Positions 1 to 64,000 of a DNA stretch of 64,000 nt are shown piece by piece. The position numbers and the translations under genes are program-made. Under the pieces are notes generated by a model. The model did no database searches. It saw only the letters and a list, made by a program, of their open reading frames with translations, and was not told the DNA's origin. The first letter of the stretch is position 1. The number at the start of each line of letters is the position of its first letter. The DNA comes from Cordylochernes scorpioides. Lineage: Eukaryota; Arthropoda; Arachnida; Pseudoscorpiones; Chernetidae. The stretch is from positions 28,282,801-28,346,800 of the forward strand of contig CP092865.1 of NCBI GenBank assembly GCA_030710605.1. Direction: 5' to 3'.

Positions 1-136
1 CGTTTCCTCCACGTCCACGTACCGGATGCTCAGCAAGGCTCCGACATCGACGACTACCTTGACGAACTCTTCAACCCCATGCTGGATGCCGAGATGAGCG
101 AGTCACGCTCCCAAGCCGCTTCCATCAGAGGGGAGA
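1..136 (+). CDS. MYO15A: Myosin-XV-like gene, coding segment 1 (partial at window edge)
   Basis: Frame 1 is open from the first base and encodes a segment with DIDDYLDELFNPMLDAEM, an acidic motif I recognise from the linker downstream of the motor/IQ region of myosin XV. The segment stops at a consensus donor GTAAGT (137-142) in phase 1 and joins segment 2 in frame. Myosin XV is an actin-based motor; in vertebrates it works at stereocilia tips, and the insect homologue is linked to filopodia and microtubules. The motor head must lie upstream of the window. Seen: open frame and donor. Known: family motif. Inferred: orthology. The upstream exon border is outside the window. Confidence 0.85.
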
Positions 137-1443
137 GTAAGTTGATTTTTCATCATACAATTCTGTCAAGAAAACGTAACTTTCTTGTCCTATAGAATTC
201 TGATGGCGAACATGTTCTGTGGCCATTCTAAAAGGTCCATCAAACAAGGTGCAATTACTTTAAAACAATCCATTTTGAGAAGCATCCGAGAGGGCAATTT
301 ATTTTCATGAAGTATAATATTTTAACTTTGCTCTTCTATCAGACTTGAAAGATCTTGTAAAAATTCACCTGAATCAAATTAATATTTTTTCATAAGATTT
401 TCAGTTCTATGACTCATTTTGAGAGAAGTTCTGAAGCAACAAAGGTTTCAAAAGTTGTAGCGTATTCTATTTGCTATTAATGATTGATATTCGATCAAAA
501 CGAATTTGTAAAATTGAGAAATAGAAATTTAAATTTTACTCACTTCGTTTTGATAAAATTTTCAATTCTCACTTTGAAAAATGTAATCGCCATGACTACA
601 ATTTTGTTCTTTATCCCGATTGTCTTACAAACCTGGCTATAACTTCCCCGAAGATAATGGAATATTGAATGCATTCAAAAATAGTTTCTAACAGGGATTC
701 AGGTTTCATAACACAAACCAATTTCGAAAAATCTGAAATAATAATTATACATTACATTTGGTATATGAAAGGAATACATTTTTGAAAACTACGGGAAGTC
801 TAAAACGAAATGTCATTAATAAAGATGTTGTTTTTTTAATGACTTCTTGATTATGTTCAAAATTCTGTTTTCTTTCTGGGGACATAATTAAGAAATAATT
901 CTTTGAAATTAAAATTCTGTTTATAACTAGAGTTAGATAATTTTTGGCTTGAATCAAACAGTCTCAAATTTTCCGTTGTAATTTGCGATGGCACACTAGC
1001 GTCTTTAAATATAATTTTAATTCTTCTGCGCCTGTATATTTCTTATGGTTCGCCGATGTTTTAAGGTATCATTTTTAATATTAATTTTTAGTATAATTTT
1101 CAAGATACTCAAAATATTTAACATAATTATTTGTGAAAGTCGAAAAGGAAGATTTCTATCAAAATGCCTTTAAAGTAGGGATTTTCTTAATTATTTGTGA
1201 TTATAAAAAAGACAGATTTCAATCAAAATGTATTGAAAGGATGAATTGCTTGAGTATCTCAGTACACATCTCACAGGTTCGAACCAATAAATGGGAGGCA
1301 TTCAGTTAAGAAGGAAAACATTTCAAGATCGTGCAACTAACTGAACTTTTCACTGATAACGTACGATTTCTATTTAAAAAAAAACATCACGTAAAAATTA
1401 ATATATTTATTTCAAGAATGTTGAAATAAACATTTAAACTTGG

Positions 1444-1490
1444 GCATATTGGCCCCTCCTCAGTGTGGCACGGGCTGTACCTAAAAGACC
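1444..1490 (-). repeat. Decayed hammerhead-family fragment
   Basis: On the minus strand this reads GGTACAGCCC, then CACACTGAGGAGGGGCCAAT. It resembles the 5' half of the hammerhead elements described below: CTGAGGAG followed by a GGGC/GCCC hairpin. The GAAA half is replaced by AAG. Confidence 0.4.
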
Positions 1491-1520
1491 AAACAAGGTG
1501 ATATGTCATCTACGAAAATA

Positions 1521-1722
1521 CACTCATGGACAAAACCTAAGGAAGTTATGCCTTTTATCATGTATATCGGGGTTCAGACAATAACTCTGAAAGATATTTG
1601 ATACACAGTGACACACACGATAACCAAGTGTAAACAAAATTACCCTCGTCTCCTTCAAAAAAAAAAAAAAGACCCGCGACGTCAAAGACGTCGCACTTCC
1701 TTAAAATTTGTCCCCATGAGAG
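1521..1722. mobile_element. MITE, family 1, copy 1
   Basis: About 200 bp with imperfect terminal inverted repeats: CACTCATGGACAAAACCTAA on the left, TTTGTCCCCATGAG on the right. The internal sequence is shared with 15685-15885. No coding capacity. Confidence 0.65.
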
Positions 1723-2392
1723 TATATTTTATTCCAAAAATTAACGCTTCGCGCTAATTTGCATTCCAATCGAAGGCACAACCCATCAGTAACATTCATC
1801 TGTTCAATCTGGAGATGCTAATTCTTAGTTTGACCAACAAATCCGCTCGATTCTTCTCTCATTTTGTCTTATTTTCTCATACCAGTCAGGACTTTTCTAA
1901 TTTGACAACAGATGTCGTTGTAGAGAAATTCCCCATGTTTGTTTGTGTGAAAAGCTTTATTATTTAAGTAGAGATGAAGTAAAGCCTTGTTTAAAGGCAA
2001 TTCAAAATAAGAGACGTTTGTATTTACACACGAAATACTTCAATACAGAAGACACAATAAGAATAGAGGTTAGCCATTGATTATAAATCGACTCTAACAA
2101 ATATATCGATAACTATTATCTTTACATGAAATGCTTTATTTTGATTATGCATATGAACACTTTTTACAGTCGTATATAGGTAGTGCAAAATGATTCATTT
2201 CTAGCCTTTTCGCCGAACCACTAAAAACTCTAAAGGCATGAATAGTGGCAATGTATCGCTATTGTTTCAAAATTGAAACAATTTCTTAGTGCTAAATCAT
2301 ATTGAAAGACTCTGGAAATTTTTTGGTTAAGTTTCTCATAAGTTTCGCCATTTAATCTATCAGACGGCTCTATTAATATTGTAGCAGATTAT

Positions 2393-2535
2393 ATATTATT
2401 CTATTGTATTGTATTCTAGTGTATACAAAAATGAAATGCCTCGATAAAGGTTGGCGTTCAGCCAGCCGAAATATTGGCAAATAAATATTTTATTCAATTC
2501 AATATATGACTTTTTACTATCTAATATTATTCTAT
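2393..2535 (+). mobile_element. 119-bp fold-back-family insertion with target duplication
   Basis: Positions 2405-2523 are flanked by the 12-bp direct repeat ATATTATTCTAT (2393-2404 and 2524-2535). A paralogous empty site exists near 11270, where the motif is present once. The insert carries the hairpin GGTTGGC-GTTCA-GCCAGCC followed by GAAA and AATAAA, as in the related copies at 28420-28600 and 29395-29520. Confidence 0.7.
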
Positions 2536-3006
2536 GAAAATATTTTTAATTTTTCGATATTTTTATTTTAATACACTGTAACATTTTCTCATTGCTTCTC
2601 TGCTATTTTATTAGTTTTAATTTGATTTTACATTAAATAAATTGCCGTGTCACACACAGCAATTCTTAGGTTTGTCTTTCCTAATTTTCTACCTGACAAT
2701 ATATTGTTCTGTTTATATACATGTAGTGTGTAGTTGTAACTACTTGTGGTTTTATAATCTAAGGAATGGCACCCAGTAAACACTGGATAAATACAGTAGG
2801 CTAAACATAACTGGGGCATACAACCTAGAAACATGGAGTTGTGAAATAATTTGTTCTGAAAGGACAAATTGAGGGAAAAAGATAATTTTTTGGTAAAATA
2901 TATTTGAGTAAATTATGATATTTCCCTTGCATTTATGGCTATATGAATGCAATTTTCTATGATAGCTAGAAAACTAACTTGTTCTGTGTGTTTCCGCTAT
3001 CAACAG

Positions 3007-3306
3007 TCGAAAACGGCGAAGAATTCTCTGATTTGATGGATGCCGAGAAACTCTCACAGTGTCTAAAAGGAGGTGGAAGGTCCGTGGATCCAGATGAATC
3101 CAAGAATTCCAAGAAAGAAGATGGAGAATTCTCAGTCCTCATGGATGCTGAGATGCTATCACTATCCTTGAAGGGCGGAGGAGAAACTGACACACATGGC
3201 CATCCCGTGGTACCAGGGCTGGGACTTATCAGTCCACCTATGGTCACCATACCAGGCGCAGGGGCTAACGGAGACGGCGGTGGACTCCCCATGTTCAACA
3301 TGGCTG
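3007..3306 (+). CDS. MYO15A: Myosin-XV-like gene, coding segment 2 (KGGG linker)
   Basis: Acceptor CAG at 3004-3006; the phase-1 join gives Ile-Glu-Asn-Gly and then a frame open to 3306. It holds two copies of a motif of the form FSxLMDAExLSxxLKGGG, about 40 residues apart, followed by a Gly/Pro-rich stretch ending PMFNMAG. A KGGG motif in this linker is a myosin XV trait as I remember it. The segment ends in phase 1 before GTAGGT at 3307. The open frame runs on past the donor but loses the family-like sequence, which resumes in another frame at 3365. Confidence 0.85.
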
Positions 3307-3364
3307 GTAGGTCTATCCATTCATTGTGCCATAGGATCCATCCTCACATGGCCACTCGGTCCAG
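3307..3364 (+). other. 58-nt putative micro-intron
   Basis: GTAGGT...CGGTCCAG lies between two myosin XV coding segments that are in different frames. Removing it joins NMA to GMTVP in frame. Either a very short intron or a frameshift or assembly error. Confidence 0.6.
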
Positions 3365-3435
3365 GTATGACTGTCCCAATGATGGATTCCTCCCAGTTGA
3401 TCCAACAGCAATACGTCCATCAACAAATGCTGCAG
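3365..3435 (+). CDS. MYO15A: Myosin-XV-like gene, coding segment 3 (Gln-rich linker start)
   Basis: Encodes GMTVPMMDSSQLIQQQYVHQ and on to MLQ, the start of a Met/Gln-rich linker. It is joined to segment 2 by removing 58 nt (3307-3364, GT...CCAG). That is very short for an intron, but it restores phase exactly and removes a stop in the frame of segment 2. It ends at 3435 in phase 0 before the donor GTTAGT. The alternative is one continuous exon with a frameshift or assembly error. Confidence 0.75.
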
Positions 3436-3532
3436 GTTAGTTCCTCATTCTTTAATACATAATCACACAGATGAACACCATACTTTGTAGAATTTTAATT
3501 ACAAGATTCAACTTTACACGAAAAAATAAGTA

Positions 3533-3684
3533 CAGATAAACTTGTTTATAGCTCCCCCTCTAAATAGCGCCTTCCTCTCTATAGCGACCGATTTTAAATA
3601 CGTAGTACGATGCGATTTACATTAAAAGTGACCTGTCTATTGCACCCCCTCTCCATAGAGGGGCGCTATAGACAGGTTTAGCTG
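3533..3684. mobile_element. pogo/Tigger-like MITE
   Basis: 152 bp bounded by TA dinucleotides, with inverted ends CAGATAAACTTGTTTATAGC (left) and CAGCTAAACCTGTCTATAGC (right, read inward). CAG termini, the TA target and the 'CCTCTATAGCG' style are typical of pogo-type non-autonomous elements. Confidence 0.7.
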
Positions 3685-4352
3685 TATTTTTTTTTAAAAG
3701 GGAAGAATAAAATTAAGGTAAGAATTTCTTTCAAGTTTTTTTTTTTTTTTTTTGCAAGCGTTCGATAAAATGTTTTGCTCTTTAACGGGCAAATACTTTT
3801 ATGTACTCAGCTTCCAAAACCCAAAATAGAAAGAAAATTTTACCTGAATTTTATTCTTACATTTTAAAATAATTTCTGAGTAACTATTGCTCACAAAAAA
3901 TAAGTATCTTGTCAAAAATGATGCCAAGCCTATACCTATTCTGTTGACCGCCCCTGAAGATCAGAGTCACTAATACAATCTCATCATCAACCAAATTCGA
4001 ACACCCTCGTAGATACCATGGGTTTGGCTTATGGTCAGTCCAAGTTGATCTTTGAATTCATGTGTTCCACTAGAAATTGATATCTTTCAAATTTCTAAAA
4101 TTTATTTCCCACATAATTCTTATCCATCTCATATATATTTACAATAGTTCTAAAAAAAAAATAGATGTAATGAATCAATATAGCTCTGTAATATAATATA
4201 AATATTTTAAATAGATTTGACCATTGACCAATATTATTATTGTTTTTATAAATATGTAAAAATAAATTTAGAAGATATATAATATTAGGTATATTGCACT
4301 TTGTTAATTAAATAAATAAAATAAGTATTTTATAGAGATATTAATTTCAAAA

Positions 4353-4430
4353 AGAATCTTGCGCGTCTAAAATAGTTTCTAATTTTCATAACAGATGGCG
4401 CGCTAGTGCATCGTAATATAGATATATCTT
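4353..4430 (+). repeat. Fold-back family B, 3'-end fragment
   Basis: Shares the family B terminal stretch that ends AACAGATGGCGCGCTAGTGC. Only the right end of the element is present. Confidence 0.6.
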
Positions 4431-4713
4431 TCTTCAATAAAAATAATAAGCCCTATAATTAACATGCAGCACACTATATCTAAACCAATATATAAAGGTC
4501 TTCTGTATGCGTATTTAAAGAAGAAAAGAAAAACCTTTAAAATAATTATTTAAAAGCCTCTTATAAAAAAATGTTTTATAAAATTTGATCAATTTATACA
4601 TCATTTTTTCAGAACAGTGTAACTCAGATTAATACATTTAGAACACAATTAGAATCATGTTTAAATCTTTACTTTAGGTATGTTTCTAACTTGTTATTTC
4701 CTTGTTATTTCAG

Positions 4714-4815
4714 ATGCAGCAGCGGGCATTCTTGGCCTCGGCTTATCAACAAAACATCCAAATACAACATCAACTGATGCAACAAACTCAAGCCTTGCAA
4801 CAACTTCTTCAAACG
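4714..4815 (+). CDS. MYO15A: Myosin-XV-like gene, coding segment 4 (Gln-rich helix)
   Basis: 34 codons, phase 0 on both sides, between the acceptor TTATTTCAG and the donor GTACGT. It encodes MQQRAFLASAYQQNIQIQHQ and then a Met/Gln/Leu-rich helix ending LLQT. It continues the Gln-rich linker of segment 3 and is probably a single helix or coiled coil. The open frame that starts at 4680 in another phase is unrelated. Confidence 0.85.
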
Positions 4816-4939
4816 GTACGTGGTCTTTTAAGCATTTCATTAGTCAATTAAATAGAAGTTTCAGGGGAACAAACATAAGCTTCCAAGTATCTCTGATCCT
4901 CAACAGGATAAATACTATTGGTTAATATATAATTGAACT

Positions 4940-5237
4940 ATTTATTATTATTATTATTTTATTATTACAGAAGCACGAAGTCTATCAGACTATTGTGCTA
5001 TATTAGAATTATTTACATATATATCTTTAATTATTTACACGATGAATTAGTAGTGATTTATAAATCTGCGTACAAATTGCTCTAAACTTGCCAAAGTGTT
5101 CATAAGATTGAGTATATACAGAAAGATGACCTGTCATTATGTCAAAGTAAGCAAGTACAATTTGGTTAGTCAGAGCGTAAGCCAACAAAAGATGCTCTGG
5201 TGTTTCAACATCTAGACAGCATTCACATGTTGGAACT
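4940..5237 (-). pseudogene. Non-LTR retrotransposon C-terminal fragment with (TAA)n tail
   Basis: Minus-strand reading gives VPTCECCLDVETPEHLLLAY and onward. This is the C-x-C-C...H cysteine-histidine signature found at the C-terminus of many I/jockey-type LINE ORF2 proteins. The element ends at 4940-4968 in a (TAA)n tail, as in I-type LINEs. 5'-truncated, not functional. Confidence 0.65.
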
Positions 5238-5257
5238 ATTAATAGTATAAGAAATTT

Positions 5258-5420
5258 TGCCTATTTTTGACGCGCACGATTCTTTTTAAAATAAAACAAT
5301 TTATACTGTCTTTACGGAGGCCTATGAAAGGGCAATAGAAAATTATTTTAGTCAAAAATAATCCTACGTGTCGAAAATAGTTTAAATTTCTGATAACAGA
5401 TGGCGCGACATGTATCATGT
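5258..5420. repeat. Fold-back family B, decayed copy
   Basis: Imperfect inverted halves around 5330, with the left outer sequence GACGCGCACGATTC and the right end AACAGATGGCGCGACATG. Diverged relative to 37581-37856. Confidence 0.55.
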
Positions 5421-5547
5421 CAACATCAATAGTATCAACACACCTATTGACTAGCAGAGATTCTCGAAAGCTTTTCTCTTCATCTAAGATTGTCCCATTA
5501 AAGAAAATATTTGCTTGAAAATTCTCGCTTAATATTAAATATATCAA

Positions 5548-5712
5548 CAACAAAAAGCTTTATTAAGACCATTTAGTATTATACAGACTCTCCTAGCACA
5601 TTAATATATATATACATGTAAATTTGTAAATATTTATTTTTAAGTTTTAGTTTATTTGAGTTGTTTTATTTGTTTCCTTTTTAATAGGCGCAAATTCTAC
5701 ACTAGCGCACTT
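5548..5712. repeat. LINE 3'-tail fragments
   Basis: 5548-5600 is a minus-strand LINE/SINE tail (AAGCTTTATTAAGACC). 5600-5712 matches the 3' part of the LINE fragment at 43320-43435 and of the minus-strand copy at 8030-8150. Confidence 0.55.
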
Positions 5713-5845
5713 GGTTGATTAATACAAAGCAATAACGCGCCATCTATATATATAAAATAAATTTTCATCGCAGTAAGGACAGTAAAAGTTCGTTTTATGT
5801 ATAAAAGAAACATTCGCGCTTTTAAATCCTTTTATTTTATATACT
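5713..5845. repeat. Fold-back family B, partial copy
   Basis: Contains CAAAGCAATAACGCGCCATC, TTCATCGCAGTAAGGACAGT and AAACATTCGCGCTTTTAAAT, the outer-arm words of family B. Only part of one arm is present. Confidence 0.55.
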
Positions 5846-5862
5846 TGGTTGATTGTTGTCGT

Positions 5863-6135
5863 GTCCAAGGAAGAGCCTCAGATGTCTCCATACATCTCTA
5901 TTACAGCAGTAGCAATATGTTCTATCTTGGGTGTGTAAAGCTCCTGTTCTGGGTCCATGTAAATTTTATGTGGTTTTTGTCGTGCCCATTGAAGAGCCTC
6001 AGATGTCCCCATACATCTCTATCACAGCAGTCGCAATGTCCTCTATCTTGGGAGTCTAATGCTGCTGCTTTGGGTCCATGTCAATTTTCTGCAAGCCTGC
6101 GGCCATTTCGCATGGTTAATAAATAAATAAATAAA
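5863..6135 (+). repeat. Tandem pair of a 3'-tailed retroposon unit
   Basis: Two head-to-tail copies of a roughly 115-bp unit (GAAGAGCCTCAGATGTC ... GGGTCCATGT), then a unique end and an (AATA)n tail. A third copy lies inverted at 34712-34825. Probably the 3' end of a SINE or LINE. Confidence 0.6.
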
Positions 6136-6342
6136 AATAGGTTCAAACACAAGCAGATATAAAACAGGTCATTATGACACGATGTTTCACTTTTGAACAA
6201 ATTCATCGATAGAAGAACTAAAGGATCAAATTCCACAGCGAGAGGGAATAACAGATGCGCTAACTCTCCCAATGATCATAAAACTTATTTTTTCACTTAA
6301 ATTCGAAATAAGAGAAAAACATAAAGTATATATTTCCATATA

Positions 6343-7664
6343 CGAGGTGTGTTCAAGAAGTATCGCGACTTTTGTGTTCTTTCAAATATTATTTATTTAT
6401 TCATGGATACCTCTTTTGTCCCCTTCAAAATAATCCCCATGAGATATTATACACTTGTGCCAACGGTTTTTCCAATCTTCGAAGCACTTCAAAAAATCAT
6501 TTTTAAAAAATCTTTTTCAGCTCCTCCTTCGATGCCGACTTTATCTCGTCAAGCGTAGCGTAACGTCGTCCTTTCATGGGCCTCTTCAGTTTAGGGAACA
6601 AGAAAAAGTCACAGGGGGCCAGATCTGGGGAATACGGTGGCTGCGCGGCATCATTAGTGTGTTGCTTTTAGCCAAAAAGTCGCGCACAAGCAACGATGTG
6701 TGAGCAGGGGCGTTATCGTGGTGCAAAAGCCAATTTTTGTTCTTCCACAAATCCGGGCGTTTCCTGCGGATTGCTTCGCGCAAATTGCGCATAACTTGCA
6801 GGTAATATTCCTTATTGACCGTTCTACCCTGTGGCAAGAACTCATGATGCACCACGCCTTTGTAATTGAAGAAAACTGTCAGCAAAACTTTCACATTCGA
6901 CCGAACTTGGCGCGCTTTTTTCGGGCTTGGTTCGTGCGGCAGCTTTCATTGAGATGATTGAGCTTTGGTTTCCACGTCATAACCATAAACCCACGCTTCG
7001 TCACCAGTTATGACCCTCTGGAACAAATTTGGGTCGTCGCGGACAGAGTCCAACATCTCATTAGCAATGTTCATGCGATGCTGTTTTTGGTCGCAATTGA
7101 GCAATTTTGGTACGAATTTCGCGGCGACCCGTCTCATGCCCAAATCATTAATAAAAATCGAATGGCACGAGCCAATCGATATTTTAGGTCCTCAGCAACT
7201 TCTCTAACGGTGATTCGACGATTGGCCAATATCATTTTCTCCACTTCATTAATTTTTTCGTCTGTTGTTGAAGTGCTCGGGCGTCCGGCACGCTCTTCGT
7301 CGTTCACATCTTCTCGGCCTTCTGAGAACATTTGTACCACCGATAAACGTTGCTTCGGTCCAAGGTAGCTTCTCCATATGCCACAGTCAACATTCGGAAT
7401 GCATCCGCGCACTTAATTTCGTTTTTCACACAAAATTTGATACAGGTTCTTTGATACATTTTTTTAATAGGTAAAAATCGAAGACGATCCAAAACACCTG
7501 CAAGCAAAGCAGCTGTCAATAATTAAGTGAACATTCAAAATGGCCGAGCTTGTCGGCATAAGTGAGAGACATGAGTACCAACATAAAGCCACAAAAAGAT
7601 CGAAATTCGAATATACGTAACCCGCGAAAATTCAAAAGTCGCGATACATTTTGAACACACCTAG
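6343..7664 (-). mobile_element. mariner-family transposon, decayed
   Basis: 1322 bp between TA dinucleotides (6341-6342 and 7665-7666). The inverted ends are CGAGGTGTGTTCAAGAAGTA and CTAGGTGTGTTCAAAATGTA, both followed by TCGCGACTTTTG. Length, TA target and a minus-strand transposase are standard for mariner. The ends have diverged by a few bases and the gene is frameshifted, so it is an old, inactive copy. Confidence 0.93.
6397..7459 (-). pseudogene. mariner transposase pseudogene
   Basis: Runs from a Met at 7459 to a stop at 6397, about the usual 345 residues, but split among several frames. The N-terminal helix-turn-helix half includes DEERAGRPSTSTTDEKI and MILANRRITVREVAEDL. The first catalytic Asp is in ITGDEAWVYGYD, the second in HHDNAPAHTS, and the third in YSPDLAPCDFF, reached only after a frame change. 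The spacing fits a D,D34D mariner. Breaks lie near 7340, 7150, 6945, 6650 and 6500. The enzyme would cut at TA targets; this copy cannot encode a full protein. Confidence 0.92.
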
Positions 7665-7989
7665 TAATATAGTTTTATATTTTTTATTTCTTCTTTTTTT
7701 TTTCACATATTACCCATATAACTTTGCGAATTCTTATTTCTTTCTTCCTTTTTTCCACTCTTGTTCTTTGGCTTTGTATCTCTATAAGGAGAATCTGTAT
7801 ATTAAAATAAAAGTCTTAGTAAGCACATTTCGATTGATTGATAAAACAGAATTAAAACCAAAATTTGTTTATTTTTTAATTAGTGATTTTATAACTTTAG
7901 CTTGAATCTTAATGGTATCTGTTTTTTATCTTGTCTCAATTTTGTCCTAAAGAAAAGTATCTTTCCTCCTGAAAGTTCGCCCCAAGAGA

Positions 7990-8620
7990 GAAGCATTATT
8001 ATTATATTTATTTTATTTATTTATCAATCAACCAGCGGTGAGAGATATTGAAATATTTGCGCTCATTACAGAGGAAACAAACAACAAATAAATTAGAACT
8101 TATAATTAAATATTTACAAATTTACATATATATATATATATTAATCGAAAATGTTTATAAAATTTATATAGACAAAGTGACTAATGTAAAAGAGTTAAAT
8201 CATTTAGATCAGGGAACAATCGATGTCTCACTTCTGTAAAGTTTGGACAGTCATAGATAAGGTGAAGAGCAGTTTGTTCAGTTTCTTCGCAGGAACAATT
8301 TGGTGTTTCTGATAGACCTCTTTTATGTAAATATTTCTAGAATTTTCCGTGTGATGTGACAAATTGAGTGACTATAAAATTTGGATGGAACTGTTTAGGT
8401 ATTCCGTTTGAAAAAAATAGTGCGAGGAAAAATTGGGAAAAGCATCCGTGGAATCGCTGTTGTGCCAATATCGCTCTCCAACTCAATGCTTACTTCTTCA
8501 GTAGAAATCCGAGTTCGCCGAGCAGATGCTCTGAGAGAACAAGGTCATTAGGAGAACACTGACCTTGTCTAATGGTCCAAGTAGGGCGTTCCTATGTCCT
8601 TAATGCCATGTTCCGCCCGG
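7990..8620 (-). pseudogene. Non-LTR retrotransposon fragment (C-terminus and 3' UTR)
   Basis: On the minus strand: NGIPKQFHPNFIVTQFVTSH, then CSCEETEQTALHLIYDCPNF, i.e. C-x-C ... H-x4-C, the zinc-like C-terminus of RNase H-bearing I/R1-type LINEs. Frames are broken. The same C-terminus and 3' UTR occur on the plus strand at 42985-43440. Confidence 0.65.
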
Positions 8621-8834
8621 CACACTTGGGTCCTCCTGCTACAGTATCTTATTCCGTGGTGCAATGTACAGTACAACTACTGTAAAATATACCTTCATCA
8701 ACCAATAATTTATTTAATTATCGACCTTTCACTGACTTGCTGTCACTCTACTAAGTGGAATTCTTCCTGCTACAGTATTTTATTCCGTTGTTCAATGTAT
8801 TCCTGTACAGTACTACTACTGGAATTGTGTCGCG

Positions 8835-9170
8835 GTCTCACGCAATTCTGGCCTTAACTACCCGTTTCATGATTTTTCAAGATGCCTGAAGGACCAGTTT
8901 TTTTTTTTTTTTTGGTCGTTGAGGTACAGCTTGCACTACACTGATGAGGGCCAACAGCTCGAAACTCGTACGTGGTTAGCTTTTCTTGATTAATCAAGAA
9001 TGGGTATTTGGCCAATTCTGGAATAATTAGAAATCAACGAGAATAGTTGATATTTATTCGAATAGATGGCGCAAGCCATCAGAAACTTTCAGTTGCACGA
9101 TAAGTAGATGCCTTTTTCATAATTTATGCACCTTATCCCAGTACAATATCACATTTGTACTATTTTTTCA
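8835..9170 (+). mobile_element. Hammerhead-bearing element, copy 1
   Basis: Interrupts the tandem array. Shares with 48165-48440 the leader ACTACCCGTTTCATGATTTT, the hammerhead region, CTTGATTAATCAAGAATGGG, the AGATGGCGC box and the end GTTGCACGATAAGTAGATGC. No open frame. Probably a non-autonomous Penelope-like or retrozyme-like retroelement (inference). Confidence 0.7.
8935..8976 (+). ncRNA. Hammerhead ribozyme motif 1 (partly decayed)
   Basis: Core CTGATGA (8941-8947), stem II GGGC-CAACA-GCTC with one G-U pair, GAAA (8961-8964), tiny stem III C-TC-G, U8969, H17=A8970. Stem I ACTACA/CGTGGT has a mismatch at the innermost pair. All invariant core bases are kept; the weak stem I suggests reduced or no activity. 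Confidence 0.65.
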
Positions 9171-10286
9171 CAAATACAGCTTCATCAGCCAGTAATTTAT
9201 TTAATTCTCGATCTTTCAGTAACTCGCTGTCACTCTACTAAGGGGAATTCCCCTGCTACAGTATTTTATTCCGTTGTACAATGTATTCCTGTACAGTAGT
9301 ACTACTGTAAAATATAGCTTCATCAACCAGTAATTTATTTAATTCTCGACCTTTCCCTGACTCGCTGTCACTCTACTAAGGGGAATTCCCCTGCTACAGT
9401 ATTCCGTTGTACAATGTATTCCTGTACAGTACTTCAACTGTAAAATATAGCTTCATCAACCATTAATTTATTTAATTCTCGACGTATGAGTGACTTGCTG
9501 TCACCCTACTAAGGGGAATTCCCCTGCTACACAGTATTCCGTTGTACAATGTATTCCTGTACAGTACTTCAACTGTAAAATATAGCTTCATCAACCATTA
9601 ATTTATTTAATTCTCGACGTATGAGTGACTTGCTGTCACCCTACTAAGGGGAATTCCCCTGCTACACAGTATTCCGTTGTACAATGTATTCCTGTACAGT
9701 ACTTCAACTGTAAAATATAGCTTCATCAACCATTAATTTATTTAATTCTCGACGTATGAGTGACTTGCTGTCACCCTACTAAGGGGAATTCCCCTGCTAC
9801 AGTATTCCGTTGTACAATGTATTCCTGTACAGTAATACTACTGTAAAATATAGCTTCATCAACCAATACTTTATTTAATTCTCGACGTTTGAGTAACTCG
9901 CTGTCACCCTCCACAGGGGAATTCCCCCGACAGCTTGTTCCCTGACAGAGTGACAGCGAATCACTGAAACGTCAGGAGTTAAATAAATTATTGGTTGATG
10001 AATCTATATTTTTTTCCCAGAGAACTTCCAACTAATAAAAGATCATCAATACTACAACTTTAAAAACTACTTGGATTCAAAGTTTACGCGGTTCTTGGCT
10101 TTTTATCCTGTGCCGTCAACATCTTGAGTCTTGATATTTCTGCGGACATGTTTCACTCTACGTCCACATTTCTGTTTTTATGAATTATGAAAGTTGATAT
10201 TATTTTGTTATACGTTTTCTCTAAGCTTATAAAAACAAACTAAAGTTGAACCAATAGAAACACGAATTCAACTTCTACCTTGTGAT

Positions 10287-10460
10287 GATCAATTACAACT
10301 CTATACGTGTTTAATAACCAATACCTGGATTCATGTGATAAGTCTTGGTATATGTAGAATGATTGGTATAGATACTCATACCTCTTCTACCTATATCAAG
10401 ACCTTTTACATGAATTCAGGTATTGGTTAATAGACGCGTATAGAGTTGTAATTGATCGTT
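10287..10460. repeat. Fold-back repeat with ~73-bp arms
   Basis: Left arm from GATCAATTACAACTCTATAC, right arm ending in its complement GTATAGAGTTGTAATTGATC; short central spacer near 10360-10385. Imperfect. No coding capacity. Confidence 0.75.
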
Positions 10461-10689
10461 GCATGGTTACAAGCAGATATTTAAAAAGGAATTAGAGATA
10501 TAAAAAGACATAACGAAGTTTTTTTTTTTTTGCCATTTCACCTCTTCGGCTTTACTCTCTTTTTTTTTTTCAACGAATTATATATGCAACGTTATATATA
10601 TTTTTTAATTGCAATGAATATATTTCATATATTTTGTTTTGTACACTTTGATTTAATATTAAGGGATATAAAATTGTAATAGTGTCTTG

Positions 10690-10890
10690 TCCACTCCATG
10701 GAAAGGAAGGGTGTCATTGCCCCGTTAGTCAGCCACATTTCAGAGTTGCCTGTTCACGGTTACCGTAGCGGCTCGGGGCTCACGACACCGTACTTCACCC
10801 TACAGGGTAGTCTTCTTACTTGTGCTGCTTCTCCCGCCCGCCACGTAGAGGACTTCTGGGCGGGAAGGGACATCAAATGAAAATAAATAT
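10690..10890 (+). repeat. Interspersed repeat F, copy 1
   Basis: GC-rich unit with GTTCACGGTTACCGTAGCGG and CTCCCGCCCGCCACGTAGAG, repeated at 15110-15275. The 60-codon open frame is not conserved as coding between the copies. Probably a retroposon 3' end; family not recognised. Confidence 0.6.
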
Positions 10891-11249
10891 TTTCTATTTA
10901 AAAAAAATAACTAAACATTTTTAAAAGGTAAAATGTTGAAAGGCTTAAACCACAAAGATTTCTCACAATGAGTTTCCTTTTTATTTTAAAATGGTCTAGC
11001 TTTCTCTCAAGCATTAATTGCTCTACTATAGGCTGAATTAAAAAAAAAAAAAAACGCCGACTATTTTTTTTATAAAGAGTATTTGCATAACTACGTGCCG
11101 CAGCGTGGATATACAACATTTACAACTTAGAATTTATATAGCGAATAACGACAGTGATAATCTTCTCGGTATTATTTATGCGATAAAACGGAATAAAAGA
11201 AGAAAAGTATCTTTAATAGACAATTATAACGGTATATATTAACAATTTT

Positions 11250-11440
11250 TTGATAATATTGTAGAAGATTATTTATTATTCTATGAAAATATTTTTATAT
11301 TTCGATATTTGTATTTTGATACACTGTAATTTTTTTCTCATTGCCCCTCTGCTATTTTATTAGTTTTAATTTGGTTTTACATTAAATAAATTGCTGTGCC
11401 ATTCTGAAGTTTGTCTTTCCTTATTATCTACGTCACAATA
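11250..11440 (+). repeat. Interspersed repeat, uninterrupted copy of 2370-2690
   Basis: Shares TATGAAAATATTTTTA, TTTCTCATTGCCCCTCTGC and TTACATTAAATAAATTGC with 2530-2650, but lacks the 119-bp insertion at 2405-2523. It therefore marks the empty target site. Confidence 0.6.
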
Positions 11441-11724
11441 TGATGGACATTCACAGCATCCAATGGAATGATTGATCATTTATATAGTAGATCTTGTGAT
11501 ATTTTATGGTAGAGAGAGACAGAATCACGTCTGGGTGCTCCTGGTCGCTTCTGTAGACGGCCTCTCATTGGAGGTTGGAATATTTCATGTTTTTTTTTTT
11601 TTTTTTTAAAGTTGGCCGCTCGTTATATTTGGATGCTTTACAGAAACAATATATTAAATTGGGCATATATAAATGATTCATTCAGTATTTGTTAAAGAGT
11701 GAGCTATGATGAGTGTGAGAATTA

Positions 11725-11938
11725 TAAACTATTATAGACGTGTATGATTCTTTTTAAAAATAAACAATTTTCTACCGCCCTTACAGCAATGAATTATTAA
11801 TGGGAGGGCCTTGATCATCAGTGGTGAACTCTTCCATTAATTTTCATTTCAGTAAGTGCAGTATTGTTTAATTTTTAAAAGAATCATACGCGTCTATAAT
11901 AGTTTCGAATTATCTTAACAGATGGCGCGTTAATGTAT
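11725..11938. repeat. Fold-back family B copy just upstream of segment 5
   Basis: Inverted halves, left TATTATAGACGTGTATGATT and right AATCATACGCGTCTATAATA, with the terminal AACAGATGGCGCGTTAATGT. Its right end lies within about 45 bp of the acceptor of coding segment 5. Confidence 0.75.
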
Positions 11939-11981
11939 CATATTATGATGAGTGTGTTCTGACCTACGTTGGTTTGTCCAG

Positions 11982-13299
11982 GGCAACAATCCCGTCACCC
12001 CCAACTCAGCCCCACAGACATACCTAGCCCAGAGTCCCATGATGGAGGGCTTCGCTGCCGGCGGTGTGTTCCCGGGCCTGATGACTCCCAACACTTCCTT
12101 CACGGCCGCCGCTGCCCCTCTGCTGCAGACCTTCCCCAGCATGGAGCACTTCGCCGCGGCCAGCACGCCGAACAAGCCGCTCCAGCGCCCGACGTTCTCT
12201 CCACCACCGCCACCCCCTGGAGGGCCCTTCACTCGGAGGTCCCCGGACACTCCCAAGGATGTCTTCGTGGGCGTGCTGAACGAACTTAAGACCCGTGCAG
12301 GCGGCGATGAGAATCGTCAGAAGTCTATGCGGCCCTCGTCCATTCCTCCCCCACCCCCGCCACCTCCTCCTCCGCCATCACCACCCCCTCTCTCCCCCGA
12401 TAGCCAGGAGAAATACCAGAACGTCTACGGTCGCGCCAAGACTGTCAGGATCGGCAAATGGCGATGGCCACCTCCTAGAGAAGAAGGAGGCGAGAACCCC
12501 TTCATAGAATTCAAACTGAAGAAAGGATCACAAGATACTGACCCTTCCTCCGAAGAAATGAATACTTCCCAGAGCTCAAGCCAAGATGAATCACCTCCTC
12601 ATTCCAACGGCGAAAATGTCGAAGAGGTTGTAAAATCGTTTCAAATTGGAGATAGCAGACCGCCTGTAGGCAGTATCGGCAAACTGAAGATTAGCTCAGA
12701 GATGAAAGCCAAGCTCGAGCAACTGACTATTGATCATAGCGTGAGATCGACCAATCACCACAGCCGTAAGAACATGTTCCAGATAGCAGAAGGAGCGCCA
12801 AGCAAACCTCACGCAGCTCCCATCAAGAAACTGGACGAAGGCCGTAAGGCGGCTTTAGAACGCCAGCTCAATAATGGATCAGTACGGGAAGATTATCACG
12901 ATGCACCTCCACCAATTAAACATCTCCCACCACCTAAACATACCCCACAAGAGATCAGACATCTGGAAGATACTCAAAAGAAAGAATTTGTTGTAGAGAA
13001 TCTGGTACGAAGTCAAGTGGAGAAGATGGAAAGAGCTAGCAGAGAAATTAGGGAGTTTAGGGAAGAGCTGGGTCATCCTTTAGGTGGAGTGCCAAGAGGT
13101 CACATGAACGAAGACGCACTCCGAGCGGCCTGGTACTACAGAAACGCTGCTCCTATGATCAAGGCGGGACTCCTGCCCGCTCCATCCTCAGTGGGACCCG
13201 GGTCCAGCACCTACTATGCCCCTAGCACTCCTGTCATAGCACGGTCCAGAGATCTACTACCGCCCAGACGTGACCATCGTATCTCGGAAAAGATTGAAT
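11982..13299 (+). CDS. MYO15A: Myosin-XV-like gene, coding segment 5 (large Pro-rich exon)
   Basis: Largest exon in the window: 1318 nt, acceptor GTCCAG at 11976-11981, donor GTAAGT at 13300, start phase 0 and end phase 1. It is much richer in GC than its flanks. Order of features: low-complexity Asn/Pro/Ala start; PPPPPPGGP; a long polyproline run; the conserved KTVRIGKWRWPPPR motif; an acidic Ser-rich stretch; then a charged, probably helical region (EKMERASREIREFREELG) leading toward the post-MyTH4 region. The VRIGK-WPPP motif is the strongest family signature here. Polyproline runs suggest SH3, WW or EVH1 partners (inference). The frame is open upstream to 11952, but the family-like sequence begins after the acceptor. 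Confidence 0.92.
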
Positions 13300-14019
13300 G
13301 TAAGTAACACCTTCTTATCATTGTCTGAAACTTCAGTTCCATTTCTGTTCTTATTTACTTCACCAGGTTCAACCTAGATGATTAATTAACAATAAAACAA
13401 TCTATTCGTCAAATACACACCCATCAATAATATTTACATATAATCCTACTTTTAATAAATCATATATAGGAGAGTTCATATATTACACTATAGTAGGAAT
13501 AAAACCTAAATCTAAAAAATATATGACATTGTTTTTCTACTTTTTATTTTAAGCGCGAATTCTCCCTATTCAAAAACATTTAAAATTCTTGAGACTTAAA
13601 ACGTTAAATATCAGATTTCGAAAGAAAGGCCAAACACTGTTGTCTCTCTCTATATTCTTGAAAAATATTTTAATAATTTTGAGTGAGATCTCTTTATCGA
13701 AAATAGATAAGTAACGTGTTAAATCTTTAGATTTTTTTTTTATTTTGGAAAGAGATAATTCCGAAGAGGCACATAACAAAAAGTAAAATATTTTAGTGCA
13801 GTTTTGATCTTTATCTTTTTATTCCTACAACATTTTATCAAATTATCCACTTCCTATCCGTACTGTCTTAAGAATTTTCCCCTTCTACCTTCAAGGATAG
13901 TTACCTAACTAGGAGGATGTTTGGATTTTTCCTAATTATTAACTTTTCGTTGATTTATAATTTGTCTTCTTTGAAGGTCCTTTTGATATTTTCTATCGTA
14001 GCCGTTAGCTATAAAATAT

Positions 14020-14290
14020 GCACGCCCCACAGGATTCGAACCTATCTCACAGGAGATTGCGAATTTTACTAAATCTATCTTGTAGAAAGACATTTGAAAA
14101 TATCCCGCATATATTTCTTTTGAACTAAAAATCGAGAACGATATTTGAAAATATCCCGCATTTATAAAAAAAAATCAACCTCCTATCCCTCGATTTTTCC
14201 TTCAAAAGAAACACATGCGGGATATTTTCAAATGTCGTTCTACAATCATAGGCCGCTTTATATTGTATATAAATCTAAACCGATAGAACC
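14020..14290. repeat. tRNA-SINE family C fragments
   Basis: 14088-14280 holds tandem and inverted pieces of the family C body (CACATGCGGGATATTTTCAA, CAAATGTCGTTCTACAATCA). Just before it, a minus-strand B-box-like GGTTCGAATCC near 14030-14042 suggests a separate tRNA-like remnant. Confidence 0.5.
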
Positions 14291-14694
14291 TGTGGTAGTT
14301 AGACATTTTGTCTAACTTTCTTGAGTCACTGCTTAGAACATATTTTACTATGAAGAAAACAGATCTCCTGATAGTATAAATGAAAGTAGCTGATAGCATG
14401 CCTCTTGTTTCCGAATAAATAGAATACTATTGGAGGCGCTATACCATTTCTAAGAAGAAATAAAAGATAAATATTATATTGTTTATTAAAGATATATAAA
14501 CTTGAATCTATATGGCTATATATCTTTAGTAAAGAATCACGTTGCCGTTAGCTTTTATTTATTCTTTAAATTTATATTACTAATCGTTGATATAATCACT
14601 GAAGATAAAAATATTGAGATTCCTGACTCATCTCTCAGAGACCCCTTCCAAGCGATTTATTTTAACTTTTTCCTGACGAAGACACAATATTTTT

Positions 14695-14845
14695 CGAAAC
14701 TATTATAGACGCATAAGATTCTTTTTGAAATTAAGCTATTTCTACTGCCCTTACTGCAATGGAAAAATTAATGGGAGGGCCTGGCTCATCATTATTTAGA
14801 ATTTTCATAACAGATGGCGCTCTAGTGCATCATAACAAAATAATT
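14695..14845 (+). repeat. Fold-back family B, half copy
   Basis: Has one arm (TCTACTGCCCTTACTGCAAT, GGGAGGGCCTGGCTCATCA), then jumps to the terminal AACAGATGGCGCTCTAGTGC. The inverted second arm is missing. Confidence 0.6.
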
Positions 14846-14864
14846 TTGCTTAATCGTCGAAAAA

Positions 14865-14945
14865 CACTTCAGGCCAAAGTGTATTTTATGTTAAGAACAA
14901 TGAATGCCACCCAGGCAAGCTCTATCTTTAAGATAGAAACATAAT
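14865..14945. repeat. Fragment of repeat family H
   Basis: CAGGCCAAAGTGTATTTTAT, then AATGCCACCCAGGCAAGCTC. Matches 21035-21115 and, inverted, 34465-34540 and 63440-63500. Confidence 0.5.
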
Positions 14946-15109
14946 TTTATCATGAGTCTGTCTCTATAAAATAAATTTTCAATTGGATATATTTTAATTA
15001 TAAGGCGATAACAAACCATCTCTATATAATAAATGGAAGAATTAAAGCAAGAATGTTACATAAAACAAACTTTTACTGCCCTTGGTTGTGTCTTATCCAT
15101 AACGATTTT

Positions 15110-15345
15110 GTTGCTCCATGGAAAGGGGGGTGCCATTGTCCTGTTAGTCAGCCACATTTCAGAGTTCCCTGTTCACGGTTACCGTAGCGGCTCGGGGCTC
15201 ACGACACTGTACTTCGCCCTACAAGGCAGTCCCTTACTTACTTCTCCCGCCCGCCACGTAGAGGAGGGGTTGGACTACTGCCCTTATTGCAATGATAAGA
15301 CTATTGGTAGGACCTGGGTTATGAGTAGTGAACACTCTTTAGTTC
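15110..15345 (+). repeat. Interspersed repeat F copy 2 joined to a family B fragment
   Basis: 15110-15275 is the second copy of repeat F. 15275-15345 has GGACTACTGCCCTTATTGCA and a decayed family B arm. A 170-codon open frame runs across both and beyond; it is not a recognisable gene. Confidence 0.55.
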
Positions 15346-15684
15346 ACCTTTCAAAGGTGAGATTAGGGAGATCCTCAACAGCTTTGTTTCTCTGTAGTGA
15401 GACCAACAATCTGGGCAAATATGATGTTTGTAAACATATTGCCACATGGAGGGATGACACAGCAATTTATTTAAGGCAAGAACAAACTATGAATGATAAA
15501 CAAAAGATAAGCAACGAGGGAAGTTTACAGAGTAGCAAAATATAAACATAAAAATGTATACTCTGTTAACAAAATAATAAATACTTTGCTACAATAATAT
15601 AAATAGGATTATACCACAATTATATTCCTACAGGTAACATTATTGATAAATAATACAATAAGATTTTGTATCAAACAAAATGGA

Positions 15685-15885
15685 CACTCATGGACAAAAC
15701 TTAAGGAAGTTGTACCTTTTAGCATGTATATCGGGATTCATACAATAACTCGGAAAGATATTGCAGTGATCTTTATTGAAGACACACGAGATAACCAAGT
15801 GTGAACAAAATTTACTCTTTCTCCTTCTAAAAGCCGATGAACGGCGACATAATCAACGACACTTCCTTAAGTTTTGTTCATGAGT
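15685..15885. mobile_element. MITE, family 1, copy 2
   Basis: About 201 bp. Termini CACTCATGGACAAAACTTAA and, inward from the right, TACTCATGAACAAAACTTAA. More intact ends than the copy at 1521-1722. Confidence 0.75.
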
Positions 15886-16024
15886 ATATTTAAATATATC
15901 ATGATTTATCTAAAATATTTCTCATGTTTTATTTTAAAGCCTAAATTCCGTTGAGTATCACGTGAATGGAAAGTTTTAAAAGAGTTTTCCCGGAAATATT
16001 TGAACTTAGAGAGTGAAAGATGGG

Positions 16025-16212
16025 TTAAGAATGGCATCGTTAATTTGTTAAGAATGGTATCGTTAATTGATTAAGGATGGTATCGTTAATTGGTTAATAA
16101 TAGTATCGTTAATTGATTAAGAATGGTATCGTTAATTGGTTAAGAATGGTATCGTTAATTGGGTAAGAATGGCATCGTTAATTGGTTAAGAATGGTATCG
16201 TTAATTGACCCA
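16025..16212 (+). repeat. 23-bp tandem repeat
   Basis: About eight copies of a 23-bp unit, core AAGAATGGTATCGTTAATTG, with single-base variants (GGC/GGT, GATTAAGG). Confidence 0.9.
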
Positions 16213-16849
16213 CTTCTGATGGTTCTCAAATTACGAATCTCATAAACTTCCATTTACCATTTAGTATCTTATCTAGATAACCAGAAACTCTATTAAATCT
16301 GCCCCAGATTCTGTTATCTGCAAGTCTAGCCGTCCATTTAATTTTGTATATTCCTTTTGTATACTAAATATCAAAGATTTTATTTTATCCAGAACTTTGG
16401 TTATAGTTTGAGTACCACACATCTATACAGAAACTGAAAACAATAAAAAAGAGAAATATTTAAACATAATTTTCTTTTGTTCCATATTTACATATATTCT
16501 CAACGGCATTTCCTCTGACCGACTGGGGTGAATTCCTTCAGGGGGAATGACCTTTCTCACTTTTTCAAGACCTCGCGATGTATCAAAAGATAAATTGCCG
16601 TTTCCTTCCCCAGCTTCCCCCACAGGACATTCAGGAAAACTGGATGACTTTCCTAGAATACCGTTTTGTCTTTGTGCCGCCACGCTGGAATACAAAAGTG
16701 AAGTTTGGGCGTTACTTCATTCTTTTTTTAATGTTCTTTTTCTTCTTTTATTCAAGTTGTCAAATAGAATTCTTATCTTCTAACAAGATCAAGTGTAAAG
16801 GCGTACACACATATCAATATTTTATAACTGTATTCTTTATTTCTGTAAA

Positions 16850-16905
16850 AAATAGACACTTCGGCCAGTTAAAGTTTTATTTTCTCAACATTTCAACAAA
16901 AACCG
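16850..16905. repeat. Fragment of repeat family H
   Basis: CACTTCGGCCAGTTAAAGTT and CAACATTTCAACAAAAACC resemble the arm of the fold-back at 63470-63605. Confidence 0.4.
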
Positions 16906-17059
16906 TTTGTATTCTTTATATATAATAGGCGCCTGCGATTCAAAGAAGTCAACCATAAAATCCATATAATAACGAGCTATTGTTTCTATTTACATAAATT
17001 TGTAGAATAAATAATTAAAATACAGGGTCATGAGAGGGACTTTTGTTGTTGTTATTACT

Positions 17060-17150
17060 GTTATTCTTGCATGGACCCTACATTTCCGTGCTTGGAGAAT
17101 CCGTATAAGACTAAAATATCTTAATAAAGCTTTTTGTTGTTGTTGTTGTG
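17060..17150 (+). repeat. SINE/LINE 3' tail with (GTT)n end
   Basis: GGAGAATCCGTATAAGAC, a short AAGA/TCTT hairpin, AATAAAGC and (GTT)n. This is the same 3' layout as the LINE at 49894-52883. Confidence 0.6.
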
Positions 17151-17185
17151 TTGAAAAAAAAAAATAATTAAAATAATTGACGAAA

Positions 17186-17357
17186 TACAGTAGAACCTCC
17201 CTGTAAAGGACAACTAATTGCAGAGCCAAACTGTCTGTCCTTTATTATGGAAAGGTGTCCTCTTACCGGAGAGTTACTAAATAGTAAAAAATGGCAATTT
17301 TAAAAATGAAAACTGTCCTTTATAGAGAGGTGTCCGCTAAAGGGAGGTTATACTGTA
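17186..17357. mobile_element. pogo/Tigger-like MITE
   Basis: Inverted ends ACAGTAGAACCTCCCTGTAA (left) and ACAGTATAACCTCCCTTTAG (right, inward), TA on both sides; internal GTCCTTTAT words. About 170 bp, no coding. Confidence 0.75.
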
Positions 17358-18054
17358 TTATAATTATTCATAGCTGTGATCATGACTATCAAAATATAAC
17401 ATTTGAGATAATAGAAGAAAACTACGAGTTTTTTTTTATTGAAATTACTTAATAATAAAAATGCTACATATATATCAAGCTATTTATCAGATACCGTTAT
17501 TTTCATTCATTATACAACTTATAATTCTTCTTCAATTGATGTTTCAAATAATCATTTTGACATAAGTGAATATCTGCATATCTCAGCCGTGTTTTAACAT
17601 CATTTTCGTTAATAAATAATCTAGATTATATTTGTGACGATAATAAAAGAATCTATACTCTCATAAAATCTATCAAAATAAGTGAAAGTAAAAGGTTGTC
17701 TTTCCGCTATTATTTGCCAACTAACGGCTTCAAGTTAAATGTGTAAATATGTTATTACACCCAGTTTTGGAGAATTTATTAGTCTGTTGAATGAGGTAGA
17801 TCTAGGACATATAACGTTCCAGGATATCCTAAAAGATAATATTTGTAAAATATAGAAATGATATAAAGATTCAATAATTCTCTCTTTTTTTTTCGCACAA
17901 AAGATTACAGAAACTCAAACCCTAACTGAAGCCATAGTCTCAAAGTAGACTTTTCTAATCAGAAAGCGTGAGCCAAGTTTGCTAAGTTTAAGAAAGATAA
18001 GCCAAGTTTTTCCAATAGGCATTGAGCAATAGGCTATTCGACCTGTATATGCAA

Positions 18055-18275
18055 GGTTCTCCCAAAAGTTCGTAAACATTCGCAAAAAAATTGAAATACC
18101 AATATTATTCTCCATAATATCATTCGCCCTTATGTATGATGTCTTTGTATTATGTATAATGTAATTGTATTATGTATTCCCCCCCCCCCCCCCCGTAATA
18201 TATTATTCGCCAAGTAATAAGAAAAACAACGTTTTAAGAAAACCACGAACTTTTGGGACAACTTTATATTTATAG
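18055..18275. mobile_element. mariner-type MITE, family 2, copy 1
   Basis: Left AAGGTTCTCCCAAAAGTTCG, right AACTTTTGGGACAACTTTAT; internal CAACGTTTTAAGAAAA and TATTATTCGCC. Interrupted by a poly-C tract at 18180. Relatives lie at 42180-42300 and 42459-42655. Confidence 0.65.
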
Positions 18276-18974
18276 CAACTTTTGTTTGAAGACATCTTGA
18301 AATTATTATTCCGGAGTATATTCAACTTCAATTATTGTTTCCGAGATTTTGAGAAGACAAATAATGGTCAAATGGTCCACATTCGTTCAACATTCTCATT
18401 GTCAAGCTTTCGTCCACTTCCACGAATGACAAAATATTTTAAATTTGGTGAATGACAATTTCTTTCTTCATCTGCGATGTTTATTTCTCGCGAATCAAGT
18501 TTGAGTTTGCTGATTGTCCCTTTGCCCAAAAGTCCGTTCAATCACAAAAGGATTATGTTACAATCCAACCTTTCTCGAAGTAGTGAATTATAATACATAT
18601 TACGGATTGTTGTATTACGGATATAGATTATGATATGGTACGTATTTTGATTATTTTAAAAAATAATCGATCATTTTAAATAAAAATTTGAACAGAACTC
18701 TAATTCATATATTCAAAAAGTCGAAATAGTTATGTACCTATCCAATTAGATGGTTGCATATAAACGTTAATGATCTTAATTCCAAGGTCAGGATAGATAA
18801 TGAACTAAATATATTCGGAAATCTATACACACAGTTCAAGTTGGTTCAAAAATCAACGAGATTAAATGAATTTATTTATTTATAAATTCAATTGCCATCT
18901 ATCGATAAAATTAGCAACAAATAAATTTACTGGCAATGTGTTTCTTTTCAATAATATCATCAAATATTTTCTCT

Positions 18975-19090
18975 AAAGACCTTATTGCAATGATATAAGT
19001 TATTGAATGAGAAGGCTTGACTAATCAGTAATGAACCCTCTCAGAGGTTTCGACAAATTAATCTCTAGACCGTTCTACTATTGGAGCATT
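18975..19090. repeat. Fold-back family B, single decayed arm
   Basis: CTTATTGCAATGATATAAGT, GGCTTGACTAATCAGTAATG and AACCCTCTCAGAGGTTTCG follow the family B arm order. Confidence 0.5.
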
Positions 19091-19589
19091 GGATTGGTTT
19101 GGGATATTTATTTATAACGATACAAACATATTATCGAATTTATGAAAATATCCAAGCTGGTTGATCTAAATTTGTATGTCAGAGAGAACATATGTTATAA
19201 AAAAAAAATTCTGCTTGATTTTGATTATCTTGAGGATTATGCTATGGTAATGCAGTCGTGGTTAAAAAAATTTGAAAGTTTAATAATAAAAATAGTTTTG
19301 ATCAGAGATTTCTTTAATTGAACTAAAATAATATGTAAAGAACATAATTTGATAAAAAGTACTGCCTGGCTTAAGGCGTAAGAATCAAAAAATGAAAAAC
19401 TTATTTACATAATGTACAAAAGGTTTGAGCCGGCCATCGGGAAACAACAACAATGAGTTTTTATAGGGGAAGCGTGACCTCTGGCGGTCGATTTAACAGA
19501 GTATTTGAATCTATGAAATATAATTAAAAAAAATAATAATAATATTTAATATAACGTATATAAGTTGGATCCTAAAATCACACACACAC

Positions 19590-19790
19590 ACACACAAAGC
19601 TTTATTAAGACCATCGGTCTTATACAGATTCACCACAGGAAGAAATAATAGATGGAGCTCCTATACTCCAGGCAGCGTAGCACTTAACAACAGCCTCCAG
19701 GTCCGACGCATGTCCAATGGTCACACGTTCCTTTGTGCATACGTCATGGTTAGCGAATCACTGAACAGGCTAGTGTACCTAAAATCAAAC
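19590..19790 (-). repeat. LINE/SINE 3' end (minus)
   Basis: AAGCTTTATT, then AAGACCATCGGTCTT, the hairpin before the poly-A-signal-like word, and GGAGCTCCTATACTCCAGGC. The unique part matches the plus-strand sequence at 39965-40090. Confidence 0.6.
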
Positions 19791-20266
19791 TACGTGCAAG
19801 AAAGAGATAAATTCGATCAGAATTAACGTCAGCTTTATAACACATACGCTAAGTCTGTGTGGTGGAATTGAGGATCCCCTCATCGCCTGGAAGAGGACAC
19901 TTGTACGGTGGGGAAGACTCCCCGGCTGAAAATTTAAATTTGTAAATATCAATTCTTCTTTAAATTATTATATAATAAGGGAAAATAGCCTAGCTTCGAA
20001 AGTTTTAGACTTTAGAACTTGATGTCCCTGGTTCGAACATGCTTTTCGCTATCTTTTTATTTTCTCTAATTATTTTTGTGATCTCTTCCTTATTTTGTAA
20101 ATATTGACTGAGTTGTCAATAAATTTGTTTTAATTGTCAAAATTGTCACATGAGCTAAGTCTTTTGCGATGAATAAGACACTATCACGTGAAGGCCAGGA
20201 TAATATAAACGAGTATTTGAAGTTGAAATGTGTGAACTCTGTTTGTTTGAAGGTCAGACTGTCTAG

Positions 20267-20480
20267 TTAGTAATGAACTACTACGTATAGATACCCCTCA
20301 ATCAATGAGCCCCCCCAAACAGGTACTGGAAGTAGGTTAGGTTGTGGGGGCCGGCCAGACATACCGCCCCCTGTACTCGGGGGTTTCAGACATGGAAGTA
20401 GACGCTGGTAGGTCACCTTTCTTATTTCCTTAATTCCATCCGAGTTCTTTGAAAGAGTTTTTGAAGGTTTTGTCATTTTT
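20267..20480. other. GC-richer unassigned block
   Basis: Local GC-rich stretch (GGGGGCCGGCCAGACATACC) with a 69-codon minus-strand open frame. It looks unlike its AT-rich flanks and may be a retroposon fragment. I do not recognise it. Confidence 0.3.
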
Positions 20481-21034
20481 TAACAAAGAGAAGAGTTGTT
20501 TGGCTTCAAAAATAGCCACCCATTAGGTTCCCATAAGGAGTTAGATTAGCGATTTGTGATTAGTCAACTCTATGATATAGAATATATTTCGATTTACCAC
20601 ATTTAGAATAAATTATTAATTTTTTTTAACCATTTAAATTACTTTTTATTTAAAATTCAAGTTTTTTAATCGATGTCTTCAATAGGTTTGTATCGAAGAG
20701 ATTTTGAATGTTCGTCGATAGATTTTTTAAATATAAACCTTAAGACTCGACCGAAACTTTGCATTTGTGGAAAAAATATAATTTATAAATACGGTCTTAT
20801 TTTCATTCTTCTACAGTATCAATCGCTATATATAGTATAAATGCGGTTTTGTAGAGTTACTAAATAAAAATCTTAGAGGGTGATCAGCAAGATGTTTATC
20901 TAATTTCATTGATCAAATTGCCTTTGAATTTTGCTCTTTGATAATAAAAAAAAAACCTTTACTAGAATTTTTATGCTATGTCAAGAAGTTAGTCAAATTA
21001 TTCATTCGTTAATATCATTTATTAGTCAAGTAAA

Positions 21035-21115
21035 ATATTTACTGGCCAAAGTATATTTAATTTGAAGAACTATGAATGCCGGCCAGGCAGCCTCTATCTT
21101 TACGGTATATTTTTA
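21035..21115 (+). repeat. Fragment of repeat family H
   Basis: TATTTACTGGCCAAAGTATA, then ATGAATGCCGGCCAGGCAGC. Complement of the left part of the fold-back at 63440-63500. Confidence 0.55.
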
Positions 21116-21883
21116 CATACAAATTATCCGAAAATAAGGTAACAAATTGTTGAATAGCTGGCAAAAATACCTTCAAGTATTATACGATATTGTCCTCCTA
21201 TTTCTAACTTACTTATTTTTTTAGAGGTCTCTCTTTTAACTTTTATTCACATATCTAAACACACACACGCGTTTACATATATTACATCGTTTAAAATTAT
21301 AATAAAAATATTGAAGATAGATAGGCGCTACATAGCCAAATCATATTTAAAAGTAAATTGACACATTGGAAAGGTAAATATTTACCCTCATAAACGTTTC
21401 AGTCAATATCTTTCACTTTCATTAGGATTGACAATAAAATCAATACGCACCATCATATTCTCTTTCTTCTTCTCTGCTAGTGTTTTATGGATTTTCACAC
21501 TCCTGATAAGGAAAAAATTATATTTACCTAAACGTTGATGTAAAACAACGATTTTTCCCTTGCCCCGAGGTGTAAATCCATTTTTCAAATTGAAAATATT
21601 CTTATCAACGTGTTTCGATTACTTTTTTGAGAACATTTTGTCTAAACTCCCTTTTGATTGTAATAACATCTACTCCTCTAGTAGGATGTTATGAAATGGA
21701 AGCTGTCTCAGTGCTGATGTGACCCATAACTCCAAGTCATGTTATATAAGTAGACCTTTTGGTTGAATCTTCCAATGTAGATGCTGTGGCAAATTCACCT
21801 ATCTACACGCTTCTCCCTATATATGGATTATTTTAATGCATTTTCTTAGTAAGAAGTGTCTCTTTTGGTACAACGAATAACAA

Positions 21884-22130
21884 CAACAACAACAAAAATA
21901 TTTATTAAGACCTTTTAGTCCAAGCAGAAATGTAGGATACATGCAGGAAAAACAGTAATAGTACCTTAATGGTAATATGATATTTATATAAAGGAAACAT
22001 TATATAAAGACAATCAAGCTAATATATTAGTCTGGGTAAATTGGAGGAAGAGAAATTTATTATACATGGATTTACCGTGGATTCACCGCAAATGAAGGTA
22101 GAAAAGCAAAAGCTAATCTCAATATATATT
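21884..22130 (-). repeat. LINE/SINE 3' end (minus)
   Basis: Starts with (CAA)n and TTATTAAGACC, then GGTAAATTGGAGGAAG and AATGAAGGTAGAAAAG. The same segment lies on the plus strand at 62930-63245. Confidence 0.6.
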
Positions 22131-22489
22131 GAGATAATGAAATTTATACATTGTAATTAAGACAATTGAGCTTATATACAGATTTGAAAGAATACAATGA
22201 ATAACATCCATCCCTTAAACATTACATTATATATAAATGCAATAAAGTACGATTCTTTTCTAATGAATGCTTTAAAATTGTATATATAAATACATCAAAC
22301 AATTCATTTATTTCATCTTTGTTCAGTGAACTCAAATTTAGATTAAAAAAAAATAAGCCAGAACATTGGCAAATTCAAGCAAAAAGCAATTTACCAAAAC
22401 TGTCTTTTTTTTTGCTTGTTGTGTGTATACATTCTTTTATGTAAAATATTAATTTGTTCACATATAAATCAAATAAACATTAAAGAATA

Positions 22490-22620
22490 ATACATAGTCA
22501 ATCCTCCTCTCAGTGACCCATCTGATGAGCGACCATCTAATTGAGCGACCACTTTCTTGAAGGAAAAAGACTACTTGGACTATCTATCCAAAACTTCAAT
22601 GAGCAGCTATCTCATCAGCA
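22490..22620. repeat. pogo-like MITE fragment (tentative)
   Basis: CAATCCTCCTCTCAGTGACC and GAGCGACCATCTAATTGAGC are in the style of pogo-type MITE ends. The other end is not clear. Confidence 0.3.
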
Positions 22621-22848
22621 GTCTTGGTGTTGAAACATAACAACCATCGAGTGTCTTCTAATCATCTACTTTTCATTTGATATATTTTATCTACTTTTCT
22701 GGTGAACTGAAGAACTGGTAATACAAGGTAACAAATCTTCATCTGCCATCGAATCAGAAAAAAAAAAACTTGTGAAACTTTGAATTGTTGCGCTGATAGG
22801 CATACGAAGATTCTTTCTCTTTTCTTTCTCATTTCATCCAGATGCAAT

Positions 22849-23590
22849 GAAGAACACTATGGGTCCTCTTACCTCGATATTCCTCTCTGTATAGTTCACA
22901 GTTTAAGCAATGGAGAACACTATAGGTCCTCTTACCTCTATGTTCCTCTCTGTATAGTTCACAGTTTAAACAATGGAGAACACTATTCCTCTCTGTATAG
23001 TTCACAGTTTAAGCAATGGAGAACACTATGGGTCTTCTTATCTCGATATTCCTCTCTGTATAGTTCACAGTTTAAGCAATGGAGAACACTATGGGTCCTC
23101 TTACCTCTATGTTCCTCTCTGTATAGTTGACATTTTAAGCAATGGGGAACACTATAGGTCCTTCTATCTCGATATTCCTCTCTGTATAGTTCACAGTTTA
23201 AGCAATGGAGAACACTATTCCTCTCTGTATAGTTCACAGTTTAAGCAATGGAGAACACTATTCATCTCTGTATAGTTCACAGTTTAAGCAATGGAGAACA
23301 CTATTCCTCTCTGTATAGTTCACAGTTTAAGCAATGGAGAACACTATTCCTATCTGTATAGTTCACAGTTTAAGCAATGGAGAACACTATTCCTCTCTGT
23401 ATAGTTCACAGTCTAAGCAATGGAGAACACTATTCCTATCTGTATAGTTCACAGTTTAAGCAATGGAGAACACTATTCCTCTCTGTATAGTTCACAGTCT
23501 AAGCAATGGAGAACACTATTCCTATTTGTATAGTTCACAGTTTAAGCAATGGAGAGCACTATTCCTCTCTGTATAGTTCACAGTTTAATC
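22849..23590 (+). repeat. Minisatellite with 43-bp and 63-bp units
   Basis: Basic 43-bp unit: CTCTGTATAGTTCACAGTTT followed by AAGCAATGGAGAACACTA. A longer 63-bp form has a 20-bp insert beginning GGGTCCTCTTACCT. Long units dominate the left third, short units the rest. Open frames across it are incidental. Confidence 0.93.
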
Positions 23591-24307
23591 AAAAATCGTT
23601 ATTCCAATATTTGAGGATAAATAGCCAGAGAATATACTTTGTTAAGCAAGAATCCTTTTTATTTAAAATAGAGAATTACAAAGAAGCCTTGACTCATAAC
23701 AAAACGCTTTAAATTTGAACACCTATACACTCTCAGAGAGTTGGTCATACAAGGGAGGTTTTAAAGAGATAGTTATACAACTATATATTTCTACAGAATC
23801 ATTACAAATGTGATAAATGTCTATATGGTGACTAGAGAGAATGCCACATTCCAAATGGCTACTATTCTTAAAAATAATCATTAAAAAGGTCAATTTTTCA
23901 TTCCAGAATACTCAAGTAAGTTTTCATTATAAATCAAAATTTTGAGGTCACCCCTCATCAAATTTTATTAATCGAATTATATTGAACTATATATAAGTGA
24001 TTTATTTTACAGATTCATCCTGAAAAATTCCCAATTTTATTGTATTTTTGTGTCATTATTAATGTGTTCTATTAAATATATAGATTTTAAAAAAATCATA
24101 ATTTCTGAAATGTATTCATTTGTTAAATTAATCTGACACAAATAATAACCATCAAATTTTGTAGTAATAGTTTCCTAATTTCATTTTTTTTTACTCTTAC
24201 TTGTAAATTCTTCTTAGAAAAAACTGTCAGGAACATGAATTTCAGAAATTTAATATATAAAATTACGATTGAGAAAAATTCACAGATTTATATATTAAGA
24301 ACATGTA

Positions 24308-24513
24308 AGGCATATCCTGACCACTAACATGAGAGTTTTTTAGATGGCACACACAGAGCGCCATCTAGTGGAGCAGAAATCAACTAAATGTTTTTTTAAC
24401 ATGTTCCTTGATATTTGGCCAACCTAATTTCTTGAATCAAGAAAGGTCAATCACGAACGCGTTTCAAACTCTGCCATTTAGAAAACACTCATTGCAGTGG
24501 TCAGGATATGCCT
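24308..24513. mobile_element. 206-bp element with perfect 17-bp terminal inverted repeats
   Basis: AGGCATATCCTGACCAC (24308-24324) and its exact complement (24497-24513). Inside are GAGCGCCATCT and, on the minus strand, GAAACGCGTTCGTG, the 3' half of the hammerhead region; the CTGANGA half is lost. A relative of the hammerhead family at 28190-28400 and 49440-49690. Confidence 0.75.
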
Positions 24514-25029
24514 CTAATTTGTTTTTAATATCAACACCTGACCTTTAAAAAAGGTAATATATATTTCAAATGTATGTAATATATAAATATTTGAATATTT
24601 TAAGAAAATGCGAATATTCAAAATTGAAATTATAATAATTTTTAGAAAATATATTTTACAAAGAGTTAGCTCGGAATAAAAATTGAAAACAAATTTCACA
24701 GATCAATCTTCTAATTTGCATTCTGATGTTTCAGCGAAAGCCATTGCGTCTCAAAATTATGAAAAATTAAAATTTTAATGCTTAATTGTAACATATTTCG
24801 GTAAATCAGCAACAAAATATGTAGAACTTGCAACTAAAGGATTCCATATTTCACTTAGGATTCACAACTTAGTAATACGCATTGAAATCATTTTATTCCA
24901 GATAACCAAGAACTTTTTTCTGACACTCAATGGAAGATGAAGACATCCTAAAAATACATTTTCAGAAATACATCAGCGACATCTTAAAACGTCTTCCTAA
25001 TCCCAAAAGTTGACAATTCGGCAATTTCA

Positions 25030-25345
25030 TGAAAGCGAAAGGGATCGGTGTAAGGGTGGTCTAAACCGTTGGTGTACGACCGTTACAAACCGGGACCAAC
25101 TCCCGCATTGGACACATTTTCTAATAAAAAAATTAAAAAATGCTCCAATGGCCGCCGATTCTTGCAAAAGTCCAACTCCACCAACGAGTGCAAGTAACCA
25201 ACGGGGTTCTGGCACATTTGTAAGTGCAAAAATCGAATTGCTTTTCACATGTGTAGACATGTGGTGCACTTTCACTAAAAGCAGTTGTTAATTATCCACC
25301 ATGATTATCATGGCCTGTACCACGTGAACTAGGGATAATAATGAA
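25030..25345 (+). mobile_element. tRNA-derived SINE family D, copy 1
   Basis: tRNA-like head (GGTGGTCTAAACCGTTGGTG ... CAACTCCCGCATTGGACAC), then a conserved body with GTGCAAGTAACCAACGGGG, CACATGTGTAGACATGTGG and ATGGCCTGTACCACGTG. Other copies: 44170-44490 (plus) and 46100-46400 (minus). Confidence 0.7.
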
Positions 25346-25589
25346 AAAAAACTTAAGATTCGCAACATATACTTAGTAATACACATAGACATCATTTTAT
25401 TCCAGATTACCAGACCCTTTTTTCTTAAACTCAATGGGAGATAAAGACATCCTAAAAATACATTTTCAGAAATACATCAGCGACCTCTTAAAACGTCTTC
25501 CTAATCCCAAAAGTTAACAATTCGGCAATTTCATGAAAGCGATGGGTGTGGATAAGGTCAATAGCTGTGAGGAAAGTTCGATTCATATA

Positions 25590-26120
25590 TAACAAATGAA
25601 AACGTAAAACTCGAATGTTTCTTTTCACAAATAAATCAAACTTCTACTGTCCTAACTGCGATGAAAAATATTGGGAGACCTTGACTCATCAGTGGTGGAC
25701 CCTCCCAAAGGTTTTGCCAATTTTTTTTTTTTTTTTTTTTAATCTACCAGATCGTTTCTTTAGAGATCTAATACTGTTTTGGATCATTCTGCTTATATAT
25801 GCTACACTAACGGGTGGAATCTTAGAAATGGTATTTAAGCAAACTATGGACATAAGCTTTTAGGATAGTAGAATTACATTTAAATATTTGCATCGAGCAA
25901 TGCTCTTCCGCAAACAATAAGGACAGGGTCAGTTAGGCATAAATTAATACAAAGTAATCCCCTAATCAAGCAATACACTTCACCACTGATGAGCCAAGCC
26001 CACCCAATGTTTTTTCATCGCAGTAAGGTCAGTAGAAGTTTGATTTATTTGTGAAAAGAAACATTCGCGTCTTGATGTTTTCATTTGTTATATATAGATG
26101 GCGTTTTATTGCTTTGATTC
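25590..26120. mobile_element. Fold-back family B, long copy
   Basis: Outer inverted arms (AATGTTTCTTTTCACAAATA on the left, complement near 26060) and inner arms with TCTACTGTCC and CATCAGTGGTG. These enclose about 200 bp of unique sequence including GGACATAAGCTTTTAGGA, shared with 33500-33600. Ends in AGATGGCGTTTTATTGCTTT. Confidence 0.75.
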
Positions 26121-26409
26121 ATGTGTAACAATGCGATGAAGAATATCAGGTGAATAAGTCAGATGAGGCTGATTCATGATAGCATTTGATTCAAAATTAC
26201 CTTTTCGTTGAATGCAATTCTCTTAAACCACCGCAGTTGAATGACAATAGACGAAATAATAATGAAAAGACAAATGGTAGAGATTTCTGTCTCTTCAAAT
26301 GTCATATAATTCAATGATTACATAGTGGTATACTTAAATACATATATTTTTCCTTTGGATAGACTATATTTGTAACTTAAAATATACCCATCATATATAT
26401 ATATTATCA

Positions 26410-26580
26410 TAGGATAATTCGAAGCCCAAGGGACAAAAAAAAAATTCGAATTAAACAAAAATTCGAATTAAAACGTTTTGAATAAAAGGTTTAAAAGTAT
26501 AGCAATCACGATAAATATTCAGATTAAAGACGTTTTAGAATTGAAAACGTTCAGATTATTCAAGCTCTACTGTATATTTA
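26410..26580. repeat. pogo-like MITE fragment
   Basis: Right end, read inward: ACAGTAGAGCTTGAATAATC; internal AAAATTCGAATTAAA words. The left end GGATAATTCGAAGCCC is similar but diverged. Confidence 0.45.
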
Positions 26581-26764
26581 AAATTGAGAACGTATAAGTT
26601 TATAAATATGTTCATGAAATTATATAGTTTCATAAGTAAAATGGTACACTGTGATGTGCTGGAAATATCTTTATTTACGGGGTTGCTAACCAGAATGGAT
26701 GATTTTTGAGCCCCGATGGACGCATTAAGCAGAATATATACAAAGCACTATATACATTGCAGTG

Positions 26765-26895
26765 TTGGAGGGGCCTGGGGATGGGTGGCCATGGGATCAT
26801 CGCCGGGTGAGGCCAGGAGAGCCGGGATCTATCAGGGGGGGGGGGCAGGGTGGTGATCCGCGGAGATCAGGGGGAGGCAGAGAAGAGAAGGTATA
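26765..26895 (+). other. G-rich island
   Basis: About 130 bp with long G runs (GGGGCCTGGGGATGGGTGG, a run of ten or more G, and GGGGGAGG) in otherwise AT-rich intron. Could form G-quadruplexes. No gene recognised. Confidence 0.5.
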
Positions 26896-28189
26896 ACTGC
26901 GATGTGCTTCGTTTTCATATAGTGGCCTATATGGAAGCCAACCATCTTAGAACGTCATTTTAACAATGTACTGCTCAATTCTCTTTAAATCTACATATTT
27001 TCTATTCTTATACCATTCTATCACATTTTCAAGCCAATCTTTCTTTGATTTTCCACTCTCGTCGATAAGTATATTCCTTCAGTATTGTAAATATGCGACA
27101 TCACGACGAAACTTGGAATTCATGTCCCACCGACTTTTAATTACTTATTTTAGAAGGCTATAGCTCTGTTAAATCTTCTCCGAAATTTCTTCATTTGTCA
27201 TCCTATCATCCCAGTTGATCTTGACGATTCTTCCAGCACAGTGATGCGGTTAGCTGAATAGAATTTAAAGACTTTGCTCCCATTCTTTTATTTGGAAGTC
27301 AGTGATTGGCGTATCCGGGAAAATGTTGCCATTGTTGTAAATACTTTTGCTTGACAACGAAAAAATTTGCCAATAATTTTGTTAGTTTTCCTATGTTATA
27401 TATTTTCTTCCAGCCTCTTATTTATATAGAATGTAATTATACATTTATACATGTCTATAAGCAAAATGGCAATCAAGTTCAAATACAGATTATTGTAGAA
27501 ATCTGACACTATTTGGATCTAGACGATCTTTTTTTGAACCTATTTTAAAATGTGCATTGATTGGTTAGTTTTCCCAAAGGGATAATATAATAAACATCTC
27601 AATTATTTTTATGCTGAATCTATTTTATTATCAGTTGATGATTTAAATTCAGATGTTTTTTTTTTTCACTAAAAACATGCCATGCTACAGATTTTGTAAA
27701 ATAGCGTTTGAGTACCTTTCATTTTAAAACCATAGCTCTACATCATTTCAAGAACAAAAATTTATATTACCAAACGCATGGGGGGGGGGGGGTTGCAATT
27801 GTGACTTCACAAGAACTCTCCAACTAGAGTGGTATAATTTCAATATATTATTAATCATATTGCACATTAGCAATAATACTCCCGTGTGTTAGACCTAATA
27901 AATATTATACTACAAAAGTTTATCTCTATAGTTTTACTAAACCCCAGGAATAACTCCACAAATGCCATTCTATAGAAACAGATGTACAATACATTAGAGA
28001 AACTGGCCTGATTAAACTGGAAATATCGCTTTTTGAAAGAAAGGTTTAATGAAAGGTTGTTACGGTTTAATTTTGACACCTTATAAACATATATTTATTT
28101 TCCTCTTTTATTTTCCAATATTCTTTATATATTGCTTAAAGAAATTGAAAGTTTTTCTTTTCAATATATATATTAAAAATAAGAAAGGC

Positions 28190-28400
28190 ATATCCTGACT
28201 AGAAGCACATGTGCTTTACAGAAGGCAGAGCGCCATCTGGTGGAACAGAAATCAACTAAACATTGATTTAGCCTGTTCCCTGATATTTGGCCAACCCAAT
28301 TTCTTGATAAATCAAGAAAAGCCATCCACGAACGCGTTTCGCGCTGTTGGCGCTCCTCAATGTGGAGTAGGCTGTACCACTGCGACCAAAAAGATATATA
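28190..28400 (-). mobile_element. Hammerhead-family element, decayed copy (minus)
   Basis: Reverse complement of the variant at 49470-49690: starts AAGGCATATCCTGAC, AGCGCCATCTGGTG and TTCCCTGATATTTGGCCAAC. The hammerhead core at about 28333-28366 reads TTGAGGA instead of CTGANGA, with GAAACGCG retained, so it should be inactive. Confidence 0.65.
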
Positions 28401-28419
28401 TAAAAGGAAGGGCACATAA

Positions 28420-28600
28420 TAATGTGTTGGTGATAAAAAAAGGCATATATTGAATATAAAATGATTTGCCAATATTTTGATTGACTGAACGCCAACCTCT
28501 GTCAAGGTATGGCAACTAATTTGTTGGCGACCAAACTATTGGTAAATAAATCCTTTTTCAATCCAATGTATGTCTTTTTAGTATGTAAATATTTGATTAA
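28420..28600. repeat. Fold-back family G copy
   Basis: AAAAGGCATATATTGAATAT on the left and AATCCAATGTATGTCTTTTT on the right. The middle has the minus-strand GTTGGCGTTCAG hairpin in diverged form. Confidence 0.55.
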
Positions 28601-28644
28601 GAATTTCTCTATTTCAACAACAATCGATATATATATATATATAT

Positions 28645-29046
28645 CTTTGATTTAATCAATAATAAATCAAGGGTTTCGTTTCTTATTTCCTTTATTTATC
28701 AAGCTTTTTCGGGCCAACATGTCCTTCAACACGAAGATCCTTAAGTAAAACTTCACGGCGAATTTATATACAAGTTTAGCTATATATATGTGATAAAATC
28801 TATTCTACATAATATCTAAACTTGTATATTAATCCTCCTAATCTTGTTGCACACTTTTCAGAAATATCTATTTTGTTGTTGCTGTTGTTGTCTCAAATAA
28901 AGATAGACTAGAGATAAACTTGTATATAAATTCGGCGTGAAGTTGTACTTCAGAATCTCCGTGTTGAAGAGAATGTTGGCCCGAAAGCTTGAAAAATAAA
29001 AGAAATAAGAAAATAAACCCTTGAATTCTTATTGATTAAATCAAAG
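28645..29046. mobile_element. 402-bp fold-back with ~150-bp arms
   Basis: Left arm begins CTTTGATTTAATCAATAA and the right arm ends with its complement. The right arm has GTGTTGAAGAG...GGCCCGAAAGCTTG followed by AATAAA, a hammerhead-like hairpin-GAAA module; the left arm has it inverted. Directly followed by a Helitron-like element. Confidence 0.75.
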
Positions 29047-29070
29047 TGTAAAAGCAGGGAAGAGTCTTTA

Positions 29071-29379
29071 TCTCTCTATATATATATAAGTCAATGTCTG
29101 TCTGTCTGTTTCGCGATAAACTCAAAAACTACTGAACCAATTGGTACCAAATTTTGCATGGCGCTTTTTATAAACCTGAGGAAAATTTTCGGCTACATTT
29201 TGATTAGTATTTTTGGCTATTTCTTTTTTCATTTGAAAAACCTTTTTTTTTTTTTACGCGGAGTAAATACGAGGCGAAGTGACAACACCAGGCGAATTAA
29301 CCGACCAATGAGCGTTCTGCATATTTTCCAAATCGCTTACACAACTTCGTATTCCGGGCAAGGCGGGTCATTCTTCTAG
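29071..29379 (+). mobile_element. Non-autonomous Helitron-like element
   Basis: Begins TCTCTCTATATATATATAAG with GTCAATGTCTGTCTGTCTG, CTCAAAAACTACTGAACCAA and AAATTTTGCATGG. Ends CCGGGCAAGGCGGG, then CTTCTAG before T. The 5' TC, the 3' CTAG and an A|T insertion site fit Helitrons; no Rep/helicase is present. Confidence 0.7.
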
Positions 29380-29394
29380 TTATATATATATATA

Positions 29395-29520
29395 TCTTTA
29401 ATTAAAAAAGGCATATATTGGATCAAAATACCAAAAAGGTTGGCGTTCAGCCAACTGAAATATTGGTAAAATAAATGCTATTTTGATCTAATATATGCCT
29501 TTTTAATTAAATATTTATTT
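29395..29520. repeat. Fold-back family G copy
   Basis: TTAATTAAAAAAGGCATATA with its near-complement TATATGCCTTTTTAATTAA at the other end. Centre GGTTGGCGTTCAGCCAACTG, then AAATATTGG and AAATAAA. Confidence 0.7.
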
Positions 29521-29559
29521 ATGGATTGCTCTATTTTCAAAACAAATATATATCTGTAT

Positions 29560-29735
29560 GACTGAGGGTATTTTGTCTCAAGGAAGAAGAATCGGTAAAT
29601 CAGAGGGTGAATAACCGAGACATACATCAAGCTCCAGAGAGGGTAACAGCCTGGGTGGAGGTTCTGCCCAGTCCACTGAACTGCCTCTTGAATCACCTGC
29701 TGACTAAGAATTCTCCATCATCGTTTCTAACAGGA
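29560..29735. other. Unassigned GC-moderate block
   Basis: A 72-codon minus-strand open frame and GGTAACAGCCTGGGTGGAGG. Not recognised; possibly a retroposon end. Confidence 0.25.
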
Positions 29736-30796
29736 TATCCTGGTGTAATATCTACAACAGTATTTTATATTCACATCATATAACGATATTTTATGTTCAT
29801 ATCAGACCAATCTCCATCTATGCTTTCTTCCTGCGATGTGTTATCCATATCAGAACAACATTTTATATTGTAAATATGAACATTAGAACAATATTTATAT
29901 ACCGATCTGTGTTTATACATCATAGTTCTCTCTAAATTACCACCGATTTATTAAACATAAGGAGGATGTTAGAACTTCTCTAAGCCATTATTTTCATCGC
30001 AGTAAGGACAGTAAGGGAAATTTTAGGCGCAAACCATCAGCAAATTTTATTTGCACGATCAAGAGATGTCTGTTTTTTAATCGTCTGTTTTAAAAAAATT
30101 AAAAAGAATTTCGCTGAAAAGTAAAAGTTAAAAAGATGTTTAGTTGCGCAATGTTCCGGCAGCGGGAGATCACTGGGAAAACAAATATTGGGCCATTTTT
30201 AGACCTCCTCTTGATTGGTTGGTTGACAGCTTCGAGGGTACTTTCCCCATCTACCTATCATCATTGTTATTATCATGGTAGTAGTCAGGAGCTCTTCATC
30301 TCCGCCTGATATTACAATGGTTGCTATGGAATTCTTAGTATCACAAGTCATTCTTTCTTACCATTGTATAGAAAGGGTCCATTGATATAGGAAAATATAT
30401 TATCGTTGCTAGGGAATGCATAGTGAAACACTCGAGATATTTGACCTCTTGTACCAACCATTGGATAGAGAATCTATTGAAATAGGAAAAACACCTAGTC
30501 TTTATAGTGTAACTTATTATTATTATTATTTATTATACCTTGAGTAAGATTACACCAGGTCATGAAAGTTGAAATCAATAATTTTTTTCTACTATAGTAC
30601 TTATAAGATATTTTACCATTGTACCACCCATTGTATAAACAATTCTTTTTTTCATTTGAATTTAAAGTAAACACATTCGTGTTTCAAGGTTCTAATTCTT
30701 TATTATAAATGACGCGTGTGTGTTATTGTATTGTGTTTAATATATGCCTAGCAGGCTTTGTCCTTATTGTTTGTGGAAGAACATTGCTCGATGCAA

Positions 30797-31135
30797 ACAT
30801 TTTTATCACAAAGCAATAACGCGCCATCTAAACATATAAAATAAAAGGATTTAAAAGCGCGAATGTTTCTTTTATACATAAAACGAACTTCTACTGTCCT
30901 TACTGCGATGAAAAAATATATTGGGAGGGCTTGGTACATCAGTGGTGAACCCTCCCAGCGGTTTCGCCGCGGTAATTGGCGAAACCGCTGGAAGGGTTCA
31001 CCACTGATATTTTAAGCCTTCCCAATATTCTCATACAGTAACGATAGTAGAAGTTTGTTTTATTTAGATTTAAAAGAAACAGTGGTGCTTTATATTTCTA
31101 TATCTTAAATATATATGACGTGTTATTGTATCGTG
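30797..31135. mobile_element. Fold-back family B, full copy
   Basis: Starts CAAAGCAATAACGCGCCATC and ends in the diverged complement ACGTGTTATTGTATCGTG. The centre near 30970 is CAGCGGTTTCGCC-GCGGTAAT-TGGCGAAACCGCTGG, so the arms meet almost directly. Confidence 0.8.
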
Positions 31136-32094
31136 TTTAAAAATTGGATTGAGTTAATTAAGAAAATAAAAATATACAATCGTTTTTAGGGAACTTCAAA
31201 ATGCGAATATTTCAATCAACTATCATTCAATCGAGTTCATTGAGATAATAAAAATGATATTTAAGGAGTATATATATTGTAAATTTATAGTTTCATGAGC
31301 ATTTTTATTACTACCCATTAAGAGTTGAGTTTATCAAGACAATTTACAATGGTGGCTTGGGAATTAACGGTATTCTGTTGAGCATTTTAACTATTCTTTG
31401 ATATTTATCAACTTTCCGGACTAGATCCACCGTCGTGTTTTGCTTCTAAAACAATGACATTTCGCGACGCATGGGTGTTTATAATATATAAATGGCTAGG
31501 GGAATCACTTCTGGGTCCATTATAGCATCAATGTCACCTAAGTGAGAGAAGGACCAGCGACAAATCACCATCTGTCAAAGGCATTGTCGCACCCACCACT
31601 TTTACTTTCATTACAACCTGTCAATCCTCAACGCGGAATGTTCGAAAAATATTTGCTGATGGGTGTGCAAAATTTAAGGAACAATGAAATAATCATTCTT
31701 GAAAAAATTACAGAAATAGTATCACAAAGATAATTTGGAAATATATTACATTCTGAGGTAGTAATATTTATAATATGTAAACACAAAAGAAAGAAATTTA
31801 AACGCACAATTTTATGTCTAACCATCATGTTTGTATAATCATACAAACCTACTTGTATATATGGTTCAGGTCAGGGTAATCATGGTTGGAAGGATAACTG
31901 TCTTTACTGTAAATATACCACATGTTTACATTTATATAGAGCAGTTCGTTATTGCACAGATGATGTATATAAATAAAACCCAATAAAAACATAAAACTTC
32001 ATTATAAAGAGATCTATCCTTTTTTTTTTTTTTAGTAAAAAAAAAGTTCCTTTCTTTTTGCCCATCATCGAATAGAAAGCCATATGTACAAATG

Positions 32095-32290
32095 AGTTCC
32101 CATCACTGGACACTTTATTTTTCCGTTTATCATTACTCTTCACAATTCATCCTTTCATACTTCATCCCTAAGGTTAGAAATAATCGTTATTTCTCCTTGA
32201 AATAAATTTAGATTTTTCGTTTAAAAGAAACACATGTGGGATAATTTTCAAATGTCGTTTTACAATCATAAGCTGCATTATATTGTATTA
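32095..32290 (+). repeat. tRNA-SINE family C, body only
   Basis: From the end of the tRNA-like head (GAGTTCCCATCACTGGACAC) through TTCATCATCC-type words and CACATGTGGGATAATTTTCA to GCATTATATTGTAT. The tRNA-like head is lost. Confidence 0.65.
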
Positions 32291-32481
32291 TAAAAGAATC
32301 GACTTGTTGTTGAGGATTCCGACCCATCGCTCGACCTTCAGAGATGAATCCAATCGAGGGAGAAAGTACAAATTAGTAAATTCCTTGTAAATCAAAGATT
32401 CCGGGAGTCAGGATGACAGAGACACCTGGGGACAATAGGAGGTGTGTCGGTGACCCACATTAACCTAGCCGCCGCGTGCAG

Positions 32482-32642
32482 TTGTCGAGAGTTCGGAGTT
32501 CCTGCGACCTGTGGAGGCTCCCGTGCTGGAGACAGCGGACCTGCGGACGTTGGAGACCCTCAACACCAAGCTGCACCCTCCCTGTACAGGTCCGCACCTC
32601 ACCTACACCAAGGTCACCTGGGAACTCCACGTACGGAAAGAG
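32482..32642 (+). CDS. MYO15A: Myosin-XV-like gene, coding segment 6
   Basis: Acceptor GTGCAG before 32482; two bases complete the phase-1 codon of segment 5, then 53 codons run to a GTAAGC donor. Encodes ETADLRTLETLNTKLHPP and ends LTYTKVTWELHVRKE. The TYTxVTWxLxVRKE motif starts the FERM-like region that lies before the SH3 in myosin XV. The exon follows a 19.2-kb intron filled with repeats and is GC-rich relative to it. Confidence 0.9.
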
Positions 32643-32738
32643 GTAAGCTTTTTTAAATCTCCAAAAAATTAAACTATTTTAGCACAAGAAATGGAAGCAT
32701 TATAAAGCACGAATTTTCTTTTTTTTTTAACACAAAAC

Positions 32739-33423
32739 ACCACTGATGAGCCAAGCACTCCTAATATATTTTTTCATCGCAGTAAGGACAGTAGAAGTTT
32801 TTATAATACAATATAATGCGGCTTATGATTGTAGAACGAGGTTTGACAAATTAACCGCAAATGTTTCTTTTGAACGAAAAATAGAAATTTTATTTTAAGG
32901 AGAAATAACGACTATTTTTATCCATAGGGATAAAGTATGAAAGGATGAATTGTGAATAGTAATGATGAACGGAAAAATAAAAGTGTCCAGGGATGGGAAT
33001 CGAACCCACAGTGTTCCGCTTACCGGGCAGATGCCATGTCCACTAGGTCACCCTGGAAATATTTTTCCATTCATAAATATTATATAAAGTTAATTTATAG
33101 CACTAAAGGTAGCCTAGTGGACATGGCATCTGCCCGGTAAACGGAACACAGTGAGTTCGATTCCCATCTCTGGACACTTTTATTTTTCTGTTCATCATTA
33201 CTCTTCACAATTCATCCTTTCATACTTCATCCATAAGGATAGAAATAGTCGTTATTTCTCCTTAAAATAAATTACGATTTTTCGTTCAAAAGAAACATTT
33301 GCGGTGAAATTTGTCAAAACTCGTTCTACGATCATAAGCCGCATTATATTGTATCATAAACAAACTTCTACTGCCCTTACTGCGATGAAAAAATATATTA
33401 GGAGGGCTTGGATCATCAGTGGT
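32739..33423. mobile_element. 685-bp compound palindrome (family B around family C)
   Basis: Outer arms are family B (ACCACTGATGAGCCAAG / CTTGGATCATCAGTGGT). Inner arms are full family C SINEs with tRNA-like heads facing each other across about 60 bp. The left head keeps a good cloverleaf; the right head is diverged in the acceptor stem. Confidence 0.8.
32986..33057 (-). ncRNA. tRNA-like SINE head (family C)
   Basis: Minus strand: acceptor stem TCCAGGG/CCCTGGA, D arm CCTAGTGGACATGG, anticodon stem TCTGC/GCGGA with loop CCGGTAA, T arm GTGGG-TTCGATT-CCCAT. A complete cloverleaf with A-box-like and perfect B-box (GGTTCGATTCCC). Loop position 33 is C rather than T, so it is a SINE promoter, not a working tRNA. 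Confidence 0.7.
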
Positions 33424-33940
33424 GAACCCTCCCAACGGTTTCGCCAATTTAATCTACCAGATCGCTTCTTAGAGCTCAAAAACTGTATTGGACGATTCTG
33501 CTTATATAAGCTGAAATGAAGGGTGGAATCTTAGAATATTATTCAAGCGAACTGTGGACATAAGCTTTTAGGACTGTAGAATTACATATAAATATTTGCA
33601 TCGAGCAATGCTCTTCCACAAACAATAAGTACAAGGCCAGTTAGGCATAATTAATTATATGGCGATAATGTGCTTTATATTTTAGCACAGCTTCAGTGTT
33701 GCATATATTAAATCAGAATGATCCAATACAGTATTAGAGCTCTAAAGAAGCGGCTTGGTAGATTAAATTGACGAAACCGCTGGGAGGGTTCACCACTGAT
33801 GATTCAAGCCCTCTCAATATATATTTTTTTCATAGCAGTAAGGACAGTAGAAGTTTGATATATTTGTAAAAAGAAATATTCGCGTCTTAATGTTTTCATT
33901 TGTTATATATATAGATAGCGTGTTATTGCTTTGTATTACA
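33345..33940. mobile_element. Fold-back family B, long copy 2
   Basis: Left arm AACTTCTACTGCCCTTACTG; right arm ACAGTAGAAGTTTGATATAT near 33845. The unique core includes GGACATAAGCTTTTAGGACT, shared with 25850. The left arm is shared with the compound palindrome just upstream. Confidence 0.7.
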
Positions 33941-33944
33941 TTAA

Positions 33945-34240
33945 AAATGACACTTCTTGATCGTAAAAATGAAAGTTGTTGATGGCTTACACCATCTATC
34001 GGGATAAATTTCAACTAATCGTTGATATTTAATTATCCCAGAATATTAACTAAATACCCTTTCTTTATTAATCAAAGTATTTGATCAAATTTCTGGAATA
34101 ATTAAAACCATAGATTAATTAATATTTATTCCGATAGATGGTGCCAACAATCAGCAACTCTCAGTTGAACGATCAGGAAATGATTTTTCTTTATTCATAA
34201 ACTTGATCCCAGTACAATTTCATATTTGTACTATTTAATA
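33945..34240. repeat. Inverted pair of hammerhead-family 3' ends
   Basis: Left (minus) has CACCATCTATCGGGATAAAT and right (plus) TATTCCGATAGATGGTGCC, with ATCAGCAACTCTCAGTTGAA. The ribozyme part is absent from both. Confidence 0.6.
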
Positions 34241-34449
34241 TATTCAGTACAATTATTTTTCTTTTACAAATTAAACGTTATACCTTCTGCTCTTACTAAA
34301 ATGGACAAACTTGTAGTATTGAAAAGGTTGAAGGACCATGAGTTCAAAAACATGCCTTTTGAATACATACTAAAGATATAATTCAAGTGATTCTTTAACT
34401 CTTATAAGTGTGTGTATACACTTTTTAATACACTTGTGAATAACAACAA

Positions 34450-34545
34450 CAAACAAAAAGATACAGGCTGCCTGGCCGGCATTCACAGTTCTTAAAATTA
34501 AGGATACTTCGGTCAGTAAATCTTTTCCTCATTGAACTAAAAAAA
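34450..34545. repeat. Fragment of repeat family H
   Basis: GGCTGCCTGGCCGGCATTCA and AAGGATACTTCGGTCAGTAA, as at 63440-63500. Confidence 0.55.
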
Positions 34546-34711
34546 AAAAAAAAACACCGCACGCTGTTGGCTAATGACTCAACGATGATTGAGGTCACGT
34601 GATAGGGCAGAGCCAATTATTTAACGAATAAAGTGGACACCAACCACTTTACTCAAAAAAAAAAAAAATACAAACAGATTCAATACCTATATATATTATT
34701 ACGTGGTTATT

Positions 34712-34825
34712 TGACATGGACCCAGAGCAGCAGCTTTACACACCCTAGACAGTGGGCATTGCGACTGCTGTGATAGAGATGCATGGAGACATCTGAGGCT
34801 CTTCATTGGACACGACAACAATATA
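34712..34825 (-). repeat. Retroposon unit, inverted relative of 5863-6090
   Basis: ACATGGACCCAGAGCAGCAG ... GACATCTGAGGCTCTTC is the reverse complement of the tandem unit at 5863-6090. Confidence 0.6.
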
Positions 34826-34834
34826 ACATTGTTA

Positions 34835-34935
34835 TCTTTTCTCGATTAATCAAGAATGGGTATTTGCCCAATTCTGGAATAATTAAAATTTAACGAATAG
34901 TTGATATATATTACGATAGATGGCGCATTGCCGCA
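34835..34935 (+). repeat. Hammerhead-family 3' part
   Basis: CTCGATTAATCAAGAATGGG, GGAATAATTAAAATTTAACG and AGATGGCGC match the downstream half of 45758-46048; no ribozyme core. Confidence 0.55.
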
Positions 34936-35334
34936 TGCCGCAGACGAGATTAGAAATAAGTTGTAGAGTATAATACAAGTTAGGGTTGTAATACAAGATA
35001 GGGTATTCCATTTAAATTCTTCATTATTCCAGAATTCAGGAGGTAAGTCAAAAATTACAAGCCTAACATACATACCTATCACCGACACAAATGAAAAATG
35101 TACAAGCTTCTCTCTGAGTCGAACAATCCCGTGATTAGACAAATTAATTTTTACAATGACGGCCGGGCATTGTAAAGTTGGTAAAACCGAAATTTCAGAT
35201 GTCAGTTTAGGTCGTTTCTGACTCACTACTTCCGCGTTAAACGTCACAATTCCAAAAATAGTAATGTTGATTATTGTTAATATTATAATTCCTTCGATAA
35301 AATTATAAATAAAAGACGATTGACTGAGGAAAGA

Positions 35335-35450
35335 GTTTCTTTTATACATATATATCGGCAATACAAGCTTTCGAGCTCAACGTATGCGCTATACCTGTCG
35401 AAGGGCTGTTGAGCCTGAAAGCTTGTATTGCCCTTATATATATGAAGGCA
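35335..35450. repeat. Fold-back with hammerhead-like module
   Basis: AATACAAGCTTTCGAGCTCA and the near-complement TGAGCCTGAAAGCTTGTATT, with CTGTCGAAGGGCTGTTGAGC between: CTGTNGA + hairpin + GAAA, one base off the hammerhead core at A6. Confidence 0.6.
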
Positions 35451-35764
35451 CTCTTCCCTTTTTATTCAGACCCTCAGGAACAATTCACAGTTGGTCCAAT
35501 CTTTTTACCTGAATGAATTTCCAGAGTTTATAAAGGTCTACCAGATCGTACCTAATGCTCACTCAATCAGATTTTTCAACTTGAGTAAACCACTCAGATA
35601 CCCTCAATTGTGCTAGACATCTTCTTTAAAAGCTTTCATCAATATTTGAAAGTATTCGACTGAACTTTGAAAACGTTTTGATCTAAGCTAGCTCAAGAAG
35701 CTGGCAAAACGTGAACATCTGTGTGGTCCAACTTTCTCTACATGTTGATAAATATTACACATAC

Positions 35765-36480
35765 ATATATAAGGTATATATCTTTTATTCAATCCAATAT
35801 ATGCTATTTTATTATATAAAGATTTAAATATGGATTTCTATATATTCCTATCAATATATAAGGTTCTTTAATTAAAAAGGCATATATTGGGTCAAAATAT
35901 CATTTATTTTACCTAAATTCTTGCAAGGCGTAGAGCGTCATAACCAAAACTGGTTGAGATCGTTTTGAAAATAGAGCAATCCATAGATAAATCTTTAATT
36001 AAAAAGGCATATATTGGATCAAAATATCTCATTTATTTTACCTATAATATAAGGTTCTATAAAATACTTTATGATTGTGAATATATTCACGTATAATCTG
36101 GTCTCATTCCTGTAAATTTTTTATTCCACACACGTGGTATAATTTCAATCAATATAATTAAATCAAGACAAGTATTTTTTATAAATTTATTTACACACCG
36201 GATGCTTATGTTGATGTTTTATGAAAATATAAAAGCAGACAATTACATTTGTTAAATAATGTCTGAATAAAAAAGTTTTGAAAAAGTTTGAATTATATTT
36301 GTAACATGCTTTGTATTTATTTATACAAAATATTTAATTGTTCATTGATTTTTTTCTTCATAGTTAGGTAGTCGTTAACACTATACTTTCTTCAATTAAA
36401 AAGGCATATATTGGATCAAAATATCATTTATTTTACCAATGTGGATACCAATATATATATGGATTGCTCTATTTTCAAAA
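35765..36480. repeat. Cluster of fold-back family G pieces
   Basis: Four or more copies of AAAAAGGCATATATTGGATC or its complement (near 35790, 35875, 36002 and 36402), with ATCATTTATTTTACC. Most lack the GTTGGC hairpin. Confidence 0.6.
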
Positions 36481-37195
36481 CTATATTTTCTTTCTTTTTC
36501 TAATTTTGCATAAGTTTTGTTTGTTTATATATTATCGTTAAACTTGTTGTAATTTAATTAAATATTAAAACACAAATAATTGTGACTTATTTCTAAATAG
36601 GAAACGTTACAATAATAATTATTAAAAGATAGCACGCCCACCATATATGCAAAGTAAGACACAATAAAAGAACAAGATAACTCACTAAATTGGGTTATGT
36701 TTGTGGATAAAGAGACATCTTCAAAAATATAGAGATCATCCGCCTCCAAAACAAAGACGCAGGTGGTTCTAAAAATGTTGCCACCAAATAAGGAAATTTT
36801 TCAGAAAACAAAACAGCAGGGCTGCTAGATTGTATAAATTTAGTTTCACAGAGGCGGGGTGACCCAGATTGTCCGTTTAGATTGTCTTTGAAACGACGTA
36901 CAAGTCTGACTTTCCCATCACAATGACTTGATCCTTCTTTGTCGCATGAATTGAAAAGATTTTGTGATTTGCTTCTCTAAAGCCAACGCCCAATATTTAA
37001 AGACGTCAGATTTTCACTTTCGTAATCTCAATTAAGGGATCTTTTGTGTAGTAAAATTCGTTTTGAAATTTTCTCTCTTGTGCCTATTTGTGATGAGAAA
37101 TAAATAAAATAGTTCAAATTCTTCGCATATTTACGTTTGTTTATTTGAAATTTTATGGTGTTTCGATGGTGTAATAGAAAATATGGAATGTATAT
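36480..37195. other. Intronic stretch with nothing recognised
   Basis: AT-rich; a 63-codon minus-strand open frame with no family signature. A slightly GC-richer piece at 36830-36960 is unassigned. Confidence 0.4.
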
Positions 37196-37199
37196 AACA

Positions 37200-37462
37200 T
37201 AGTTTTAAAACGATGTTTGTCAAGTTTTATCGCAAATGTTTCTTTTGAACGAAAAATTGTAATTTATTTTAAGGAGAAATAACGACTATTTTTATTCTTA
37301 GGGATGAAGTATGAAAGGATGAATTGTGAAGAGTAACGGTGATGAACGGAAAAATAAAGTGTCCAGGGATGGAAATCGAACCCACAGTGTTCCGCTTACT
37401 ATTTTCGATTCCCATCCCTGGACACTTTTATTTTTACGTTCATCATTACTCTTCACAATTGG
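37200..37462. repeat. Fold-back of tRNA-SINE family C
   Basis: Inverted arms with CCAGGGATGGAAATCGAACC (minus-sense head) and ATTCCCATCCCTGGACAC (plus-sense head end), meeting near 37400; the right arm is truncated. Confidence 0.7.
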
Positions 37463-37580
37463 CGCTCTGCCATCTAAAAAGTTCATGTGAACGTGGTCAG
37501 TATTTGCCTTTTTTGATATTAATAAATGTGTTGATATAGTAAATAATATATATATTTTTAAATTTATTTATTTATTATAT

Positions 37581-37856
37581 ATTATAAAACTATTTTAGAG
37601 GCGTAATATTCTTTTTAAAATAAAACAATTTCTACTGTCCTTACTGCGATGGAAAAATTAAAGGGAGGGCCTGGCTCATCAGTGGTGAACCCTCCCAGCG
37701 GTTTCGCCAGTTTAATCTACCACTGATGAGCCAGGCCCTCCCTTTAATTTTTCCATCGCAGTAAGGACAGTAGAAATTGTTTTATTTTAAAAAGAATATT
37801 ACGCCTCTAAAATAGTTTTATAATTTGATAACAGATGGCGCTCTAGTACATCGTAA
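37581..37856. mobile_element. Family B fold-back with perfect 106-bp arms and target duplication
   Basis: Left arm 37581-37686 is an exact reverse complement of 37719-37824; the loop is 32 bp (37687-37718). The right end then runs on through AACAGATGGCGCTCTAGTAC to 37856. The direct repeat TTTATTATAT lies on both sides (37571-37580, 37857-37866). Confidence 0.88.
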
Positions 37857-37879
37857 TTTATTATATAATTAACGCTAAA

Positions 37880-38010
37880 ACGAGAAGACTGAAGGGAAGT
37901 CGTTTATTTAGTTATCAGACATGACAGGCTTTCGGACCTGTCTTTTCCTCAACAGGTTCTTAGATTTGAATCTTGTCTGAAAGCTTCCATATCTCATTTT
38001 TAGTGTTACC
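37880..38010. repeat. Hammerhead-like module, inverted
   Basis: Minus strand: CCTGTTGAGGAAAAGACAGG, then TCCGAAAGCCTGTC; plus strand has GTCTGAAAGCTTCC further on. Same CTGTNGA...GAAAGC style as 35335-35450. Confidence 0.5.
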
Positions 38011-38034
38011 TTCCACCGGGGATTATCAACAACA

Positions 38035-38165
38035 ACAATAAAGGCAAATCACTTTATTAAGACCCTTTAATCTTATACAGATTCTCCAAAGCGCAGAAAT
38101 GTAGGATAAATGCTGGAATAATAGTAATAATACCAGTAATAAGGAATGTTGTTATTATTATTTTT
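38035..38165 (-). repeat. SINE/LINE 3' end (minus)
   Basis: CAACAACAACAATAAAGG, CTTTATTAAGACCCTTTAAT and ATACAGATTCTCC: the same tail layout as at 17060-17150, read on the minus strand. Confidence 0.6.
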
Positions 38166-38346
38166 GAGATCAGGGATTATTATCTGACTTATTAATATAA
38201 TAAGTTGTACAAAAATCTATCATTTTATTCTCCAGTGAAACGCAAATAAAGTGTGTGTGTATATTGGGGTATTGCCTCTACCAAAGTATGAATGTGTGTA
38301 TATTGGGTATAGCTTCTATAAACCAATGTATGAATGTGTGCTCCAG

Positions 38347-38482
38347 GTTTTTGCACCAGGCGAGAATCTGTCGAACGCCCTGGCCATACATCTTGTCTTC
38401 TGCCAGATTGTCCACGACACCTATTCCACTTCTTGTCTCAGACTGCATCGGAAGGAGAAGCAACGTTTGAAGCAGATCATTG
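38347..38482 (+). CDS. MYO15A: Myosin-XV-like gene, coding segment 7
   Basis: Acceptor CTCCAG, 45 codons plus one base, donor GTAAGT. Encodes VFAPGENLSNALAIHLVFCQ, then IVHDTYSTSCLRLHRKEKQR. It continues directly from HVRKE of segment 6 and matches the F1-like helical part of the pre-SH3 FERM-like region in myosin XV (a bulky pattern Q-I-x-x-D-T-x-S-x-x-C-x-R). Phase 0 in, phase 1 out. Confidence 0.9.
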
Positions 38483-38795
38483 GTAAGTGGGAATATACTT
38501 CTTTAGACACAATTCCTTTATTTGAATTTAATAAACTTCGTAGATAGGTTGTTTCTTATCCCCTTGTGTAAAGATTAAACGAATTCCATGAATTCATGCT
38601 CCTCGAACTGTTTTATGATAAAGCAGCCTCACCTAAAGATCCTGTTTAGTGCATTTAATGCAAACCAAAATATGTTCCGGAGTTGATAGGTGAATAAGGA
38701 AAGCTCACGAACAAAAGGCTTTTCGATGGTCGAAGCCCTATTTATGACTACAAAAAATATACATTTATATCTAATCAATATAGTATTTTTTAATA

Positions 38796-39784
38796 CAACA
38801 AACAACAAAAAAGCCTTTATTTAGGGTCACTGACCCTATACAGGATTCACCAGAGGTATGCATAAGAACAAAGCAGTGAGACAAAGGAAATAACGATATA
38901 TACAGAAGAAAAAGAGAAAGAAAAAAAAACAAGAAAAGCAAAAAAATAATAAGAAGAAGAAAGAGGGAAGCAAGAAATCAACACAAAAAGAGTAGCAGTA
39001 AGAAAGTGAGGAGTGAGTATCACTTGGCCTTCTTCTGAGATATGGACTTGTGGAAACCATAAAACGCCGTAGCAATATACTTATTCTGGGTCATATTGTC
39101 AATTATTGATGGAAGTGAAGCACAGAGTTGCCCAGTTTTGAGCATAAGGGTTCTTCTTTCTTCTTTCAGAGCAGAGCAATCACAAATATAGTGAGTGATT
39201 TCATTTTTTAGTTTTGAATTACAGAAGGTACAAGTCGGGTCCTCACCGCAGAGCATCTTGGTGTGGTTTTCTCTAAAAAAACTTGAAAGTATTCTAACTT
39301 GTGCGAGTAGTCTTACAACCGGGAAAGGAAAATCCCCTAAAAGGTATCCCTCCGTCATGAAAGATATGTGAATGTCTTTGTAGTGAGAGTATAGCTTAGA
39401 TTTATCCATTCTTGTAAGGTCGTTTTGTATAGATTGGTCTGCCGCTGTTTTTAAGAGCCCTGTAATCGCGCTCCTCAGCGTTTCAGGATCATCACAGGAA
39501 ACAAGTGCAGGGGATCCATTATTGTTAAGCAGATTGGTGAGCTTTTTAATGAAACCGATGGGTGTGCCCGAGGCATTAGACAGTTCCCGTGTTCTATTAA
39601 AACATATACGTGGCAATCTGTCACTGCTCATATTCAACACCCGCAGCCAATACTTCAGGGTTAATTTTAAGGCTGTTACACTCAATGAGATACGACCGGT
39701 TTCTAATCTGATTAGGTAACCTGGAGTGTATCTGGGCAGATTCAGGAACCTACGGATAAATATGTCTTGTATATTGTCCAGTAA
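38796..39784 (-). mobile_element. 5'-truncated LINE insertion with 14-bp target duplication
   Basis: 989 bp on the minus strand, flanked by AGTATTTTTTAATA (38782-38795 and 39785-39798). The 3' end begins CAACAAACAACAAAAAAGCC (a (GTT)n tail on its own strand). Close sister of the plus-strand LINE at 49894-52883. Confidence 0.93.
39020..39784 (-). pseudogene. LINE ORF2 C-terminal remnant
   Basis: Encodes the last ~250 residues of the ORF2 found at 49895-52651, nearly identical, including CTFCNSKLKNEITHYICDC (CX2C...H...C). It keeps a Cys where the long copy has Phe. Open frame, but no RT domain, so it is a dead fragment. Confidence 0.9.
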
Positions 39785-39869
39785 AGTATTTTTTAATATA
39801 CAAAGAGATAGACCATGATAAACCTAAAAATATCTACAACACATGATAATCATGGAGGGTAGAAGTAGT

Positions 39870-40095
39870 CATTCACCACTGATATGCGAGGCCCTTCTAA
39901 TATTTTTCATCATAAGAAGTACAATAGAATATATTTTTTTATTTGTAAATTTTCGGTGATACGCTCACCTATGCACGGTGAATTCCGTGGCCACTGGACA
40001 TGTGTCGAACCTGGAGGCTGTTGGGTTCTGCGCTGCCTGGAGTATAGGAGTTCTATATATGCTTTCTTCCTGTGGTGAACTGTATAAGACGCGTG
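39870..40095 (+). repeat. Family B fragment and LINE/SINE 3' unit
   Basis: 39870-39950 has CACTGATATGCGAGGCCCTT and TTTTTCATCATAAG (decayed family B). 39960-40095 has CCTGGAGTATAGGAGTTC and CTTCCTGTGGTGAACTGTAT, the plus-strand counterpart of 19620-19790. Confidence 0.5.
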
Positions 40096-40172
40096 TTCTT
40101 AATAAATCTGTATGTGTGTAAAATGAACATTCGTGCTTTATAATGTCTTTCTTACAAGTGTTGGTGTTGCAG

Positions 40173-40294
40173 AGAACCAGGGAGTGACCCCAGATAACCT
40201 CCAGTCCCACAGCCACAAGCTCGCCATGAAGAAGACTCTCATTGACCAAGCCAAAGACTGCCAGGCTTACTTCAGCCGCTTCTTCCCTGTCTCG
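40173..40294 (+). CDS. MYO15A: Myosin-XV-like gene, coding segment 8
   Basis: Acceptor TTGCAG; AG completes the codon split after segment 7, then 40 codons to the donor GTGAGA. Encodes ENQGVTPDNLQSHSHKLAMK and later QAYFSRFFPVS. The YFSR-FPVS motif is a strong myosin XV match in the F2/F3 part of the FERM-like region. Phase 0 out. Confidence 0.9.
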
Positions 40295-40359
40295 GTGAGA
40301 TCCCGTCACTTCATGTTTGTGTTGTGTGTGTTTCTGTTGTTAGCACAACATGCTCCTTC

Positions 40360-41440
40360 ATTATTATATTTTTCAATTCCAAACGAATCATCTACGCCCA
40401 TGTTCCAAATATTCCTCTTTTATTTCCAAAAGATAATATACACGTGTATCTTGGTATTTATTCTATGTCTCAACGTACCATCTTCATGCATGTTTCTTTA
40501 TGTCCTTTCTCTTCTCAACCTACCATGTGAACATGTGTGTCTTTCGTGTGTCTTGATGCCCCGTTAGACCATATTTACATGCTTTCCTTTATTTACTTGC
40601 TGTTTGATGTTCAATGAACCATCTTTACACGTGTTCCTTTATTTATTTGCTATTGATGTCTTAACACGGATCATCTTAAGCCTTATTTCTATCTCTTTTA
40701 TCTCCTCAACCTACCATCTTAACATGTATCCATTCGTGTGTCTTGATGCATCGCTAGATCATCTTCACACGTGTTCCTTTATTTCCTTGCTGTTTGATGT
40801 TTCAACGGACCATCTTCATACGTGTTTCTTTGTCTTTTCTCTCCTCAACCTACCATGTGAACATGTATCCTTTCGTGTTTCTTGATGCTCCTCTAGACCA
40901 TTTCTACATGTGTCCCTTTATTTCCCTTCTGTTTTAAATCTCAAAAAGGCGATCTACATGCGTATTTCTTTATGTCTTTTCTCTTCTGAACATACCATAT
41001 GAACATTTATTCATTCGTGTATCTTCTTCTACTTTCTTATCTCCACCCAATCATATCAGGGTATCAAGCGACAACCATCATGATTGGGTGAAGCCGAATG
41101 CGTCGGCCTTTGTCATTAAGACTGGGAGCACTACTTAGTGGCAGGCCGACTTAGTCCCAAAAGATATGGCTCCTCGTGTATCTTGATGCTCCGCTAGACC
41201 ATCTCTACATTTTCTCTCTTTAATTTCATGCTGTTTGATGTCTCAACGGACGATCTACACCTATTTCCCCCATTAGGCTACTGTTTAAAGTCTAAACGGA
41301 CCGTCTACTTGGACTTTTTTTCCTATTTATATTGGAGGAGGTTCCAAAGAGCTATCTATCTACGAAGAATTTTATACTCTTTGATGTATCAAAAGATTAT
41401 CTACGCACGCGCTTCTTCTATTTGATATTCCTACAGGCAA
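40360..41440 (+). repeat. Degenerate ~48-bp tandem repeat array
   Basis: Irregular repeats built from ACCATCTTCACACGTGTTCC, TTTATTTCCTTGCTGTTTGA, CTCCTCAACCTACCATGTGA and CGTGTTTCTTGATGCTCC, with a higher-order period of roughly 150 bp. Interrupted at 41026-41173. Open frames here are incidental. Confidence 0.75.
41026..41173 (+). mobile_element. 148-bp structured insertion flanked by 11-bp repeats
   Basis: Inside the tandem array, bounded by TCGTGTATCTT (41015-41025 and 41174-41184). Two strong hairpins: CACCCAATCAT/ATGATTGGGTG (41044-41054 / 41080-41090) and GTCGGCC/GGCCGAC (41102-41108 / 41144-41150) with an inner CACTA/TAGTG. Possibly a retroposed small RNA; not identified. Confidence 0.45.
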
Positions 41441-41819
41441 TCCTCACATGTGTTTCGTCACATTAACACTATGGTATTTCAACTGATTAAACCTAACACA
41501 TTACTATTTTGTTTTCTTTTAAAATGTATCCTTTGCTACAAAATATATTTTTTAAATTGGCCTGAAGTTCGTGTTCAGATACAAATCCACTTATTTGAAT
41601 AAAAATGAAGATTCAAATTTTCTGTTAAAGAGATAATAAAAACGAAATGCTTCGTAATACAATAATAAAGTACATATTTTGGTATAGGGTGTCATTAATT
41701 TGAAATGTCTCTGTTTAATAGACAATTGACAATCAAAATAATTTTACCGACATCTTGTTAATACATGAAAAGTGCACAGTCTGCACTATTAAAAAAAAAA
41801 AAGATAATTATATATATGC

Positions 41820-41965
41820 ATCGTACTATGTACAAAGAACATGGCGCCTCTGCCAGCGCTGCAGAGTTTGGTGGAGAATCGCCAAGCAGGTCTCCAGCGA
41901 CACCACGTATTTCGCGATCTACGAAAAATACGTAGATCGCGTACTTCGCCGCTGAGGAGATGGTG
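41820..41965 (+). other. GC-rich block with perfect 11-bp hairpin
   Basis: CGCGATCTACG (41914-41924) and CGTAGATCGCG (41932-41942) around a 7-nt loop, preceded by GCCTCTGCCAGCGCTGCAG. A 66-codon open frame crosses it. No family recognised; myosin phases do not require an exon here. Confidence 0.4.
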
Positions 41966-42179
41966 ATGTTTAATAGAAATTAATAGAAGGGTGTAATTCG
42001 ATAATTGATAGACTTCAGTATTCTGTCTACTTTCAGAACTGGTGGTTTACACTGCCGCCAATCAGATCCCGGGTTTGAAACCTGAACCGAAGTATTTTCA
42101 AAATAACAAATTGATTTAAATGGCCTCCTATCTGTATACTAGTACAGTCCAGCTCACCTAGTGAGCTTCCAAGCATTCT

Positions 42180-42655
42180 GGCCGCTATTACAAGATTGTC
42201 CCAATAGTTCGTAAACACTTGCAAAAAATTGAAGTACCAATAGTATTCGCCGTTATGTATAATGTCTGTGTATTATGTATAGACAATTTAAACAATTTTA
42301 TTGATTCTTCTAATCAATTTTTCAAAAGGATGGTATAGACGTGCAGAAATTATTTTAAAAAACGGTGAAGCTTCTAATGGTAAACTGTAACTTATAAATA
42401 TTACCTCTTCCATCAAAGCATTTATTCAAACACTAACGTTGTTCTTTATTATTACAAGGTTGCCCCAATAGTTCGTAAACACTCGCAGAAAAATGAAATA
42501 CCAATATTATTCGCCCTTATGTATAATGTCTTCGTATTAGGTATAGTCATTGTATTATGTATTATTATGTATTCGCCGTAATAATATTATTCGCCAGTAA
42601 TAAGAAAAACAACGTTTTAAGAAAAAGACAAACTTTTGGGACAATCTTATACAAG
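42180..42655. mobile_element. mariner-type MITE, family 2, two copies
   Basis: 42180-42300 partial (TTGTCCCAATAGTTCGTAAA) and 42459-42655 full (left AAGGTTGCCCCAATAGTTCG, right AAACTTTTGGGACAATCTTA). The same internal words as 18055-18275. Confidence 0.7.
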
Positions 42656-42847
42656 CTATGTTTAACCGCAAGGGTAGACATTAGTGAATCTACAGTAATG
42701 GTAGTATCTCTCTTTTCTTCTCTCTCTTCTCATGACCTGTATCATGTATACTTGAGATGACAAAACAAATTCCATTTCTACACCAATTACTAAATGTTAC
42801 ATGCTAGCCCCATTATAAGTCTGATGCTAACCCAGCCTGTACTACAG

Positions 42848-42966
42848 GGAGGAAAAAACATTCCCAACGTCCAGCTTCTTGGAATTTCGCATTCAGGGGT
42901 GCGGCTCATCACTCGCGAGAGGGATGCTGTCTCAGGGGACTTCCTTCGTGTACTGGACACTCTAAG
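42848..42966 (+). CDS. MYO15A: Myosin-XV-like gene, coding segment 9 (F3-like lobe)
   Basis: Acceptor CTACAG, 39 codons plus two bases, donor GTAAGT. Encodes GGKNIPNVQLLGISHSGVRL, then ITRERDAVSGDFLRVLDTLR. VQLLGxSHxGxRL is the start of the F3 (PH-like) lobe of a FERM domain and matches myosin XV closely. Phase 0 in, phase 2 out. The open frames on the opposite strand here are shadows. Confidence 0.93.
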
Positions 42967-42984
42967 GTAAGTCACTGAATGTAT

Positions 42985-43440
42985 GTTACATTGTGCCATG
43001 GGAACTGAAATCAAGTTGGATGCCTTGATTATCACCCATGTTCTATATCCAACAATTCGCACTATTTTTCCCAACGGAATACCTGCACAGTTCATCCAAA
43101 TTTTATCGTCACTCAATTTGTCACATCACACTGAAAATGCCAGCACTACTTACCTAAAAGAGGTTTATCAGAAACTCCAAGTTGTTTCTGCGGAGAAATA
43201 AACTGCTCTTCACCTTATCTATGACTGTCCGAAATTTACAGAAGTGAGACATCGATTGTTCCTTGATTTAAATAATTTAACTCTTTTACATCAGCCACTT
43301 TGTTTATATATATTTTATTACCTCTGTCGATTAATACATGTAAATTTGTGAATATTTAATTTTAAGTTCTAATTTGTCTGTTGCTTTGTTTGTTTCCTCT
43401 GTAATAGGAGCAAATATTTCAATATCGCGACTGGTAAAAG
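42985..43440 (+). pseudogene. Non-LTR retrotransposon 3' fragment
   Basis: Plus-strand counterpart of 7990-8620: FPNGIPAQFIQILSSL, then a broken frame with TALHLIYDCPKFTEV-type sequence, then the 3' UTR with ACATGTAAATTTGTGAATAT. Starts about 20 bp after the donor of segment 9. Confidence 0.6.
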
Positions 43441-43499
43441 TTTTCTACATCCAGAACACCGAAATGTTTTATTTTCTCCAAACCATTCTTTATTCAATG

Positions 43500-43570
43500 A
43501 ATCAATAAGGCACACACAACAACATTAGTGTTATATACAGATTCTCCAGAGAGATACAGAAAAGGAGTGG
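43500..43570 (-). repeat. SINE/LINE tail fragment
   Basis: CACACAACAACATTAGTGTT and ATACAGATTCTCCAGAGAG resemble the minus-strand tails at 38035 and 5548. Confidence 0.4.
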
Positions 43571-43751
43571 GGGAAAAAAAGAAAAAAAATTATAGAGTTA
43601 TACAGGAAATATGTAAATATAGAGTTATATAATTATTTTGATATAATTATAGATACAGTTATTAGCGTCATAATCAATTCTTTCTTAATCAATTCTGTCA
43701 CCGTTTGCTTTGTGAATGGAATAAATACCCAAATATGGCCATTTCTTATAA

Positions 43752-43822
43752 CCATCGGTGGTTCAGTGGTAGAATGCTCGCCTGCCACGCGGGCGGTCCG
43801 GGTTCGATTCCCGGCCGATGCA
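43752..43822 (+). tRNA. tRNA-Gly(GCC), possibly slightly decayed
   Basis: 71 nt that match eukaryotic tRNA-Gly(GCC) almost throughout: A box TGGTTCAGTGG (43759-43769), anticodon stem CTCGC/GCGGG with loop CTGCCAC, B box GGTTCGATTCC (43801-43811), acceptor CATCGG/CCGATG, discriminator A. The first base is C instead of G, giving a C-C mismatch at pair 1-72, unusual for a working tRNA. It lies in the intron between segments 9 and 10. Confidence 0.8.
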
Positions 43823-43826
43823 TTTC

Positions 43827-43834
43827 TTTTTTTT
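43827..43834 (+). terminator. Pol III terminator of the tRNA-Gly
   Basis: A run of eight T starts five bases after the discriminator base, as expected for RNA polymerase III termination. Confidence 0.75.
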
Positions 43835-43939
43835 ACAATTTTAAAAACTCATTTATATATTATACAAGAATGACATCCACGGCGCCAATTTATAATTGTA
43901 ACGAATAGTATTTGAATAAAAGCATTTAATCGGGTAAAA

Positions 43940-43968
43940 CCCGGGCGTTGCCCGGGTCATTTGGCTAG
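43940..43968 (+). mobile_element. Helitron-like 3' end
   Basis: Hairpin CCCGGGC-GTT-GCCCGGG (43940-43956), then TCATTTGG and CTAG (43965-43968) before T. A hairpin about 10 nt from a 3' CTAG is the Helitron terminus. No 5' end was found, so the left limit is unknown. Confidence 0.65.
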
Positions 43969-44169
43969 TGTTATATATACATAGGTTATATAGGTATTCT
44001 CCTGTTCTTCTTTTTATATACCATTCATTATTTTTATGGTTGTCTTGCATTTAAAGAAATATGGTTTCTACAATCTTCCTTGTGTAATGATACTTTGATA
44101 GATACAAGACAATCTTTATAATAGCAGAAACTTTCTTATTCCAATTTCATTGACAAAGGTTACTTTTAC

Positions 44170-44490
44170 GGATGGGGGGTCGGTGGAAGGGGGACTAAAC
44201 CGTTGGTTTTCGACCGCTACGAGTCGGGATCAAATCCCGCATTGGACACTGTTTTATAATTAAAAAAAAAATCTCTAATGACCCCCGAATCTTGCAAAAG
44301 TCCAACCCCATCACCGAGTGCAAGTAACCAAACGGGGCTCAGGCACATTTGTAAGTGCAAAAGTTGAACTGCGTTTCACATGTGTATACATGTAGTGCAC
44401 TTACAGTAAAAGCAGCCGCTAACTACCCACCATGATTAACATGGCCTGTACCACGTGTACTAGGGATAATTAAAAAAAAAACGTTTACGG
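44170..44490 (+). mobile_element. tRNA-derived SINE family D, copy 2
   Basis: Head CGGTGGAAGGGGGACTAAAC ... ATCAAATCCCGCATTGGACA; body GTGCAAGTAACCAAACGGGG, CACATGTGTATACATGTAGT and GTACCACGTGTACTAGGG. Confidence 0.75.
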
Positions 44491-44778
44491 CTTACAAACA
44501 AAAATAAAAATGTACTAGGGCCTAAAGTAAAAGTAACTTAACACACAGAAGCGCATAACAAGACCAGTACTTATCTTTTATTGCAGTGCTGATAAGGAGC
44601 GGACCGGGGTTACACAGTTATGCGAGATAACCAGACATGGACCAAGCACACGGAGAACGCTACTACTACATAATCATTCCTGGAAGAGTTCTTCGCATTC
44701 CCTTTAAACCCTCTTTATGAGTCATATTAGTCCAATGACGTGGGAGATCAGTTCACTTAACAAATAAACAACATTCTT

Positions 44779-45144
44779 GAGTAAATTAAGCATGCCTTCA
44801 GGGAAAAATTTCTTTTCAAAGCATTTTTATTCTCTAGCTTTCGGGTACGGACGCCCTTCTACAGAAGAAAACTTAGTTTGTTTGTTTTTTAATCATCCAA
44901 ATACAGAAATCGCCTCTGAATAGCAACGGTGGGAACTAGATAGACATCTCCTAATAATGATAACTACATCCTGATATATATTCCTTGCTTCCTTAGTTAT
45001 TTTCTAGTGGCATACCATGTTTTCTCCTGTAGAAGGGCGTCCTTTCCCGAAAGCTAGAGAATAAAAATTCTTTGAAAAGATGCTTTTCTCTGGATGCATG
45101 ATTAATTTTACTCATAATTGATACAAGAGATTATTTTATTGAAA
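44779..45144. mobile_element. 366-bp fold-back with 13-bp target duplication
   Basis: Flanked by AAACAACATTCTT (44766-44778 and 45145-45157). Arms share TTTTTATTCTCTAGCTTTCG on the left and the complement on the right; both carry CTGTAGAAGGGCGTCC...CCCGAAAGCTAG, a hammerhead-like module with U at core position 6. Confidence 0.82.
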
Positions 45145-45572
45145 AAACAACATTCTTACCACATAACTGAGAATCTAAAACTACTTATGTTTGCCAAAAT
45201 AATATGAACTATTAAAAAAAAAACAATATTTCATATCAATTGATTTGAATCTCCTGGACATAAACGATACCGCAGGTTTCTGGAGATGTGTTTCTTTACA
45301 TTTTATTAACGCTAAAGCGTTCAGGTATCTCTGATCTTCTACAGATTCTTCATAAATAAACGAATAAAACGCCTCCTGATGCCAGACTATTACAAGAATC
45401 TTTGTGTGAGATTTCTGTAATAATTTAGCATAAGGCGGCGTTTTATTCGTTTCTCCAGAATCCTTTGATATTGTTTAAGAAACAATATTATTATAAACAA
45501 TTCTATACTACAAATATAGTACATATTGATTATGTATTACATGATAATCTGAAATGTGACTTGTGTTGTCAG

Positions 45573-45666
45573 CTTTGAAGATATCTCTGAAGTGGCTCTG
45601 CCCAAGCCGAACACCCTGCAAGTCCTGCTACGGAACGGAGGCTGGATGACTCTCTATTCTCCTAAG
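45573..45666 (+). CDS. MYO15A: Myosin-XV-like gene, coding segment 10 (F3-like lobe)
   Basis: Acceptor TTGTCAG; one base completes AG|C (Ser), then 31 codons to the donor GTATCC. Encodes SFEDISEVALPKPNTLQVLL and RNGGWMTLYSPK, the beta-strand part of the F3 lobe, where F-x-x-I-x-x-V and L-x-LYS are typical. Phase 0 out. It is followed by a 14.4-kb intron. Confidence 0.92.
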
Positions 45667-45757
45667 GTATCCCAGCACTTCGCTGCTTTATTCTCATCAC
45701 AGCAGAGTCTGTCTTAGGCAACCCTAGTCTTTTAAACAGAAACTTCTTGTATAACGT

Positions 45758-46048
45758 GAAAAAATAGTACAAATGTGATATTGTACTGGGATAAGGTGCA
45801 TAAATTATGAAAAAGGCATCTCCTTATCGTGCAACAATTTTTTTGGTTGTTGAGGTACAGCTTGCACCACGCTGATGAGGGCCAACAGCCCGAAACGCAT
45901 CCGTGGTTAGCTTTTCTTGATTAATCAAGAATGGGTATTTGGCCAATTCTGGAATAATTAAAAATCAACGAGAATAGTTGATATTTATTCTGATAGATGG
46001 CGCGAGCCATCAGCAACTTTCAGTTGCACGATAAGGAGATGCCTTTTT
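45758..46048 (+). mobile_element. Hammerhead-bearing fold-back element with 11-bp target duplication
   Basis: 291 bp flanked by TTGTATAACGT (45747-45757 and 46049-46059). The left end is an inverted copy of the tail: 45811-45835 exactly complements 46023-46047. Contains hammerhead motif 2, CTTGATTAATCAAGAATGGG and the AGATGGCGC box. No protein. Confidence 0.85.
45866..45907 (+). ncRNA. Hammerhead ribozyme motif 2
   Basis: Stem I ACCACG/CGTGGT (6 bp, perfect), CTGATGA, stem II GGGC-CAACA-GCCC, GAAA (45892-45895), U45900, H17=C45901; predicted cut after 45901. The stem III pair C-A is broken, so cleavage as a monomer may be weak. Same strand as the myosin transcript. Confidence 0.75.
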
Positions 46049-46099
46049 TTGTATAACGTCAAATTTATGTGAAACCATGGTTGCTATGTTTTTTTTTTT

Positions 46100-46400
46100 T
46101 TTTGCTTATCCCTAGTACACGTGGTACAGGCCATGATATTCATGGTGAGTAGTTAGCAACTGCTTTTACCGTAAGCGCACCACATGTCTACACATGTGAA
46201 AAGCAGTTCGACTTTGCACTTACAAATGCCAGAGCCCCGTTTGGTTACTTGCACTCGCTGGTGGGGTTGTGCTTTTGCAAGAATTGGGGCCATTGGAGCA
46301 TTATTTTCTAAACAGAAAAAAGTGTCCAATGCGGGAATCGAACCCGGGTCCTAGTGGTCGAAAACCAAACGGTTTAACCAGCCTTCCACCGACCTCCGGT
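46100..46400 (-). mobile_element. tRNA-derived SINE family D, copy 3
   Basis: Best head of the family: on the minus strand GGTCGGTGGAAGGCTGG ... CGGGTTCGATTCCCGCATTG, with a perfect B box. The body matches copies 1 and 2 in reverse. Confidence 0.78.
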
Positions 46401-46719
46401 TGCTATGTACTTGTGTGTTAAGTAGGTGCTTGTTTTCTCGGTACTTTAAATGTCCGCAGATTTTACCGTTTTACAAAACTGATGTGATAGCATTTCATCG
46501 ATTTGAAATTTCACGTTTACGGGTACATTGAGCAATATGGCTTTTCTCTCTTTGTTGCGCGCTAGTGTCAAATCTTTATCTAAATCAATTATTATAGAGA
46601 TGTAAAGGTATTTCTGAAGAGTATACGCCATTCGGCTTTTTTTTTTCACATCTAAACAATTTTTAAATATCTTTAGTATAATGAGAAAAGAATTGTAATT
46701 ACAAGTATATATTACTTGT

Positions 46720-47010
46720 ATATATATTCATCACTAATAAGACAGGCCCTTCCCATTATTTTTCTCAATGCAGTAAGAACAATAGTAAATTCGAAACTAT
46801 TATAGACACGTATGATTCTTTTGAAAATTAAACAATTGCCCTTACTGCAATGGAAAAATTAATGGGAGGGTCTGGCTCATCAGTAGTGAACCTTCCGAGC
46901 GGTTTCGTTAGTTAACATTGCAGTGAGGGCAGTAGAAATCGTTTAATTTTTAAAAGAATCATACGCATCTATTTGCATAACAAATGGTGCGCTAATGCAT
47001 CACAATAGTA
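46720..47010. repeat. Fold-back family B copy
   Basis: Inverted halves TAGACACGTATGATTCTTTT and AAAAGAATCATACGCATCTA, with GGGAGGGTCTGGCTCATCAG, terminal AACAAATGGTGCGCTAATGC; a separate short arm at 46730-46790. Confidence 0.7.
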
Positions 47011-47429
47011 AATTGTTTTGATTGGAAAAAACAAATTAGCACTGAATATATATTTAAGAATATAGATTGCTCGCTCTAGTGCTTTATATTTTAAAAGCTA
47101 TATAGGTAGTATTCCATATTTAATATGAGATTTAGAGCATAAAAATTGAAATGAAACTGTATTCACAGTTAGATTTCTCTTTGAAACCAAAAGGATATCC
47201 GACAGTCGTAGGAACTACGCAAGCTTCCCGTCACCCGGGATTTACAGATTTGTCTCATCAAACTTTGGTTTTACACTTCTCTGAGAAACTCTTGTAAAAC
47301 GGATGGTAATTACAATCTACCATCTCTCTCTCCAATGTAATATATTGCAAATACTTTGAAACATTGTAATATAAAATAATAGAAATTTAAAAAAACTACA
47401 CTCAGTTGATAAACAATATATTTTGTTGT

Positions 47430-47812
47430 TCTCATGGAATGGGGTATAGGGGTGCAGCTTTCGTTGATCATGGCACCATGATCCAGGCACACTTTGGTGA
47501 AAGTCTGACTTTGCCTGTAGTTTGAGGCCGTTCCTAACATGGAAGCAGACGCCTTTGCTGCCGACTCTAACATGAGTACAGACACAGCTCCTCCGTATCC
47601 CTGGAGTGGGACCCTTGCTGAGGTCCATCAACCAGGCCAGTTGAAGTCAGGATTTTTAAAGAGGTCTACTCCTCTTCTAACAATGCTGCTGTTGGTCCGC
47701 GACTGCTTATTTGTCAGAGTTATTCTGCTTGTTTCGCAGCTGGCCTTCATATCTGAAGGTCGTTCCCCTATCCGCCACCTGGGGACGCGCCCTATAGCAG
47801 TCAGCTCTGCCA
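47430..47812. other. GC-rich unassigned block
   Basis: Distinctly GC-rich (GGGACGCGCCCTATAGCAGT, GCTGTTGGTCCGCGACTGC, GATCATGGCACCATGATCCA palindrome) against AT-rich flanks. Looks like the 3' end of a LINE or retroposon, followed at once by a family C fold-back. Not identified. Confidence 0.4.
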
Positions 47813-47813
47813 A

Positions 47814-48142
47814 TATAATGCGGCTTATGATTGTAGAACGACATTTGAAAATTATTCCACATGTGTTTCTTTTGAACGAAAAATCGAAATTTATTTTGAG
47901 GAGAAATAACGATTATTTCTAACCTTAGGGATGAAGTATGAAAGGATGAATTGTGAAGATTAATGATGAACGGAAAATTAAAGTGTCCAGGGATTTTTCC
48001 GTTTATCATTACTCTTCACAATTCATCCTTTCATACTTTATCCCTAAGGTTAGAAATAATCGTTATTTCTCCTTAAAATAAATTTCGATTTTTCGTTCAA
48101 AAGAAACACATGCGGGATAATTTTCAAATGTCGTTCTACAAT
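47814..48142. repeat. Fold-back of tRNA-SINE family C
   Basis: Arms of about 155 bp (TGTAGAACGACATTTGAAAA / TTTTCAAATGTCGTTCTACA) meeting near 47995. The tRNA-like heads are deleted down to GTGTCCAGGGAT. Confidence 0.75.
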
Positions 48143-48164
48143 ATATTTCTCACATTGGGTCGCC

Positions 48165-48440
48165 TTTTCACGCACTTCTTGGCCTTTAACTACCCGTTTC
48201 ATGATTTTTCAGGGTGTCTGAATAATCAGTTTTTGGTCTTTGAGGTACAGCTTGCACTACGCTGACGAGGGCCAACAGCCCGAAACGCGTACGTGGTTAG
48301 CTTTTATTGATTAATAAAGAATAGGTATATAGCAAATTCTGGAATATTTAAAATTCAACAGAATAGTTGATATTTATTCTGACAGATGGCGCAAACCATC
48401 AGTAACTTTCAGTTGCACGATAAGGAGATGCTTTTTCTTA
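48165..48440 (+). mobile_element. Hammerhead-bearing element, copy 3
   Basis: Leader TTTAACTACCCGTTTCATGA, hammerhead motif 3, AGATGGCGC box, end GTTGCACGATAAGGAGATGC. Aligns with 8835-9115 from leader to end. Confidence 0.75.
48256..48297 (+). ncRNA. Hammerhead ribozyme motif 3
   Basis: Stem I ACTACG/CGTGGT (one T-G pair), CTGACGA, stem II GGGC-CAACA-GCCC, GAAA (48282-48285), stem III C-GC-G, U48290, H17=A48291; cut predicted after 48291. All invariant residues are present; N7 is C. Confidence 0.8.
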
Positions 48441-49439
48441 ATATATATACATGTTTAAAAAATATATTTTTTGAGATATAGGATTACTACTTGCTAATGC
48501 TGATTATTTTTTGGATACATGAGTTTTTTTATGTTATTGTTATTGTAGTCGTGGTAAAAATGAAATTAACTTTGAATCAAAATTTTCTTTAATTGCGTTA
48601 ATAAAGTATTGAACACATAATTTGAGAAAGTACTACCTCACCTGAGGTTTAAAGAAGAAAATAAAATATTACATATTTACATATGTACAAAAATAATTTG
48701 AGCCGGCCAACGGGAAACAACAACAATAGGTGTATATAAGGGAAGCGGCGATATCTGGCGGTTGACTTTACATAGTAGCGTTTGTTCTAGAATTTATAAT
48801 TTTGAAATAAAATATATTTTTATATAACATATATATATATAGTCAAGTAAGTGTAGAATATCTATCTAAATCTAGTTGTAGAGCAAAATTGCCCCTTACT
48901 AAAGATCAGCTAATTGGTAAAAAAAAAAAAAAGATAATTTTGGCGATGAAAACTGTATAGAGGTGTCCATATGTAGAAGTCAGCTAATGGCTCATTAATG
49001 AGCCAAATGAGTTATTAGATCGAATCATTTAGTAGATAAAGGATAAGTTTCTCATAGTAATTTGTTCTCTAATAAATTAACTTATAAAAAAGGTAAATAA
49101 GTACATGAATTGTGTGAGTCACTTATGTCTTGAGGACAAATGAAGGACGTCATTTGTCTTTCATCTCAGTTATCGCATGGAGAGATTTGAAAATACATCT
49201 GGTATACACACATATATTAATATATAAATTAATATAACTATTATTCAATTCTTCGCCCTTTTCTTATGTTACGCTTATATGACGCGTAACTGCCGAAGCT
49301 TCAGCGTGGAATTGTTATAACCCTATGTTGTTTTAAAAAATGAATAAAAAAAACTTTTTTTGATACCTTATTATATTTTTCATCCACTTTTTCTTTAACA
49401 TTTCTTTTTTTTCCTTCTTGATGTATGTATGTATGTATG

Positions 49440-49690
49440 TGTTAAGCGTATTCAGGCAAGTTTGGCCTTAATTATTTTTGGTCGCAGTGGTACAGCCTTC
49501 TCCACGCTGACGAGCGCCAACTGCGCGAAACGCGTTCGTGGATGGCTTTTCTTGATTTATTAAGAAATTGGGTTGATCAAATATCAGGGAACAGACTAAA
49601 TCAATGTTTAGTTGATTTCTCTTTCACCAGATGGCGCTATGCCTTCTGAAAAACACATGTGTTCCTGGTCAGGATATACCTACTTTGTTT
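49440..49690 (+). mobile_element. Hammerhead-bearing element, variant subfamily
   Basis: GGCAAGTTTGGCCTTAATTA leader, hammerhead motif 4, ATATCAGGGAACAGACTAAA, CACCAGATGGCGCTATGCC and GTCAGGATATACC. The tail matches the TIR of 24308-24513. Confidence 0.75.
49501..49542 (+). ncRNA. Hammerhead ribozyme motif 4 (best pairing)
   Basis: Stem I TCCACG/CGTGGA (6 bp), CTGACGA, stem II GCGC-CAACT-GCGC, GAAA (49527-49530), stem III C-GC-G, U49535, H17=U49536; cut predicted after 49536. Relative to motifs 2 and 3, stem II has changed GGC/GCC to CGC/GCG on both sides, a compensatory change. Confidence 0.82.
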
Positions 49691-49894
49691 TTAATATCAA
49701 CACCTGATCTTTTTATTTTTTTTCTATTGTTTTTTCATATGTATGTATAAAATAATAGATATATTATTACTGTTAATTTTCGTTATATAATAGCTTGCTG
49801 TACTGACAACATAGTATCAATTCAATATCAATTTACCTCAAGTGTTAGTTTAATCAGTATTTTTAAAATCTATATATATATATATAAATATACT

Positions 49895-52651
49895 ATAATA
49901 TCATCTCTGTCTAATAAACTTCTTGATTTCCTGGAAGATAATTCTTTGACAATAGTTAATGGAAGATCTAGAGGTGATAAAGATGGAGATTTTACATACA
50001 TATCCGAAAGAGGCTCTTCAACTATTGACTATTGCATACTCTCACAGGGTTCACTACAAATTTTACTGGACTTCAAAGTCGATGACCAACTGTACTCAGA
50101 CCACCATCCTTTGGTTTTAACGATAAAAGGCCAAAACTTCAATGAGAAAAAAACCAAACGGGAAGATTATAATATTACGAGATATAGATGGTCAGCCGAT
50201 GGACTCGCAACGTTTAAAATGAAACTGGAAGAATTGCGGGAAAAAAACATACCAGCCTCCGATGACCTTGTATACACTTTCAATCAGCGAATTTTGGAAG
50301 CAATGTCATCTGCAAAAATAACCTACTCAATTAAGGGCGGCCCCAGGAAATCTAAGCCGTGGTTCGATAAGGACTGCTATGATATGAAAAAACTGGCAAA
50401 AGAAAGTCTGAAGAAATATCGTAAAACAAATAGATTGGAAGACAGAGAATGTTATGCTTCTTCCAGAAAGAAATATCTTGCTTTATTGGATCTAAAAAGG
50501 AAAGGCTTTGATAATGAAAAACAGGAAATACTCAGAAATGCTAAAGACTCAAAGACCTTCTGGAAAACTATTGCGCTCTACAAAAGCACATCTATAATCC
50601 AAGGAGAAATATCTATACAGGACTGGCTGAACTTTTACCGCGAACTAATGACTACAGAGAAAAATTTGAGAATTTGTAATTTACATAATGTGATTTCTCA
50701 GAACGATCCTATATTGGACTCAGAGATAACCAATGCAGACATATACAAGGAGATAGCTGGTTTGAGGAGTAACAAGGCATGCGGGCCCGATGGCATCCCC
50801 AATGAAGTATTAAAAACACTCCCTGATTCGTACATACTGCTGTTGAAACAACTCTACAATAGTGTTATGACGACTGGAAAATACCCAGCAATTTGGACTA
50901 ATTCCACTATACACCCAATCTTTAAAAACGGTTATAAGAACAGCCCCTCCAACTACCGAGGTATTGCACTGATTAGCAATGTATCAAAGCTTTTCACATC
51001 AATCCTAAGATCACGACTGGAGGAATGGGTCGAAGGAAGAAGGGTTATACCCGAAAACCAAGCGGGATTTAGAAAAGAAAGATCATGTATTGACCACATA
51101 TTTACACTAACTACTTTAATCCAACTATCATTAAGAAAAAAGAGGGGAAAACTATATGTCTTTTTTGTCGATCTAAGGAAGGCATTTGATACTGTACCCC
51201 ACTCACTACTTTGGAAAAAACTTTACAACCTAGGCATAAGTTACCAATTCATAAGTACGATCAAAAGTTACTACGAACAAGCAACTATAGCTATCAGATG
51301 GAAGGGATCATTTACGGAAAGTATTAAGATAAACTCGGGAGTCCTCCAGGGAGAACCACTTTCCCCACTGCTATTTATATTATTTATCACGGACTTAATC
51401 GAAATTTATAATAACTCAGACCTGCCGAGTGTAAATTTGCCAGAATTTGGAGATATCCATTTATTGCTGTACGCCGACGACATAGCAATTATAGGTGAGT
51501 CCAGGATAAACCTCCAAAAGAAGATCAAAATACTGAAAGAATATCTCGATGAGAACTTAATGACACTAAATGAGTCCAAGTCAAAGATTATGGTGTTCCG
51601 TAATGGAGGTAAACCCTCAAATAAGGATAGATGGTTCTGGAATGATAAACCCATAGCAATAACTTCAAGATATACATACTTGGGATTCCCTCTGACACCA
51701 ACAATAACAACTACTCACCCGGCAAATTACTTTAAAGGAAAAGCACTTACAGCAATTAACGCCACACACCCAATATTAATAAAATCAAAAGCAAAGTCAA
51801 TAAATTTATCAATCAAACTCTTTGATACAATAGTGAGAGCTGTCCTGATGTATGCCGCTCCATTATGGGCAACAGAGCATAAAGACTTACTGGACAATAT
51901 ACAAGACATATTTATCCGTAGGTTCCTGAATCTGCCCAGATACACTCCAGGTTACCTAATCAGATTAGAAACCGGTCGTATCTCATTGAGTGTAACAGCC
52001 TTAAAATTAACCCTGAAGTATTGGCTGCGGGTGTTGAATATGAGCAGTGACAGATTGCCACGTATATGTTTTAATAGAACACGGGAACTCTCTAATGCTT
52101 CGGGCACACCCATCGGTTTCATTAAAAAGCTCACCAATCTGCTTAACAATAATGGATCCCCTGCACTTGTTTCCTGTGATGACCCTGAAACGCTGAGGAG
52201 CGCGATTACAGGGCTCTTAAAAACAGCGGCAGACCAATCTATACAAAACGACCTTACAAGAATGGATAAATCTAAGCTATACTCTCACTACAAAGACATT
52301 CACATATCTTTCATGACGGAGGGATACCTTTTAGGGGATTTTCCTTTCCCGGTTGTAAGACTACTCGCACAAGTTAGAATACTTTCAAGTTTTTTTAGAG
52401 AAAACCACACCAAGATGCTCTGCGGTGAGGACCCGACTTGTACCTTCTGTAATTCAAAACTACAAAATGAAATCACTCACTATATTTTTGATTGCTCTGC
52501 TCTGAAAGAAGAAAGAAGAACCCTTATGCTCAAAACTGGGCAACTCTGTGCTTCACTTCCATCAATAATTGACAATATGACCCAGAATAAGTATATTGCT
52601 ACGGCGTTTTATGGTTTCCACAAGTCCATATCTCAGAAGAAGGCCAAGTGA
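49895..52651 (+). CDS. LINE ORF2 (endonuclease C-term, reverse transcriptase), 5'-truncated
   Basis: Open from the truncation point to the TGA at 52649, about 918 codons, with no native start. Counting residues from 49946: endonuclease end with STIDYCILS (~30) and SDHHPLVL (~50); RT from KACGPDGIPNEVLK; motif A VDLRKAFDT (Asp ~409); motif B GVLQGEPLSP (~465); motif C YADD (509-512); C-terminal CX2C...H...C from ~831. It would copy LINE RNA at a nicked target. Frame-intact but without the endonuclease N-terminus or ORF1, so not autonomous; RT activity alone is possible. Confidence 0.92.
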   Translation: MISSLSNKLLDFLEDNSLTIVNGRSRGDKDGDFTYISERGSSTIDYCILSQGSLQILLDFKVDDQLYSDHHPLVLTIKGQNFNEKKTKREDYNITRYRWSADGLATFKMKLEELREKNIPASDDLVYTFNQRILEAMSSAKITYSIKGGPRKSKPWFDKDCYDMKKLAKESLKKYRKTNRLEDRECYASSRKKYLALLDLKRKGFDNEKQEILRNAKDSKTFWKTIALYKSTSIIQGEISIQDWLNFYRELMTTEKNLRICNLHNVISQNDPILDSEITNADIYKEIAGLRSNKACGPDGIPNEVLKTLPDSYILLLKQLYNSVMTTGKYPAIWTNSTIHPIFKNGYKNSPSNYRGIALISNVSKLFTSILRSRLEEWVEGRRVIPENQAGFRKERSCIDHIFTLTTLIQLSLRKKRGKLYVFFVDLRKAFDTVPHSLLWKKLYNLGISYQFISTIKSYYEQATIAIRWKGSFTESIKINSGVLQGEPLSPLLFILFITDLIEIYNNSDLPSVNLPEFGDIHLLLYADDIAIIGESRINLQKKIKILKEYLDENLMTLNESKSKIMVFRNGGKPSNKDRWFWNDKPIAITSRYTYLGFPLTPTITTTHPANYFKGKALTAINATHPILIKSKAKSINLSIKLFDTIVRAVLMYAAPLWATEHKDLLDNIQDIFIRRFLNLPRYTPGYLIRLETGRISLSVTALKLTLKYWLRVLNMSSDRLPRICFNRTRELSNASGTPIGFIKKLTNLLNNNGSPALVSCDDPETLRSAITGLLKTAADQSIQNDLTRMDKSKLYSHYKDIHISFMTEGYLLGDFPFPVVRLLAQVRILSSFFRENHTKMLCGEDPTCTFCNSKLQNEITHYIFDCSALKEERRTLMLKTGQLCASLPSIIDNMTQNKYIATAFYGFHKSISQKKAK

Positions 52652-52838
52652 TACTCACTCCTCACTTTCTTACTGCTACTCTTTTTGTGTTGATTTCTTG
52701 CTTCCCTCTTTCTTATTATTATTTTTTTTTTCCTTTTCTTGTTGTTTTTTTTTTTCTTTCTCTTTTTACTCTGTATATATCGCTATTTCCGTTGTCTCAC
52801 TGCTTTGTTCTTATGCATACCTCTGGTGAATCCTGTAT

Positions 52839-52883
52839 AGGGTCAGTGACCCTAAATAAAGGCTTTTTTGTTGTTGTTGTTTG
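52839..52883 (+). promoter_or_regulatory. LINE 3' end: hairpin, AATAAA and (GTT)n
   Basis: AGGGTCAGTGACCCT (52839-52853) is a perfect hairpin, followed by AATAAA (52855-52860) and the GTT tail. The same order occurs in SINE tails elsewhere in the window and is probably the reverse transcriptase recognition end. Confidence 0.7.
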
Positions 52884-52899
52884 TATATATAAATATACA

Positions 52900-53628
52900 A
52901 TTTCTCTTCAGTTATATGCAAGATTCGCATTAGGAAAATTCTATCTTTGAAGTATGTAATAACGTTGAACTTCTCTCATTTTGTATTATGACAAATCTAA
53001 GCCATCATAGATTTGCCTACTCTGAATATAATGGGCAGTAATACGATTTTAAACCGAGGTAGGTTTTATTGAATGTACAAGCATTAATTGGTAACCAATT
53101 ATACAAACAAGGTGTAATATCGTCTCGTAGAAAAATATCCCGTCCACAAATATTGTCATTTTGAAGACCAAATTTCCCTTGTACCGATGCTGGCAAAGTC
53201 CATCGTAAAGAATTTAGCTATTTTCATATATCCCAATGAAGTATATTCACAAAATATTCTACCGGGTTTGTTTTTTAACCTTTAAATTTTTTTTAGGAAG
53301 GTATCGTTATTTTATTTTTATTTTATATCGCGACTTAGAGCGCGGTAAACTAAACATTGAATGGAAAGGAAGTAAGGTATCTCTACACGTAAATAACTTA
53401 AAGTGAACTTTATTTCTCTAAAAATTATTTTCCTATATTTGAAAACAACGGCAAAAAAAATTGCATAATTTACGTAAGACACAAGTGGATCTCTTAGTAT
53501 CTTGAGATTCATATTCCTGCTTCCTGAAGTTCTTAATTACTCCTAGAGGCCACTTTACAGGCCGCCGAACTTTGGTTCTCATAACTCATTAGCGGCGTGC
53601 AGGCGACCCCTCACCTCAATTACTTACT
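52900..53628. other. Intronic stretch with nothing recognised
   Basis: AT-rich, then GC-richer toward the minisatellite (53540-53628). No exon, RNA or known repeat seen. Confidence 0.45.
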
Positions 53629-56600
53629 GGACTTAATGACCGGTGGCAGACAGACTGGACATGGGTGCTTCTGTTGTTGGTGGTTGTAAGTGAGAGTCCC
53701 GTGGACTTAATGACCGGTGGCAGACAGACTGGACATGGGTGCTTCTGTTGTTGGTGGTTGTAAGTGAGAGTCCCGTGGACTTAATGACCGGTGGCAGACA
53801 GACTGGACATGGGTGCTTCTGTTGTTGGTGGTTGTAAGTGAGAGTCCCGTGGACTTAATGACCGGTGGCAGACAGACTGGACATGGGTGCTTCTGTTGTT
53901 GGTGGTTGTAAGTGAGAGTCCCGTGGACTTAATGACCGGTGGCAGACAGACTGGACATGGGTGCTTCTGTTGTTGGTGGTTGTAAGTGAGAGTCCCGTGG
54001 ACTTAATGACCGGTGGCAGACAGACTGGACATGGGTGCTTCTGTTGTTGGTGGTTGTAAGTGAGAGTCCCGTGGACTTAATGACCGGTGGCAGACAGACT
54101 GGACATGGGTGCTTCCGTTGTTGGTGGTTGTAAGTGAGAGTCCCGTGGACTTAATGACCGGTGGCAGACAGACTGGACATGGGTGCTTCCGTTGTTGGTG
54201 GTTGTAAGTGAGAGTCCCGTGGACTTAATGACCCAGTGGCAGACAGACTGGACATGGGTGCTTCTGTTGTTGGTGTTTGTAAGTGAGAGTCCCGTGGACT
54301 TAATGACCGGTGGCAGACAGACTGGACATGGTGCTTCCGTTGTTGGTGGTTGTAAGTGAGAGTCCCGTGGACTTAATGACCGGTGGCAGACAGACTGGAC
54401 ATGGTGCTTCCGTTGTTGGTGGTTGTAAGTGAGAGTCCCGTGGACTTAATGACCGGTGGCAGACAGACTGGACATGGGTGCTTCCGTTGTTGGTGGTTGT
54501 AAGTGAGAGTCCCGTGGACTTAATGACCGGTGGCAGACAGACTGGACATGGTGCTTCTGTTGTTGGTGGTTGTAAGTGAGAGTCCCGTGGACTTAATGAC
54601 CGGTGGCAGACAGACTGGACATGGTGCTTCTGTTGTTGGTGGTTGTAAGTGAGAGTCCCGTGGACTTAATGACCGGTGGCAGACAGACTGGACATGGTGC
54701 TTCTGTTGTTGGTGTTTGTAAGTGAGAGTCCCGTGGACTTAATGACCGGTGGCAGACAGACTGGACATGGGGGCTTCTGTTGTTGGTGTTTGTAAGTGAG
54801 AGTCCCGTGGACTTAATGACCGGTGGCAGACAGACTGGACATGGGAGCTTCCGTTGTTGGTGGTTGTAAGTGAGAGTCCCGTGGACTTAATGACCGGTGG
54901 CAGACAGACTGGACATGGGGGCTTCCGTTGTTGGTGGTTGTAAGTGAGAGTCCCGTGGACTTAATGACCGGTGGCAGACAGACTGGACATGGTGCTTCTG
55001 TTGTTGGTGGTTGTAAGTGAGAGTCCCGTGGACTTAATGACCGGTGGCAGACAGACTGGACATGGTGCTTCCGTTGTTGGTGGTTGTAAGTGAGAGTCCC
55101 GTGGACTTAATGACCGGTGGCAGACAGACTGGACATGGTGCTTCCGTTGTTGGTGGTTGTAAGTGAGAGTCCCGTGGACTTAATGACCCAGTGGCAGACA
55201 GACTGGACATGGGAGCTTCCGTTGTTGGTGGTTGTAAGTGAGAGTCCCGTGGACTTAATGACCGGTGGCAGACAGACTGGACATGGTGCTTCTGTTGTTG
55301 GTGGTTGTAAGTGAGAGTCCCGTGGACTTAATGACCGGTGGCAGACAGACTGGACATGGTGCTTCCGTTGTTGGTGGTTGTAAGTGAGAGTCCCGTGGAC
55401 TTAATGACCGGTGGCAGACAGACTGGACATGGTGCTTCCGTTGTTGGTGGTTGTAAGTGAGAGTCCCGTGGACTTAATGACCCAGTGGCAGACAGACTGG
55501 ACATGGGAGCTTCCGTTGTTGGTGGTTGTAAGTGAGAGTCCCGTGGACTTAATGACCGGTGGCAGACAGACTGGACATGGTGCTTCTGTTGTTGGTGGTT
55601 GTAAGTGAGAGTCCCGTGGACTTAATGACCGGTGGCAGACAGACTGGACATGGGTGCTTCTGTTGTTGGTGGTTGTAAGTGAGAGTCCCGTGGACTTAAT
55701 GACCGGTGGCAGACAGACTGGACATGGTGCTTCAGTTGTTGGTGGTTGTAAGTGAGAGTCCCGTGGACTTAATGACCGGTGGCAGACAGACTGGACATGG
55801 TGCTTCCGTTGTTGGTGGTTGTAAGTGAGAGTCCCGTGGACTTAATGACCGGTGGCAGACAGACTGGACATGGGAGCTTCCGTTGTTGGTGGTTGTAAGT
55901 GAGAGTCCCGTGGACTTAATGACCGGTGGCAGACAGACTGGACATGGTGCTTCTGTTGTTGGTGGTTGTAAGTGAGAGTCCCGTGGACTTAATGACCGGT
56001 GGCAGACAGACTGGACATGGTGCTTCTGTTGTTGGTGGTTGTAAGTGAGAGTCCCGTGGACTTAATGACCGGTGGCAGACAGACTGGACATGGTGCTTCT
56101 GTTGTTGGTGGTTGTAAGTGAGAGTCCCGTGGACTTAATGACCGGTGGCAGACAGACTGGACATGGGTGCTTCTGTTGTTGGTGGTTGTAAGCGAGAGTC
56201 CCGTGGACTTAATGACCGGTGGCAGACAGACTGGACATGGTGCTTCTGTTGTTGGTGGTTGTAAGTGAGAGTCCCGTGGACTTAATGACCGGTGGCAGAC
56301 AGACTGGACATGGGTGCTTCTGTTGTTGGTGTTTGTAAGTGAGAGTCCCGTGGACTTAATGACCGGTGGCAGACAGACTGGACATGGGTGCTTCTGTTGT
56401 TGGTGTTTGTAAGTGAGAGTCCCGTGGACTTAATGACCGGTGGCAGACAGACTGGACATGGGGGCTTCCGTTGTTGGTGGTTGTAAGTGAGAGTCCCGTG
56501 GACTTAATGACCGGTGGCAGACAGACTGGACATGGGTGCTTCCGTTGTTGGTGGTTGTAAGTGAGAGTCCCGTGGACTTAATGACCGGTGGCAGACAGAC

Positions 56601-59393
56601 TGGACATGGGTGCTTCCATTGTTGGTGGTTGTAAGTGAGAGTCCCGTGGACTTAATGACCGGTGGCAGACAGACTGGACATGGGTGCTTCCGTTGTTGGT
56701 AGTTGTAAGTGAGAGTCCCGTGGACTTAATGACCCAGTGGCAGACAGACTGGACATGGGAGCTTCCGTTGTTGGTGGTTGTAAGTGAGAGTCCCGTGGAC
56801 TTAATGACCGGTGGCAGACAGACTGGACATGGGAGCTTCCGTTGTTGGTGGTTGTAAGTGAGAGTCCCGTGGACTTAATGACCGGTGGCAGACAGACTGG
56901 ACATGGTGCTTCTGTTGTTGGTGGTTGTAAGTGAGAGTCCCGTGGACTTAATGACCGGTGGCAGACAGACTGGACATGGGAGCTTCCGTTGTTGGTGGTT
57001 GTAAGTGAGAGTCCCGTGGACTTAATGACCGGTGGCAGACAGACTGGACATGGGTGCTTCTGTTGTTGGTGGTTGTAAGTGAGAGTCCCGTGGACTTAAT
57101 GACCCAGTGGCAGACAGACTGGACATGGGTGCTTCTGTTGTTGGTGGTTGTAAGTGAGAGTCCCGTGGACTTAATGACCGGTGGCAGACAGACTGGACAT
57201 GGGTGCTTCTGTTGTTGGTGGTTGTAAGCGAGAGTCCCGTGGACTTAATGACCGGTGGCAGACAGACTGGACATGGGTGCTTCTGTTGTTGGTGGTTGTA
57301 AGTGAGAGTCCCGTGGACTTAATGACCGGTGGCAGACAGACTGGACATGGGTGCTTCTGTTGTTGGTGGTTGTAAGTGAGAGTCCCGTGGACTTAATGAC
57401 CGGTGGCAGACAGACTGGACATGGGAGCTTCCGTTGTTGGTGGTTGTAAGCGAGAGTCCCGTGGACTTAATGACCGGTGGCAGACAGACTGGACATGGTG
57501 CTTCTGTTGTTGGTGGTTGTAAGTGAGAGTCCCGTGGACTTAATGACCGGTGGCAGACAGACTGGACATGGTGCTTCTGTTGTTGGTGGTTGTAAGTGAG
57601 AGTCCCGTGGACTTAATGACCGGTGGCAGACAGACTGGACATGGGAGCTTCCGTTGTTGGTGGTTGTAAGTGAGAGTCCCGTGGACTTAATGACCGGTGG
57701 CAGACAGACTGGACATGGGTGCTTCTGTTGTTGGTGGTTGTAAGTGAGAGTCCCGTGGACTTAATGACCGGTGGCAGACAGACTGGACATGGGTGCTTCT
57801 GTTGTTGGTGGTTGTAAGTGAGAGTCCCGTGGACTTAATGACCCAGTGGCAGACAGACTGGACATGGGTGCTTCTGTTGTTGGTGGTTGTAAGTGAGAGT
57901 CCCGTGGACTTAATGACCGGTGGCAGACAGACTGGACATGGGTGCTTCTGTTGTTGGTGGTTGTAAGCGAGAGTCCCGTGGACTTAATGACCGGTGGCAG
58001 ACAGACTGGACATGGGAGCTTCCGTTGTTGGTGGTTGTAAGTGAGAGTCCCGTGGACTTAATGACCGGTGGCAGACAGACTGGACATGGTGCTTCTGTTG
58101 TTGGTGTTTGTAAGTGAGAGTCCCGTGGACTTAATGACCGGTGGCAGACAGACTGGACATGGGTGCTTCTGTTGTTGGTGGTTGTAAGTGAGAGTCCCGT
58201 GGACTTAATGACCGGTGGCAGACAGACTGGACATGGGTGCTTCTGTTGTTGGTGGTTGTAAGTGAGAGTCCCGTGGACTTAATGACCGGTGGCAGACAGA
58301 CTGGACATGGGTGCTTCTGTTGTTGGTGTTTGTAAGTGAGAGTCCCGTGGACTTAATGACCGGTGGCAGACAGACTGGACATGGTGCTTCTGTTGTTGGT
58401 GGTTGTAAGTGAGAGTCCCGTGGACTTAATGACCGGTGGCAGACAGACTGGACATGGGTGCTTCTGTTGTTGGTGGTTGTGAGTGAGAGTCCCGTGGACT
58501 TAATGACCGGTGGCAGACAGACTGGACATGGGGGCTTCCGTTGTTGGTGTTTGTAAGTGAGAGTCCCGTGGACTTAATGACCGGTGGCAGACAGACTGGA
58601 CATGGGGGCTTCCGTTGTTGGTGGTTGTAAGTGAGAGTCCCGTGGACTTAATGACCGGTGGCAGACAGACTGGACATGGGTGCTTCCGTTGTTGGTGGTT
58701 GTAAGTGAGAGTCCCGTGGACTTAATGACCGGTGGCAGACAGACTGGACATGGTGCTTCTGTTGTTGGTGGTTGTAAGTGAGAGTCCCGTGGACTTAATG
58801 ACCGGTGGCAGACAGACTGGACATGGTGCTTCTGTTGTTGGTGGTTGTAAGTGAGAGTCCCGTGGACTTAATGACCGGTGGCAGACAGACTGGACATGGT
58901 GCTTCAGTTGTTGGTGGTTGTAAGTGAGAGTCCCGTGGACTTAATGACCGGTGGCAGACAGACTGGACATGGTGCTTCTGTTGTTGGTGGTTGTAAGTGA
59001 GAGTCCCGTGGACTTAATGACCGGTGGCAGACAGACTGGACATGGTGCTTCTGTTGTTGGTGGTTGTAAGTGAGAGTCCCTTGGACTTAATGACCGGTGG
59101 CAGACAGACTGGACATGGGTGCTTCTGTTGTTGGTGTTTGTAAGTGAGAGTCCCGTGGACTTAATGACCGGTGGCAGACAGACTGGACATGGTGCTTCAG
59201 TTGTTGGTGGTTGTAAGTGAGAGTCCCGTGGACTTAATGACCCAGTGGCAGACAGACTGGACATGGGAGCTTCCGTTGTTGGTGGTTGTACGTGAGAGTC
59301 CCGTGGACTTAATGACCGGTGGCAGACAGACTGGACATGGGAGCTTCCGTTGTTGGTGGTTGTAAGTGAGAGTCCCGTGGACTTAATGACCGG
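53629..59393 (+). repeat. 5.8-kb minisatellite, about 78 units of 73-75 bp
   Basis: Unit: GGACTTAATGACCGGTGGCA, GACAGACTGGACATGGGTGC, TTCTGTTGTTGGTGGTTGTA, AGTGAGAGTCCCGT. Variants: CCGGTGG/CCCAGTGG, GGGTGC/GGTGC/GGGAGC/GGGGGC, TTCT/TTCC, GTGG/GTGT. Very homogeneous. 74 is not a multiple of 3, so open frames across it are chance. Every unit has TTGTAAGTGAG, a near-perfect 5' splice-site word. Confidence 0.98.
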
Positions 59394-59394
59394 A

Positions 59395-59780
59395 CTTGAG
59401 GTGGAAAACAGACTGGCTGTAACTAATTATCACGCTATAGAGAGTACCTTGTAATTACTATGACATAGGTTTACAGAATAAGGTTGATGTTCAGCCATGT
59501 AATTCTGAAGAGAACATTTCGAGTTTAGATAGATTTACTTGGGCCTCTTAAGACCCTAAGATTGGCCTACCCACCGTGATATGAGTATTTTGTTGATCAA
59601 ATTATATATAGAATATTTTAAACCACTATATCTTTGAAACCATGATCTTAATCTGGTATTAAGAGTGTACTCTCCCTTTTATGAGATAATAAAAATAATT
59701 TTTGACTATGGGCTTTCTTTGAGAAACCCTTGTGTATCGAACTATGCCTATATATATAATATACATGATTGTGAATTAAG
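59395..59780. other. Intronic stretch after the minisatellite
   Basis: Begins ACTTGAGGTGG, whose TTGAGGTG is the complement of CACCTCAA just left of the array (53612-53619). Otherwise nothing recognised. Confidence 0.4.
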
Positions 59781-59784
59781 ACAT

Positions 59785-60030
59785 TGAAACGCGAATGTTT
59801 CTTTTCACAAATAAATCAAACTTCTACTGTCCTTACTGCGATGAAAAATATATTGGGAGGGCTTGGTTCATCAGTGGTGAACCCTCCCAGTGGTTTATAA
59901 GTTAAGCCCTCCCAATATTTTTTAATCGAGGTAGGAGTTTGATTTATTTGCGAAAAGAAACATTCGCGTCTCAATGTCTTGATTTGGTATATATAGATGG
60001 TGCGTTATTGCTTTGTATTAATAAATTATT
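59785..60030. repeat. Fold-back family B copy before segment 11
   Basis: Left AATGTTTCTTTTCACAAATA and CTTCTACTGTCCTTACTGCG; right AGAAACATTCGCGTCTCAAT and AGATGGTGCGTTATTGCTTT. Ends about 60 bp before the acceptor of segment 11. Confidence 0.72.
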
Positions 60031-60088
60031 GTAATGATAATTATCATTATCTAAAATTGTGTTAATGATGTGGTGAATGGATGTGCAG

Positions 60089-60139
60089 GCTGTGTCGATC
60101 CGCAACATGGTGGAGCGGTTCTGTGCGGAAATGGCTCAG
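60089..60139 (+). CDS. MYO15A: Myosin-XV-like gene, coding segment 11 (last FERM-like helix)
   Basis: 17 codons between acceptor GTGCAG and donor GTACTG, phase 0 both sides: AVSIRNMVERFCAEMAQ. This is the C-terminal amphipathic helix of the F3 lobe that normally leads into the SH3 domain. Joined to segment 10 it gives the familiar LYS-x-KA-xxI-xxMV-xxF pattern. No SH3 exon was found before the window ends. Confidence 0.85.
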
Positions 60140-60640
60140 GTACTGTACAGCTGCTTTCACAATTTCTACACAGAATATTCGAATCTCAGAGGAACCTCTT
60201 TTTTGAACAAGACAACATCACCACACAGAATATTCTTGCGTTATACACACGTATTATTATTAGTATAAGCCAAATTATTCACAATACCGTGATATAGCAT
60301 TTGAAAGTCGAATTGATATAGAGTTTTTCGTTGTGAAAAAAATCCCCAATTAAAAATGCTGAAACCTTCATTTCTGCTTTAAATGAAATCGACAATTGGA
60401 CAAATATAACCTACATATTTGCATGATTACAACTATATCTGCACACATATGCTTTTTTTATTATAAACGGCCCGGATTTTTAATTATGTAGAATATTGAG
60501 TGTTTTTCATCGAAATCTTATTGTCTTCAAATAAAAGGCTCATCTCAATCAAAATAGTTGCATAAAATCATGTGAATATATGCAAATACACAGAATTTTC
60601 GGTAAAATTTCTAATATCAACCAGCATTGAAAGATGGAAA
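60140..60640. other. Intronic stretch with nothing recognised
   Basis: AT-rich sequence after segment 11. No SH3-coding exon, which would come next in myosin XV, is visible. Confidence 0.45.
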
Positions 60641-60766
60641 AAAAAATTTAAAGGATATAGTTCCGAGCTATGGAGCTCGTTTGAATAGAGCGGCTTTGAT
60701 TACACGAGGGCCTTGAAGGATTCTTGAAATCCTTCGATTTGGCCGAAGAGATGCTCTTCAGATTAA

Positions 60767-61003
60767 ATGGGTTGTTTTCATAGACACTTAAACCCTGGAG
60801 CGCTTGCTGGGCATGTGAATGCGAGAGAGACATTGCTGACACTGTTGGAAGGAAAGCTCCAGGGGAAGAGATCTTGGGGAAGGAGACGACAGGGATACAC
60901 AGACGATCTAAAACAATGGACTGGACGACACACCTACGAGGAGTTGAAGAGGATAGCGGAGGACCAGGAAGTACGGAGAGACCATGTGGCCCACCCTCAG
61001 TAG
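60767..61003 (+). pseudogene. LINE-type C-terminal fragment
   Basis: 78 codons with GKRSWGRRRQGYTDDLKQWT, then TYEELKRIAEDQEVRRDHV and a stop at 61001-61003. The GKRxxGRxxxxxxDDLKxWTG...A.DR pattern is the C-terminal tail of reverse-transcriptase proteins of many animal LINEs. Upstream parts are missing. Confidence 0.6.
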
Positions 61004-61245
61004 AGGAAAGCATTGAAGGAGGGAGATATGGAGAGACCATGTGGCCCACCCTCAGTAGAGGAAGGCATTGAAGGAGGGAAGTACGGAGAGACCATGTGGC
61101 CCACCCTCAGTAGAGGAAGGCATTGAAGGAGGGTGATATGGAGAGACCATGTGGCCCACCCTCAGTAGAGGAAGGCACTGAAGGAGGGAGATATGGAGAG
61201 ACCATGTGGCCCATCCTCAGTAGAGGAAGGCATTGAAGGAAGAAA
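60975..61245 (+). repeat. ~55-60-bp tandem repeat derived from the LINE end
   Basis: Five copies of GGAGAGACCATGTGGCCCAC followed by CCTCAGTAGAGGAAGGCATT and GAAGGAGGGA. The first copy is the coding end and stop codon of the LINE fragment, so the array arose by duplicating it. Confidence 0.85.
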
Positions 61246-61589
61246 GGAATATCCCTGGAGCAAACACAAGAGACTGCCCTCAACGATAGATTGGGAGAAG
61301 TCCTCTGACACGAGGAAACTGAAAGAAGACAACATTGTCAGACAATTTACAAGAACGATTCTTTTACAGTTATAAAAATATCACACGTGTGCTCACTATA
61401 TTTCGTGTGTGCCTGAATCTTCTACGTGGGCCTAGAAGCCTAAGCATTTCTGAAAATAGTCATGAACGAATTTTTTTCAAATCACTCTTTCACATTTACA
61501 GCTAGCACTTAGATTTCGAAAAATTCAGATAGTTTAGACACTTTTTAGACAGGTTTTTTTTCAGTGTTACATATTTCCATAATGCGGTA

Positions 61590-61905
61590 TAACTTCAAGT
61601 GTCGTTTTACAATCACAATCCGCAGTGCATTATATTGTAAGTTCCTTTATGTATTATTTACGAACGGAAGAATACGTCCAGGGTAGCCTAGTGGACATGG
61701 CATCTGCCCGGTAAGCGGAACATTGTGGTTTCGATTCCCATCCCTGGACACTTTTATTTTTCCGTTCATCATTACTCTTCATAATTTCACCTTTCATACC
61801 TCATACAAAAAGGTTAGAAATAGTCAATATTTCACCTTGAAATAAATTTAGATTTTTCATTGAAAAGAAACTCATGCGGTATAACTTCAAGTGTCGTTTT
61901 ATAAA
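61590..61905 (+). mobile_element. tRNA-SINE family C, with tRNA-like head
   Basis: A partial tail (61590-61640), then a full SINE: head 61677-61748 and body through TTCATCATTACTCTTCATAA and CTCATGCGGTATAACTTCAA. The only family C copy here with an intact head that is not part of an inverted pair. Confidence 0.78.
61677..61748 (+). ncRNA. tRNA-like SINE head (family C)
   Basis: Acceptor TCCAGGG/CCCTGGA, 7 bp perfect; D arm GCC...GGC; anticodon stem TCTGC/GCGGA, loop CCGGTAA; B box GTTTCGATTCCC (one change). SINE promoter rather than tRNA. Confidence 0.7.
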
Positions 61906-62127
61906 AATTTACATACTTCATTTTTTCGTTTACGGGGTGTTATATAGTTCTATTCGTAAAACATTGAAATTCTTAATTAAACGGCTATTATATGAACGGC
62001 CGTATTGGAATAAAATACATTTAACGATTTAGAAGCATTATTTCCATTTGATTTTGATATTTGATTAACATGTTTATTTAGATATCTTCGAATTTCTGGT
62101 TGCATATAGTATTTATTTTTTATAGTA

Positions 62128-62400
62128 CACCTATCCCCCGATTTACACGGTAGATACGTTCCTGAGAAAAACGCGTAAATCGGGGGATAGGTGTACACAG
62201 AAATAAAAATAAAATGCATTGACAGGTTAAAATATGTAGTCAGCACATAAGCTCGGGATTCCTCGTGAGATGTGTACACAGCGCATGTGTTCAATCACAG
62301 TAGCATTTAGTATAGTGCGATAAAAACAAAAACTTATTTGGAAAACCGTGTAAAAGGGAAAACGTGTAAAACAAGTACCGTGTAAATCGGGGGATAGGTG
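62128..62400. mobile_element. pogo-like MITE with perfect long TIRs
   Basis: CACCTATCCCCCGATTTACA and on to CGGTA, exactly repeated in reverse at 62376-62400, TA on both sides. Also an inner inverted copy (ATCGGGGGATAGGTG near 62178-62192). 273 bp, no protein. Confidence 0.82.
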
Positions 62401-62929
62401 TATAGTATATCTATAATATTTATTAAAAGAAAGGCTGCATATTCCGTAAAAATGCTGCAAAAACTAGTAAAACATTGACAGTCTCTACAAACTAGCAAAC
62501 ACTCTGGTCAGTAACAACACCACAGTTTGATAAATTCAGAATTCCCACCCAGAAACAATGGTTTCGAGCTAAGGCACTCTTCAGTTCAGAGTGTTGGGAG
62601 AATCTTAATAATCACTCTCTATTTATACTTAAAACTTCTTTATTAAAAGTATGAAAAACAATGAAGTTAAATTACTATGATAAATTTGAATAAACTCTAA
62701 GAAAACTCATACGTCTCCACACAGATTCTCAACCACACTCACTCAAAGAAAATACCTATATATATACATACACAATCAACACCACAGAATAAATCAGTCC
62801 ACAGATTAATCAAATCATAGAATGAAAATTAATATTTGAAATAATAAATATCAACACAGAGCAGGCCGAATATATGAAGCCGATTATAATCCGACAAACA
62901 ATTTACCCAGAACCATCTGTTTAAGAGCT

Positions 62930-63245
62930 CAATTGTCTCAAGTTTTCCTTTGTAATTAGTTTTTACTTTTTTTTCTTTCATTTGCAGAGACTCAGTGGTA
63001 AATCCATGTATAAGAAATTTATTTTCCTCCAATTTACCCAAACTAATCTATATAATAGCTAAATTGTCTTAATTAAGTTTTCCTGTATATAAACGTCATA
63101 TTATATCATTAAATGTGATTTTAGCTCCAAAAAATAATAATGCTTATTACTGGTATTATTACAGATTTTTCTGCTTGTACTCTACATTTATACTCGGAGA
63201 ATCTGTATAAGAATAAAATGTCTTAATAAAGACTTTTGTTGTTGT
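62930..63245 (+). repeat. LINE/SINE 3' end with (GTT)n tail
   Basis: Plus-strand counterpart of 21884-22130 (TTTCATTTGCAGAGACTCAG, CCTCCAATTTACCCA), then GGAGAATCTGTATAAG, AATAAAGAC and the GTT tail. Confidence 0.65.
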
Positions 63246-63439
63246 TATAATTCGACAAACAGATCTGGTAAAGTGACTATACCAACTCTATGGCCAAAAT
63301 GGAGATAGAAAATTTTCCGGGAGTCAAGTGACCTATTAAAAGAAAGGTTACGGTTCTCTTCAAAATATATACGCCAAAACTATACGCTATCTATTGATTG
63401 TCTCTGCAAAGTAACGTACTTTATATATCGAAAAGATAG

Positions 63440-63620
63440 AGGCTGCCTGGCCGGCATTCATAGTTCTTCAAATTAAAGATACTTCGGCCTGTAAATATTT
63501 TTATTATATCGACGTTTCGACAAAAATCTTCTGTTCGCTCCTGACGAGGACAAAAGAAATTGTCGAAACGTCGAGATAATAAAAAGATTTACCGGCCGAA
63601 GTATTTTTAATTTGAAGTAT
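63440..63620. mobile_element. Fold-back with near-hammerhead core (family H)
   Basis: Arms of about 55 bp: ATACTTCGGCCTGTAAATAT ... CGACGTTTCGACAA and the complement TTGTCGAAACGTCGAG ... GGCCGAAGTA. The centre reads CTCCTGACGAGGACAAAAGA, then AATTGTCGAAACGTC: CTGACGA, stem II GACAA/TTGTC, GAAA and GTC, with one unpaired extra G at the base of stem II. Confidence 0.7.
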
Positions 63621-63659
63621 TTTATATTGTTGTACGTTGATATTGTATATCAGCCTTTG

Positions 63660-63835
63660 AATGAAAAGATAAAAAAAAAAAAAAAACTGGCCGTAAATAG
63701 CGGAGGTGACATATCCCAACTTGGGGAGTTGAGAATGAGGGCGTCAGACCGCGTAGGTGGTTGCGGAGGATGTAACTGCAGCTTGGAGGTAGCAGGTAGG
63801 AAGGACTGTAGCTATTGGACTTATTGTCCAATATT
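63660..63835. other. GC-richer unassigned block at window end
   Basis: Poly-A run, then AGCGGAGGTGACATATCCCA and GGTGGTTGCGGAGGATG. Open frames on both strands, none recognised. Confidence 0.3.
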
Positions 63836-64000
63836 GTCTATTATTGACTGTATTCTTCTTATTTGGTTAAGATGACAGTTTCCTGTAACCTATAGTTGTC
63901 GTTAACAACTCGTGTTATCCTTAAAAACTTATTCTTTTCATAAAAGCATCTTCTGAACGTGGAAAGTTATTGATTTCTATTATCATCTATAAAAACAAGA

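What the first reader, a model, noticed from the sequence alone, without database searches (positions are those of the whole stretch)
49501..49542. Hammerhead ribozyme with compensatory stem II change
All invariant hammerhead positions are present (CTGANGA, GAAA, U16.1, non-G at 17) with 6-bp stem I and 4-bp stem II. Compared with 48256-48297, stem II changed GGC/GCC to CGC/GCG on both sides, which argues for selection on RNA structure when the element was active. Known: hammerheads occur in Penelope-like elements and retrozymes. The element sits in the sense strand of a host intron.
Basis: partly seen in the sequence, partly recalled or inferred. Interest (0 to 1): 0.78.

Follow-up and report, generated by a model that had tools for sequence, protein, structure and literature searches.

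The report
Retrozyme inserted by Penelope-type machinery
The sequence is a hammerhead ribozyme inside a tiny, very abundant jumping element (a retrozyme), and the scars its copies leave in this genome resemble those of a Penelope-type retroelement, pointing to the enzyme that probably moves it.

Summary
In detail: 49494-49547 is a complete type I hammerhead, and its base-pair swap against 48249-48302 is real. The two subfamilies (A, B) differ at 9 of 54 positions: 6 form three base pairs changed on both sides, 3 are unpaired. Rfam only nearly recognises it (Hammerhead_HH9, 25.3 bits, cut-off 52). The element is a non-autonomous non-LTR retrozyme: a ~338-350-bp unit, sometimes tandem, whose circularised RNA is predicted to fold into a rod (z -7.6, -8.0). 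The 2.62-Gb genome holds 21,563 exact A/B cores (0 for the pattern read backwards) and 8,425 of a third family. The new part is the insertion signature. 3' ends fall in two groups (80 of 101 ends), 5' ends vary, and copies often stand head-to-head; 16 of 18 classifiable pairs have one arm ending in each group, and 5 of 23 lie within repeats of 10 bp or more. Penelope-like elements (PLEs) here do the same (5 of 5 pairs); a LINE does not at short range. I infer that PLE protein inserts these retrozymes by priming on both DNA strands. Cleavage, circles and the 'host intron' were not shown.

The parts
49437..49742 (+). family A retrozyme copy that holds the finding; starts at unit position 342/1, lacks about unit positions 34-73, long ('T') 3' end
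   Evidence: mapping to the 343-bp unit, 92.4% for the main piece
49494..49547 (+). type I hammerhead with extended stem I; predicted cut after 49536
49428..49438 (.). left copy of possible target duplication TATGTATGTAT (in a TATG microsatellite, so ambiguous)
49738..49748 (.). right copy of possible target duplication TATGTATGTAT
48146..48446 (+). family B retrozyme copy, hammerhead 48249-48302, short ('S') 3' end
45753..46048 (.). family B head-to-head insertion: left arm minus (T end), right arm plus (S end) with hammerhead 45859-45912; flanked by TTGTATAACGT at 45747-45757 and 46049-46059
8824..9172 (+). full-length family B copy, hammerhead 8928-8981
28170..28392 (-). family A copy, core decayed (TTGAGGA), hammerhead region 28320-28373
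33944..34236 (.). old family B head-to-head pair (S and T ends)
24292..24543 (.). old family A head-to-head pair (both ends classed S; an exception)
63427..63617 (.). PLE 3'-end fragments in head-to-head arrangement (T and S ends), same layout as the retrozymes

Best explanation
The finding is a type I hammerhead in a non-LTR retrozyme. Inferred life cycle: tandem or read-through transcripts are cut by the hammerhead, probably as dimers, because helix III is one base pair with a self-complementary CGCG loop (ACGCGU can pair between two copies). Monomers fold into a rod and may be closed into circles by a host ligase. PLE protein then inserts the RNA. It cuts AT-rich DNA and starts copying at one of two sites near the unit's 3' end: S, in the loop of a 7-bp stem-loop, or T, about 40-55 nt further on. 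When both DNA strands prime, usually one from S and one from T, the two copies meet head-to-head within one target duplication of about 8-13 bp; when one primes, a single copy with a variable 5' end results. Shown here: motif, units, copy numbers, end groups, head-to-head bias, an excess of flanking repeats, the same layout in resident PLEs. Inferred: cleavage, circles, PLE protein as the agent, the order of steps.
For: Retrozyme: five B hammerheads in tandem at 338-bp spacing, 347-350 for A, 319 for C; circular folds z -7.6/-8.0, 0 of 100 shuffles as stable. PLE machinery: A 3' ends 35 at 298-304 and 17 at 339-343 of 69; B 15 at 281-291 and 13 at 329-338 of 32; 5' ends scattered. Inverted neighbours, head-to-head against tail-to-tail: first 100 exact A/B cores 7 and 1; first 100 C cores 9 and 0; fetched loci and window 23 and 5; first 100 PLE minimal hammerheads, within 6 kb, 24 and 0; 146 GIY-YIG hits, within 20 kb, 11 and 0. 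LINE, first 100 places: 0 and 0 within 1 kb, 2 and 0 within 6 kb, 2 and 2 within 20 kb. Mixed S/T ends: 16 of 18 retrozyme pairs, 5 of 5 PLE pairs. Shared flanking words of 10 bp or more at 14 of 64 inserts, against a mean of 2.4 and maximum of 8 in 200 re-pairings. The PLE hammerhead lies 390-436 bp downstream of 7 of 19 GIY-YIG hits on C1. Papers: PMC11167929 (parts 1-2 of 4: the anole PLE protein cuts and extends both strands and starts copying at two adjacent sites); PMC3846280 (passages: a tail on one of the inverted pLTRs, head-to-head most frequent).
Against: Tail-to-tail neighbours exist: 5 in the fetched loci, 1 in the listing. 21 of 101 3' ends lie outside the two groups. Of 23 head-to-head pairs 5 have an unclassed end and 2 are S/S; S and T limits were set after seeing the ends, so the p of 0.0003 is indicative only. 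Only 5 of the 23 head-to-head inserts have flanking repeats of 10 bp or more, and flanks are AT-rich. Two of the five PLE pairs look like copies of one event. L002-L030 were chosen for likeness to family A. 5' ends do not pile up exactly at the ribozyme cut (3 of 73 non-focal ends within 5 nt), but 17 of 73 lie 3-28 nt past it against 4 in the mirror interval, so the template (cleaved, circular or uncut) is not settled. Column-shuffled alignments reach a mean of 7.2 and a maximum of 13 both-sided pairs, so the 12 seen between A and B are not exceptional alone. No sequence identity between retrozyme and PLE 3' modules beyond the stem-loop layout was established. Rfam scores are below cut-off.
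Confidence: 0.73

Rival explanations
1. It is a solo pLTR or a deleted copy of an autonomous PLE rather than a retrozyme.
For: PLE ends here also carry a hammerhead, occur inverted and end at two sites; PLEs are reported in tandem (PMC11167929).
Against: The one PLE sampled carries a different hammerhead and 3' region. Tandem B units have no PLE coding sequence between them, and A and B have only short ORFs (88 and 44 aa in dimers).
Confidence: 0.13
2. The units are moved by a LINE, as SINEs are, and the head-to-head pairs come from twin priming or later rearrangement.
For: LINEs are present and one lies beside the finding; among 100 listed LINE places there are 2 head-to-head neighbours within 6 kb.
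Against: No inverted LINE neighbours within 1 kb among those 100. Retrozyme pairs have two different 3' ends, as in PLEs, and the clearest lie within one flanking repeat.
Confidence: 0.09
3. It is a DNA-transposon-like foldback element (MITE) that happens to contain a ribozyme; the inverted arms are terminal repeats.
For: The unit has internal inverted arms and many insertions have inverted ends.
Against: The internal arms are the two sides of the predicted RNA rod. 5' ends are variable, single copies and tandem units occur, and arms differ in their 3' end.
Confidence: 0.03
4. A decayed satellite with a hammerhead look-alike and no function.
For: Individual copies, including this one, may be dead; low Rfam scores; isolated folds not unusually stable.
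Against: Over 20,000 exact cores in two subfamilies with three compensated base pairs, dispersed, with an excess of flanking repeats.
Confidence: 0.02

Closest known systems
Metazoan non-LTR retrozymes (Cervera and de la Pena 2020, PMC7229834, parts 1-4 of 6 read), e.g. the axolotl family with HHR_Amex1
   Same: Type I hammerhead, low-GC units of a few hundred bp found in tandem, highly self-paired predicted circle, very high copy number (126,247 motifs in axolotl in that paper); helix III a single pair with a palindromic tetraloop, as they describe for HHR_Amex1.
   Different: Three families in one genome; among the listed and fetched copies many stand alone or head-to-head with two 3' ends, which the parts of the paper read do not describe.
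Penelope-like elements with minimal type I hammerheads (PMC3846280 passages; PMC11167929 parts 1-2 of 4; PMC7761336 passages)
   Same: Head-to-head insertions, optional 3' tail on one arm, target duplications of about 8-10 bp (PMC3846280), AT-rich targets, a hammerhead.
   Different: No RT/endonuclease reading frame; hammerhead with full stem II and a two-part stem I instead of the minimal form seen in L052.
Rfam RF02275 Hammerhead_HH9
   Same: Best covariance match of both subfamilies (25.3 and 26.5 bits).
   Different: Well below the gathering score of 52; helix III shorter than the model's.

Membership tests
Type I hammerhead ribozyme | Core CUGANGA / GAAA, A15.1-U16.1, H17 not G, helix I open-ended | tested here: met
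   49494-49547 by reading; A15.1-U16.1 in 33 of 33 distinct copies at least 40/54 like A or B
Type I hammerhead ribozyme | Rfam covariance model at gathering score | tested here: not met
   0 hammerhead hits at gathering in the window; RF02275 25.3 bits, cut-off 52
Type I hammerhead ribozyme | Self-cleavage after H17 | not testable with these tools
   needs in vitro transcription
Metazoan non-LTR retrozyme | Tandem units of 150-450 bp with a type I hammerhead each | tested here: met
   L051: 338-bp spacing; 347-350 for A, 319 for C; most listed copies are not tandem (10 same-strand neighbours within 1 kb among 100 listed)
Metazoan non-LTR retrozyme | Low GC, no protein coding | tested here: met
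   GC A 0.417, B 0.411, C 0.498 (at the limit); longest ATG ORF 88 and 44 aa in dimers of A and B; C not tested for ORFs
Metazoan non-LTR retrozyme | Target duplications longer than the 4 bp of plant LTR retrozymes | tested here: met
   10 bp or more at 14 of 64 inserts, re-paired mean 2.4, maximum 8
Metazoan non-LTR retrozyme | Highly self-paired circular RNA | tested here: met
   prediction only: z -7.6 and -8.0
Metazoan non-LTR retrozyme | Expressed as circular RNA in tissues | not testable with these tools
   no RNA data at hand
Metazoan non-LTR retrozyme | Absence of LTR, primer binding site and polypurine tract | not tested
   no formal search made
Penelope-like element (as identity of this element) | RT plus GIY-YIG reading frame within the element | tested here: not met
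   tandem B units have no room for it; only short ORFs in A and B
Penelope-type insertion signature | Head-to-head copies with a 3' tail on one arm and a target duplication | tested here: met
   bias and end classes; flanking repeats of 10 bp or more at 5 of 23 head-to-head inserts; same in resident PLE ends:

The most novel reading that the evidence does not exclude
Animal retrozymes are to PLEs what SINEs are to LINEs: parasites that present a mimic of the PLE start module (a stem-loop with one start site in its loop and a second some 30-55 nt on). PLE protein acting as a dimer uses both sites at once, one per DNA strand, so that each double-ended insertion is born as a head-to-head pair with unequal ends.
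Probability: 0.6. Interest if true: 0.75.

Novelty: new member of a known kind. Interest (0 to 1): 0.58.

Why it matters
Which enzyme moves animal retrozymes is left open in the papers seen, with PLEs named as a strong or likely candidate because both carry hammerheads, occur in tandem and co-occur (PMC7229834, part 4; PMC7761336, passages). A shared, detailed insertion scar within one genome, with start sites located to a few nucleotides, turns that guess into a biochemical test. It also gives a genomic counterpart to the both-strand priming seen for a purified PLE protein (PMC11167929). The listings of searches showed no paper on head-to-head or two-ended retrozyme insertions; they cover only the open library held here, and in the whole session I read parts or passages of four papers.

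Tried and rejected
MITE/foldback reading: suggested by the first alignments, dropped once the inverted arms matched the predicted RNA rod and the 5' ends proved variable. PLE identity: dropped for lack of coding room and because the sampled PLE has another hammerhead. Cleaved linear monomer as sole template: no pile-up exactly at the cut (3 of 73), but an excess 3-28 nt past it (17 against 4), left open. Host intron: six ORFs against Pfam gave only a LINE; one against PDB sequences gave three hits at E 0.012 or worse, over a stretch that I read as proline-rich. RF00008 genome search: uninformative, no control rang. A gapped hammerhead pattern ending in GTC: none in the window. Family C ends: too few copies (one S-like end at 280, T at 311-321). 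In one search, 22 of 39 rows, all in L046, are a minisatellite beside the T end and were left out of the pair and end counts. Pairs with an unclassed end were left out of the 18 (5 of 23 pairs).

Full report
The motif. Positions 49494-49547 read AGCC UUC UCCACG CUGACGA GCGC CAACU GCGC GAA A CGCG U U CGUGGA U GGCU. This is a complete type I hammerhead with a two-part stem I, a 4-bp stem II, and a helix III of one pair (A15.1-U16.1) capped by the self-complementary CGCG. A pattern for it hits five places in the window at up to three mismatches, none in 100 shuffles. Rfam at gathering score sees none. With a relaxed threshold the finding matches Hammerhead_HH9 at 25.3 bits and each of five tandem B copies at 26.5 bits, against a cut-off of 52. 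The short helix III probably costs the score (inference). Isolated folds are not unusually stable and compete with other pairings. Motif numbering and the core rules are recalled, in line with PMC7229834.

Compensatory change. In the fetched sequence, 49 ungapped copies at least 40/54 like A or B (33 distinct) fall into two subfamilies. The A and B reference strings differ at 9 of 54 positions; 6 of these form three base pairs changed on both sides (distal stem I, outer pair of inner stem I, stem II), and the other 3 are unpaired (internal loop, N7, H17). These are two lineages, so each change counts once. Over the whole A and B units, a consensus circular fold of 81 pairs has 59 unchanged, 10 changed on one side, 12 on both sides and none broken (the fold is chosen to fit both); slid versions give 0 or 1 both-sided and 49-60 broken. 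Column-shuffled, refolded alignments gave a mean of 7.2 and a maximum of 13 both-sided pairs, so that count alone is not exceptional, but their mean energy was -18.9 against -67.6.

The element. The window lies in an unnamed 2.62-Gb genome. The A/B core has 10,739 + 10,824 exact matches, 0 for the reversed pattern; the finding's own variant (loop CAACU) has 20; a third family, C, has 4,186 + 4,239. Neighbours among the first 100 listed places show tandem spacing of 338 (B), 347-350 (A) and 319 bp (C). L051 shows five B hammerheads at 338-bp spacing. In 20 stretches of 10 kb at round-number places 18 A/B segments were found, and 15 in the window, which extrapolates to the order of 10^5 segments in the genome, counting arms and old pieces. 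A (typed consensus) and B are 343 and 338 bp, GC 0.417 and 0.411, with short ORFs. Their circular monomers fold at -112 and -114 kcal/mol, z -7.6 and -8.0, 0 of 100 shuffles as stable. This fits the metazoan non-LTR retrozymes of Cervera and de la Pena (PMC7229834, parts 1-4 of 6 read), in particular the weak helix III with palindromic tetraloop described there for axolotl, whose ribozymes cleaved better as dimers.

How it moves. All held copies were mapped on the units (102 segments; L001 left out as part of the window). Of 69 A 3' ends, 35 lie at 298-304, 17 at 339-343 and 17 elsewhere; of 32 B ends, 15 lie at 281-291, 13 at 329-338 and 4 elsewhere. 5' ends are scattered. The first group (S) lies in the loop of a stem-loop whose 7-bp stem differs between A (GGTCAGG/CCTGACC) and B (GATAAGG/CCTTATC) yet pairs in both; the second (T) lies some 40-55 nt further on. 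Inverted neighbours are mostly head-to-head: 7 against 1 in the first 100 exact A/B cores, 9 against 0 in the first 100 of family C, 23 against 5 in the fetched loci and window (17 against 5 in L002-L030, 6 against 0 in the round-number stretches and window). Of 23 head-to-head pairs with a gap up to 60 nt, 18 could be classed at both ends, and 16 of these have one S and one T arm; 2 are S/S and none T/T; the class limits were set after seeing the ends. Over 64 inserts, shared flanking words of 10 bp or more occur at 14 against a mean of 2.4 and a maximum of 8 in 200 re-pairings. Among the 23 inserts that contain a head-to-head junction, 5 have such words, for example TTGTATAACGT around 45753-46048 in the window and CATATGTTATTGT around L028:690-923; many of the others have AT-rich words of 5-9 bp and some none. 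The clearest pairs are therefore single insertions.

Same scar in PLEs. The genome is rich in GIY-YIG domains (146 of 150 scored candidates, of 17,015). One PLE locus (L052) has, after its ORF, a minimal hammerhead with 1,482 exact copies. On C1 it lies 390-436 bp downstream of 7 of 19 GIY-YIG hits on the same strand and 1,712 bp downstream of one more; the other 11 have no same-strand exact match downstream within 6 kb. Opposite-strand PLE neighbours are all head-to-head: 24 of 24 within 6 kb for the first 100 minimal hammerheads, 11 of 11 within 20 kb for GIY-YIG. In the held sequence, 5 head-to-head pairs of this PLE end were found, all with one end at 541-547 and one at 580-583 of L052; 4 of the 5 have 10-12-bp flanking repeats by eye; two, in L036, look like one event; 22 minisatellite rows were left out. 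Here too the first end lies in the loop of a stem-loop. The LINE beside the finding shows no inverted neighbours within 1 kb, two head-to-head within 6 kb, and two of each kind within 20 kb among 100 places.

Link to the literature. The PLE features found here are known: the tail on one of the inverted pLTRs and head-to-head as the most frequent layout (PMC3846280, passages); cutting and extending of both strands and two adjacent start sites for the anole PLE protein, with hammerhead mutants still inserting in vitro (PMC11167929, parts 1-2 of 4). That PLEs may move retrozymes is a stated conjecture (PMC7229834; PMC7761336 passages). The listings of searches showed no report of these insertion features in retrozymes. 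On the template: 3 of 73 non-focal 5' ends lie within 5 nt of the ribozyme cut, but 17 of 73 lie 3-28 nt past it against 4 in the mirror interval; this leaves room for cleaved, circular and uncut RNA.

Limits. No RNA, no activity, no species name. Loci L002-L030 were chosen by similarity to family A. Only the first 100 places per pattern were visible. The host-intron claim could not be supported. The stem-loop mimicry rests on layout, not on sequence identity.

Noticed in passing
L034:8279-8589; decayed pieces at window 62514-62585 (-) and 63303-63397 (-): Third retrozyme family (C), 319-bp tandem spacing, 8,425 exact cores, with a longer helix III (ACCATGGU) and the same head-to-head bias (9 of 9 inverted neighbours within 1 kb among 100 listed).
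   Followed up: partly
window 49751-52651 (+) and 39020-39823 (-): LINE reading frame with reverse transcriptase domain (RVT_1, E 7.7e-37); a 34-base piece of it has 4,969 exact copies in the genome.
   Followed up: partly
window 47840-48140: Long near-perfect palindrome just upstream of the family B copy, read by eye from the sequence.
   Followed up: no
window 32985-33057 (-), 61677-61749 (+): Two tRNA-like matches very similar to each other, possibly heads of a tRNA-derived SINE; a third tRNA match is at 43752-43822 (+).
   Followed up: no
window 55401-59426 (-): GC-rich stretch with strong GC skew and repetitive open frames, probably a minisatellite.
   Followed up: no
L046:6328-7329, L052:600-1001, L034:8700-9033: Minisatellite-like arrays; those in L052 and L034 lie next to the 3' (T) end of a PLE and a family C copy. 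Whether arrays grow from these ends was not examined.
   Followed up: no
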